Shown piece after piece: positions 1-41,288 of a stretch of 41,288 bases of DNA (positions within the stretch are counted from its first letter, which is position 1; every line of letters begins with the position of its first letter). Below the pieces are notes generated by a model, which was not told the origin of the DNA, ran no database searches, and saw only the letters and a list, made by a program, of their open reading frames with translations. The stretch spans positions 1 through 41,288 of the forward strand of contig JAUYFM010000037.1 in NCBI GenBank assembly GCA_030690945.1, in the 5' to 3' direction. The position numbers and the translations under genes were made by a program. The stretch comes from Smithellaceae bacterium. GTDB lineage: Bacteria > Desulfobacterota > Syntrophia > Syntrophales > Smithellaceae.

Positions 1-27
1 CCTTCCCTGAAATATTCTTCGGGAAGG
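1..27 (+). terminator. Terminator-like hairpin at the window edge
   Basis: Arms CCTTCCC and GGGAAGG pair, and an inner GAA/TTC pair extends the stem past a bulged T. Only a short TTT follows, so this is a weak intrinsic terminator or a repeat fragment. The sequence to its left is outside the window, so its parent gene is unknown. Confidence 0.35.
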
Positions 28-191
28 TTTACAGATTCCGCTATGCGTTTTCAAGTCGAAGACAAACATAAATTGCATCTTTCGTGAAATATGTTAACCT
101 TTTACAAATCTTAATTGTCGGTTATTCCGGACAGTAGTGACTTATGGTAAATAAATATTGAAAGCATCTTCTAGCGGACTCAAAGATTGAA

Positions 192-1472
192 ATGAATAAT
201 AAAATAGCAATCCTCGTTGTTATATTGATTTTAGTTTTCGGCCAAAGGATTTGGGCTGCTGATGCAATATTCAAGGGCGATATGCTCACGCTTCAGCAAT
301 GCATGGATATTGCCCGTAAAAATCATCCCGCGCTCAGTGCGGCAAGCGGTACAATCAGACAAGCTGAAAGTAAAATTGGCCAGGCCAGATCAGGGTATTA
401 TCCACAGATTGTCCTCCAGTCAGGCTATTCGCGCGTCGGTCCTTCACCCACCTTACTGCGGAGTGATCCTTATAATTACTATTCCAATACGCTGAACCTG
501 AACCAGACATTGTTTGATTTTGGCAAAACCGCCACAGCCGTGGACATACAGACCTTAGGCAAACAATCTACCGAGGCGGATTTTCAGGATGTTACCGCTT
601 CCATCATTCTTGGCGTGAAAGAGGCTTATTATTTTTTTCTCAAAGCGAAAATGAGCGACACCGTCGCGGTGGAGACGGTGAATCAGTTTCAGCAGCACTA
701 TAACATTGCCAGAACATTTTTCGAAACAGGGAAAAGTTCAAAGATTGATGTCACCAGCGCGGAAGTCAACCTCAGCAATGCTCGGATCCAATTGATTTCC
801 GCTCAAAACGCACTGCGCATTGCGCAGGTGAATCTGAACAAAGCCATGGGTGTGATATCCGCTCCCAAATATGATGTTAAAGAAGAATTCCACCTGGAAT
901 TGGCGGATATGTCTTTTGAAGCAGCCCTTGCACAGGCTTATGAAAACCGACCGGACCTCTCTTCCATATCCCGAAAAAAAGATGCACTGGAGAAAAGTGT
1001 CGATCTCAATAAAAAAGGGTACCTGCCCGTGCTTTCCGGCAACGCCGCTTATGATTACGCGGGAGACGACACATCCATGGATAAATCATGGAATGTCGGC
1101 ATTGCTTTGACCTTCCCTCTTTTCACCGGCCTTTCCACTAAGTATGCCGTTGAAGAAGCCAGAGCCAATCTGGACATTGCAAAAGCCAATAAGGAATCGC
1201 TCAAGCAGAAAATCTATCTGGAAGTGCAATCCACCTGGCTCAACCGCAAGGAAGCTTATGAACGCATTGAAGTAGGCAAAATCATCGTGCGGCAGGCTGA
1301 AGAAACCCTTGACCTTGCCAAAGGTCGATATGCAACCGGCGTGGGCAGTTCTATCGAGATCACGGATGCCATGATTAAACTCAATAATGCCAAAATGACA
1401 TACATCACCGCTTTGTCCGACTTCAGTGTCGCACAGGCCAGTCTGGAAAAAGCTAGCGGAGCCAAAAAATGA
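192..1472 (+). CDS. TolC-family outer membrane efflux channel
   Basis: A 426-aa protein with an N-terminal signal peptide (hydrophobic residues about 5-20, cleavage near Ala-Ala-Asp). The mature part shows the two tandem outer-membrane-efflux halves typical of TolC: long alanine/glutamine-rich helices, and an LTLQQCMDIARKNHPAL start that matches the conserved first helix of the family. The length fits TolC-like channels (about 420-490 aa). It should form a trimeric outer-membrane barrel with a periplasmic tunnel. Its TGA overlaps the ATG of the adaptor gene, so the two are translationally coupled and probably co-transcribed with the ATPase and permease downstream. The substrate cannot be read from sequence. 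The start has only a weak Shine-Dalgarno. Family call is firm; the exact transported compound is unknown. Confidence 0.93.
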   Translation: MNNKIAILVVILILVFGQRIWAADAIFKGDMLTLQQCMDIARKNHPALSAASGTIRQAESKIGQARSGYYPQIVLQSGYSRVGPSPTLLRSDPYNYYSNTLNLNQTLFDFGKTATAVDIQTLGKQSTEADFQDVTASIILGVKEAYYFFLKAKMSDTVAVETVNQFQQHYNIARTFFETGKSSKIDVTSAEVNLSNARIQLISAQNALRIAQVNLNKAMGVISAPKYDVKEEFHLELADMSFEAALAQAYENRPDLSSISRKKDALEKSVDLNKKGYLPVLSGNAAYDYAGDDTSMDKSWNVGIALTFPLFTGLSTKYAVEEARANLDIAKANKESLKQKIYLEVQSTWLNRKEAYERIEVGKIIVRQAEETLDLAKGRYATGVGSSIEITDAMIKLNNAKMTYITALSDFSVAQASLEKASGAKK

Positions 1473-2635
1473 AAAAAATAATTATTGCGGTCGTCATCCT
1501 TCTTATTATTCTCGCCGGCGTGTTCTTAGTCCTTAGAAAACATAATAAAACATCCCCATACATAACACAGACAGCGGATCGGGGTAACATCCACGCGACT
1601 GTTTCCGCCACGGGAACCGTCAACGCAGTCACCACCGTCCTGGTCGGCACACAGGTATCCGGCACAATTAAGCAGCTTCTGGTTGACTACAACTCGACCG
1701 TTAAGAAAGGGCAGTTGCTGGCCCAAATTGATCCGGCCTCGTTTGACGCCCAGGTAGCCCAGGCCTCTGCCAATTTATCACTGGCCCGGGCCAATCTGGA
1801 AAAATCAAAAGTTGCCGTGCGCGATACCATTACAACTTTTGAAAGAAATAAAATTCTTTTCGCGAAAAATTTTATCTCTAAAAGTGATTTGGATACTTCC
1901 GAAACCAATTACCTTTCTGCACTGGCGCAGATTAAAGCATCCGACGCGCAAGTTGAGCAGGCAAAGGCCGCTTTGAATTTAGCTCAGACCAATCTTCGCT
2001 ATACGCAAATTCTATCTCCGGTTAACGGCACGGTCATTTCGCGCAGTATTGACGTGGGACAAACCGTGGCGGCCAGCTTTCAGACACCGACGCTTTTCAA
2101 CATTGCTCAGGATCTAACAAAAATGCAGATTGAGACCAGTGTCGATGAAGCGGATATCGGCAGCATTAAAACAAATCTGCCGGTAACCTTTACCGTAGAC
2201 GCCTATCCCGACATCACGTTTAAAGGAAATATTTCGGTCATCCGCAACGCACCGACCACCGTCCAGAACGTGGTAACCTATATTGTAATTGTTCAAGTAG
2301 ATAATCCCGACTTGAAACTCAAACCCGGCATGACGGCCAACGTTTCGATTATTATCGCCGATAGAAAAGGTATCTTACGTATTCCCAACGCTGCGTTGAG
2401 AGTAAAAATAACCGACAAGGAACTTACCGCTAAAGGGCCCAAAGGCGCTGGTGTCTGGATTCTGGAGGATAAAAAACCGAAACGTGTCCCTTTGACCCTT
2501 GGCATCAGAGATAATCGCTTTACTGAAGTTCTATCGGGTAATATTTCTGAAAACTCCGCGATTATTGTGGAAGTGAAAAGCAATAATCAAAAAACGAATG
2601 CACAAACCGGCCCACCTCCTGGCCCGAGGTTTTAA
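1469..2635 (+). CDS. MacA/HlyD-type periplasmic adaptor (membrane fusion protein)
   Basis: A 388-aa protein anchored by one N-terminal membrane helix (residues about 3-22). Next comes the split biotinyl-lipoyl-like domain (VSGTIKQLLVDYNSTVKKGQ near residues 63-82), then a coiled-coil hairpin rich in Ala, Gln and Lys (about 90-170). A second lipoyl half (LSPVNGTVISRSIDVGQTV) and beta-barrel and membrane-proximal domains follow. This architecture is that of RND/ABC adaptors such as MacA. It should bridge the inner-membrane permease to the TolC-like channel. Its ATG overlaps the previous stop (ATGA), and the ATPase gene begins 5 bases after its stop. A polar, proline-rich tail ends the protein. 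Confidence 0.93.
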   Translation: MKKIIIAVVILLIILAGVFLVLRKHNKTSPYITQTADRGNIHATVSATGTVNAVTTVLVGTQVSGTIKQLLVDYNSTVKKGQLLAQIDPASFDAQVAQASANLSLARANLEKSKVAVRDTITTFERNKILFAKNFISKSDLDTSETNYLSALAQIKASDAQVEQAKAALNLAQTNLRYTQILSPVNGTVISRSIDVGQTVAASFQTPTLFNIAQDLTKMQIETSVDEADIGSIKTNLPVTFTVDAYPDITFKGNISVIRNAPTTVQNVVTYIVIVQVDNPDLKLKPGMTANVSIIIADRKGILRIPNAALRVKITDKELTAKGPKGAGVWILEDKKPKRVPLTLGIRDNRFTEVLSGNISENSAIIVEVKSNNQKTNAQTGPPPGPRF

Positions 2636-2640
2636 AGACA

Positions 2641-3330
2641 ATGGCCCTTATTGAAACTAGTCAAATGGAAAAAAAATATGAAGTCGGTGACAGCATCGTT
2701 CACGCACTGGACAAAGTCTCCCTTCAGATTTCTTCAGGAGAATTTGTCGCAGTGATGGGACCTTCCGGCTCCGGTAAATCCACCTTTATGAATGTTATTG
2801 GCTGTCTGGATGAGCCAACTGCCGGCCGGTATTTGCTCGACGGCATTGACGTCAGTCAAATGGACCGCGACGCGCTTGCCGAAATTCGCAATGAAAAAAT
2901 CGGTTTTGTTTTTCAGGGCTTTAACCTTCTTTCGCGCACAACAGCGCTGGAAAACGTCGAAGTGCCCCTGCTCTATAGTAAAAGCATACCGAAAAACCGT
3001 AAAGACATGGCCAGAGAAGCACTCAAACTGCTGGGATTGGAAGACCGTCAGCAGCATCATCCCAATCAGCTTTCCGGCGGGCAGCAGCAGCGTGTGGCGA
3101 TCGCCCGCGCCCTGGTCAATAACGCGCCTCTTTTACTGGCCGATGAACCGACAGGTAATCTGGATACCAAAACCAGCATTGAAATCATGGAGCTCTTTGT
3201 CCGGCTTAATGAAGAAAAAAAGATCACCATTGTTCTGGTCACGCACGAACCGGATATCTCGACTTTCAGTAAACGGATCATTCGTTTCCTCGATGGAAAG
3301 ATTGTCAGTGATAAGGAAAACAGATCATGA
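2641..3330 (+). CDS. ABC transporter ATPase, MacB/LolD class
   Basis: A 229-aa nucleotide-binding subunit. It shows Walker A GPSGSGKST (about residues 40-48), a Q-loop in FVFQGFNLL, the ABC signature LSGGQQQRVAIARAL (about 142-156), Walker B LLLADEPTG and the H-loop in LVTHEP. These features and the length match the LolD/MacB/FtsE subgroup, which works with permeases that transmit force to the periplasm and not with channel-forming permeases. In E. coli MacB the ATPase and permease are fused; here they are two overlapping genes. It should hydrolyse ATP on the cytoplasmic face to drive the efflux pump formed with its neighbours. Confidence 0.95.
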   Translation: MALIETSQMEKKYEVGDSIVHALDKVSLQISSGEFVAVMGPSGSGKSTFMNVIGCLDEPTAGRYLLDGIDVSQMDRDALAEIRNEKIGFVFQGFNLLSRTTALENVEVPLLYSKSIPKNRKDMAREALKLLGLEDRQQHHPNQLSGGQQQRVAIARALVNNAPLLLADEPTGNLDTKTSIEIMELFVRLNEEKKITIVLVTHEPDISTFSKRIIRFLDGKIVSDKENRS

Positions 3331-4556
3331 TCAATCTTCCCTCCACCGTTAAAATTTCATTGCGCGCCCTGCGCGTCAACAAAATGCGATCAGCTTTAAC
3401 CATGTTGGGCATCATTATCGGCGTTGCCGCCGTCATCACCATGCTCGCAGTGGGAAAAGGCGCCAGTAATAAAATATCCGAACAGATCGCCACAGTCGGC
3501 AGCAATCTGATTATTGTCATCCCCGGTTCGACAACCACCGGCGGCATTCGCCTGGGCAGCGGCGCAACCCAGAATCTGACCCGCGCCGATGCTGACGCCA
3601 TTAAAAACGAGTGCTCCGCTGTATCAACGACCGCTCCTATTTTAAACGGCGGCGCACAAATTGTTTACGGCAATCAAAACTGGGCGACGGTTGTTTACGG
3701 AACGGATGAAAGTATGGTGGTGGTGCGGGATTGGACACTGGCAACCGGCAGAAATTTTTCTGATCAGGAAATTCGTAGCGCCGCCAAGGTCTGCATATTG
3801 GGACAAACCGTAGTAGATAATCTCTTTGGCAATGATGATCCGATCAATAAAGCCATCCGGATTAAAAAGGTGCCTTTTACAGTTATCGGCGTTCTGGAAT
3901 CTAAAGGCCAGTCCATGATGGGCCAGGATCAGGACGACGTCATTTATGTGCCGGTATCCGCCGCTCAAAGAAACCTCTTCGGCAGAACACATCCGGGAAC
4001 CGTGCGGTCGATCATGGTCAAAGCTAAAAGCACGGAAGATTTGGAAAGGGCTGAAACACAGATCAAGGAGTTGCTGAGACAAAGACATCGTCTTGGTCCG
4101 AAACAGGATGATGATTTTACCGTTCGCAACCTCACCCAAATGATGCAGATGGCGGAACAGGCCTCCCGCGTCATGGCGCTCTTGCTGGCGGCCATCGCCG
4201 GCGTGTCGCTTTTGGTGGGTGGCATCGGCATTATGAATATCATGCTGGTATCCGTTACGGAAAGAACACGTGAAATCGGCATCCGCATGGCAGTCGGCGC
4301 CAAATCCTGGGATATTCGCACGCAGTTCATCATCGAAGCACTGATTCTGTCTCTCATCGGTGGCCTGATCGGTGTTTTACTGGGAATCCTTGCCGCGGAA
4401 TTACTTTCTTTCTTTGCCGAATGGACAATATTAATATCTACTTATTCCATAGTGCTGTCTTTTTGTTTTTCCGGATTAGTCGGTATTTTTTTCGGTTTTT
4501 ATCCGGCCTACAAAGCATCACTGATGAATCCTATTGACGCTTTACGGCATGAATAA
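3327..4556 (+). CDS. MacB-like ABC permease (MacB_PCD plus FtsX domains)
   Basis: A 409-aa membrane protein that overlaps the ATPase stop by ATGA. It has one N-terminal membrane helix (about residues 20-42), a large periplasmic domain (about 45-280, MacB_PCD type) and three C-terminal helices. The first of these carries GVSLLVGGIGIMNIMLVSVTERTREIG in split form, which is the conserved FtsX-domain signature. The gene closes a four-gene tripartite pump operon. Such pumps export macrolides, lipopeptides, siderophores or other periplasmic substrates, and nothing here decides which. Lipoprotein release (LolC/E-like) is less likely because adaptor and outer-membrane channel genes are adjacent. Confidence 0.92.
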   Translation: MINLPSTVKISLRALRVNKMRSALTMLGIIIGVAAVITMLAVGKGASNKISEQIATVGSNLIIVIPGSTTTGGIRLGSGATQNLTRADADAIKNECSAVSTTAPILNGGAQIVYGNQNWATVVYGTDESMVVVRDWTLATGRNFSDQEIRSAAKVCILGQTVVDNLFGNDDPINKAIRIKKVPFTVIGVLESKGQSMMGQDQDDVIYVPVSAAQRNLFGRTHPGTVRSIMVKAKSTEDLERAETQIKELLRQRHRLGPKQDDDFTVRNLTQMMQMAEQASRVMALLLAAIAGVSLLVGGIGIMNIMLVSVTERTREIGIRMAVGAKSWDIRTQFIIEALILSLIGGLIGVLLGILAAELLSFFAEWTILISTYSIVLSFCFSGLVGIFFGFYPAYKASLMNPIDALRHE

Positions 4557-4586
4557 AACAGGTGGATTCATCTTCAGATAATTATA

Positions 4587-4615
4587 TTGACCTATCGATG
4601 CAATTGCGATAAAAA
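4587..4615 (+). promoter_or_regulatory. Possible sigma70 promoter before the biotinyl carrier gene
   Basis: TTGACC (4587-4592) and TAAAAA (4610-4615) are separated by 17 bases. The -10 element is only a 4/6 match. It lies about 100 bases before the small carrier gene and just upstream of an 11-bp inverted repeat. Confidence 0.3.
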
Positions 4616-4623
4616 CTTTTATC

Positions 4624-4663
4624 AATTTTATCAGTCTCCATAATTAGCCACGCTGATAAAATT
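4624..4663. repeat. Perfect 11-bp inverted repeat upstream of the biotinyl carrier gene
   Basis: Arms AATTTTATCAG (4624-4634) and CTGATAAAATT (4653-4663) are perfect complements around an 18-base spacer. It sits downstream of the possible promoter and could be an operator or a leader hairpin. It is not followed by a T-tract, so a simple terminator is less likely. Confidence 0.5.
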
Positions 4664-4717
4664 TTATTGCAGCTAACAGCAAAAAATTAATGATAAAGGG
4701 AGGCACAGAAAAGAACT

Positions 4718-4933
4718 ATGAGTACGGAAATTAAAGCCCCCATGCCGGGGAAAATATCTAGTATTACAGTGAGCTTAGGTGATCAAGTTAAAGAAGAAGA
4801 TGAGATAATCATCATGGATGCGATGAAAATGGAAATTCCCGTTTACGCACCAGGTGCAGGAACCATCAAGGAAATCAAAGTCAAGGTAGGCGATTCCGTT
4901 AACGAAGGACAAGTACTGGCCATTCTCGACTAG
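4718..4933 (+). CDS. Free-standing biotin/lipoyl attachment domain (BCCP-like)
   Basis: A 71-aa protein that is nothing but one biotinyl/lipoyl domain. The modification site is the MDAMKME motif with Lys37 as the expected biotin acceptor. Flanking glycine turns (PMPGKI, GDQVKEED, AGTIKEI, VGDSVNEGQ) match the two half-repeats of the fold. AMKM is characteristic of biotin and not lipoate. Such domains carry CO2 for acyl-CoA carboxylases or membrane decarboxylases. No carboxylase or decarboxylase gene lies nearby, so the partner enzyme must be encoded elsewhere. A GGGAGG stretch lies rather far (about 16 bases) from the ATG, and the start is fixed by the domain boundary. Confidence 0.92.
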   Translation: MSTEIKAPMPGKISSITVSLGDQVKEEDEIIIMDAMKMEIPVYAPGAGTIKEIKVKVGDSVNEGQVLAILD

Positions 4934-4963
4934 TCCGAATCTTTTTATCCGGAAGGAAACACC

Positions 4964-5011
4964 AAACCCGTTGTATTTACGCCTCAGTCGCAAATCAACG
5001 GGTTTATTTTA
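4964..5011 (+). terminator. Probable intrinsic terminator after the biotinyl carrier gene
   Basis: AAACCCGTTG (4964-4973) pairs perfectly with CAACGGGTTT (4996-5005). Inner ATTT/AAAT and ACG/CGC pairs lengthen the stem, and ATTTT follows. It lies 30 bases after the stop codon. Confidence 0.6.
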
Positions 5012-5083
5012 CTCAGGATGTGCTGTAATTTTGCATCAATCTTCTCCTCAAGATTACTCAAAGAATGACCAGGGAGAACCATC

Positions 5084-5413
5084 ATGATGATAACTAAAAA
5101 GGATCTCTTTGCCGATATATCAGATGATCTAAAGGACGAACTGATTGAAACCATTCTCCAAACCTCCAATTTTCGTATCGAAAGAATTGTTTCCCATGGT
5201 CATTGTTCAATGGATGGCTTTTGGTACGATCAATCTGACAATGAATGGGTTGTTCTTTTAAAGGGAAACGCTGCGCTTCGTTTTGAAGATCAATCTCAAC
5301 TCATCAGGATGAATCCCGGTGATTACCTTCATATTGAGAAACATGTTAAGCATCGGGTGGAATGGACAAATCCTGAGCAGGAGACCATCTGGCTGGCTGT
5401 CCATTATTCATAG
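5084..5413 (+). CDS. Small cupin-fold protein
   Basis: A 109-aa single-domain protein. The C-terminal two thirds form a cupin: VVLLKGNAALRFED (first strand pair), then MNPGDYLHIEKHVKHRVEW, which carries the second cupin motif PGD...H...HR. A His-rich metal site is suggested by His residues in IVSHGHCSMDG, HIEKHVKHR and AVHYS. Many bacterial proteins of this size and pattern have no assigned function. It has a GGGAG Shine-Dalgarno before the ATG. It is followed by the 12-cysteine gene in the same direction with a 41-base gap that carries a strong ribosome site. A role in metal binding or small-molecule sensing is only a guess. Confidence 0.8.
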   Translation: MMITKKDLFADISDDLKDELIETILQTSNFRIERIVSHGHCSMDGFWYDQSDNEWVVLLKGNAALRFEDQSQLIRMNPGDYLHIEKHVKHRVEWTNPEQETIWLAVHYS

Positions 5414-5454
5414 AGGGTAAAATATATAGTGTACAAACTTAAGGAGGAACAAAC

Positions 5455-5706
5455 ATGCCGGTGATCACTTGCCTTCATTGCGGTGGAAGAACGATGGACG
5501 ACTGCGCATCCTGCAGGGTCAAGCCAGGTAGGGAGGGAATCTGCCAAGCCTGTGGAGGCGATGGTAAGGTAACCATTCCAGAAAACGCCGTCCCTTGCCC
5601 TCATTGTAATGGAAGTACGAGACACGACTGTGCATCCTGCATGGTCGACGGCGATGAAGGCATCTGTAAAGTGTGTAACGGTAAAGGTCGCCTGCTGCCT
5701 GGATAG
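5455..5706 (+). CDS. Small 12-cysteine protein with DnaJ-like CxxCxGxG repeats
   Basis: An 83-aa protein with a strong AAGGAGG site 7 bases before its ATG. It consists of two homologous units of about 34-38 residues, each with three CxxC pairs: CLHC, CASC, CQAC in the first and CPHC, CASC, CKVC in the second. The last pair of each unit matches the DnaJ zinc-finger motif CxxCxGxG (CQACGGDG, CKVCNGKG). Twelve cysteines could hold several zinc ions or iron-sulfur centres. No J-domain or other domain is present. It may be a chaperone-like or redox zinc protein, but I do not recognise a characterised homologue. The spacing to the upstream cupin suggests co-transcription. Confidence 0.8.
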   Translation: MPVITCLHCGGRTMDDCASCRVKPGREGICQACGGDGKVTIPENAVPCPHCNGSTRHDCASCMVDGDEGICKVCNGKGRLLPG

Positions 5707-5760
5707 TATTAAGGTATCATCTATACCTCTTTCATCATCGGTTATTAGCTCTTTATCATC

Positions 5761-5786
5761 TTCAGAAAAACCTGAATTCTTTTTTT
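5761..5786 (+). terminator. Weak intrinsic terminator after the 12-cysteine gene
   Basis: TTCAG (5761-5765) pairs with CTGAA (5772-5776) around an A-rich loop, followed by TTCTTTTTTT. The stem is short and A/T-rich, so the call rests mainly on the T-tract and its position. Confidence 0.4.
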
Positions 5787-5832
5787 CGTCAATCAATTCA
5801 AGGCATATCCATATCCGCGGAATTCCTCCCTC

Positions 5833-7014
5833 TCAAGCGCCTGAAGTCAGGCTCTGCCAGATGTCGTCCATAAGCCATGGATTGAAAATGCGTGTGCCCC
5901 GGACGTTAAACTGCTGATCACCGTTATAAAAGACAAATCCGGGGGCGATGCCCTTGACACCCAGCGCCTGAAAACGCTCTATTCCTTTAATAAAATCAGT
6001 GGAAAAAGTTGCGGAAGATTTTATCTCGACCGGCGTCAGTGCGCCCTTTTCTCTGATCAGTAAATCAACTTCATTGCCGTGGGAGTCGCGGAAAAAAAAC
6101 ATCTCCGGCCGAATCCCTTTGTTGAGCGCGCTTTTCATGATGTCCGCAATAATGAAGTTTTCATAGAGATTGCCGCGCAGCGGATCGCGGGCCGCCTGTT
6201 CTTCCGTGCTGATACCCAGAAGAAAAGCAGCCAAGCCCGCATCCGTGAAATATATCTTGGGAGACTTGATCACACGCTTTTGAATATTTTCAAAGAATGG
6301 CGGCAGGTCGAATACAATATAAGAAGCTTTCAATACGGAAATCCAGTCTCTGACTGTTGTGGCGGATACACCCGCATCATTCGAGAGAGAAGCCAAATTG
6401 ACAATCTGTCCCACCCGGCCGGCCAGTAGAGTGAGAAATTTCTGAAATGGCGACAGGTCACGCAATTGAATCAAAGCGCGCACATCCCGTTCGACGTAGG
6501 TTTGCAGATAGCTGTTGAAGAACCTGCGCGATTCGATATTTTCCTCATGAAGTCGTGGAAAACATCCACGGACGATTGCGCCAAAAACTTCCTTCTGCGC
6601 AGACGGATAATGTTTCAGTTCGTGACTGGAAAAAGGCCAAAGCGTAAGCATTGCAGTACGGCCTGCCAGCGACTGGCTTATGGCTTCATGCAGTCGCGGT
6701 TGATGGCTGCCCGTCAGGATAAACCGTCGGCGTCTTTTATCCTTATCAACCATTCCCTGGATGTAGGAGAGCAGCACCGGCAGACGTTGTATCTCATCCA
6801 GAATGGCCCCTCCTTCAACCCCGCCTAAGAAGCTCTTGGGATCAGTTTCAGCCGCCATCCTGATATCCGGGTCTTCCATGGAAAAGTAAGGTTTATCCGG
6901 GAACGTCATTATTGCCAGCGTCGTTTTGCCCGATTGACGAGGGCCCAAAATGGTTACGACAGGATACTCCGCCGAAGACCGTCTCAACTCTTCTGAAATA
7001 TCTCGAATAATCAT
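5833..7014 (-). CDS. AAA ATPase with DUF4143 domain
   Basis: A 393-aa protein with an N-terminal AAA ATPase core. Walker A is GPRQSGKTT (about residues 25-33) and Walker B is GGAILDEIQRLP (about 68-79). A LTGSHQPRL sensor-1-like segment follows. The C-terminal half is the DUF4143 type: a winged-helix-like stretch (SLSNDAGVSATTVRDWISVLKAS in split form) and a nuclease-like fold containing EVDLLIREKGALTPVEIKSS. That last stretch resembles the D...ExK core of restriction-endonuclease-like domains. These proteins are common, patchily distributed and functionally undefined. The gene is alone on its strand, with no Shine-Dalgarno visible before the ATG. A toxin, mobile-element or DNA-repair link has been suggested for such families but is not shown here. 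Confidence 0.9.
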   Translation of the reverse strand: MIIRDISEELRRSSAEYPVVTILGPRQSGKTTLAIMTFPDKPYFSMEDPDIRMAAETDPKSFLGGVEGGAILDEIQRLPVLLSYIQGMVDKDKRRRRFILTGSHQPRLHEAISQSLAGRTAMLTLWPFSSHELKHYPSAQKEVFGAIVRGCFPRLHEENIESRRFFNSYLQTYVERDVRALIQLRDLSPFQKFLTLLAGRVGQIVNLASLSNDAGVSATTVRDWISVLKASYIVFDLPPFFENIQKRVIKSPKIYFTDAGLAAFLLGISTEEQAARDPLRGNLYENFIIADIMKSALNKGIRPEMFFFRDSHGNEVDLLIREKGALTPVEIKSSATFSTDFIKGIERFQALGVKGIAPGFVFYNGDQQFNVRGTRIFNPWLMDDIWQSLTSGA

Positions 7015-7212
7015 GGCGTTTAAGATAATTCATTATTGTGTAAATAGCAAGTTGAGATTTTGATTTGCACAGCATTGGCCAGAAAATCCATTTGATGGCC
7101 TTCGCCGAAAGCGGATGATAAGCTCACCAACAGCCAAGTCACTTTGGAAATTAAACCTCACTCGTGATCACGAAAAATCATACCGCAGGTTAGCAATAGG
7201 TTAAGCACAAAG

Positions 7213-7247
7213 AAAAAGGGGCTACAGTATTTATCTGTAACCCCTTG
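7213..7247 (-). terminator. Terminator of the tRNA operon
   Basis: Read on the minus strand, GGGGTTACAG pairs with CTGTAGCCCC (one G-U pair) and is followed by TTTTTCTTT. On the plus strand the same position is a C-A mismatch, which supports minus-strand use. It lies just after the 3' end of tRNA-Lys. Confidence 0.8.
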
Positions 7248-7254
7248 ATTTATT

Positions 7255-7330
7255 TGGTGAGCCCTGTCGGGGTCGAACCGACAACCTACTGATTAAGAGT
7301 CAGTTGCTCTACCAGCTGAGCTAAGGGCCC
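7255..7330 (-). tRNA. tRNA-Lys (anticodon CTT)
   Basis: A 76-base gene with CCA encoded. The acceptor GGGCCCT pairs with AGGGCTC. The anticodon loop CTCTTAA gives CTT, which reads AAG. The T-loop GGTTCGACCCC segment is intact. It is the last gene of the four-tRNA operon. Confidence 0.95.
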
Positions 7331-7344
7331 TTCTTTTTATCTTC

Positions 7345-7421
7345 TGGTACGCCCGGTAGGATTCGAACCTACGACCAACAGATTCGAAGTCTGCGACTCT
7401 ATCCAGCTGAGCTACGGGCGC
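7345..7421 (-). tRNA. tRNA-Arg (anticodon TCG)
   Basis: A 77-base gene with CCA encoded. The acceptor GCGCCCG pairs with CGGGCGT, with a G-U pair at position 1-72. The anticodon loop CTTCGAA gives TCG, which reads CGA. Bacteria more often decode CGN with a tRNA-Arg(ACG); whether this genome also has one lies outside the window. Confidence 0.94.
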
Positions 7422-7433
7422 ATAATTTATATA

Positions 7434-7511
7434 TGGGGTGAGTGAAGGGATTTGAACCCTCGGCCTCCGGGGCCACAACCCGGCACTCTAACCAACTGAG
7501 CTACACCCACC
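7434..7511 (-). tRNA. tRNA-His (anticodon GTG)
   Basis: The anticodon loop TTGTGGC gives GTG. The acceptor GTGGGTG pairs with CACTCAC. An extra G at -1 (position 7511) faces C73, the usual identity element of bacterial tRNA-His. CCA is encoded. Confidence 0.95.
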
Positions 7512-7521
7512 ATTTTCGCTT

Positions 7522-7598
<77 letters not shown>

Positions 7599-7630
7599 AT
7601 TATTAATCCTGCACCAAAAAAGAAGTAGCC

Positions 7631-7658
7631 TAATAGCCCCTCTTCCTTTTTTTGTCAA
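7631..7658 (-). promoter_or_regulatory. Promoter of the tRNA operon
   Basis: On the minus strand a perfect TTGACA (7653-7658) is followed after 17 bases by TATTAG (7631-7636). It lies between the stop of the secreted-protein gene and the first tRNA, so the tRNAs need not depend on read-through from that gene. Confidence 0.75.
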
Positions 7659-7679
7659 GGTCTAATGCTAAAAGTTATT

Positions 7680-9407
7680 TTACCTGACATAGCCGGCGAT
7701 GCCTTCAAAACGATACCCTCTTTTCTTGCCGGTCGCGCTTTTAGAATTTGTTGAATAATAATGCCTTCCGGTTGACGGGTTAAACCAACGATACAGTTCC
7801 CGGGTATTTGTCATGCGCGATGTCGCAATATTACCAATGATGCCTTCGTAAACATAACCGTCCAGTTTTTTGCCGCCACCGGTCCGGTCATAATGGTAAA
7901 AATGATCCTTGAGGAGAGGGTTATACCAACGAAAAAAATTAGTCGTACCGGGTGTTTGCGGCGCAAAAAGCCTAAAGGCGATACCCTCTTTCAAATAACC
8001 ATTCTGAATCAGTCTTGTGGATTCCGCCAGGGGATCGGCCGTAAACAGACTGTCAAGATCTTTTGAATACAAATAAACATCAATAACTTTATGCCCCGAA
8101 TCGGAAAGCACATCAACAAAGACTTCCGCGATTTCTTGTCCAACATTTGATTTAAAGACGATCTGGTCGCCGTAATGGCCCGGAGCAAGATAGGACGTAT
8201 CTACTTTAACGTTGATATAGTCCGTTTCACTCATGGTTGTGCCGGAATTGGGAAAGACCGTGATCCAGCCCTTGGGCCCCCGCATGATTTCCTTACCGAA
8301 TACTTTGACGCCCTCCAGTTCCAAGCTACCTTCTCTGATCACTATTGTAACGGCATGCGGACCGTCTGTCAGTCCCTCGGCAATCAGTAATTCCTTCTTT
8401 TCCCATTCACGGGATAATACGTCCGGTAGGTTCAGCATTACGTCATTAAGATAGATGGAATATTTGTCATCTTCCGCATGGGACTGTAAGAAAACACTGA
8501 TACCGGTTCCATTAAACCGAAATTTGATAGCGCTTGCAGTACCTTTACTTAAGGGGTATCCGTTTTTTTCCGTCCATTTTCCGATCAATTCCATGGAATC
8601 TTTCAGATGTTCGGGAATAACGTATTTACCTTGTTCCGGCGGTTCTTCATTATGAAAAGAGAGGTATCTTTCTTTTTGTAATTCCTTCATGAATTCAGTT
8701 GACTTGGCTTGTGACGGGAAGACGGACCATCTCAACATTTCCCTGCCCTTGTTGGTCAATTCTATTCTTTTAGATATTATTTTACCGGGCAATTGCGCGC
8801 CCAAATCCAGACGCTGCGGATTTAAACTGATGGACGGAATATCCTGCAGAGCATGAATTCGGAAATCCACAAATATGGTTCTTTGACCTCCGGTTGACAT
8901 CAGCCTGATTGCCTTTCGGTACTGGCCGGCTTTTAAGTCTTTTTGGCAGATAAACTCTTTTCCCGCGGCTTCCAGCTTCATGCTGGTCCGATAGGTGGGA
9001 ATTCTTGATTTTTCCCATAAAACATTCACCTTGCTTTCAGCGACCTTCAATTCCAAACGCAGAGATATCGGTTCGTTGGATGCCGTCCCTTTAAGTGTTT
9101 TACCGGCAGCACTCTCCCAGTCATCCGGACAGGATGCTGACCATTCCATTATTCCCGGTGCAATATTCTTTAAACTAAACTCTCCCAAAGCGGTTTCACC
9201 CGGTTTGATTGATCCCAGATCAATTTCCCTTGGCGTGACCGTGAGAACAGGACGCTGTTCTTCCTTATTTATGTTCTTTGAATTGGCGATGCCCGAAGAA
9301 TGCTGTTGGTTTGTTTTATAATCTGAACCGGGTTGTGCATAAGCATTGAATGACCAAAAAATAAAAACCGTAAACATGGAGATAAAATAAATAAATTTCT
9401 TAAACAT
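7680..9407 (-). CDS. Secreted protein with ASH-like and DUF5648-like domains
   Basis: A 575-aa protein with a signal peptide (hydrophobic residues 5-23, cleavage near AYAQ) and a GAGGGA ribosome site. Two immunoglobulin-like stretches (LGSIKPGETALGEFSLKN near residue 67 and LGAQLPGKIISKRIELTNKG near 202) match the ASH/abnormal-spindle-like pattern used in periplasmic or surface adhesion. A middle segment (about residues 270-375, with FRFNGTGISVFLQ and DGPHAVTIVI) resembles a carbohydrate-binding jelly-roll as found at the N-terminus of CE2 esterases. The last 130 residues are three DUF5648-like repeats with FRWYNPLLKDHFYHY and YRWFNPSTGRHYYST. No catalytic motif is evident. A cell-surface binding protein is the best inference. 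Confidence 0.72.
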   Translation of the reverse strand: MFKKFIYFISMFTVFIFWSFNAYAQPGSDYKTNQQHSSGIANSKNINKEEQRPVLTVTPREIDLGSIKPGETALGEFSLKNIAPGIMEWSASCPDDWESAAGKTLKGTASNEPISLRLELKVAESKVNVLWEKSRIPTYRTSMKLEAAGKEFICQKDLKAGQYRKAIRLMSTGGQRTIFVDFRIHALQDIPSISLNPQRLDLGAQLPGKIISKRIELTNKGREMLRWSVFPSQAKSTEFMKELQKERYLSFHNEEPPEQGKYVIPEHLKDSMELIGKWTEKNGYPLSKGTASAIKFRFNGTGISVFLQSHAEDDKYSIYLNDVMLNLPDVLSREWEKKELLIAEGLTDGPHAVTIVIREGSLELEGVKVFGKEIMRGPKGWITVFPNSGTTMSETDYINVKVDTSYLAPGHYGDQIVFKSNVGQEIAEVFVDVLSDSGHKVIDVYLYSKDLDSLFTADPLAESTRLIQNGYLKEGIAFRLFAPQTPGTTNFFRWYNPLLKDHFYHYDRTGGGKKLDGYVYEGIIGNIATSRMTNTRELYRWFNPSTGRHYYSTNSKSATGKKRGYRFEGIAGYVR

Positions 9408-9574
9408 GGTTCCCTCTTAAAAACGAATTAAAGCTTACTATCGCAAAGATGAATTTTACGCAATAATTTTAAAACACTTGACAGAGGTACTGAAGAAGAT
9501 GTACGTTCGCGCAAATTTTCAAGACACCCGCTAAAAAATGGGAGCTGATACAGATACCCTGTCATTGTTATCCT

Positions 9575-10714
9575 ATGAATTATGAAAATTTAAAATACTG
9601 GATGGCTTTAAAGTCCATTGACGGAATCGGTAACGCGTCGTTTCAACCGCTGCTGGATCATTTCCGCTCTCCGTCCGCTGTTTTTTCGGCAACCATTTAC
9701 GATCTTTCCGCAATTCCCGGAATAAGTAAAAAGAGCGCGGCAGCCATCGTTTCATTTAAGGATTGGGACACAATCCTTCGTCAACTGGATGGGCTTGAGA
9801 AAACAGGGGTTCATATTATTACCTGTCTGGATGAACTTTACCCGCGAAATCTCTTTAATATTTATGACCGGCCTGCTTTCCTTTACGTTTTGGGCCATCT
9901 GGAAAAAGATGATATCAATCTCGCCATCGTTGGTTCGAGAAATGCCAGTACCTACGGCAGATATACGACGGACAGAATCAGCCGGGAACTTGCACTCAGA
10001 GGCATTACGATTGTCAGCGGCATGGCGCGGGGCATCGATTCCTGCGCGCATCGCGGTGCTCTTGCCGTACAGGGACGCACGATTGCCGTCCTGGGCAGCG
10101 GTCTGGATGTGATTTATCCGCCGGAAAACAAAAAATTGTTTGCTGATATTTCTCAAAACGGTGCGGTGATCTCAGAATTTCCGCTGGGAACTCAACCTCT
10201 CTCTTATCATTTCCCGGCACGCAACCGTATCATCAGCGGTTTGTCCTACGGTGTTGTCATTGTCGAAGCCGGAGAGAAAAGCGGCTCTCTCATCACGGCC
10301 AGACTGGCAATGGAACAGGGGCGCGAGGTTTTCGCGATTCCCGGCACGATTGATTCCGCTTCCTCTCGCGGAACCAACAGCCTGATCAAGCAAGGGGCCA
10401 AGTTAATAGATAGCATCGACGACATTCTGGAAGATATTCTCCCTCAACTGGAACGATTATCCGTACAGCCGACACGCCGAGAGCAGGAGATAGTTCCCCC
10501 GGGTGCTTCACTTGCAGACGTTGAAAGAAACACGGATTCACTCCGTCCCATTGATCAGAAGATATTGAGGACTCTGTCTCAGAGAAAGATGCATGCCGAC
10601 GATATTATTGCAGACACAGGCTTGCCTCCTGCTGATGTGTTAAGCACATTGATTACACTGGAATTAAAAGGGATTGTTCTACAACACGCAGGGAAGTTAT
10701 TCTCATTGAGATAA
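9575..10714 (+). CDS. dprA: DNA processing protein DprA
   Basis: A 379-aa protein. An N-terminal helix-hairpin-helix region (residues 1-70, with IDGIGNASFQ and IPGISKKSA) precedes the Rossmann-like core. The core shows VGSRNASTYGR, SGMARGIDSCAHRGAL, LGSGLDVIYPPEN and HFPARNRIISGLS, all diagnostic for DprA/Smf. A C-terminal winged helix (about residues 315-379) matches the DprA_WH domain. DprA binds incoming single-stranded DNA and loads RecA during transformation, and is also widespread in species not known to be competent. It lies 62 bases upstream of topA in the same orientation, a frequent arrangement in bacteria. The ribosome site is weak. The start is set by the conserved N-terminus. Confidence 0.96.
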   Translation: MNYENLKYWMALKSIDGIGNASFQPLLDHFRSPSAVFSATIYDLSAIPGISKKSAAAIVSFKDWDTILRQLDGLEKTGVHIITCLDELYPRNLFNIYDRPAFLYVLGHLEKDDINLAIVGSRNASTYGRYTTDRISRELALRGITIVSGMARGIDSCAHRGALAVQGRTIAVLGSGLDVIYPPENKKLFADISQNGAVISEFPLGTQPLSYHFPARNRIISGLSYGVVIVEAGEKSGSLITARLAMEQGREVFAIPGTIDSASSRGTNSLIKQGAKLIDSIDDILEDILPQLERLSVQPTRREQEIVPPGASLADVERNTDSLRPIDQKILRTLSQRKMHADDIIADTGLPPADVLSTLITLELKGIVLQHAGKLFSLR

Positions 10715-10776
10715 TAAAAAGCTTTACAAATGTAATTTGACCGACTATACGGTGCGGCGAAATGTAAGGAGTTGTT

Positions 10777-13107
10777 ATGGCAAATTCATTAATTGTCGTG
10801 GAATCTCCCACGAAAGTTAAAACAATAAAAAAATTCCTGGGCAAGGATTTTAATGTGGTCGCTTCCATGGGACATATCAAAGATCTGCCGAAAAGCACGC
10901 TGGGCATTGATCTCACAAATGATTTTGAACCCACCTACGATGTCATTGAAGCCAAGAAGAAGACTATTGATGAATTGAAAAAAGCGGCCAAAACCGCCGA
11001 AAATATCTATCTGGCGCCTGACCCGGACCGCGAAGGGGAAGCCATCGCCTGGCATATTTTCGATGTTATCGGCGCGAAAAAAAATAAAAATATCTATCGC
11101 GTTCTTTTTAATGACTTAACAAAGAACACCGTATTGGAAGCCATTAACCATCCGCTTCAACTCGATTTTAATAAATATGAGGCGCAGCAGACGCGCCGCA
11201 TTCTGGACCGGCTGGTCGGTTACCAGATCAGCCCCGTTCTGTGGGACAAAGTCAAAAGAGGCCTGAGCGCCGGCCGTGTACAATCCGTCGCCGTGCGGAT
11301 GATTTGTGAAAGAGAAAATGAAATCAATAAATTTGTACCGGAAGAATACTGGAATCTGGTGGCACAGTTTGAAGGCAGCCATCCGCCGCCTTTTGAAGCG
11401 AAGCTGCTTAAGGTTGACGGCAAGAAGGCAAAGGTCGTAAATGGTGAGCAATCCGCAAAACTGGCCGCCGAAATTAAAAAAGCTTCCTTTATTGTCGAAA
11501 AGCTGGAGAAAAAAGAGCTCAAACGTTCAGCCCTTCCGCCTTTCACAACCAGCAAGCTGCAGCAGGAAGCCTCCCGCTGGCTGAGATTTTCAGCAAAGAA
11601 AACGATGAGCGTCGCTCAAAAATTATATGAAGGCATTGAACTGGGCAAAGAGGGATCAGTCGGTCTCATCACGTATATGAGAACCGACTCTTACCGCATC
11701 GCCGACGAAGCCCTGGCCGCCGTACGGGATTACATCAAAGACAATTATTCATCCGATTATCTGCCGTCGAAGCCGCACACCTACAAGACCGCGCAAAAAG
11801 CACAAGACGCGCACGAAGCGATCCGTCCATCCTCTCTGGCCTACAAGCCACAAGCCATTAAAGAATATTTATCCAATGACCAGTTTAGGCTCTATCAGCT
11901 CATTTGGAACCGTTTTGTCGCCAGCCAGATGAATCCGGCGATTTTTGATCAGACCACTATTGATATAGCCGGTGCCAATTGTATTTTCCGCGCCCAGGGA
12001 CAAGTGTTGAAATTCCCCGGCTTCACTATTGTCTATACGGAAGGCAAAGACGAGAAAGAAGATGAAAATGGCGTGGATAAACTTCTTCCGGAAGTAAAGG
12101 AAAATGAAAAATTAAAATTATTGAATCTGAATACGGACCAAAAGTTCACGCAACCGCCGCCGCGTTTTTCGGAAGCCTCACTGGTACGAGAACTGGAAGA
12201 AAAAGGCATCGGCCGCCCCAGCACCTACGCGGCGATTATTTCCACGATTCAGGATCGTGAATATGCCTGTCTGGATAAGGGCAAATTTTCCCCCACGGAA
12301 TTAGGAACGGTTGTCACGGAGCTTTTAGTGAAAAGTTTTCCCACTGTGCTGGACATGACCTTTACGGCGGATATGGAAAACAAGCTCGATGCCATTGAAG
12401 GCGGCACCAGCAAACGCGTCGATACCCTCAAAGAGTTTTACGGACCGTTTGCTGATGAACTGAAAAAAGCAAAAGAGGAGATGAGAAATGTTAAGCAGGA
12501 AGAAACACCAACGGATCTCATCTGCGAAAAATGTAACTCACCCATGGTAATCAAATGGGGGAAAAATGGACGCTTTCTGTGCTGTTCCAAATATCCCGAA
12601 TGTAAAAACACCATGAATTTCACGCATGATGAAAATGGCAAGGTAAAACACGTGGAGACACAAACAACGGACATTCAATGCAATAAGTGCGGTAAAACCA
12701 TGCTGGTCAAAGAGGGTCGTTTTGGACAGTTCCTGGCCTGCTCGGGTTATCCGGAATGCAAGAATACCATGAACGCCGCGAAAAACGAGAACGGTGAAAT
12801 CATCGCGCAGGAAGCACCGACAACCGATGAAGTTTGCGAATTGTGCGGCAAACCGATGGCTGTCAAACGCGGCCGCTATGGTCAGTTTTTAGGCTGTTCC
12901 GGTTATCCCGAATGCAAAAACATCAAGAAGATGGGCAAGGACGGCAAGATGACGACGCAGGAAACGCCGGCAACCGATGAAGTTTGCGAATTGTGCGGCA
13001 AACCGATGGCCGTCAAGCGCGGCCGCTTCGGTCAATTCCTGGGTTGCACCGGTTATCCCGAATGCAAAAACATCAAAAAAACACCTAAAAATAAATCGGG
13101 TGAATAA
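10777..13107 (+). CDS. topA: DNA topoisomerase I (type IA)
   Basis: A 776-aa enzyme that relaxes negative supercoils. It begins with the Toprim domain (VVESPTKVKTIKKFLG, then the DPDREGEAIAWH metal motif near residue 78). The active-site Tyr lies in ITYMRTDSYR (about residue 308). The C-terminus carries four Cys4 zinc ribbons (CEKC/CCSKYPEC, CNKC/CSGYPEC, CELC/CSGYPEC, CELC/CTGYPEC). Ribbons three and four are nearly identical in DNA at a 150-base offset, which indicates a recent internal duplication. An AAGGAG site precedes the ATG by 7 bases. The 3' end overlaps trmFO by 8 bases, and topA-trmFO adjacency is common in bacteria. Confidence 0.97.
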   Translation: MANSLIVVESPTKVKTIKKFLGKDFNVVASMGHIKDLPKSTLGIDLTNDFEPTYDVIEAKKKTIDELKKAAKTAENIYLAPDPDREGEAIAWHIFDVIGAKKNKNIYRVLFNDLTKNTVLEAINHPLQLDFNKYEAQQTRRILDRLVGYQISPVLWDKVKRGLSAGRVQSVAVRMICERENEINKFVPEEYWNLVAQFEGSHPPPFEAKLLKVDGKKAKVVNGEQSAKLAAEIKKASFIVEKLEKKELKRSALPPFTTSKLQQEASRWLRFSAKKTMSVAQKLYEGIELGKEGSVGLITYMRTDSYRIADEALAAVRDYIKDNYSSDYLPSKPHTYKTAQKAQDAHEAIRPSSLAYKPQAIKEYLSNDQFRLYQLIWNRFVASQMNPAIFDQTTIDIAGANCIFRAQGQVLKFPGFTIVYTEGKDEKEDENGVDKLLPEVKENEKLKLLNLNTDQKFTQPPPRFSEASLVRELEEKGIGRPSTYAAIISTIQDREYACLDKGKFSPTELGTVVTELLVKSFPTVLDMTFTADMENKLDAIEGGTSKRVDTLKEFYGPFADELKKAKEEMRNVKQEETPTDLICEKCNSPMVIKWGKNGRFLCCSKYPECKNTMNFTHDENGKVKHVETQTTDIQCNKCGKTMLVKEGRFGQFLACSGYPECKNTMNAAKNENGEIIAQEAPTTDEVCELCGKPMAVKRGRYGQFLGCSGYPECKNIKKMGKDGKMTTQETPATDEVCELCGKPMAVKRGRFGQFLGCTGYPECKNIKKTPKNKSGE
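12820..13079 (+). repeat. Tandem duplication inside topA encoding two zinc ribbons
   Basis: The 50-codon block starting near 12821 recurs at 12971. The first 45 or so bases (through CELCGKPMA) are nearly identical, and CxYPECKNIKK is shared at the end. The high DNA identity indicates a recent copy or ongoing homogenisation compared with the two more diverged upstream ribbons. Confidence 0.85.
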
Positions 13108-14428
13108 AATCGCTGACGTCATCATTATCGGCGGCGGTCTGGCCGGCTGTGAAGCGGCATGGCAGCTTCTGCGACGCGGCCATACGGTTCATCTTTTTGA
13201 AATGAAACCGCAGAAGTTTTCTCCCGCTCATAAAATGAAACACCTGGCAGAACTGGTTTGCAGCAATTCTCTCAAATCCAACAGTCCCGATAGCGCCCCC
13301 GGCCTGCTCAAAGATGAAATGCGCAGGCTTCACTCCCTGATCCTCTCAGTTGCCGATCAAACAGCCGTTGCGGCAGGCTCCGCTCTGGCTGTGGATCGCA
13401 TAGAATTTGCCCGCAAGGTTGAAGCAGAATTATTACAGCAAAATAATTTTACACTGAGCCGGATGGAAATCACCGAGATACCCTCTGGTGCTTTAACCAT
13501 CATTGCCACAGGCCCTCTTACTTCCGACGCGTTGGCTCAGTTCATTCATGCACTGCTCGACGGTTCTTATCTTTATTTTTATGATGCCATCGCACCGATC
13601 GTGGAAGCTGATTCCATCAACATGGATAAGGTTTACTGGGCATCGCGCTACGATAAAGGCACGCCCGACTATCTCAACTGTCCGCTTTCTGAAAAAGAGT
13701 ATAAACGCTTCCGGCAGGAATTGCTGGCGGGTGAAAAAGTTGCCGCCAAATCGTTTGAAGAAGTAAAACATTTTGAAGGCTGCCTGCCCGTAGAAATAAT
13801 GGCCGCGCGTGGTGAAGATACGCTGGCCTTCGGCCCGATGAAACCGGTGGGATTGATCAATCCGTATACAGGCGCCATGCCTTACGCCGTTGTTCAACTG
13901 CGCCGGGAAAACAGTTCCGGCAGCCTTTTCAATCTGGTCGGCTTTCAGACCAAGCTGACCTGGCCCGAACAGGAACGAATCTTCCGTCTGATTCCCGGTC
14001 TGGAAAATGCGCAGTTTGCCCGCATGGGAAGCATTCATCGCAACACTTACATTAACTCCCCTTCCCTGCTGCAACCATCCCTGCAAATGAAAATGGATCC
14101 AAACATTTTCTTTGCCGGTCAGATTACCGGTGTGGAAGGTTACATGGAATCGACAGCCATGGGACTTTGGGCGGGATTAAACGCCGCGTCAGTCCTTGAA
14201 GGAAAACAACTCCAACCGCCTCCGGTAACCACAGCCATCGGCGCGCTCCTGCACTACATTACATCTCCAGGATCAGCAAAGAACTTCCAACCCATGAACA
14301 TCAATTTTGGAATTCTCGAACACTTGCCTGTGAAAAGAATGAAGAAAAGAGAAAAACATATTTTATACGTCAAGCGCGCTTTGCAGGATATGAGCATTTG
14401 GACGCGGAGCCAGGATTTAAGCGCATAA
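13100..14428 (+). CDS. trmFO: Folate/FAD-dependent tRNA (uracil-54-C5)-methyltransferase
   Basis: A 442-aa flavoprotein that makes m5U54 in the tRNA T-loop using methylenetetrahydrofolate. The FAD-binding start DVIIIGGGLAGCEAAWQL follows immediately after a GTG that I take as the start codon. The open frame continues upstream inside topA, but those residues are out-of-frame topA sequence. Further family motifs are LVCSNSLKSNSP, GLLKDEM, YWASRYDKG, GQITGVEGYMESTAMG and the central Cys in EGCLPVEIMA. The length equals the family norm (about 435-445 aa). It overlaps topA by 8 bases, so translation is probably coupled. It has no good Shine-Dalgarno of its own. Confidence 0.95.
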   Translation: MNKIADVIIIGGGLAGCEAAWQLLRRGHTVHLFEMKPQKFSPAHKMKHLAELVCSNSLKSNSPDSAPGLLKDEMRRLHSLILSVADQTAVAAGSALAVDRIEFARKVEAELLQQNNFTLSRMEITEIPSGALTIIATGPLTSDALAQFIHALLDGSYLYFYDAIAPIVEADSINMDKVYWASRYDKGTPDYLNCPLSEKEYKRFRQELLAGEKVAAKSFEEVKHFEGCLPVEIMAARGEDTLAFGPMKPVGLINPYTGAMPYAVVQLRRENSSGSLFNLVGFQTKLTWPEQERIFRLIPGLENAQFARMGSIHRNTYINSPSLLQPSLQMKMDPNIFFAGQITGVEGYMESTAMGLWAGLNAASVLEGKQLQPPPVTTAIGALLHYITSPGSAKNFQPMNINFGILEHLPVKRMKKREKHILYVKRALQDMSIWTRSQDLSA

Positions 14429-14456
14429 GTCTGCGCACGTTTATAATAGATATGTT

Positions 14457-14480
14457 TTAATCCCGCTGTTGCGGGATTAA
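14457..14480. repeat. Solo hairpin of the palindromic repeat family
   Basis: TTAATCCCGC and GCGGGATTAA form a perfect 10-bp stem with a TGTT loop. The sequence equals one end of the roughly 105-bp elements at 26599, 39265 and 40193. It lies between the convergent trmFO and kinase-like genes and may act as a bidirectional terminator, although no T-tract follows on either strand. Confidence 0.7.
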
Positions 14481-14497
14481 CTAAAATTTCCTTTCTT

Positions 14498-15283
14498 TCA
14501 GCCGGCTGAAACCCGATAAGGCATCGTAACAAAAATGGCATTAAGGCCGTCTTCCGTAGAAAATCGAACCCGCGCTGAATATTTTTTAAAAATTATAAGC
14601 GCCAGTAAAACACCTTTTTCCGTTTTTGCATCTGCCGGTTCCACTGCATCGCTCTGAAAATAATTATTGACGATGTTCACATCATTCTCGGTCACGGATT
14701 CACCGGAATATTTTATTAATACAACAATATTTTCACTATCATGTTGCGTTGTCAGAAAAAATTCCTTGCTTTCGCTGCTTAAAGCCTTGGACATGGCAAA
14801 ACGGATTAACCGCCAGAAGACCAAAGATAATTCAGCCTTATTTGCCTTAAAATCCGGCATATTGATATTGAGTTGTACATTTTTTGTTATTCCATGTTTA
14901 AATTCCAGATAGAAATTGGCAAAACGCATTTCCGCCGCCAATAATTGAGAAATATTAATGTATTCAAGATCTTTGGACGCCAGCGCGTAAAATTTCCCGG
15001 ATGCATCGCGGAACATCTCAAAAAAGGAATCCGATTCTTTATTGACGGAACTGATATCATTCTTGATACGCTGCAATTCATCTTGCAGAGTGACGGCCAT
15101 CTCAGGATATTGCTCCTGAATTTTCTTAACGGTGTCATCGATGTGCCGTTGCAGGAGATTGGAACGCCCCATAATAGCATTTAAAGGATTCGCAAAATTA
15201 TGCAGGACACCGGGTAGAAGTTCGTGAATAAATGTGGACGTAAAATCGTCCTCCAATGCCTGATAAATTTTGTCTTTTTCCAT
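14498..15283 (-). CDS. Degenerate histidine-kinase-like protein
   Basis: A soluble protein of about 261 aa. Near the N-terminus LLPGVLHNFANPLNAIMGRS is an H-box of the HisKA type with the phospho-accepting His and the NPL turn. A coiled stretch follows, then a HATPase-like C-terminus. There the N-box reads LVFWRLIRFAMSKA, with Arg where the conserved Asn should be. The G1 box is reduced to KYSGES, while TEKGVLLALIIFKKY keeps the look of a G2 box. ATP binding is therefore doubtful. I start at the ATG at 15281-15283 because GGAG lies a few bases before it; an in-frame ATG four codons earlier has no such site. No response regulator is adjacent. It lies downstream of the adenylate cyclase gene on the same strand. 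Confidence 0.75.
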   Translation of the reverse strand: MEKDKIYQALEDDFTSTFIHELLPGVLHNFANPLNAIMGRSNLLQRHIDDTVKKIQEQYPEMAVTLQDELQRIKNDISSVNKESDSFFEMFRDASGKFYALASKDLEYINISQLLAAEMRFANFYLEFKHGITKNVQLNINMPDFKANKAELSLVFWRLIRFAMSKALSSESKEFFLTTQHDSENIVVLIKYSGESVTENDVNIVNNYFQSDAVEPADAKTEKGVLLALIIFKKYSARVRFSTEDGLNAIFVTMPYRVSAG

Positions 15284-15364
15284 TCTCATCTCCATTTGTT
15301 TTATAAGGTTCAGTCGGAATTCCTGAAATCGCGCACTGATGATTACATAATAAGGTAAATTCCC

Positions 15365-15370
15365 ATTATA
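15365..15370 (-). promoter_or_regulatory. Possible -10 box for the kinase-like gene
   Basis: A perfect TATAAT on the minus strand about 80 bases before the start codon. No recognisable -35 lies 16-18 bases upstream, so this is only suggestive. Confidence 0.25.
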
Positions 15371-15448
15371 ACCTCTCGATATGCTTACATTTATATATTA
15401 TTATAAACAGATTTTTTTAATAATACAAGGAGTAAATCGGGTGCCGGC

Positions 15449-15483
15449 GACTTGTCCGGCATCTGTCCTGAGCGCCGGACAAG
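15449..15483. repeat. 11-bp inverted repeat after the adenylate cyclase gene
   Basis: ACTTGTCCGGC (15449-15459) pairs with GCCGGACAAGT (15473-15483) around a 13-base loop. It lies 33 bases downstream of the cyclase stop. No T-tract follows on the minus strand, so it could be a factor-assisted terminator or a small repeat unit. Confidence 0.55.
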
Positions 15484-15515
15484 TTCTGATCATTCCAGCG
15501 TGGCGTTTATATTTT

Positions 15516-16895
15516 CTATGCATTCGACTTATTTTTCTGATAAGTTTTATAAATTTGCTGGAAGCGTTCGTTAGGGATATAGCCAGCGGCGTCGGAGGAG
15601 AGTTCCGGCTTAATCCTTTTCACAAAATACATTTCCACAGCTCCTTTATTTTTCGCTATGATTTGTCCGCGGGCTTCTGTTTCAAATAAATCTTTTATCC
15701 GGACATGCGTTGATTCGGAAATGTTTACCCGTCCCTTCTTCCCGGAAGATTCCATCCGGCTGGCCAGGTTCACCGAATCGCCCCAGACATCATAGACAAA
15801 TTTCTTTTCACCCACAACACCGGCCATCAACGGCCCTGTATTGATACCGATTCGAATTTCAAATACTGGACGGCCTTTGCAGGCCTTCTCCTGATTAATC
15901 TGTTCAACAAAAGATTGGATTTCCAGAGCGCCAAGTACGGCATCAATTTCATGGGTGTTGTTGATCACGGGCACTCCCCCTGCGTACATATAGGAGTCGC
16001 CGATGGTCTTGAGTTTTTCCAGGCCGTATTTGTCCATCACCCGATCAAATCGTGAAAATGCTTCATCGAGTTCACGAACAAGCTGATCGGGTGTAAGCTT
16101 TTCCGTAATTTTAGTAAAGCCGACAAAATCAGTGAAAACAATCGTTGCGGATTCATAAAATACGGGCTGAACATAACCCTGATCCTTTAGTTCCTGAGCA
16201 ACGGCGGGAGGCAGAATGTTGAGCAACAGCTTATCGATTTTTTCTTTATCGGATATTAATTCCCTGCTCTGTTGTTCTATTTTCTTCGACTTCATCCAGC
16301 TTATGTATCGCGTGTTACCCAGAAGATAAATAAAAAGAATGGCGACAACAACTGCACTCAGTAAATCATGAAGGCTGTATCGGGCGCTCACCGTTTGAAA
16401 GGACATTTCTTTAAAATAACCGACAATGAAAAATGTGGACAGCGATGCGGCAAGGACCATCAAAGCGTCTTGCCTTTTAACGGGTACGACGGCCAGCAGA
16501 GTCAGGATAAAGATGTTCCCGCCCATGTAAACGGGATCGGCTTTGGTCAGAGCGGTTATCAATGCGCAGGAAATCGCCAGGTAGGCGCCGATGATGTTGA
16601 GAAACAGGAGATTGCATTCGGGAAACCGTCGGGACATATACAGGATAAAAATTATCAGGCTGACAACGGACAGGCCAATACGAATTAAAGGGAGAAGCGG
16701 TTCCTCGGGATGAAGCTGGCCATCCAGGTAAATATAAGGCAACCAGGCTACAGTTGTAATGAGCGAAGCAAAAAAAAGAATCCGGCCGCACTGATAATTT
16801 AACTCTTTGGAAAAAGTTGACGGGTATTCCGCACGTTCACTTTCAATAACAGCGGAAGCACGCAATCGCTCCAGTAAGTATCGAATAACGGCCAC
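15516..16895 (-). CDS. Membrane-bound class III adenylate cyclase
   Basis: A 459-aa protein. The N-terminal half has about six membrane helices (residues roughly 33-215), then a short linker helix rich in Lys and Glu, then a class III cyclase domain from about residue 245. Metal-binding Asp residues lie in IVFTDFVGFTK and IGDSYMYAGG. The adenine-selecting Lys (LEKLKTIGD) and Asp (VYDVWGDSVN) are both present, as are the transition-state Asn and Arg in VNLASRME. All catalytic residues therefore appear intact and ATP specificity is expected. The start is a GTG at 16893-16895, preceded by AGGAG at the right distance. It follows the EF-G gene after a 169-base gap without an obvious terminator. 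Confidence 0.93.
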   Translation of the reverse strand: MAVIRYLLERLRASAVIESERAEYPSTFSKELNYQCGRILFFASLITTVAWLPYIYLDGQLHPEEPLLPLIRIGLSVVSLIIFILYMSRRFPECNLLFLNIIGAYLAISCALITALTKADPVYMGGNIFILTLLAVVPVKRQDALMVLAASLSTFFIVGYFKEMSFQTVSARYSLHDLLSAVVVAILFIYLLGNTRYISWMKSKKIEQQSRELISDKEKIDKLLLNILPPAVAQELKDQGYVQPVFYESATIVFTDFVGFTKITEKLTPDQLVRELDEAFSRFDRVMDKYGLEKLKTIGDSYMYAGGVPVINNTHEIDAVLGALEIQSFVEQINQEKACKGRPVFEIRIGINTGPLMAGVVGEKKFVYDVWGDSVNLASRMESSGKKGRVNISESTHVRIKDLFETEARGQIIAKNKGAVEMYFVKRIKPELSSDAAGYIPNERFQQIYKTYQKNKSNA

Positions 16896-17064
16896 ATCAT
16901 TCTCCTTCTTTATCGTTCCCTCAGTCCGTCAGGACATATGGGTTATGGAGTGTGATATCCAGTTTTCGCTCGCGGCAACCTCTTTATTCGGCACGTGTAA
17001 GCTTTCGATTATTAGCCATACTACGCGTCTCACTTCAGTCTTCTGTCTTCAGTCTAATAGACTT

Positions 17065-19098
17065 TTACGCTTTATTATATTCTTCAAAAATCATTGTGAA
17101 GACAGCGCGCCCCTGAGTAGCGGAGCGCAGGTCGGTGGAATAGCCAAACATGGCTTTGAGCGGCACCTTGGCTTTGATTTCAGAAACGGGGCCTTTAGGA
17201 TTGACCGCTTGAATCTCACCGCGCCGGGCATTGATATCACCAATGACGTCACCCATAAATTCGCTGGGCGTGATAATATCCACCATCATGATCGGCTCAA
17301 GCATGACGGGATCGGCCGTCAGGCAGCCGTCACGAAACGCCGTGGCTGCGGCAATCTTGTAGCCCTGCATGGAGGATTCGCCGTCACGATAGGCGCCGCC
17401 GATCAACCTGACGCTGACGTCGATGACCGGATAGCTATTGAGCACGCCGCTCATCATCGCTTCCCGGAGACCTTCTTCAATCGCTTCATGATACTCAACG
17501 GGAATTATTTCTTCGGATAATTGATTGACGATCTCGTTTCCCATGCCCCGTTTACGCGGCACAAGCTCGACGCGAACCTGACCAAAATGCTTCTTCTCGC
17601 CCAGCTCTTTTTCGAAGACGCTTTCGATTTCGATTTGCTTCTGAATCGTTTCGCGGTAAACGACACGAGGCCGGCCGACATTAACGCGTGCATTGAATTC
17701 CCGGCGCAGCCGATCGACAATAATCTCCAGGTGCAGCTCGCCCATGCCGGAAATCACGGTCTGCGCGGTTTCATCCTCATACTTGACCCGCAATGTCGGA
17801 TCTTCATCCGTCAGTTTGATGAGCGCCTGGGCCAGCTTTTCCTGGTCGGCGGGCGTTTTGGCTTCAATCGCCTGGCTGATCACCGGTTCGTAAAATTCTA
17901 TTTGCTCCAGGATGATCGGATGCGCTTCATCGCAAAGGGTATCGCCGGTGGTCGTTTCCTTCAATCCCAGGACAGCAACCAGCTCACCTGCAACCGCCTT
18001 GTCAATTCTTTCCCGTTTGTTGGCATGCATGCGCAGAAGTCTGGCAACTTTCTCTTTCTTCTTTTTGACAACGTTGTATACTTCATCATTGGCGGAAATC
18101 TGACCGGAATAAATTCGCAGATACGTCAGTTTTCGGCCTTCATCAAGCATGATTTTGAAAGCCAGCGCCGCCAGCGGTTCCTTATCTGAACTGTGACGGA
18201 CCTCTTCTTGTTTTGTTTTTGGATTGATGCCTGTAACCGGCGGAATATCCTCCGGAGACGGCAGATAATTGATCACGGCGTCCAGCACCGGCTGGATGCC
18301 TTTATTACGAAGCGCCGCACCGCACAACACCGGCACAATTTTCAAAGCAATCGTCGCCTTACGCAACGCCGAATTAATCTGTGCTGCCGATAGTTCCTCC
18401 CCGGCCAGATATTGTTCGGCCAAATCATCATCATAGTCCGCCAGCGTCTCGATCATTTTTCCCCGCTCATGCGCAGCGGCATCGGCAAACTCTTCCGGCA
18501 TCTCACTTGTCGTATATTCCGCTCCCTGAGAGCCCTCATCCCAGATCAACAGTTTCCGGTTAATCAGATCAATTACCCCGCGGAATGTGTCTTCGCTCCC
18601 CACAGGAATCTGAATCGGCACAGGTGTGGACCGAAAACGTTCGCTCATCATATGGATGACATGAAAATAATCGGCGCCGATGCGATCCATTTTGTTGATA
18701 AACGCCACCTTGGGAACCTCGTATTTGTCCGCCTGGTGCCATACGGTTTCGGACTGCGGCTCAACACCGCCGACTGCGCAAAAAACAACAACTGCGCCGT
18801 CGAGCACGCGCAGGGATCGTTCCACTTCAATCGTAAAATCAACGTGCCCGGGTGTATCAATGATATGAATTTCAGTGTTCTTCCAGGTACAGGTGGTCAC
18901 CGCGGACGTAATGGTAATGCCTCTTTCCTGTTCTTGAGGCATCCAGTCCATGACCGCTTCGCCGTCATGGACCTCCCCCATTTTATAGGATTTGCCTGTA
19001 TAAAAAAGGATTCTTTCACTGACGGTTGTCTTGCCCGCATCAATGTGAGCGACAATACCAATATTGCGTGTTCGTGATATTTTGGATTTCGGCGCCAT
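17065..19098 (-). CDS. fusA: Elongation factor G (probable paralogue)
   Basis: A 677-aa translational GTPase. It has G1 [10 protein letters not shown]2 around [11 protein letters not shown]3 DTPGHVDF and G4 NKMD. Domains II-V follow with [14 protein letters not shown] and the domain-IV/V stretch [19 protein letters not shown] in altered form ([19 protein letters not shown]). It catalyses ribosomal translocation, or a related recycling step if it is a second copy. It is slightly shorter than canonical EF-G (about 692 aa), and the str operon genes rpsL, rpsG and tuf are absent here, so I favour a paralogue. The ATG at 19096-19098 fits the family start. The frame stays open upstream into the GerMN gene, but that part is spurious. 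GAGGAG lies about 17 bases upstream. Confidence 0.92.
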
Positions 19099-19105
19099 AA
19101 ATGTA

Positions 19106-19729
19106 TTAGTTGCGCTCCTCTTTGACCGGCGCGAAGAGATCGGGGTCCGGCTTGAAGGGATTAACAGTGGAAATATGACCTTTGATCGACGGCAACTCTT
19201 TTCCTTCAACAAGTATCTTCACGGTTTTAATGGCCGGAATATTGGCGGTCAATGTATTGGTCAATGAATAAATGGTAACCATCTCCGCGGTGGAACCGCC
19301 CGGATGGTCTTTTGTCAGATTGGCGCTGAAGTTAACCTGCGCCATGCCGTCTTTATCCAGCTTAACATTCCTGAGCGCAACACGAGCGGGAAAGGTATTG
19401 ACATTGCCGGTCTTGGAACCATCCAAGAGCGCCTTAACCACTTCTTTTGCCTGCAAGCCAGCATCTTCTTCTTTGTAAATATGGCGTTTCTCGGCGATCA
19501 GAAAGCGCTCCTGGGGATCTGAAAAGTAGATTTCAGCGATTCTTTTCTCCTTCTTTTTTAAAGCTTCCATATCAACGGGCGGAAATAAAGCGTTAAACAA
19601 GATGACAAAGAAAAGCACCAGCAATAAAACAACACCGCTGATAATAGCGACCAGGTAAACAACCCGGGTGGATTTCTTTTTTTTCCGGTCTTTGAAATTT
19701 TCAGACCGACGCTGCTTTTTTGTGGACAT
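19106..19729 (-). CDS. Membrane-anchored GerMN-domain protein
   Basis: A 207-aa protein with a highly basic N-terminus, one membrane helix (about residues 23-47) and a periplasmic GerMN domain. Family features include the segment [10 protein letters not shown], strand [19 protein letters not shown], the Glu-containing helix [13 protein letters not shown] and the end [16 protein letters not shown]. GerMN domains occur in spore germination proteins and in many non-spore-forming bacteria as envelope proteins of unknown role. A GAGGAG site precedes the ATG. EF-G starts 7 bases after its stop, so the two are almost certainly one transcript. Confidence 0.85.
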
Positions 19730-19761
19730 ATGCGATAACTCCTCTTGAAAAAAACTGCGCC

Positions 19762-19790
19762 AATCTAGGGTATTTTTCTTTTACTGTCAA
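19762..19790 (-). promoter_or_regulatory. Promoter of the GerMN-EF-G operon
   Basis: On the minus strand TTGACA (19785-19790) is followed after exactly 17 bases by TAGATT (19762-19767). It lies 33 bases before the GerMN start codon. Confidence 0.6.
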
Positions 19791-19863
19791 GCACAACAAG
19801 CTAGGTGGGCCTGTTCAAGAACGTTCGCTTTCCCTAAAGCATGAAGATAATTTCTTATCCTGA

Positions 19864-19897
19864 CGAAAAAAAGCCCGCGAAAAAACGCGCGGGCTTT
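19864..19897 (-). terminator. Intrinsic terminator of the rubrerythrin gene
   Basis: AAAGCCCGCG (19870-19879) pairs perfectly with CGCGGGCTTT (19888-19897). Read on the minus strand the stem runs into seven T residues. It lies 32 bases past the rubrerythrin stop. Confidence 0.88.
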
Positions 19898-19928
19898 CTG
19901 GAGAACCAGGTTCAACGGTAAAACGGAT

Positions 19929-20507
19929 TTAAAAATTTTCAGCCAATACTTCGTAATAGGACTGCGGATGCCTGCAGGCCGGACATTCCTTGGGCGCTTC
20001 TGGCCCTTCCTGCACGTAACCGCAGTTCATGCAGTGCCATTTGGCCGTCGCCTTCTTATTAAACACTTCGCCGTCGGCAATATTCGCGACAAGTTTACGA
20101 TACCTGTTTTCATGAAACATTTCAACTTTTGCTATCTGCTCAAATGAGCGCGCCACATCGGGAAAACCTTCTTCTTTAGCGACCTTGGCAAAGTTCGCGT
20201 AAAGGGTGGTCCATTCCATATTTTCACCAGCCGCCGCCGCTTCCAGATTACTTTTGGTATCCCCGATAACACCGGCGGGATAGGCGGCGACAATTTCAAC
20301 TTCACCGCCTTCGAGATATTTGAAAAATATCTTGGCATGTTCTTTTTCGTTTTCCGCCGTTTCCAGAAAAATGTGTGAAATCTGTTCAAATCCCTCTTTT
20401 TTAGCTGCGCTGGCAAAGTAGGTATAGCGATTTCTTGCCTGTGACTCCCCGGCAAAAGCCGCCAGCAGATTTTTTTCTGTTTTTGTCCCTTTAATTGATT
20501 TAGCCAT
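19929..20507 (-). CDS. Rubrerythrin
   Basis: A 192-aa non-heme iron protein. The N-terminal ferritin-like four-helix bundle carries the di-iron ligands (LLAAFAGESQARNRY, ENEKEHAKIFF, EQIAKVEMFHENRY). The C-terminal rubredoxin-like domain has CMNCGYVQEG and CPACRHPQSYY, a Cys4 iron site. It reduces hydrogen peroxide in the cytoplasm of anaerobes, using electrons from rubredoxin or NAD(P)H-linked reductases. Two ATGs are adjacent; AGGAG is 4 bases from the first and 7 from the second, so I choose the second. It is monocistronic, with a clear promoter and a clear terminator. Confidence 0.96.
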   Translation of the reverse strand: MAKSIKGTKTEKNLLAAFAGESQARNRYTYFASAAKKEGFEQISHIFLETAENEKEHAKIFFKYLEGGEVEIVAAYPAGVIGDTKSNLEAAAAGENMEWTTLYANFAKVAKEEGFPDVARSFEQIAKVEMFHENRYRKLVANIADGEVFNKKATAKWHCMNCGYVQEGPEAPKECPACRHPQSYYEVLAENF

Positions 20508-20530
20508 CATTTATCTCCTTTCTTTGTCAA

Positions 20531-20558
20531 ATAATAATGATTAAAATTTTAATGTCAA
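20531..20558 (-). promoter_or_regulatory. Promoter of the rubrerythrin gene
   Basis: On the minus strand TTGACA (20553-20558) and TATTAT (20531-20536) are separated by 16 bases. Both elements are near consensus and the surrounding DNA is very A/T-rich. The implied leader is very short, with the Shine-Dalgarno just after the start point. Confidence 0.7.
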
Positions 20559-20618
20559 ATTTATGCAGAATTTTGTTAATTTTTAAATCATATTGTAGTA
20601 TGAAAAAGCAACGTTCTT

Positions 20619-20624
20619 TATAAT
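20619..20624 (+). promoter_or_regulatory. Perfect -10 box before the 60-aa gene
   Basis: TATAAT lies 60 bases before the start codon. The best -35 candidate, TTGTAG at 20593, is 20 bases away, which is longer than the norm. Confidence 0.4.
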
Positions 20625-20684
20625 ATATTGCTTTTATCCTGATGTAGAGCAATTTTATTAATAAACTAAGGAGGAATAAAAGTT

Positions 20685-20867
20685 ATGGCAACAGCAATGC
20701 CGGAAGGTGAAAATATTCAGAAAGCAATTAAATGGATTTCCGCCAGTCTGGAGGATAGCACCACTCAACCGCTGCATATGGTGATTGAAAAGGCCGTGTT
20801 TAAATTTGATTTATCCCCCAAGGATACGGAATTCCTGATGGGATTTTTCCGTAATCACAAGAAATAA
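20685..20867 (+). CDS. Small conserved-looking protein, unknown function
   Basis: A 60-aa protein with an excellent AAGGAGG site (spacing about 9 bases) and a perfect TATAAT upstream. It is predicted soluble and helical, with no signal peptide and no cysteine. The N-terminal half reads EGENIQKAIKWISASLED and the C-terminal half KFDLSPKDTEFLMGFFRN. I recognise no characterised family. It is divergent from the rubrerythrin gene. The strong translation signals argue that it is a real gene in spite of its size. Confidence 0.75.
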   Translation: MATAMPEGENIQKAIKWISASLEDSTTQPLHMVIEKAVFKFDLSPKDTEFLMGFFRNHKK

Positions 20868-20936
20868 AATCTGCTCTGCCCAGGGGGGTCATGCATCTCA
20901 TAGTGCACTTCCGGACAGCCGACGATACAGTCTGAT

Positions 20937-21075
20937 TCAGGGATTAAACCCTGACGGCTCCACCAGGTCGATACGGTCAGGGGTCCACTTTGGCTTATCG
21001 TCCCGATCAATCAGTCTTGCCCGAATACCTTCGACATAATCAGGATGCCGGATAGGTAATGAATTTGGCGTCTTT
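20937..21075 (-). pseudogene. Remnant of an enoyl-CoA hydratase/3-hydroxyisobutyryl-CoA hydrolase gene
   Basis: Read on the minus strand, this stretch encodes SLPIRHPDYVEGIRARLID, then RDDKPKWTPDRIDLVEPSG and a stop. HPDxxEGxRAxLIDxDxxPxW is the C-terminal signature of the HIBYL-CoA hydrolase branch of the crotonase family. Just upstream the frame is closed by TAA. An adjacent +1 frame (about 21045-21150) stays open with LLYSTANVFAAGLKDAK and may be more of the same gene after a frameshift. No start codon, active-site region or full-length frame remains. The gene is truncated between mscL and the 60-aa gene. It accounts for most of this stretch without an intact gene (20868-21170). Confidence 0.7.
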
Positions 21076-21170
21076 TAGTCCGGCGGCAAATACGTTCGCA
21101 GTGGAATAAAGCAGAAAAATCTTTTCCCGTTTCTCACGAATCAGGAGAAGATTAATGTGAACAGATTTTT

Positions 21171-21575
21171 CTATTTTTTCAGCAAATCACGAATTTCCGT
21201 GAGTAGTACCTGATCTTTCGTTGGAGGAGGTGGCGCCGCCGCCTCTACCTTCTTACTCTTCATGATCATACCCAGAAATTTGACAATAAAAATATACAAA
21301 GCCAGGGCAACAATCAGAAAGTTGACGATTTCTCCGATAAACAGTCCGTAGGGAATTTCCTTGCCGTTTACCACCCATTTCCAGGCCAGATAACCCTGCT
21401 GACCGGGCATAATCAAACTGATCAACGGCATAATGATGTGCTTAACAAGCGAATCGATGATTTTACCAAATGCAGCGCCAATAATAACACCGATGGCCAG
21501 ATCCACCACATTACCCTTTAATGCGAAATTCTTGAACTCCTCCAACACTGACGATACTTTTTTCTTGGGATCCAT
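21171..21575 (-). CDS. mscL: Large-conductance mechanosensitive channel MscL
   Basis: A 134-aa inner-membrane protein. The first helix and TM1 (EEFKNFALKGNVVDLAIGVI, then IGAAFGKIIDSLV) are the MscL hallmark. TM2 is LFIGEIVNFLIVALALYIFI. The C-terminal cytoplasmic helix (KDQVLLTEIRDLL) closes the pentamer bundle. It opens under membrane tension to release solutes during hypo-osmotic shock. An upstream in-frame ATG exists at 21591-21593, but GGAG lies a few bases before the ATG at 21573-21575, and MscL proteins do not carry the extra MLEGED residues. The lipoprotein gene lies 24 bases upstream on the same strand. Confidence 0.96.
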   Translation of the reverse strand: MDPKKKVSSVLEEFKNFALKGNVVDLAIGVIIGAAFGKIIDSLVKHIIMPLISLIMPGQQGYLAWKWVVNGKEIPYGLFIGEIVNFLIVALALYIFIVKFLGMIMKSKKVEAAAPPPPTKDQVLLTEIRDLLKK

Positions 21576-21599
21576 GTCCTCTCCTTCCAACATTTTTTA

Positions 21600-22037
21600 T
21601 TATTGAATCTTGGACATTTCCTCGTAAATCTTTAAATCAATCACGCTAAAGAAGCTGTCATATTGCTCTTTTCCTAGCAGGCGGCGCAGTTCCCAGCCTT
21701 TTTTTGTTTTCTTCTCCGTCGTCACGATGAGGCTCACTTCGCATTCTTTCCAATTGAGCCTTTTCACACTGGCCGTAGTTTTTGTCCGCCAATTATCCGA
21801 AACCACAAAATCCGAATCAACCCGATTATTCTTTTCGTCTATGATGACATTGTTGCCGATGCTTTTTTCTTTTAAAACACTGGCAATGGCCTTGAGAATA
21901 ATTTTCTCTTTGGCCTCATAAACATGGGTGTGTTCATCGGGTTTTGATATGACCGTCATACCAAACTCCGTAGCGCAAGATATAAGATGAATGATGAGAA
22001 TCAAAGCAAAAGGCAAAAGAAATTTTTTTTTAATCAT
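21600..22037 (-). CDS. Predicted lipoprotein, unknown function
   Basis: A 145-aa protein whose first 20 residues form a lipoprotein signal with lipobox LISC, so it should be anchored to the envelope by the Cys at about residue 21. The mature domain has alternating strands and charged stretches (KEKIILKAIASVLKEKS, VSLIVTTEKKTKKGWELRR). I do not recognise its family. A GGGAAGGG ribosome site precedes the ATG. The gene lies between the HD hydrolase and mscL on the same strand, with short gaps to both, so it may share a transcript with mscL. Confidence 0.75.
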   Translation of the reverse strand: MIKKKFLLPFALILIIHLISCATEFGMTVISKPDEHTHVYEAKEKIILKAIASVLKEKSIGNNVIIDEKNNRVDSDFVVSDNWRTKTTASVKRLNWKECEVSLIVTTEKKTKKGWELRRLLGKEQYDSFFSVIDLKIYEEMSKIQ

Positions 22038-22066
22038 ACCCTTCCCTTCATGACAATGATGTAATG

Positions 22067-22642
22067 CTAGCGGTTATTTCCATTTATCCACCAATCACTC
22101 TTATCCTTGAACCACCAGTGCGAAGAATCCGTTTGAATAATGCGGGCGGCCAGTTTTTCGCCTTCTTCCGTGGACAGCCTCTGCAGAGCATATTTTATCC
22201 ATTCATCGGAATATTTATTGCCCAAATCGCCATACTCCTTGAGCTGCAGAATCAGAGCGATCTGATCAGCGTCGCGGGCGATTCTAGATTCCATTGTTTC
22301 TTTTGCGTTAAACTCTTCGATGGCCTGCCGGATATCGCCGCCGAAAAAAAGTCCTTCCGTTAATTCCCTGACGGCTTTGGCTTCATCGACTTCCACATAT
22401 TTTTTATTGACATAGTTCATATCGCCCGTGCGTGCTTCCGGTAAATCATGAAGAATGCACATTTTCAGCACGCGCAGTTCGTCCAGCGAACTGTTGAGTT
22501 TACACAGGGCGTAACCGATAAAAACCGTCCGCAAAACATGCTCCGCCACCGACTCTCTGCCGCTGCCCAGGAACTGGTAACCGCTGCGGGGCGTTTTGCA
22601 AAGCATTCCTACTTCAAACAAGAAATCAGCAATACTTTCCAT
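22067..22642 (-). CDS. HD-domain hydrolase (YfbR/HDDC2-like 5'-deoxynucleotidase)
   Basis: A 191-aa protein with the HD metal site. The first His lies in GRESVAEHVLRT, the paired HD in CILHDLPEARTGD and a later Asp in ARDADQIALILQ. The segment order and HDLPEARxGD match the HDDC2/YfbR group, which dephosphorylates deoxynucleoside 5'-monophosphates with a divalent metal. It is cytoplasmic. The upstream 72-aa gene ends one base before this ATG, so the two genes are coupled. The family assignment is good; the nucleotide substrate is inferred from the family. Confidence 0.88.
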   Translation of the reverse strand: MESIADFLFEVGMLCKTPRSGYQFLGSGRESVAEHVLRTVFIGYALCKLNSSLDELRVLKMCILHDLPEARTGDMNYVNKKYVEVDEAKAVRELTEGLFFGGDIRQAIEEFNAKETMESRIARDADQIALILQLKEYGDLGNKYSDEWIKYALQRLSTEEGEKLAARIIQTDSSHWWFKDKSDWWINGNNR

Positions 22643-22643
22643 T

Positions 22644-22862
22644 TTACCCCTTTTTCAGCACCTTTATGCGGTTGCCCATCATTTCCGACATTTTTCGGAT
22701 TTGCATTTGCAAAGAAGCAATACTGTCCGGTCTTGAGCTTTCGATTTTGTCGAGTTGCCCCTTCCAGTGTTCCAGAAGAGCAATCTCATTTTCCTTCAAT
22801 TTCTTTTCAAACCGTTCCTGATACTCTTTGATAAAAGCGGCGGATGAATCCATCGGCGCCAT
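22644..22862 (-). CDS. Small coiled-coil protein, unknown function
   Basis: A 72-aa, highly charged, helical protein (EYQERFEKKLKENEIALLEH, then MQIRKMSEMMGNRIKVLKKG). It has a strong AAGGAGG site 7 bases before the ATG and ends one base before the HD hydrolase start. No cysteine, signal peptide or known domain is seen. It could be a partner or regulator of the HD protein, but only the gene arrangement suggests this. Confidence 0.72.
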   Translation of the reverse strand: MAPMDSSAAFIKEYQERFEKKLKENEIALLEHWKGQLDKIESSRPDSIASLQMQIRKMSEMMGNRIKVLKKG

Positions 22863-22901
22863 TTTGTATCCTCCTTGATATCCTTGACATGATTACAAGG
22901 C

Positions 22902-22929
22902 ATTATATCATCCACTCTTAAACATGCAA
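22902..22929 (-). promoter_or_regulatory. Candidate promoter of the 72-aa/HD operon
   Basis: On the minus strand a perfect TATAAT (22902-22907) is preceded at 16 bases by TTGCAT (22924-22929, 3/6). It is about 40 bases from the start codon. Confidence 0.45.
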
Positions 22930-22952
22930 CAAACAATTTATCAAATGATAAT

Positions 22953-22979
22953 TTGACAGCCCTGTCTAAATACTATAAA
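22953..22979 (+). promoter_or_regulatory. Candidate promoter of the DUF1385 gene
   Basis: TTGACA (22953-22958) and TATAAA (22974-22979) both match consensus well, but the spacer is only 15 bases. It is divergent from the minus-strand promoter just upstream. Confidence 0.4.
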
Positions 22980-23019
22980 TAAACGCCACAAAAATAAAAC
23001 AGATCGGTGTAAAAACTCT

Positions 23020-23889
23020 ATGGGCTGCAAACCAAATCCCGAAGACATCGCCGGCGGGCAGGCAATTCTTGAAGGCGTCATGATGCGCCACGGCACTAAA
23101 ATCGCCGCCGCGGTAAGACGACCGGACAAGGAAATCGTTTTTCAGGAGCGCGAATATATTCCGCTGACCAAACGCTATAAACCGCTGGGCTGGATGTTTA
23201 TCCGGGGCACGATCACGTTGTTTGAAATGATGTTTATCGGCATTAAATGCCTGATGTTTTCCGCCGAAGTCGCCCTGTCAGAGGAAGAAAAAAAACCGCA
23301 GGGATGGGAAATGTATGTTTCATTCGCCGTCAGCTTTGCCATCGCCATTTTTTTCTTTGTCGTCGTGCCGGCTTTTTTCTTTACCAAGATAAAAATTTAT
23401 ATGGATAGCCTGATTCTTTTAAATATTTTGGAGGGCGGTATCCGCCTGGGCATGTTTCTTTGCTTTCTGTCCGCCACGCTCTTAATGACTGATATGCGGC
23501 GCGTTTATATGTATCATGGCGCAGAGCATAAAACCGTTTTCGCCTGGGAAGACGGCCAGGACCTGACCGTTGAAAATGTCAAAAAATACTCTACCCGCCA
23601 TCCCCGCTGCGGTACAAGCTTCATTCTTTTTGTGATGATCATTTCCATCATGGTCTTTTCTTTGCTGGGCCGCCCGGATTTTCTGCACCGGGTTATGTAT
23701 AAAATCTTGCTGATGCCGGTTATCGCCGGTATTTCCTATGAAGTCATTCGCTTTACCGGAAAGTATACGCGGTTCAAACTTGTGCAGATATTGAGTTGGC
23801 CGGGGCTTGCACTGCAAAGGATCACCACGCGGGAACCGGATGATGATCAAATTGAAGTTGCTATTGCCGCGATGAAAAAAGTTATTTAA
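23020..23889 (+). CDS. DUF1385 family membrane protein
   Basis: A 289-aa protein with the family start NPEDIAGGQAILEGVMMRHG and the motif YMYHGAEHKTVFAWEDGQ, then STRHPRCGTSFILFV. Four or five membrane helices lie between residues about 95 and 250. The conserved His, Glu and Cys residues around MYHGAEHK and HPRCGT suggest a metal site within the membrane. The family (YqhQ-like) is widespread and often lies near peptide release factor or rpmE genes; none is present in this window. Biochemical function is unknown. It seems to be transcribed alone from the divergent region upstream. Confidence 0.92.
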   Translation: MGCKPNPEDIAGGQAILEGVMMRHGTKIAAAVRRPDKEIVFQEREYIPLTKRYKPLGWMFIRGTITLFEMMFIGIKCLMFSAEVALSEEEKKPQGWEMYVSFAVSFAIAIFFFVVVPAFFFTKIKIYMDSLILLNILEGGIRLGMFLCFLSATLLMTDMRRVYMYHGAEHKTVFAWEDGQDLTVENVKKYSTRHPRCGTSFILFVMIISIMVFSLLGRPDFLHRVMYKILLMPVIAGISYEVIRFTGKYTRFKLVQILSWPGLALQRITTREPDDDQIEVAIAAMKKVI

Positions 23890-23946
23890 TCATTTTTCTC
23901 ATTCATTTTTGCCGGATATTTGCCAACGACTATTTATCGGCCGGTT

Positions 23947-23978
23947 TTAAGCCTTATTGGCATTAAGCCTTATTAGCA
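23947..23978 (+). repeat. Two tandem 16-bp repeats
   Basis: TTAAGCCTTATTGGCA (23947-23962) is followed directly by the same unit with one G-to-A change (23963-23978). It lies immediately upstream of a TTGACT that may be a -35 box for the LysM gene. Confidence 0.75.
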
Positions 23979-24047
23979 TTGACTTTTCTAAACAGTTAAC
24001 GTAATTAAAATAACTAGTATTTTTTCACATTTGGGGACCACAGACTA

Positions 24048-25613
24048 ATGAGAAAGACCTTCTGGCAGGTTTTTATACTTTGCGTTCTCTCATCCGTCGT
24101 GCTGTTTTACTCACAGGCATTGTCCAGTGAAGACACGGCGCAACTGACGTTTAGAAAGACGGCCATTCCGAAAAAAAACTTTCAGACTTATACGGTTTCT
24201 GAATCGGCTGGCTCTCAACCCTATCAGGTTAAAAAAGGCGACAGTCTCATTCGAATCGTTCACCGCGAGCTTCATATAACGACCAACACACAGAAAACAA
24301 TGCTTCTGATCAAATCATTGAACCCAGACATTCAGAACGCCCATAAGATCTTTGCCGGCCAGGTGATTCGTCTGCCCGAAGGTCAACCCGCAGTAAAAGC
24401 CATTGGGGTCAATATCGCACCGAATAAGGAAATTTTGGTATCGAAACAAAAACCAGTTCAACCGGCAAAGATAGTCGAAGAAAAAGTTCCGGTCGTTTCA
24501 CATCAAGAGCAGTCCCCGGTCCAAGAGACAATAGTCAGTGAAACGAAACGGTCAATCATTTTGCCTCCTGCGGCACGCCTGGCCGTCATCAAACATATCA
24601 TCGCACAAATGAACGGATCCATGATCACCAACGGCAATTACTATCTGCCGATCTCCAGAACCGAACAGCTGACGATTGACTGTTCCATCATTCCCGTTGT
24701 GGAGCTGGAAGACCGGACAACGATATTTCTTGATTTGAAAAACCGTTCTAATAATCATCTTAAAAATATGATCAGCGACCATTGGAGCAATTATCATTTA
24801 GTTAAAATCGATGATAAAGACGACATCATCATCATATTGAAAAAAATATTCAAAACCACCAATACCTACGAGATAACCAAAGCGCAAAAACCTTTTTCCC
24901 TGGGTTCGCTACCTGTGCTGGAGGTTATTGTTGACTGGGTTATCGCCAAAAAAGACGTAAAAAAATCTTCATCCAAAATCCAGGGGTTGCGATTTGTCTA
25001 CGGGAATAAGGACTTGTTGCCAAAGGCCATCGTGAATTACGCGCGTCAACATTCCTTGATCATCACGGAAATTTCGCCGGAGAAAGGCCTTGCCGGGAAA
25101 CCGGAAGAAATTTATTCACTGCCTTCCATGACGATTTTACCGACATCGTCCGCCAAGGATTTCTCCCGGGCGTTACTTTCTTATCTGAACATACCGGGAG
25201 AAACGGATGCTAATGTCAGCGTTTTCAACATTGCCGAGGACGGTTTTAACCTATCCATAAAAACGGATATCGTTGTTACGCATGGCGAAAAAAAAACCAT
25301 TCTTTTCTCGCGCAATTTGCCGCCGCAATTTATCAACATTCTTCAAAAGGCCGGTAACGAACTCATTTTTATATCCGATCAGGACGAACCCGCCAAAAAC
25401 ATGGAAAAGATTCTACGCGGTTTTAATGTTGCCTTTACGTCCGGTTATTTTACTTTTTCCGGTTTGGACAAGAATCAACCTCCTTACAACTTTGGTTTTA
25501 GCGGCACCAAGATCAAAACCGATAAGGACATCTACGTTGTGAATTTTGACTTTAATCAGGAATTGCGCGGGTTGATGCAGAAAACATGGTTGGCAAATAT
25601 TGTCCGGTATTGA
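24048..25613 (+). CDS. Secreted LysM-domain protein, unknown function
   Basis: A 521-aa protein with an N-terminal signal peptide (hydrophobic residues 8-25). A LysM domain follows (about residues 57-108: YQVKKGDSLIRIVHRELHIT to AGQVIRLPEG), which should bind peptidoglycan. A Pro/Val-rich linker (about 110-165) leads to a 350-residue C-terminal region in which I recognise no domain. That region reads as repeated alpha/beta blocks with phrases such as VPVVELEDRTTIFLDLKN and LPVLEVIVDWVIAKKDV in similar form. No catalytic residues stand out. An envelope-localised structural or assembly protein is a reasonable inference. Confidence 0.8.
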   Translation: MRKTFWQVFILCVLSSVVLFYSQALSSEDTAQLTFRKTAIPKKNFQTYTVSESAGSQPYQVKKGDSLIRIVHRELHITTNTQKTMLLIKSLNPDIQNAHKIFAGQVIRLPEGQPAVKAIGVNIAPNKEILVSKQKPVQPAKIVEEKVPVVSHQEQSPVQETIVSETKRSIILPPAARLAVIKHIIAQMNGSMITNGNYYLPISRTEQLTIDCSIIPVVELEDRTTIFLDLKNRSNNHLKNMISDHWSNYHLVKIDDKDDIIIILKKIFKTTNTYEITKAQKPFSLGSLPVLEVIVDWVIAKKDVKKSSSKIQGLRFVYGNKDLLPKAIVNYARQHSLIITEISPEKGLAGKPEEIYSLPSMTILPTSSAKDFSRALLSYLNIPGETDANVSVFNIAEDGFNLSIKTDIVVTHGEKKTILFSRNLPPQFINILQKAGNELIFISDQDEPAKNMEKILRGFNVAFTSGYFTFSGLDKNQPPYNFGFSGTKIKTDKDIYVVNFDFNQELRGLMQKTWLANIVRY

Positions 25614-25631
25614 GCTTATAAAGAATAAAAC

Positions 25632-26603
25632 ATGGTAAAAGCAATTGCCCTATTATCCGGCGGACTCGACAGCACTTTAGCCGTCAAGCTGGTCCAAAAA
25701 CAAAATATCGACGTTTCCGGCCTGACCTTTACGACTCCCTTTTTTAACGCGATCAAAGCACAAACGGCAGCCGATCAGATCCATTTGCCCCTGATGGTGG
25801 AAGATTTCACCACTGAACATCTGCAAATGCTCAAATCTCCACGCTATGGTTACGGCAAAAATATGAATCCCTGCATTGACTGCCATACGCTGATGCTGAA
25901 AATGGCCGGCCGAAAAATGGAAGATACCGGCGCTGATTTTCTCGTGACCGGTGAGGTTCTTGGTCAGCGCCCCATGTCTCAGACCAAACAGTCTCTTTAT
26001 ATCGTCGCTAAAAACTCCGGTTACGCCGACTACATTTTAAGACCGCTTTCCGCTCAACTGCTTGAACCCATTAAGGCCGAAAGAGAGGGAAAGGTTGATC
26101 GCTCCGGACTTCTGGCCATTTCAGGACGCGGGCGCAAAGATCAAATACGGCTCGCGGAAGAATTAGGCATCCGGCATTACCCGCCTCCCGCAGGCGGTTG
26201 TCTGCTGACGGACCCGATATTTTCCCACCGCCTGCGCGATCTGATGTCTCATGCGGAAGACCGGCAGATCCGCGATTATGAGCTATTAAAATACGGACGG
26301 CATTTTCGCGCCGAAGTCACCGGTAAAATTATTGTCGGCAGGAATCGATCCGACAATGAGGCATTGTGTGCACTTTCCACGGATGATGACCTGGTCTGTA
26401 ATGTGGCCGATTTTCCCGGCCCGCATGTACTGGCCCCCTACGGTAATGAATCATCGATGGCAATGGCCGCCGCTCTTTGTGTTCGCTACTCCGACGCTCC
26501 CGCTGATACGGACGTCAACGTCATCTGCCTGCATCATAACAAATCCGTCACCATCAAGTCCAAAGCCATCTCCAAAGAAGATTCCGAACGCTGGATTATT
26601 TAA
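25632..26603 (+). CDS. PP-loop ATPase (ThiI/MnmA-like) with extra C-terminal domain
   Basis: A 323-aa protein. The N-terminal half is a PP-loop ATP pyrophosphatase: the loop is LLSGGLDSTLAVKLV (residues 7-21), followed by NPCIDCHTLML, a CxxC pair, and GADFLVTGEVLGQRPMSQ, as in tRNA thiolases. The central part includes HYPPPAGGCLLTDP with another Cys. The last 90-100 residues (GRHFRAEVTGKIIVGRN onward) look like an NFACT-R-type RNA-binding domain. The likely role is adenylation of a nucleobase in RNA, perhaps for sulfur insertion. The start lacks a clear Shine-Dalgarno. Its TAA stop is formed by the first bases of a palindromic repeat. Confidence 0.78.
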   Translation: MVKAIALLSGGLDSTLAVKLVQKQNIDVSGLTFTTPFFNAIKAQTAADQIHLPLMVEDFTTEHLQMLKSPRYGYGKNMNPCIDCHTLMLKMAGRKMEDTGADFLVTGEVLGQRPMSQTKQSLYIVAKNSGYADYILRPLSAQLLEPIKAEREGKVDRSGLLAISGRGRKDQIRLAEELGIRHYPPPAGGCLLTDPIFSHRLRDLMSHAEDRQIRDYELLKYGRHFRAEVTGKIIVGRNRSDNEALCALSTDDDLVCNVADFPGPHVLAPYGNESSMAMAAALCVRYSDAPADTDVNVICLHHNKSVTIKSKAISKEDSERWII

Positions 26604-26703
26604 TCCCGCTGTTGCGGGACGAGCGTTAATTCTCCGCGAGCTTGCTCGCGATATAATGACGTTCATTTTATACCTCGGCAGCGAGCTCGCGAGGTGGTTG
26701 ATT
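26599..26703 (+). repeat. Palindromic repeat element, copy A
   Basis: About 105 bp, starting TTTAATCCCGCTGTTGCGGG and ending GAGGTGGTTGATT. It holds two hairpins: TCCCGC/GCGGGA, and CGCGAGC/GCTCGCG with a TT loop. It also contains the palindromic GCGAGCTCGC. It lies between the convergent PP-loop and DUF4301 genes and supplies the stop codon of the former. Copies B (39265-39369, inverted) and C (40193-40296) are nearly identical; a hairpin-only version lies at 14457. Confidence 0.92.
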
Positions 26704-26712
26704 TGTTGGAAT

Positions 26713-28239
26713 TCATTTACCACCCCTGTGCTGAGGACGCAAGAGATCATAAACTGTTTTGACCGGATTAAAGACCATCAGTGGAAGCTCCACAAAGACC
26801 GTGTTCCAGTAAGCCATTCCGCCGTTCCAGAGCCCGGGTATCTCCTGGGCTTTGAGCTTACGTCCTTTTTCTGTTTTGGGGCTGATTAAATAAGCATCCT
26901 GATTCACATAGTCGGCCAGCTTAAATTTTTCTCCAAGATAATTTTTCGTGCAGCAAATCATATCGACCGGATTAAAATATGAAGCCTGCGACCAGATATC
27001 CGCCTGTGAAGCCCTGCTGTGATTGACATGCGCCGATTCCACGATCTGCAATGTCCGCGATTTGTCTTTTTCCTGAACCCAGAAAGGACCGCCGCCCGGC
27101 TCCCCAACATTTCTAACCATGCCGCAGACGCGCAGTGGACGGTTTAATAATTCAAATATCAACTTCTTTTTTGCTGAAATCGTCCTGTTGAAAAAGTTTT
27201 TTGGTAACTCCATATTGAGCTCGGACTGACAAAAAACAGCCATAGCTTCAATCTCCGATGAAGTGATCTGATCTTTTTCAAGCCGATGTAACATTGTAAA
27301 GACAGACTGCTGCAATAGCAGCGCCAGACCTCCCAGCATTTTTTTGTAAGGCAATATTTTCTTTTGCAGAGCATCCGGTGCGATATTATCAATATTTTTA
27401 ATAAAGATGAAATCGGCATCTGATTCTTGAAGGTTCTGAAGCAAAGCACCATGTCCGCCAGGCCGAAAGACCAGACGGCCATCTTCATCCCGAAATGGCA
27501 GATTCTTTTCATCGACTGCCACAATATTGGTTGCCGGCGACTGCACGGACAAATCAATCTTAAATCGGACATGGCAGCACTCTTCATATTGGGGGATGAC
27601 CAATCTCAGTAAAGCTTTGACGTTTTTGGCATGCTCTGCTGAAATCGTCAGGTGCAGTCTGCAGACTCCTCGCTTGTTGGTCATAACGCTCGCGGCTTCC
27701 CCAAAATGCTCTACCAGCGCTGTTCTGACTTCACCGTCCCGATAAACATGGAAAGGAGTAAGCGCCTTGGGCAACCAGCCGAAATGCAAACCGGTTGGAA
27801 GAAGAATATAATCCAGTACAGCCTTGACATTCTTTTGTTTGACCATTTGACGAGCAGTATCGTCTTTTTCCAATAATGGGAAAAACGGCATTTTTCTTAA
27901 ATCAGCAAAAAAAGACCGGTCAAGTTCGGCATTGCCGAAGCTGCCTTGCTGGGCTGCGGCAAACCACTCGGCAAACATGCGACTGGCCGCGCCGGATGCT
28001 GGAACAAATTTCAGGATGCTGTATTGAGCGGCTTCGGCATTATACCGTTTAATCAGGCGGTTGCGTTCGACGGGCGAAAAAGATCGAATCCCATCGCCCG
28101 GGCTGCAGGGCCGAATAAGTTTCAAAAATGATGCTCCGCGCCGGTAGGTTTCCAACTGCTTATTGACATCAGACGGCGTCAAACCCAACGCCTTGATCTG
28201 CTCAATATCTTTTCTGGTAAAAGAATAATTATTTTTCAT
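26713..28239 (-). CDS. DUF4301 family protein
   Basis: A protein of about 508 aa. I begin at the ATG of MKNNYSFTRKDIEQIKALGL because relatives start with this type of sequence; the frame continues 33 codons further upstream with residues that look non-coding. The family pattern is visible in VPASGAASRMF (near residue 70), GVCRLHLTISAEH, VFRPGGHGALLQNLQ, IFIKNIDNI and RVCGMVRNVGEPGGGPFW. PASGAASRM and GGHGAL suggest a nucleotidyltransferase-like fold, but the reaction is unknown. The protein is probably cytoplasmic, with no signal peptide or membrane helix. The 3' end faces the PP-loop gene across repeat copy A. Confidence 0.87.
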   Translation of the reverse strand: MKNNYSFTRKDIEQIKALGLTPSDVNKQLETYRRGASFLKLIRPCSPGDGIRSFSPVERNRLIKRYNAEAAQYSILKFVPASGAASRMFAEWFAAAQQGSFGNAELDRSFFADLRKMPFFPLLEKDDTARQMVKQKNVKAVLDYILLPTGLHFGWLPKALTPFHVYRDGEVRTALVEHFGEAASVMTNKRGVCRLHLTISAEHAKNVKALLRLVIPQYEECCHVRFKIDLSVQSPATNIVAVDEKNLPFRDEDGRLVFRPGGHGALLQNLQESDADFIFIKNIDNIAPDALQKKILPYKKMLGGLALLLQQSVFTMLHRLEKDQITSSEIEAMAVFCQSELNMELPKNFFNRTISAKKKLIFELLNRPLRVCGMVRNVGEPGGGPFWVQEKDKSRTLQIVESAHVNHSRASQADIWSQASYFNPVDMICCTKNYLGEKFKLADYVNQDAYLISPKTEKGRKLKAQEIPGLWNGGMAYWNTVFVELPLMVFNPVKTVYDLLRPQHRGGK

Positions 28240-28370
28240 ACTGTAATTACCACCCATCACCTTTAGCCTATCGCCCCAGTCTTTTTTATTTAACATCATC
28301 CCGTCATGTTGACAAGCCCCTAATCTATAGGAACACATTCACCAAGCTGAAATAATCAATCGATTGCGTC

Positions 28371-28399
28371 TTGACGTGGCGCGCCTTTTCAAGTAGTAC
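28371..28399 (+). promoter_or_regulatory. Candidate promoter of the liv operon
   Basis: TTGACG (28371-28376) with a 17-base spacer to TAGTAC (28394-28399). The -10 match is poor (3/6); position and spacing are right, 31 bases before the first start codon. Confidence 0.35.
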
Positions 28400-28429
28400 T
28401 TTTGCACCATCTTATCAGGGAGTAAAACA

Positions 28430-29557
28430 ATGAAAAACGATCTTCTTTTCCGATGGATTCTGATTCCCTTTTTTTTGTTAACCTTCGGTACATCATCCAC
28501 CACGTTTAGCGCGGAGACAATTAAAATCGGCATTGCAGGTGCACACACCGGCGACCTGGCTTCATACGGTCTGCCCACCGTGAAAGCCGCCGAGCTTATA
28601 GCAAATTCCGTAAATACCAAGGGCGGCATCCTGGGGAGAAAAATTCAATTAATCATCGAAGATGAAGCTTGCAAACCCGAGCTGGCCACCAATGTGGCAA
28701 CAAAGCTGGTTTCGCAAAAAGTTGACGCCGTCATCGGCCATATCTGCAGCGGCGCGACAAAAGCGGCTCTTCGCACTTACAAAGACGCGGAAATTATTGT
28801 GATCTCTCCTTCGGCAACCAGCCCCGAATTAAGTCTCTCCGGCCAGTATCCAAACTTTCACCGCACTATCGCGCCGGATGACACTCAGGCCAGGCTGGTG
28901 GCGGATTTCGCGCTCAAAACCCTGAAGCTGAAAAAAATCGCCGTCATTCATGACAAAGGTGATTACGGCAAAGGTTTCGCCGAATATGCAAAAATATTTA
29001 TCGAAAAATCCAAGGACGCCAAAGTCGTCCTTTATGAAGGCATTACACCCGGCGCAGTGGATTATTCAGCCATCGTTCAGAAAATCAAGTACTCCGGCGC
29101 GGACGCGATCGTTTATGGTGGTTATCACCCGGAAGCCGCGTCTGTTGTGCAGTTGATGCGCAAGCGCAACATGAAAACTATCTTCATTTCCGACGATGGC
29201 GTAAAAGATCAGACATTCATCAAAGTAGCCGCCGTGGCGGCGGAAGGCGTTTACGCGTCAGGGCCTAAAGACACAACTAAAAATCCGCTGGCTATCGCAG
29301 CCATCAATGAACACAAAAAAGCATATGGTACGGAACCAGGCTCGTTTTATCTCAATGCCTACAGCGCGATGCTCGCGATTGTCAACGCGATCGATAAAGC
29401 GAAAACAACCGAATATAAAGCGGTGCACAAAGCGTTGCGTAATCATTCCATCGATACGCCGCTGGGCAAAATCAAATTTAATGACCGGGGCGATGCGATC
29501 GGTGTCGGCTTCTCGATGTATCAGGTCAAAAACGGCATTTATGTGGAATTGAAATAA
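28430..29557 (+). CDS. livK: Branched-chain amino acid ABC transporter, substrate-binding protein
   Basis: A 375-aa periplasmic protein with a signal peptide (hydrophobic residues 8-25, cleavage near FSAE). The mature part begins with IKIGIAGAHTGDLASYGL, the standard start of Leu/Ile/Val-binding proteins. VVSP-like IVISPSATSPELS and IVYGGYHPEAASVVQLMRKR are the ligand-lobe signatures. It should capture leucine, isoleucine, valine or a related acid and deliver it to the LivHM permease. It is first in the operon and has a good GGGAG ribosome site. The next gene follows after a 66-base gap that holds a strong hairpin. Confidence 0.93.
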   Translation: MKNDLLFRWILIPFFLLTFGTSSTTFSAETIKIGIAGAHTGDLASYGLPTVKAAELIANSVNTKGGILGRKIQLIIEDEACKPELATNVATKLVSQKVDAVIGHICSGATKAALRTYKDAEIIVISPSATSPELSLSGQYPNFHRTIAPDDTQARLVADFALKTLKLKKIAVIHDKGDYGKGFAEYAKIFIEKSKDAKVVLYEGITPGAVDYSAIVQKIKYSGADAIVYGGYHPEAASVVQLMRKRNMKTIFISDDGVKDQTFIKVAAVAAEGVYASGPKDTTKNPLAIAAINEHKKAYGTEPGSFYLNAYSAMLAIVNAIDKAKTTEYKAVHKALRNHSIDTPLGKIKFNDRGDAIGVGFSMYQVKNGIYVELK

Positions 29558-29610
29558 AGGTAGGGAACGGTCGCGACCACCCATACGGGTGGCAAGACCG
29601 TTCCCTACCT
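29558..29610 (+). repeat. Long hairpin between livK and livH
   Basis: AGGTAGGGAACGGTC (29558-29572) is perfectly complementary to 29596-29610. An inner CCACCC/GGGTGG stem (29577-29592) closes on an ATAC loop. No T-tract follows. The position after the binding-protein gene suggests mRNA stabilisation or partial attenuation. The sequence may also be a dispersed repeat. Confidence 0.85.
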
Positions 29611-29623
29611 AAGGCAAGAGGCA

Positions 29624-30526
29624 ATGAATTTTTTTTGGGATTTATTTCTGGGAGGCCTGACACGCGGCAGCATCTATGCCCTGCTTGCCTTAGGCTACAC
29701 CATGGTTTACGGCATTCTCCAGTTGATCAATTTTGCCCACGGTGAAATTTATATGATCGGGGCGTTCTCCGCGCTGATTGTAGCCTCTATCCTGACCATG
29801 CAAGGGCTCACTGGTCTATCCGTATTAATTCTTGCCACCATTGCTACCGTTCTTTACGCCGCGGCTTACGGATTCACCGTGGAAAAAATTGCCTACAAAC
29901 CGTTGCGCCAGTCCTCGCGCCTGTCGCCTTTGATCAGCGCCATCGGCATGTCTATCTTTTTACAAAATTATGTCATGCTGGCTCAGACTTCCGATTTTCT
30001 CCCCTTTCCCAACCTACTGCCACAATCGAACTTTCTGGATAGCATCAGCTCTGTCATCGGCCCCTCCGACTTCATTATTATCGTGACCTCAGCTGCCGTC
30101 ATGAGCGCGCTTACCCTGCTTTTGAAGTTTACCAAAATGGGCAAGGCCATGCGGGCTACAGCGCAGGATCAGACAATGGCCATGCTCACCGGCGTGAATG
30201 TTAACCGGGTGATATCGAGGACGTTTATAATCGGCTCGGCGCTTGCGGCTATCGGCGGCATTCTGATCGCCTCGCATGTCGGGCGCATTAATTTTTACAT
30301 CGGCTTCAACGCGGGCATTAAAGCCTTTACTGCGGCAGTGCTGGGCGGCATCGGCAGCGTTCCCGGCGCCGTGCTGGGCGGCCTGGTGCTGGGTCTGGCG
30401 GAAAGCTTCGGCACCGGCTATATCTCCAGCGATTATGAGTCCGTCTTTGCCTTTGCCCTTTTAATTCTGATCTTAATCTTCAAACCTGACGGCATTCTGG
30501 GACGCTCCTCCCAGCAGAAGGTTTAG
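29624..30526 (+). CDS. livH: Branched-chain amino acid ABC transporter permease LivH
   Basis: A 300-aa inner-membrane protein with about eight helices. The start GLTRGSIYALLALGYTMVYG and the next helix LINFAHGEIYMIGAF are the LivH signature. A cytoplasmic EAA-like loop (KMGKAMRATAQDQTMAMLTG) contacts the ATPases. The end AVLGGIGSVPGAVLGGLVLG is likewise conserved. It pairs with LivM to form the channel. LivM begins 15 bases after its stop. Confidence 0.95.
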   Translation: MNFFWDLFLGGLTRGSIYALLALGYTMVYGILQLINFAHGEIYMIGAFSALIVASILTMQGLTGLSVLILATIATVLYAAAYGFTVEKIAYKPLRQSSRLSPLISAIGMSIFLQNYVMLAQTSDFLPFPNLLPQSNFLDSISSVIGPSDFIIIVTSAAVMSALTLLLKFTKMGKAMRATAQDQTMAMLTGVNVNRVISRTFIIGSALAAIGGILIASHVGRINFYIGFNAGIKAFTAAVLGGIGSVPGAVLGGLVLGLAESFGTGYISSDYESVFAFALLILILIFKPDGILGRSSQQKV

Positions 30527-30541
30527 CGGGGATAATCCGAA

Positions 30542-31753
30542 ATGAAATACGCCTGCGAACTTAAACAATCGACATATATTGCCCTTTGGTTTATTCTGCT
30601 GACGTTTCCCATCATGGTGGTCAAAGTCAACACGATTGAAAACATTATAGTCTGGCGCTGGATCAATATCGTGGGCGTCGGCGTTGGCGCTTTTGTTCTT
30701 TCTTTTTTCTGGCAGCTCTACCTTCGAAAAAAAATGACATCTCAGCAGACCGCACCCGAAAAGGTGTCCATTTTGAACCGCTTGATTGAAAACCCGAAAA
30801 TCTATCGTCCTGCTCTGTTCATCGTCGGTATATTCGCGCTCATCTTTCCAGCTGTTTTTTCACACTACCAGGTCAATGTCATGACCACCGCGCTCATTTA
30901 TGTCATGCTTGGATTGGGATTGAATATTGAAGTGGGATTAGCCGGGCTTCTGGATTTGGGCTATGTCGCCTTTTACGCGGTGGGCGCTTACAGCTACGCC
31001 CTGCTCAATTATCACTTCGGTCTGGGTTTCTGGATGTTGCTGCCGGTGGGCGCGCTTTTGGCGGCCTTTTTCGGCATCCTGGTGGGCTTTCCGGTCCTTC
31101 GATTGCGGGGTGATTATCTGGCAATTGTCACTCTGGCTTTTGCGGAAATTCTCCGGCTGGTGCTGGAAAACTGGAACACCTTTTCATTTGGACCCAGCGG
31201 CATCTCCAATATTCCGCGACCGGGCTTTTTCGGTATAAATCTTACCCCGGAACAATCCGCTATTTACATGTACTTTTTGTTGATCGCCTTGTGCGGTTTG
31301 ACCATCTTTGTCACTTACCGTCTCCAGCATTCCCGCATCGGCCGCGCCTGGGTGGCCCTGCGTGAAGATGAACTGGCCTGTCAGGCAACGGGCATCGATA
31401 AGACCAAAGCCAAACTCACTGCGTTTGCGCTGGGCGCGATGTGGGCGGGCATGGCGGGTGTGCTCTTTGCCGCGAAAACTACATTTATAAATCCGGCCAG
31501 TTTCACCTTTATGGAATCGGCCATGATTCTGTCCATCGTGGTGTTGGGCGGCATGGGCTCGATACCTGGGATCATCCTTGCAGCGCTGGCGATTACCCTC
31601 CTGCCTGAATATCTGCGGGTCTTCAGTGATTATCGGATGATTCTGTTCGGCGCGGCACTTATTATCATAATGGTCTTCCGTCCCGGCGGGCTGTTGGCCG
31701 ACCGGCGCAAACAATATAAATTCCATCAACCGGACGCAAAAGAAAAGCGATGA
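30542..31753 (+). CDS. livM: Branched-chain amino acid ABC transporter permease LivM
   Basis: A 403-aa inner-membrane protein. Two helices precede a conserved core with LGLGLNIEVGLAGLLDLGYV and GFPVLRLRGDYLAIVTLAFA, the LivM hallmark. A long cytoplasmic loop follows (SRIGRAWVALREDELACQAT), then SIVVLGGMGSIPGIILAALA. The N-terminus is longer than in minimal LivM proteins (about 300 aa), as in E. coli LivM. Its TGA overlaps the livG ATG. Confidence 0.95.
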   Translation: MKYACELKQSTYIALWFILLTFPIMVVKVNTIENIIVWRWINIVGVGVGAFVLSFFWQLYLRKKMTSQQTAPEKVSILNRLIENPKIYRPALFIVGIFALIFPAVFSHYQVNVMTTALIYVMLGLGLNIEVGLAGLLDLGYVAFYAVGAYSYALLNYHFGLGFWMLLPVGALLAAFFGILVGFPVLRLRGDYLAIVTLAFAEILRLVLENWNTFSFGPSGISNIPRPGFFGINLTPEQSAIYMYFLLIALCGLTIFVTYRLQHSRIGRAWVALREDELACQATGIDKTKAKLTAFALGAMWAGMAGVLFAAKTTFINPASFTFMESAMILSIVVLGGMGSIPGIILAALAITLLPEYLRVFSDYRMILFGAALIIIMVFRPGGLLADRRKQYKFHQPDAKEKR

Positions 31754-32562
31754 AGGAACAAAACATGGGCAACATCCTGGAAGTAAAAAACCTGACCATG
31801 GATTTCGGCGGACTGCGGGCACTGAACAATGTAAATCTCCACATTCAAAGAGGAGAAATCGCGGCGCTGATCGGGCCAAATGGCGCAGGAAAAACCACGC
31901 TGTTTAATTGCCTGACCGGCATCTATAAGCCAACGGCGGGCGATATCCTGCTGTATCCGCCGGATGGCAAGGCTAAAAAGATAAGCGGTTTGAAGATCAA
32001 TATCATCACCGAGCTGGGCGTGGCGCGCACCTTCCAGAACATCCGCCTCTTCGGCGGCATGACCGTACTGGAAAACGTCATGATTGGCCGTCACACCCGT
32101 TCGAAGTCCAGCATTCTTGGAGCCATCTTCCGCCCGCCCGCCACGCGCAGCGAGGAAAAGGCCATCATCGATAAAAGCTATTCTATTCTGGAATACATGG
32201 GCCTTGCCCCTCTGGTCAATGAACTGGCAAATAACCTGCCCTACGGCGCGCAGCGGCGTCTGGAAATCGCGCGGGCCCTCGCTACCGACCCGCATCTGCT
32301 ATTGCTGGACGAACCGGCGGCAGGCATGAACCCTCAGGAAACCAACGAGCTTGACGCTTTGATTGCTCAACTGCGAACAGACTATAACTTGTCCATCCTG
32401 CTGATCGAACACGACATGAAACTGGTGATGAATCTGGCGCAGAATATTTTTGTACTCGACTACGGCGAAGAAATCGCGTACGGCACGCCGCAGGAAATCC
32501 GTCACAATCCGGCCGTCATCAAAGCCTATCTCGGAGAGGAAGCCGATGCTGAAGTTAGTTGA
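31750..32562 (+). CDS. livG: Branched-chain amino acid ABC transporter ATPase LivG
   Basis: A 270-aa ATPase. Walker A is GPNGAGKTTLF, the Q-loop lies in ARTFQNIRLF and the signature is the LivG variant LPYGAQRRLEIARALA. Walker B is LLLLDEPAAGMNPQE, and the H-loop is in LLIEHDMKLVM. The extra C-terminal tail after EEIAYGTPQEI is typical of LivG. ATGA overlaps join it to livM, and its 3' end overlaps livF by 17 bases. It works as a heterodimer with LivF. Confidence 0.95.
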   Translation: MKEQNMGNILEVKNLTMDFGGLRALNNVNLHIQRGEIAALIGPNGAGKTTLFNCLTGIYKPTAGDILLYPPDGKAKKISGLKINIITELGVARTFQNIRLFGGMTVLENVMIGRHTRSKSSILGAIFRPPATRSEEKAIIDKSYSILEYMGLAPLVNELANNLPYGAQRRLEIARALATDPHLLLLDEPAAGMNPQETNELDALIAQLRTDYNLSILLIEHDMKLVMNLAQNIFVLDYGEEIAYGTPQEIRHNPAVIKAYLGEEADAEVS

Positions 32563-33253
32563 CGTCGAAACCTGCTACGGCAGCATCCGCGCGCTGAAAG
32601 GCATTTCCCTGTCGGTCGCCGAAGGGGAAATCGTCGCGCTTATCGGCGCAAACGGCGCGGGGAAATCCACTACATTGATGTCCATCTCCGGTATCACACC
32701 GACTTGCAGCGGACAGATTCTTTTCAACGGCAAACCGATTGAAAAAACCGATCCCGATAAGATCGTTGCAATGGGAATTTCACAGGTCCCGGAGGGACGG
32801 CGCATTTTCCCGAAACTCAGCGTCCTGGAAAACCTGGAAATGGGCGCATTTTTGCGCAACGACCATGCCGAGATTAAAAAAGATCTGGCGTACATCTACA
32901 ACCTTTTCCCCATTCTTCACAAACGCCGTCATCAACAGGGCGGCACCTTAAGCGGTGGCGAGCAGCAGATGCTGGCAATATCCCGCGCGCTCATCGCCAA
33001 ACCAAAACTATTACTGCTGGACGAACCATCTTTGGGATTATCACCTCTGATGACCAAATTGATCTATTCCATTCTCGCCAAAATCAACGCCGAACACCGC
33101 ACCACAATTTTTCTGGTCGAGCAAAACGCCTTCCTGGCCCTCAAACTCGCCCACCGCGCCTATGTCCTGGAAAACGGCGCGATCACTATAGAAGGCAAAG
33201 CCTCCGATCTGATGCACAATGAGAATGTAAAGAAGGCTTATTTGGGGATTTGA
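32546..33253 (+). CDS. livF: Branched-chain amino acid ABC transporter ATPase LivF
   Basis: A 235-aa ATPase. I place the start at MLKLVDVETCYGSIRALKG, preceded by GGAGAGGAAG at 5-10 bases; the longer open frame upstream is livG read in another frame. Walker A is GANGAGKST, then the LivF-specific MGISQVPEGRRIFPKLSVLE, signature LSGGEQQMLAISRAL and Walker B LLLLDEPSLGLSP. It is the last gene of the liv operon. No intrinsic terminator is evident before the next promoter. Confidence 0.95.
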   Translation: MLKLVDVETCYGSIRALKGISLSVAEGEIVALIGANGAGKSTTLMSISGITPTCSGQILFNGKPIEKTDPDKIVAMGISQVPEGRRIFPKLSVLENLEMGAFLRNDHAEIKKDLAYIYNLFPILHKRRHQQGGTLSGGEQQMLAISRALIAKPKLLLLDEPSLGLSPLMTKLIYSILAKINAEHRTTIFLVEQNAFLALKLAHRAYVLENGAITIEGKASDLMHNENVKKAYLGI

Positions 33254-33296
33254 ATCAAAACAACACAACACTCCTGCATAACCCGCTATCCCTTCA

Positions 33297-33325
33297 TTGA
33301 CAAATATGTCCATTTTGTCTATACT
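33297..33325 (+). promoter_or_regulatory. Strong sigma70-type promoter after the liv operon
   Basis: TTGACA (33297-33302), a 17-base spacer and TATACT (33320-33325). This is the best-matching promoter in the window after the tRNA one. It drives the 117-aa secreted protein. Confidence 0.8.
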
Positions 33326-33379
33326 TTTCACCAGAAATAAATCATGACTTTCAAAAAACATTTAATTGGAGAAAATAAA

Positions 33380-33733
33380 ATGAAAAATTTCATTGTTTGT
33401 CTGTTGTCCGTATTATTCCTTCTCGGCTTTGGCATAACCGCCCAGGCTGCCGACGAGATCAAGAAAACGCCGGAGAAAAGCGTCGGCGCTTCGGTTGCTG
33501 ATGAAGCCAAAGATTTAAAGACCGGAGCGGTTAACCTTTACCAGGAAAGCAAAGATGCGATTGTCCGCGATGCCAAAGCGATGAAAGAAGATATCCCAAA
33601 AGGTTTGAAAGAAGCGAAAGACTCGGCAGTTCAACAGTCCAAGGAAATCAAAGAAGGCGCCGCCAAGGAATTTAAAGAAATCCGCGACAACATGGCCAAT
33701 CCTTCCCTGAAGCCGAAAACCGAAACCAAGTAA
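33380..33733 (+). CDS. Small secreted helical protein
   Basis: A 117-aa protein with a clean signal peptide (hydrophobic residues 4-20, cleavage at AQAADE). I start at the ATG after TTGGAGAAAATAAA, although the frame stays open 12 codons further up. The mature part is almost entirely Lys, Glu, Asp and Ala in 11-residue-like repeats (DEAKDLKTGA, QESKDAIVRDAKAMKED, EAKDSAVQQSKEIKEGA). These resemble LEA or apolipoprotein-like amphipathic helices. No catalytic motif is seen. It may bind membranes or protect the envelope under stress. The strong promoter suggests high expression. Confidence 0.75.
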   Translation: MKNFIVCLLSVLFLLGFGITAQAADEIKKTPEKSVGASVADEAKDLKTGAVNLYQESKDAIVRDAKAMKEDIPKGLKEAKDSAVQQSKEIKEGAAKEFKEIRDNMANPSLKPKTETK

Positions 33734-33796
33734 TCACATGAAAATGTTTCATTAACGGGAGGTTCTTTGTTGGATAAGATCGTTTACGGCTCATTG

Positions 33797-33868
33797 CCTT
33801 ATTCCCGGATGCCCCCGGTATTCACCGGCCTTTGGGCCGGAGTAAAACCCGGCGCATGCCGGGCCGGC
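33797..33868. repeat. Palindromic block between ribosome site and signal peptide of the MltD-like gene
   Basis: Two hairpins: CCGGCC/GGCCGG (33825-33840) and the perfect 16-base palindrome CCCGGCGCATGCCGGG (33848-33863). Its end GCCGGCATGACA resembles the ends of dispersed palindromic elements common in proteobacteria. It reads through in frame with the downstream gene. Confidence 0.6.
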
Positions 33869-35008
33869 ATGACAACATTGAAATATTTTATCACCGGACT
33901 GATAACCATCATCGTCTGCGTATCAACGGGTCATGCCCAGAGTGAAACGTCACAATCCACCGGACAGGCAATTATTGAAGCGATCAGGATTACCGAGCCT
34001 CTCAGCTTCTGCGGTGAACCTGTACCGCTTGCCGCCCCCGACGTGAGAGAAAGGCTGGAAAGAGAATTACTGGTATCGCTGAATAACGGTGGTGAGATTA
34101 TCCTCTGGCTGAAACGCGCCAATCGCTACTTTCCCGATATTGAAAAGGCTCTGAAAGCCCAATCCATGCCGGATGATCTCAAGTATATCACTATCGCGGA
34201 AAGTTCCTTGCGACCGCTTGTTTTCTCTAATAAAGGGGCCATGGGATACTGGCAGTTTATTGAAGGCACGGGAACAAGATACGGCCTCGATGTCAGCAAT
34301 GACATTGATGAACGGAGAAACGTTTACAGAGCAACGCAAGCGGCAACTAAATATCTCAGAGATCTTTATGCGCTCTTCGGCTCCTGGACGCTTGCTGCAG
34401 CCGCTTATAACATGGGTGAAGACGGTCTGAAATCTGAAATCCTGGTGCAGAAAGTTAATAACTATTACAAGCTTTACTTAAATCAGGAAACACAGAGATA
34501 TGTTTTCCGAATCTTGGCGGCAAAAATCATCATATCTAATCCGACAAAATTCGGTTATGTGCTATCCAAAGATGATCTTTATTCACCCAGACAATTTGAC
34601 ACGGTAGAAATACAGACCAGTCAACCCGTGTCCCTTCATATCATCGCGCAGGCAGCTGATACGTATTTCAAAATCATTAAAGACCTCAACCCACAAATCA
34701 AATTCTATCATCTGCCTGCCGGAACCTATCAGATAAGCATTCCCAAAGGGTCGGCGACCGCTTTTCACGAACGTTACGATAAACTCATGGCAGAATGGCT
34801 TGCCTTGAAAAATAATTCCGTTTATACTGTCAAAAAAGGAGACACCCTCACAGGCATTGCCGCCCGCTTCAATGTGCCCTTTAAAGCTCTGACGATTTGG
34901 AACTCGATCAGCAACAGAAAAATTGCGCCCGGTGATAAGCTTTATGTTTTCTCTGATAGTCTAAAGTCAGGCAGCAAGTCAGACAACCCCGTTGATCCCT
35001 CGCCGTAA
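33869..35008 (+). CDS. MltD-like membrane-bound lytic transglycosylase with LysM
   Basis: A 379-aa protein from the ATG of MTTLKYFITGLITIIVCVST, which is a clear signal peptide. The SLT domain shows YITIAESSL with the catalytic Glu (about residue 111), then GAMGYWQFIEGTG and LAAAAYNMGEDGL. A degenerate LysM-like stretch (about 240-300) precedes a good LysM near the C-terminus (VYTVKKGDTLTGIAARFNVP). It cleaves peptidoglycan glycan strands to 1,6-anhydromuropeptides. The start is unsettled. This ATG lacks a Shine-Dalgarno, whereas a TTG at 33767 has GGGAGG upstream and is in frame, which would add 34 residues encoded largely by a palindromic block. Confidence 0.88.
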   Translation: MTTLKYFITGLITIIVCVSTGHAQSETSQSTGQAIIEAIRITEPLSFCGEPVPLAAPDVRERLERELLVSLNNGGEIILWLKRANRYFPDIEKALKAQSMPDDLKYITIAESSLRPLVFSNKGAMGYWQFIEGTGTRYGLDVSNDIDERRNVYRATQAATKYLRDLYALFGSWTLAAAAYNMGEDGLKSEILVQKVNNYYKLYLNQETQRYVFRILAAKIIISNPTKFGYVLSKDDLYSPRQFDTVEIQTSQPVSLHIIAQAADTYFKIIKDLNPQIKFYHLPAGTYQISIPKGSATAFHERYDKLMAEWLALKNNSVYTVKKGDTLTGIAARFNVPFKALTIWNSISNRKIAPGDKLYVFSDSLKSGSKSDNPVDPSP

Positions 35009-35069
35009 AGCATCAAAACCCTTCTGGATACCTTTCAAACAGGGAAGTTTAGTTTCCTCTCATCGGGAT

Positions 35070-35912
35070 TTACCCGCCGATCCTGTTTTTTGTGTTTTTA
35101 TCGCCGACCCTGCCAAAACCGTAATCCAGCAGTTTTCGCGTCTGCCGAGAGCGAATTCTCGGATTTTTTGCACCCAGAACAACGGCCATCAGTCTTGTGC
35201 CGCCTCGGATAGCCGTTGCGACCAAATGAAAACCGGCAGCGCCCACATAGCCTGTTTTGAGCCCGTCCGCTCCCGGATACTTGTTAAGGAGATCATTGCG
35301 GTTGGTCAGAATTTGATTATTAAAAGTAAAACGTTCGATGGAATGAATTTTTTGCGAATTTGGAAAACGCCGCAGATATTCACGTGACAGTATGTAAATA
35401 TCGCGGGCGGTTGTTTTTTGTTTTCTGTTCGGCAAACCATGGGGATTGACAAAATGGGTGTGTTTCATTCCCAGCGCTTTTGCTTTGGCATTCATCCTCA
35501 TAACAAATTGCTCCACGTTGCCCCCGAAATGTTCGGCCAGGGCGACGGAGGCGTCGTTGGCGGAATGAATGGCCATGCCCTTGACCAGATCAAACACTTC
35601 GTATTGGGCGCCCGGTTCAAAAAGCATTTTAGAGCCACTCGTCTGAACGGCATTGGCACTGATCGTGACGATGTCGGAATAACCGGCTTTCTTCTCGGCA
35701 ATGTCTTCGGAGATTAAATACAGCGACATGATCTTGGACAATGAGGCGGGCTGAATCACCTTATCGGCATTTTGCTGGTAAAGCACCTTGCCGGTATTTA
35801 TTTCCACAAGCATCGCCGCTTTTACAGCGAGGGGTTGAAAAGATTTTTCAGCCGCAAAAATCGCAACCGGCAAAAAAAACAAGCACAAAATGAATACCGC
35901 TATCTTCTTCAA
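35070..35912 (-). CDS. D-alanyl-D-alanine carboxypeptidase (S11, PBP5/6-like)
   Basis: A protein of about 280 aa. I choose a TTG at 35910-35912 because it is preceded by AAGGA at 5 bases and starts a textbook signal peptide (KKIAVFILCLFFLPVAIFA). The upstream ATGs in this frame add 22-44 residues of implausible sequence. Penicillin-binding motifs are all there: SLSK (PASLSKIMSLYL), SAN (IHSANDASVALAEHFGG) and KTG (DGLKTGYVGAAG). It trims the terminal D-Ala from pentapeptides in the periplasm. The C-terminal membrane-anchoring domain of E. coli PBP5 is missing. It converges on the lytic transglycosylase gene, from which its stop is 61 bases away. Confidence 0.9.
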   Translation of the reverse strand: MKKIAVFILCLFFLPVAIFAAEKSFQPLAVKAAMLVEINTGKVLYQQNADKVIQPASLSKIMSLYLISEDIAEKKAGYSDIVTISANAVQTSGSKMLFEPGAQYEVFDLVKGMAIHSANDASVALAEHFGGNVEQFVMRMNAKAKALGMKHTHFVNPHGLPNRKQKTTARDIYILSREYLRRFPNSQKIHSIERFTFNNQILTNRNDLLNKYPGADGLKTGYVGAAGFHLVATAIRGGTRLMAVVLGAKNPRIRSRQTRKLLDYGFGRVGDKNTKNRIGG

Positions 35913-36100
35913 ACTGATCCTTGTCCTCCCGCATTGAATTGCTGATGAAAGATAACAACTTCCGAACTGAAAAGCAATCATTAAGTGGGAACATTGAGTG
36001 CCCGGCATGTTGGCCAAGTTGTCCAAAGCCAATAAACAAAGCATCCGAATATCTTTTAGTCAATCCCGGCAATTGTTCGATTCTTTTTCAGGTATAATTC

Positions 36101-36129
36101 TTGACAAACATCAATTTCTGCTTTAATTA
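36101..36129 (+). promoter_or_regulatory. Candidate promoter/operator of the Rrf2 gene
   Basis: TTGACA (36101-36106) has TAATTA at 17 bases, a poor -10. A perfect TATAAT lies just before it (36093-36098) without a partner. Downstream, TTACTAG occurs twice (36127 and 36148) and ACTA...TAGT gives partial dyad symmetry, a possible Rrf2 autoregulatory site. Confidence 0.35.
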
Positions 36130-36162
36130 CTAGCATTAGAATAGTGTTTACTAGGGATGATT

Positions 36163-36621
36163 ATGAAACTCTCCACCCGATCAAGATATGGCGCCAGGAT
36201 GATGATCGCTCTGGCCGCCGCCGGTGGTGATAATTCTGTATTTCTTAAAGACATCGCTGCCAGTGAAGACATATCGGAAAAATACTTGAGTTTAATCGTA
36301 ATCCCCTTAAGAGCTGCCGGACTTCTTCGCTCTATACGGGGTGCTCGCGGCGGTTATGCCCTCGCCAGAGAGCCGAAAGATATTTCTTTACGCGATATTG
36401 TCGAGGCGGTGGACGGAGAAACTTGTCTGGTAAACTGCGTGAAGAATCCTGATATCTGCAAGAGAGCATCGATCTGTCCGATAAGAGATACCTGGACCGA
36501 GCTCGGCAATACGATTAAGGAGGCGATGTCCGGTGTGACGCTCGCGCACCTTGTCGCCGGCCAGCAAGGCAAAAAAAGCGTCACCAGGCCAAAAGCAAGA
36601 CAAATTAAAAAGGAACAATAA
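36163..36621 (+). CDS. Rrf2/IscR-family transcriptional regulator
   Basis: A 152-aa DNA-binding protein beginning MKLSTRSRYGARMMIALA, the Rrf2 winged-helix start. The second ATG is chosen because GGGA precedes it at a suitable distance. The recognition helix and wing are ISEKYLSLIVIPLRAAGLL and RGARGGYALAREP. Four cysteines follow in C-x3-C-x7-C-x5-C spacing (CLVNC to ICPIRD), which is the region that holds a 2Fe-2S cluster or redox switch in IscR/NsrR/CymR relatives. It is probably a sensor of Fe-S status, redox or a sulfur metabolite. The gene lies 9 bases upstream of nadA, whose product needs a 4Fe-4S cluster. Confidence 0.9.
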   Translation: MKLSTRSRYGARMMIALAAAGGDNSVFLKDIAASEDISEKYLSLIVIPLRAAGLLRSIRGARGGYALAREPKDISLRDIVEAVDGETCLVNCVKNPDICKRASICPIRDTWTELGNTIKEAMSGVTLAHLVAGQQGKKSVTRPKARQIKKEQ

Positions 36622-36630
36622 GAGTTCTTC

Positions 36631-37536
36631 ATGGAAATAACAAAAAGAATAGAACAGTTGAAAAAAGAAAAAAATGCCGTGATTCTGGCCCATAACTATC
36701 AACTGCCCGAGGTCCAGGATGTGGCCGACTTTGTCGGCGATTCACTGGGACTGAGTATGACTGCGGCGAAAACCGACGCGGATGTGATTGTATTTTGCGG
36801 CGTTCACTTCATGGCGGAAACGGCGAAAATTCTGTCGCCGGATAAAATAGTATTACTCCCCGACCGGAAAGCCGGCTGCCCGATGGCGGATATGATTGAC
36901 GCGGAGAGCCTCATAGCCTTGCAGGTTGAACATCCGCAGGCGGTGACGCTTTGCTACGTCAATACGTCCGCTGAGGTGAAAGCGCATTGCGATTACTGCT
37001 GCACGTCGGGAAACGCGCTGAACATGGTGCAGCATATTCTAAAAAGTCACGACGAGATCATTTTCGTTCCTGATAAATATCTGGCTCAATATGTTTCCGT
37101 ACAGATCGGACGTCCGTTTATTACCTGGGAAGGTTTCTGCCCAACGCACGCCCGAATTCTGCCCGAAGATATTATGCGTGCCCGCAAACTTCATCCGCAA
37201 GCCAAAGTATTAGTGCATCCTGAATGCACGCCGGAATTGACTAGGCTGGCTGACATGGTCGCTTCCACAGAGAAGATGTGTGGTTATGTTTACGAGAGCA
37301 GCGCGATGGAATTTATCATCGGCACGGAAATCGGCATTATTCACCGGATGCAGAAAGAGAATCCGTCGAAACATTTTTATCCGGCATCCCAGAAAGCGGT
37401 TTGCCCGAATATGAAACGGATCAACCTGGAAAAGATTCTCTGGTCGCTCACGGACATGGATTATCAAATTACCGTCCCGGAAGAGACGATGCGTCAGGCC
37501 AGGGGCGCGATTGAAAGAATGCTGAAAATTATTTGA
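36631..37536 (+). CDS. nadA: Quinolinate synthase A
   Basis: A 301-aa enzyme that condenses iminoaspartate with dihydroxyacetone phosphate to quinolinate for NAD synthesis. Family motifs are ILAHNYQLPEVQDVADFVGD, VHFMAETAKIL, TSAEVKAHCDYCCTSGNA, VLVHPECTPEL and VCPNMKRINLEKI. Three of these supply the 4Fe-4S cysteines (near residues 113, 195 and 254). The length is that of the short NadA type (about 300 aa). NadB and NadC are not in the window. It probably shares a transcript with the Rrf2 gene before it and metX after it (10-base gap). Confidence 0.96.
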   Translation: MEITKRIEQLKKEKNAVILAHNYQLPEVQDVADFVGDSLGLSMTAAKTDADVIVFCGVHFMAETAKILSPDKIVLLPDRKAGCPMADMIDAESLIALQVEHPQAVTLCYVNTSAEVKAHCDYCCTSGNALNMVQHILKSHDEIIFVPDKYLAQYVSVQIGRPFITWEGFCPTHARILPEDIMRARKLHPQAKVLVHPECTPELTRLADMVASTEKMCGYVYESSAMEFIIGTEIGIIHRMQKENPSKHFYPASQKAVCPNMKRINLEKILWSLTDMDYQITVPEETMRQARGAIERMLKII

Positions 37537-37546
37537 GATCAATTTT

Positions 37547-38665
37547 ATGAAAAATAATTCACTTGATATTGTCCATACCCAGTACGTTACCTTTGCCGAG
37601 CCACCCGATACGTTGCAGTTAAAATCAGGCCGCAGTATCGGCCCCGTCACCCTGGCTTACGAAACCTACGGTAAGCTCAACCCGGCTAAATCGAACGCTA
37701 TTTTAGTTTGCCACGCGCTTTCGGGAGACGCTCATGCCGCCGGAATACACAAGGACGACAAGACACCCGGCTGGTGGGACGACATGATTGGACCGGGTAA
37801 GGCGCTGGACACTCGTCTTTATTTTGTGATTTGCTCCAACGTAATCGGCGGATGCAAAGGCAGCACGGGGCCTTCGTCGATCAATCCTGAAACGGGCAAA
37901 CCTTACGCGCTGGATTTTCCGTTGATTACCATCGCGGACATGGTGGAAGCCGAGCGCCACTTAATCGACCACCTCGGCATTGAAAAACTTCTTTGCGTCA
38001 TCGGCGGCTCGATGGGCGGCATGCAGGCGCTGCAATGGACTTCAGCCTACCCCGGACGTGTGCTGTCCGCAATTCCGATTGCCACGGCATTGAAGCATTC
38101 ACCGCAACAAATTGCCTTCAACGAAGTCATCCGGCAATCCATCATGGCGGATCCGGCTTGGCGCAAGGGTTACTATTACGAACACGGTCAGCCGGAAAAC
38201 GGCCTGGCGGTCGCGCGCATGATCGGTCACATCACCTTTATGAGCGATCAGTCCATGGAAGAAAAATTTTCACGCAAACTTAAAAATGACAACCTCAGCT
38301 TTCAGTTTGTGGATGACTTTGAAGTGGAAGGTTATTTGCGCTATCGCGGGTATAATTTTGTCAAGCGTTTTGACGCAAATTCGTACCTCTACATTACCAA
38401 GGCCATGGACTACCTTGATCTCTCCGGTGAAAACTTTATCCCGGACATCAAAAAAACAACCATCCGATTTCTGGTGATTTCATTTAAGTCAGATTGGCTC
38501 TACCCTTCCCATCAATCCCAGGAAATTGTCCGTCTTTTAAAAAGAAAGCACGCCTACACGACCTATTTCGATCTGATCTCGACTTACGGCCATGACGCTT
38601 TTTTGATCGAGATTGACGACGAAACAAGACTGATTAAAAATTTTCTGGCCAATATTGAGCACTAA
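37547..38665 (+). CDS. metX: Homoserine O-acetyltransferase
   Basis: A 372-aa alpha/beta-hydrolase-fold enzyme that acylates homoserine as the first step of methionine synthesis. The nucleophile elbow is GGSMGGMQALQW, with Ser near residue 152. The Asp is in SFKSDWLYPSHQS and the His in YGHDAFLIE. AYETYGKLNP, CHALSGDAHAAG and GGCKGSTGPSSINP are further MetX signatures. Acetyl versus succinyl specificity cannot be proved by eye. The next gene, metW, is the usual partner. Confidence 0.95.
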   Translation: MKNNSLDIVHTQYVTFAEPPDTLQLKSGRSIGPVTLAYETYGKLNPAKSNAILVCHALSGDAHAAGIHKDDKTPGWWDDMIGPGKALDTRLYFVICSNVIGGCKGSTGPSSINPETGKPYALDFPLITIADMVEAERHLIDHLGIEKLLCVIGGSMGGMQALQWTSAYPGRVLSAIPIATALKHSPQQIAFNEVIRQSIMADPAWRKGYYYEHGQPENGLAVARMIGHITFMSDQSMEEKFSRKLKNDNLSFQFVDDFEVEGYLRYRGYNFVKRFDANSYLYITKAMDYLDLSGENFIPDIKKTTIRFLVISFKSDWLYPSHQSQEIVRLLKRKHAYTTYFDLISTYGHDAFLIEIDDETRLIKNFLANIEH

Positions 38666-38683
38666 AAGGAAAAGAATAAAGGC

Positions 38684-39265
38684 ATGAAACCTGATCATCA
38701 AATTATTGCGGACATTGTTCATGAGGGAGCGCATATTTTAGACTTGGGCTGCGGCAATGGCGAACTGCTTTCCCTTTTGCGGCAACATAAAAACGCCCTG
38801 GTGCAAGGCATCGAGCTGGATGAGGATCAGATGCACACCTGCGTTGAAAACGGCCTCACCGTCCTGCAAGGCGACATTGAGACCGGCCTGGAGGATTATC
38901 CCAACCAGTCATTTGACTATGTGATTCTCAATCAGATCATGCAGGAAATTAAAAAAGCGGATTTCGTCATTCAGGAGGCGCTACGCATCGGGCACAAGGT
39001 CATTGTCGGCTTCCCTAATTTTGCCCATCTTTCGGCGCGCACAACCCTTTTCCTGCATGGCAGGACGCCGATCAATGAAGCTCTGCCCTATTACTGGTTT
39101 GAGACGCCCAACATCCGTTTCCTGACGATTTGGGACTTTGTTGATTACTGTGAAAAAAAGAACATTACAATTGAACAAAAATATTTTCTGGGAAAGTCAG
39201 GACTCATTCATTTCCTGCCCAATTTGTTTGCGCAGAATGCTCTCTTTGTCCTTGCCCGACCCTGA
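38684..39265 (+). CDS. metW: Methionine biosynthesis protein MetW
   Basis: A 193-aa methyltransferase-fold protein with the nucleotide-binding loop ILDLGCGNGELLSLLRQ and a QGIELDEDQMHTCVENGL segment that includes the acidic residue after strand two. GFPNFAHLSARTTLFLHGR is the MetW-specific stretch. MetW is needed along with MetX for homoserine acylation in several proteobacteria, although it looks like a methyltransferase. It follows metX by 18 bases. Its stop codon TGA borders repeat copy B. Confidence 0.94.
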   Translation: MKPDHQIIADIVHEGAHILDLGCGNGELLSLLRQHKNALVQGIELDEDQMHTCVENGLTVLQGDIETGLEDYPNQSFDYVILNQIMQEIKKADFVIQEALRIGHKVIVGFPNFAHLSARTTLFLHGRTPINEALPYYWFETPNIRFLTIWDFVDYCEKKNITIEQKYFLGKSGLIHFLPNLFAQNALFVLARP

Positions 39266-39369
39266 ATCAACCACCTCGCGAGCTCGCTGTCGAGGCATGA
39301 AATGAACGTCATTATATCGCGAGCAAGCTCGCGGAGAATTAATGCTCGTCCCGCAACAGCGGGATTAAA
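39265..39369 (-). repeat. Palindromic repeat element, copy B (inverted)
   Basis: The same roughly 105-bp element as copies A and C, in the opposite orientation. It starts on the last base of the metW stop codon and ends 16 bases before the ridA start. The CGCGAGC/GCTCGCG hairpin and the GGGA/TCCC end hairpin are both intact. Because it lies inside an otherwise tight operon it may modulate downstream expression. Confidence 0.92.
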
Positions 39370-39385
39370 AAGAAATGGAAAACAT

Positions 39386-39763
39386 ATGGACAAGAAAATT
39401 TTAACCTCGTCTAAGCTGCCCGTTTTGGGACCATACTCCACCGCCATGGAGGCAGGCGGCCTTATTTTTATATCGGGGCAATTGCCGCTCAATCCGGCAA
39501 CCGGCGAAATCGTCATGGATATTCAGCCGGCCACCCGTCAGGTTTTAACAAATCTTCAGACCCTTCTTGAAGAAAACGGATTGTCCCTGAAAAATATTAT
39601 CAAGACAACCATCTTTTTAAAAAATATGGGCGACTTCGCCGCCGTCAATGAGATTTACGCCGGTTTTTTCCCCAGTGAGCCGCCCGCGCGCTCGACCGTG
39701 GAAGTTGCCGCTCTACCCAAAGGTGCGCCACTGGAAATTGAAGCCGTCGCGGTAAGGAATTAA
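39386..39763 (+). CDS. ridA: RidA family enamine/imine deaminase
   Basis: A 125-aa protein starting at MDKKILTSSKLPVLGPYSTA; the open frame upstream is repeat copy B. Family motifs are GPYSTAMEAGGLIFISGQLP, TRQVLTNLQTLLEENGLS and the C-terminal PPARSTVEVAALPKGAPLEIE. The catalytic Arg lies in ARSTVEVAALP. RidA hydrolyses reactive 2-aminoacrylate and related enamines made by PLP enzymes of serine, cysteine and threonine metabolism. Two bases separate its stop from the MOSC gene. Its position after metX-metW fits amino acid metabolism. Confidence 0.95.
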   Translation: MDKKILTSSKLPVLGPYSTAMEAGGLIFISGQLPLNPATGEIVMDIQPATRQVLTNLQTLLEENGLSLKNIIKTTIFLKNMGDFAAVNEIYAGFFPSEPPARSTVEVAALPKGAPLEIEAVAVRN

Positions 39764-39765
39764 TT

Positions 39766-40197
39766 ATGGCTAAAATACTGTCCGTCAATATCAGTGAGAA
39801 AAAAGGCGAGAAAAAGCATAACATCACTGCCTGCCGCGCCCTGACCGAACAGGGATTGGAGCATGACGCTCATATCGGCATGGCCATACGCCAGATCAGC
39901 TTACTGGCGTCGGAAAGTATCGAAAAAATCCGTCAGAAGGGGTTAAGCGTCAATTACGGTGACTTTGCCGAAAACCTGACCACACAAGGCATCGAACTAT
40001 ACACATTGCCTTTGGGCACAAAAATTAAAGTTGGCTATGATGTGCTTCTGGAAGTCACGCAAATCGGAAAGACGTGCTTGGCGCCCTGCGCGATCTATCA
40101 TGCCGTCGGCGATTGCGTCATGCCCAAAGAAGGCATTTTCGTCCGCGTTTTATCGGATGGCATGATTGCCGTCGGTGATGAAATAAACGTGGTTTAA
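39766..40197 (+). CDS. Stand-alone MOSC domain protein
   Basis: A 143-aa single-domain protein with the MOSC pattern: GLEHDAHIGMAIRQISLLA, NYGDFAENLTTQGIEL, LPLGTKIKVGYDVLLEVTQI and GKTCLAPCAIYH. The conserved Cys expected to carry or transfer sulfur is in TCLAPC, where it is paired with a second Cys (TC-x3-C). MOSC domains deliver sulfur in molybdenum cofactor sulfuration or act in related sulfur chemistry. No moa, moe or mob gene is adjacent. It lies 2 bases after ridA. Its TAA stop is made by the first bases of repeat copy C. Confidence 0.9.
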   Translation: MAKILSVNISEKKGEKKHNITACRALTEQGLEHDAHIGMAIRQISLLASESIEKIRQKGLSVNYGDFAENLTTQGIELYTLPLGTKIKVGYDVLLEVTQIGKTCLAPCAIYHAVGDCVMPKEGIFVRVLSDGMIAVGDEINVV

Positions 40198-40296
40198 TCC
40201 CGCTGTTGCGGGACGAGCGTTAATTCTCCGCGGCGGGCTCGCGATATAATGACGTTCATTTCATGCCTCGACAGCGAGCTCGCGAGGTGGTTGATT
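40193..40296 (+). repeat. Palindromic repeat element, copy C
   Basis: Same orientation as copy A. The central hairpin differs (CGCGGCGGGCTCGCG instead of CGCGAGCTTGCTCGCG). It starts at the stop of the MOSC gene and ends 17 bases before the AhpD-like gene start, so it lies between two co-directional genes. Confidence 0.92.
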
Positions 40297-40313
40297 CTTA
40301 CAGGGAGTTTATC

Positions 40314-40871
40314 ATGAAAGCCTTTATCGACCCACCTCAGTCCATTCCCTTTTATCTTAAGATTGGCATTTGGATTTCTAAAAAAGTCACCGGCCGCGAC
40401 CTTTTGCCGGCAAAGCTTCTGTCCTGGTATCCCAAGGTAGCTATCAGCTCCGGCATTATGGAGTCCCTGGTTGCACATAAAGATTTAAACCTGGACAAAC
40501 GGATTCTCAAACTGGTCCGTCTGCGAACTTCATTTTCTGTCGCCTGTCCTTTTTGCATCGATATGAATTCTTATGATTATGATCAATTTGGAATAACACC
40601 CGAAGAGCTGGCGGCTTTACAAGGAAAGATTGAGATTGCAGTGGTGGAAACATTTTCAGTGCGTGAAATCATCGCCATGGAATATGCCGTTTTAATTTCC
40701 CGCGCGCCATTGGTGTTTGGGCAAGACTTCGTTGATAAACTGAAGGAATATTTTAGCGAGCGGGAAATCGTGATTCTGGCTTCCACCGCCGCGCAAGTCA
40801 ATTACTGGGCAAGACTGCTGCAAGCCCTGGGCGTTCCTCCAGCCGGATTTTCAGGCCAATGTGAACTTTAG
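40314..40871 (+). CDS. Carboxymuconolactone decarboxylase/AhpD-like protein
   Basis: A 185-aa protein starting at MKAFIDPPQSIPFYLKIGIW, with AGGGAG a few bases upstream; the longer open frame runs into repeat copy C. The AhpD-like core is LRTSFSVACPFCIDMNSYDY, with the CxxC redox pair, followed by the helical EREIVILASTAAQVNYWARL. AhpD-like proteins are thiol-disulfide enzymes or decarboxylases. The CPFC pair with a nearby Asp favours a redox or peroxide-linked role; substrate unknown. It is the last plus-strand gene in the window and there is no clear terminator within 120 bases. Confidence 0.87.
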   Translation: MKAFIDPPQSIPFYLKIGIWISKKVTGRDLLPAKLLSWYPKVAISSGIMESLVAHKDLNLDKRILKLVRLRTSFSVACPFCIDMNSYDYDQFGITPEELAALQGKIEIAVVETFSVREIIAMEYAVLISRAPLVFGQDFVDKLKEYFSEREIVILASTAAQVNYWARLLQALGVPPAGFSGQCEL

Positions 40872-40995
40872 CCACGAGGCTTATCTCGATTAGTTGCCAA
40901 CGGAAGAATTGTCAGGATTGACGTAAAGCAGGAAGCAACTGTATATTGACTACACCTACCTTCTAAACAACTTCGAGCAGGTTGAGATATTGCTG

Positions 40996-41109
40996 ATACC
41001 AAGTTGCATTCAAATGTTAACTGTAGTTCGGGTCTTTAGACCCGTTGAACACGCGAACCTAAAGGTTCGGACTACGTTGGTTCGTTATCCTTTGAATGCG
41101 ACTGGGTAT
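40996..41109. repeat. 114-bp inverted-repeat (MITE-like) element
   Basis: The outer arms ATACCAAGTTGCATTCAAA and its near-complement TTTGAATGCGACTGGGTAT frame two inner hairpins, CGGGTCTTTAGACCCG and CGAACCTAAAGGTTCG. These lie inside GTAGT...ACTAC arms. There is no coding capacity of its own. It covers the last codons and the stop of the GGDEF gene. Confidence 0.8.
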
Positions 41110-41288
41110 GATTATTTATTGAGAGGGAGGCCCCTTGCGGGAGGAGACCCTTCTTGATATTCTTCTGCTCATACATCAATTTGTCCGCAGAGGCCATGAG
41201 TTCGTCAAGAGAACAGGGATTTTCAGGATCATAGTAAGAGCAGCCTACACTGATGGAAAGTCTGTATCTCCGGTTTTCCTGTTTGTTT
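41072..41288 (-). CDS. GGDEF-domain protein, C-terminal end (partial)
   Basis: Only the last 71 codons are inside the window; the gene continues beyond 41288. The translated end RLSISVGCSYYDPENPCSLD followed by ELMASADKLMYEQKN is the C-terminal helix-strand block of a GGDEF diguanylate cyclase domain. The GG[DE]EF active site lies outside the window, so activity cannot be judged. The normal end of the domain is about KKG. About 23 more residues follow; the last 13 or so and the TAG stop are coded by the 114-bp inverted-repeat element. Confidence 0.82.
   Translation of the reverse strand, partial: NKQENRRYRLSISVGCSYYDPENPCSLDELMASADKLMYEQKNIKKGLLPQGASLSINNHTQSHSKDNEPT

Follow-up and report, generated by a model that had tools for sequence, protein, structure and literature searches.

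The motifs of the DnaJ cysteine-rich domain are paired 1 with 4 and 2 with 3. In one report this domain, an antiparallel sheet, uses its four CxxC pairs to bind two zinc ions (PMC4428491). ZnJ2, a protein that has a domain of this kind but lacks a J-domain, holds unfolded protein, and its Cys-deficient mutant keeps this holding activity (PMC5818400), so an analogy between ZnJ2 and the protein described here needs no zinc. In anti-TRAP the motif serves protein binding and zinc is required (PMC2896485). Here we analyse a gene for a twelve-cysteine mini-protein, Cys12, from a Smithellaceae bacterium (assembly GCA_030690945.1), and compare it with these systems. The window is the whole 41,288-nucleotide stretch that was analysed, within which the gene and its immediate neighbours are placed as follows.

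4718-4933, + strand: biotin/lipoyl carrier-protein gene, 71 aa (Biotin_lipoyl, E 4e-20); a neighbour.
5084-5413, + strand: cupin gene, 109 aa, separated by 41 bases from the 12-Cys gene downstream (Cupin_2, E 3.2e-7); a neighbour.
5441-5447, + strand: AAGGAGG, the ribosome-binding site of the 12-Cys gene as read from the sequence, seven bases from the ATG.
5455-5706, + strand: the 12-Cys gene (Cys12), 83 aa, ATG start, two tandem units with six CxxC pairs in all, called from its open reading frame, orthologs and codon changes.
5464-5577, + strand: unit 1, with CLHC (5470-5481), CASC (5503-5514) and CQAC (5542-5553).
5587-5700, + strand: unit 2, with CPHC (5596-5607), CASC (5629-5640) and CKVC (5665-5676).

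The cysteines of Cys12 lie at residues 6/9, 17/20, 30/33, 48/51, 59/62 and 71/74, giving six CxxC pairs with 7, 9, 14, 7 and 8 residues between successive pairs. The full CxxCxGxG motif is found in pairs 3 and 6 only; pairs 1 and 4 read CxxCxGxT, and pairs 2 and 5 are both CASC, without the Gly motif. Twelve Cys (14%) and 13 Gly are present, Phe, Trp and Tyr are absent and His is the sole aromatic. The real window contains one frame with at least six CxxC, and 60 dinucleotide-preserving shuffles of it contain none. The strong ribosome site proposed in the initial annotation is confirmed as the AAGGAGG listed above, which is kept in three related loci (L002, L003 and L004). Two of these, from two other species of the same genus, carry full-length orthologs (genome G050, locus L002, 96% identity; G037, L003, 93%), and the third (G046, L004) carries the first unit alone in a 44-aa frame that is cut after unit 1. 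The 12-Cys open reading frame is a real but rare bacterial gene, matched in 4 of 20 genus genomes, 4 of 51 family genomes and 4 of 155 order genomes. The initial annotation had also raised the prospect of a gene not conserved in any relative; that objection fails, orthologs being present within the genus.

Codon comparisons among the three full-length genes are consistent with purifying selection, the numbers being small. The window and L002 differ by nine synonymous and three changing codons (dN 0.016, dS 0.21), the window and L003 by six and six (dN 0.032, dS 0.18), and L002 and L003 by six and seven (dN 0.037, dS 0.16), giving dN/dS values of about 0.08 to 0.23 from small counts. Eight positions vary among the orthologs and none is a Cys, an outcome with a chance of about 27% by hand arithmetic.

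Beyond the genus, recognisable relatives thin out quickly. At E 0.01 a profile of the three Cys12 sequences matches 10 of 155 class genomes (a set equal in size to the order set of 155), the six additional matches being far weaker; three of them (G063, G120 and G127) are proteins of a six-CxxCxGxG type, and the loci of the remaining three (L084, L085 and L088) contain no frame with three CxxC. Five of the 297 genomes in a phylum sample match Cys12, the four besides the window's own genome at E 4e-7 to 9e-4. A genome scan with Cys12 gave four loci including L005, which was dropped as a relative since its match spans 23 residues of a longer, different protein. No relative was found in viral contigs scanned with the unit and with the Cys12 protein; the best match in a phage collection has E 7e-5 and 34% identity, with a shared layout, and the best among plasmids has E 0.07. 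An origin in phages or plasmids was rejected on these results.

Cys12 arose via tandem duplication of one cysteine-rich unit, as the initial annotation had maintained. At the protein level 19 of 39 aligned residues are identical between units 1 and 2, with all six Cys shared (P = 0.008 if identities are random), and the longest run common to both is DCASC. When the two units of each full-length gene are aligned locally as DNA, the scores are 103, 109 and 115; recoding the window's units synonymously at random 200 times gives a mean of 70 (SD 9, maximum 95). Between the units dN is 0.47 and dS 0.72 by NG86, and dN 0.64 and dS 0.39 by YN00, so that no clear signal of purifying selection emerges from this comparison.

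The same annotation called the units DnaJ-like, a label that proves loose: similarity to CxxCxGxG proteins stands, and the full motif is confined to pairs 3 and 6. Searches of Pfam, NCBIfam and PHROGs with Cys12 returned no significant family, and the best match among PDB sequences has E 0.063. The DnaJ central domain PF00684 (cut-off 32.7 bits), of whose four full CxxCxGxG motifs Cys12 has two, the others being two CxxCxGxT and two bare CASC, is not among its matches up to E 10. There is no Pfam J-domain match either, and the 83 residues contain nothing beyond the Cys units. The only PF00684 match in the window's genome is a DnaJ-type gene elsewhere (C30:50293). The possibility that the gene is simply a truncated DnaJ, foreseen in the initial annotation, was rejected on the unmatched Pfam model, the separate DnaJ-type gene and a weak DnaJ profile score.

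Against profiles built from small proteins, Cys12 resembles the six-CxxCxGxG type beyond the Cys and Gly that the two share. A 17-sequence profile of such proteins (frames with at least five CxxC and under 140 aa) scores Cys12 at 27.0 bits, where 1000 shuffles with Cys and Gly held fixed have a mean of 9.0 and a maximum of 21.2. An 11-sequence version that drops six query-picked sequences, the other 11 having been found via L021, itself a Cys12-query hit, gives 24.1 bits, a score reached by none of 1000 shuffles (maximum 19.9). With a 22-sequence DnaJ profile (four CxxC, under 90 aa) Cys12 scores 16.1 bits, which 8 of 1000 shuffles also reach, and 9.3 for the best domain, which 89 of 1000 reach. 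In the profile alignments Cys12 pairs 1, 3, 4 and 6 fall on four knuckles and both CASC pairs lie in loops. Each unit thus aligns as a putative DnaJ-type zinc-finger unit of two knuckles whose loop accommodates a further CASC pair, which bears out the earlier claim that each unit has one CxxC pair more than a two-knuckle unit uses.

Analogy with DnaJ, ZnJ2 and anti-TRAP favours a reading of Cys12 as a J-domain-less zinc-knuckle mini-protein, derived by tandem duplication, that would serve as a zinc-held scaffold or holdase; we give this reading an even chance. Zinc would hold a chain that has no Phe, Trp or Tyr core as stacked hairpins, leaving knuckles exposed that, like those of the J-less ZnJ2, would bind a client protein or an assembly intermediate. 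Extended to six pairs, the DnaJ plan of 1 with 4 and 2 with 3 predicts three nested sites. Three would also be the most natural metal count: Zn(Cys4) sites nested across the 14-residue linker in the centre, with pairs 3 and 4, 2 and 5, and 1 and 6 joined and the two CASC pairs forming an extra, middle site. Such a three-rung zinc ladder, in which every site bridges both units, is a tentative proposal that we hold distinctly less likely than the general role. If true, it would mean that the single unit of G046 folds only as a dimer or is dead. Two AlphaFold2 models of Cys12 are of low confidence (mean pLDDT 42.2 and 43.4); the first is uninformative, and the second places a hairpin between pairs 3 and 4 (pLDDT 57-61 in residues 31-50), which may, at that low confidence, support nesting.

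The main rival concerns the CASC pairs. According to this explanation the four knuckle pairs hold zinc and the CASC pairs are reversible disulfides that would reduce, oxidise or isomerise the disulfides of clients, or act as an oxygen sensor. It draws on CASC, which forms part of DCASC, the longest run common to the units, and has no Gly knuckle motif, and on precedents in three sources: weak thiol-reductase activity of the DnaJ cysteine-rich domain (PMC4428491), LQY1 presented as a chaperone of the zinc-finger type that isomerises disulfides (PMC5818400) and, by its title, a paper on the oxidizing activity of ZnJ6 (PMC7865324). However, neither a thioredoxin-type fold nor a partner reductase was found beside Cys12, ZnJ2 itself formed no disulfides (PMC5818400), and both CASC cysteines align with CxxCxGxG knuckles in some viral proteins, which suggests a metal role. 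We regard a redox function as unlikely.

The history of the locus bears on a different kind of explanation. Of the 20 genus genomes, 17 have a close match (at least 79%) to the carrier-protein gene, a partial one in a single case. A MacB/FtsX-type gene (the name is our reading) precedes the carrier gene in 12 loci from other genus members, and the stretches fetched from these loci contain neither Cys12 nor any other frame under 200 aa with three CxxC. The window and G037 share this order: the carrier gene follows a MacB/FtsX-type gene, and Cys12 is followed by genes for a 575-aa protein and a DprA-type protein. What precedes the carrier gene in G050 and G046 is instead a gene for 475 aa of the outer-membrane-factor type (again our reading). 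Four tRNA genes (7255-7598) separate Cys12 from the genes for the 575-aa protein and the DprA-type protein in the window, and an AAA_14/DUF4143 ATPase gene (5833-7014, - strand) lies between the 12-Cys gene and these tRNA genes.

The G037 contig with the cupin stops about 110 bases past that gene, and the one with Cys12 starts 128 bases before Cys12. These contig ends carry TCACTACTGTCCCAACGTT and its reverse complement, next to repeated TATAGTG, and by eye suggest one putative insertion element between the two genes. The ends in question, that of L072 on G037:C74 and the start of L003 on C43, thus carry exact 19-base inverted repeats accompanied by the repeated TATAGTG. Further along, topoisomerase I is 98% identical to that of the window in G046 and 97% identical over 288 residues in G050. 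The G037 topoisomerase I (L003:4753-6951, G037:C43) is only 47% identical to the window's gene at 10777-13107, in whose syntenic place it lies, yet the genes next to it, for the 575-aa protein and the DprA-type protein, share 93% and 96% identity with their window counterparts; the topoisomerase gene looks as if it had been replaced in place by a distant homolog.

Distribution and locus history therefore mark Cys12 as a gene that one small group has either gained or kept. They also leave some room for the view that it is a lineage-restricted gene of which little function is left, a duplicated zinc-knuckle gene that is short-lived and in the course of being lost: only 4 of 20 genus genomes carry it, it is cut after the first unit in G046 and a possible insertion element sits just upstream of it in G037. 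Yet it is full-length in three species with its strong ribosome site kept, and the low ortholog dN/dS, small counts notwithstanding, also speaks against decay, so that we rate loss somewhat below the redox explanation.

The initial annotation had further suggested that the cupin gene and Cys12 form a functional pair, which is not borne out. Of the 51 family genomes, 18 match the cupin, which resembles the cupin half of TIGR03890 at a score below the cut-off of that model, and 4 match the Cys gene; the cupin matches span 5 of 7 genera. Fifteen cupin loci (L027-L041, 2.0-3.3 kb each) from 14 family genomes outside the four carriers were scanned in every stop-to-stop frame, nested ones included, and no frame with at least three CxxC was found near the cupin in any of them, some of these loci ending at contig ends and L040 (E 3e-4) and L041 (39 residues matched) perhaps not being true orthologs. 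The neighbourhood thus shows no conserved pair, and a conserved cupin partnership is not supported by these 15 of 15 loci. Co-transcription of the two genes is nevertheless possible in the window, because they lie on the same strand 41 bases apart and no plus-strand promoter or terminator was matched between 4550 and 5850.

Two further explanations reinterpret the cysteines themselves. Cys12 might be a metal store or thiol buffer, metallothionein-like and lacking a folded binding module, as its 14% Cys and its single kind of aromatic residue, His, would allow; the fixed Gly-knuckle spacing, a resemblance to zinc-finger arrays that goes beyond Cys and Gly and the lack of any metallothionein model for it in Pfam or NCBIfam up to E 10 all make this improbable. 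Least probable of all is an iron-sulfur protein, for even if CxxC pairs are able to hold one or more clusters and an anaerobic host is assumed, no Fe-S family in Pfam or NCBIfam matches Cys12 up to E 10 and its Gly-knuckle motif is that of zinc sites.

With the zinc-held scaffold or holdase as the preferred reading, Cys12 can be set among other proteins of its kind. Judged from alignments, its two-by-three CxxC layout is not unique and recurs in viral proteins. A DNA pattern for one unit matched 31 viral contigs, four of them stop-interrupted and three of low complexity; 16 were measured and seven, chosen for at least six CxxC, were used in an alignment (A3) in which the unit matched by the pattern is invariant by construction. 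In these seven viral proteins twelve cysteines stand in register with those of Cys12, at 28-33% identity. The viral CxxC-array proteins (L110, L113, L115, L112, L120, L099 and L096, and also L017) share the layout, whereas their identity to Cys12 is mostly Cys and Gly, their frames run to 117-431 residues and some have extra pairs. At E 0.01, seven of the ten A3 rows match BSD2 (PF25436), six the DnaJ domain and five anti-TRAP, and Cys12 matches none. A profile made from A3 matches 98 of 155 class genomes, and among the matches listed most lie in DnaJ-length frames. The nested zinc plan, if true, would also cover these viral proteins and so define a small fold class.

Cys12 is one variant among the stand-alone proteins with CxxC knuckles, which as a kind are common. 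The A3 profile brings out others: two order genomes, G058 (L170:2396-2746) and G056 (L171:3074-3466, - strand), encode stand-alone proteins of 116-130 aa with eight CxxC pairs, adjoining what we read as a glycosyltransferase-like gene. In a genus member, G045, an apparent prophage encodes a protein of 78 aa that has four CxxC pairs (L169:5012-5248). In itself Cys12 is a small, narrowly distributed gene of predicted function; it led to this wider stand-alone set, most prominently in gas-vesicle clusters.

The strongest non-orthologous match to Cys12 in the phylum sample is a small six-CxxCxGxG protein (L018); L021, which matches less strongly, also belongs to this type. Used as a query, L021 finds matches below 1e-20 in 9 of 297 genomes and, at E 0.001, in 225 of 297 in all, the weaker ones being mostly of DnaJ length. 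All 11 retrieved loci carrying six-CxxCxGxG proteins have a GvpN-type ATPase gene (our reading of the name), and 7 of the 11 have a GvpA-like gene at E below 1e-30; in each of the 3 that were scanned, Pfam confirms GvpA. Proteins of this type are encoded at L073:5529-5858, L074:13416-13925 (- strand), L075:779-1141, L076:7745-8113 (- strand), L079:460-825, L090 and L172:1993-2373 (- strand), and several gas-vesicle loci of the phylum encode two. It is possible that they are a DnaJ-type assembly factor for gas vesicles; the open-licence literature yielded nothing on them or their clients, nor on Cys12. Like Cys12 these proteins (for example L073, L075 and L083, from the same phylum) are small and stand-alone with six CxxC pairs, and L075 shares with it the near-identical run ICQxCGGxGKxxIPExAVxC. 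They differ in having evenly spaced two-knuckle units with mostly full CxxCxGxG motifs, where the spacing in Cys12 is uneven, in matching the Pfam DnaJ domain in 3 of 3 scanned, as Cys12 does not, and in adjoining GvpN-type genes. A gas-vesicle role of Cys12 is not implied, because the window's genome has no GvpA match; among the 20 genus genomes only G050 has one.

The comparison with described systems runs along similar lines. With the DnaJ cysteine-rich domain (PF00684) Cys12 shares CxxC knuckles with Gly, which in Cys12 would likewise be paired across hairpins, but the DnaJ domain has the full CxxCxGxG motif four times and is part of a J-domain protein. The plastid proteins BSD2 and ZnJ2 likewise combine DnaJ-type knuckles with the absence of a J-domain and are of similar size; they have four CxxC pairs, where Cys12 has six, and Cys12 does not match the BSD2 model PF25436 up to E 10. 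Anti-TRAP (PF15777) is also a small bacterial protein with DnaJ-type CxxCxGxG motifs and one that binds another protein; unlike Cys12, with its 83 residues and six pairs, it has 53 residues and two motifs, and its model gives Cys12 8.5 bits (E 2.6) where the cut-off is 32 bits. Set beside all three, Cys12 would represent a free-standing use of the DnaJ-type knuckle, in a form whose altered pair number and spacing are missed by the Pfam models.
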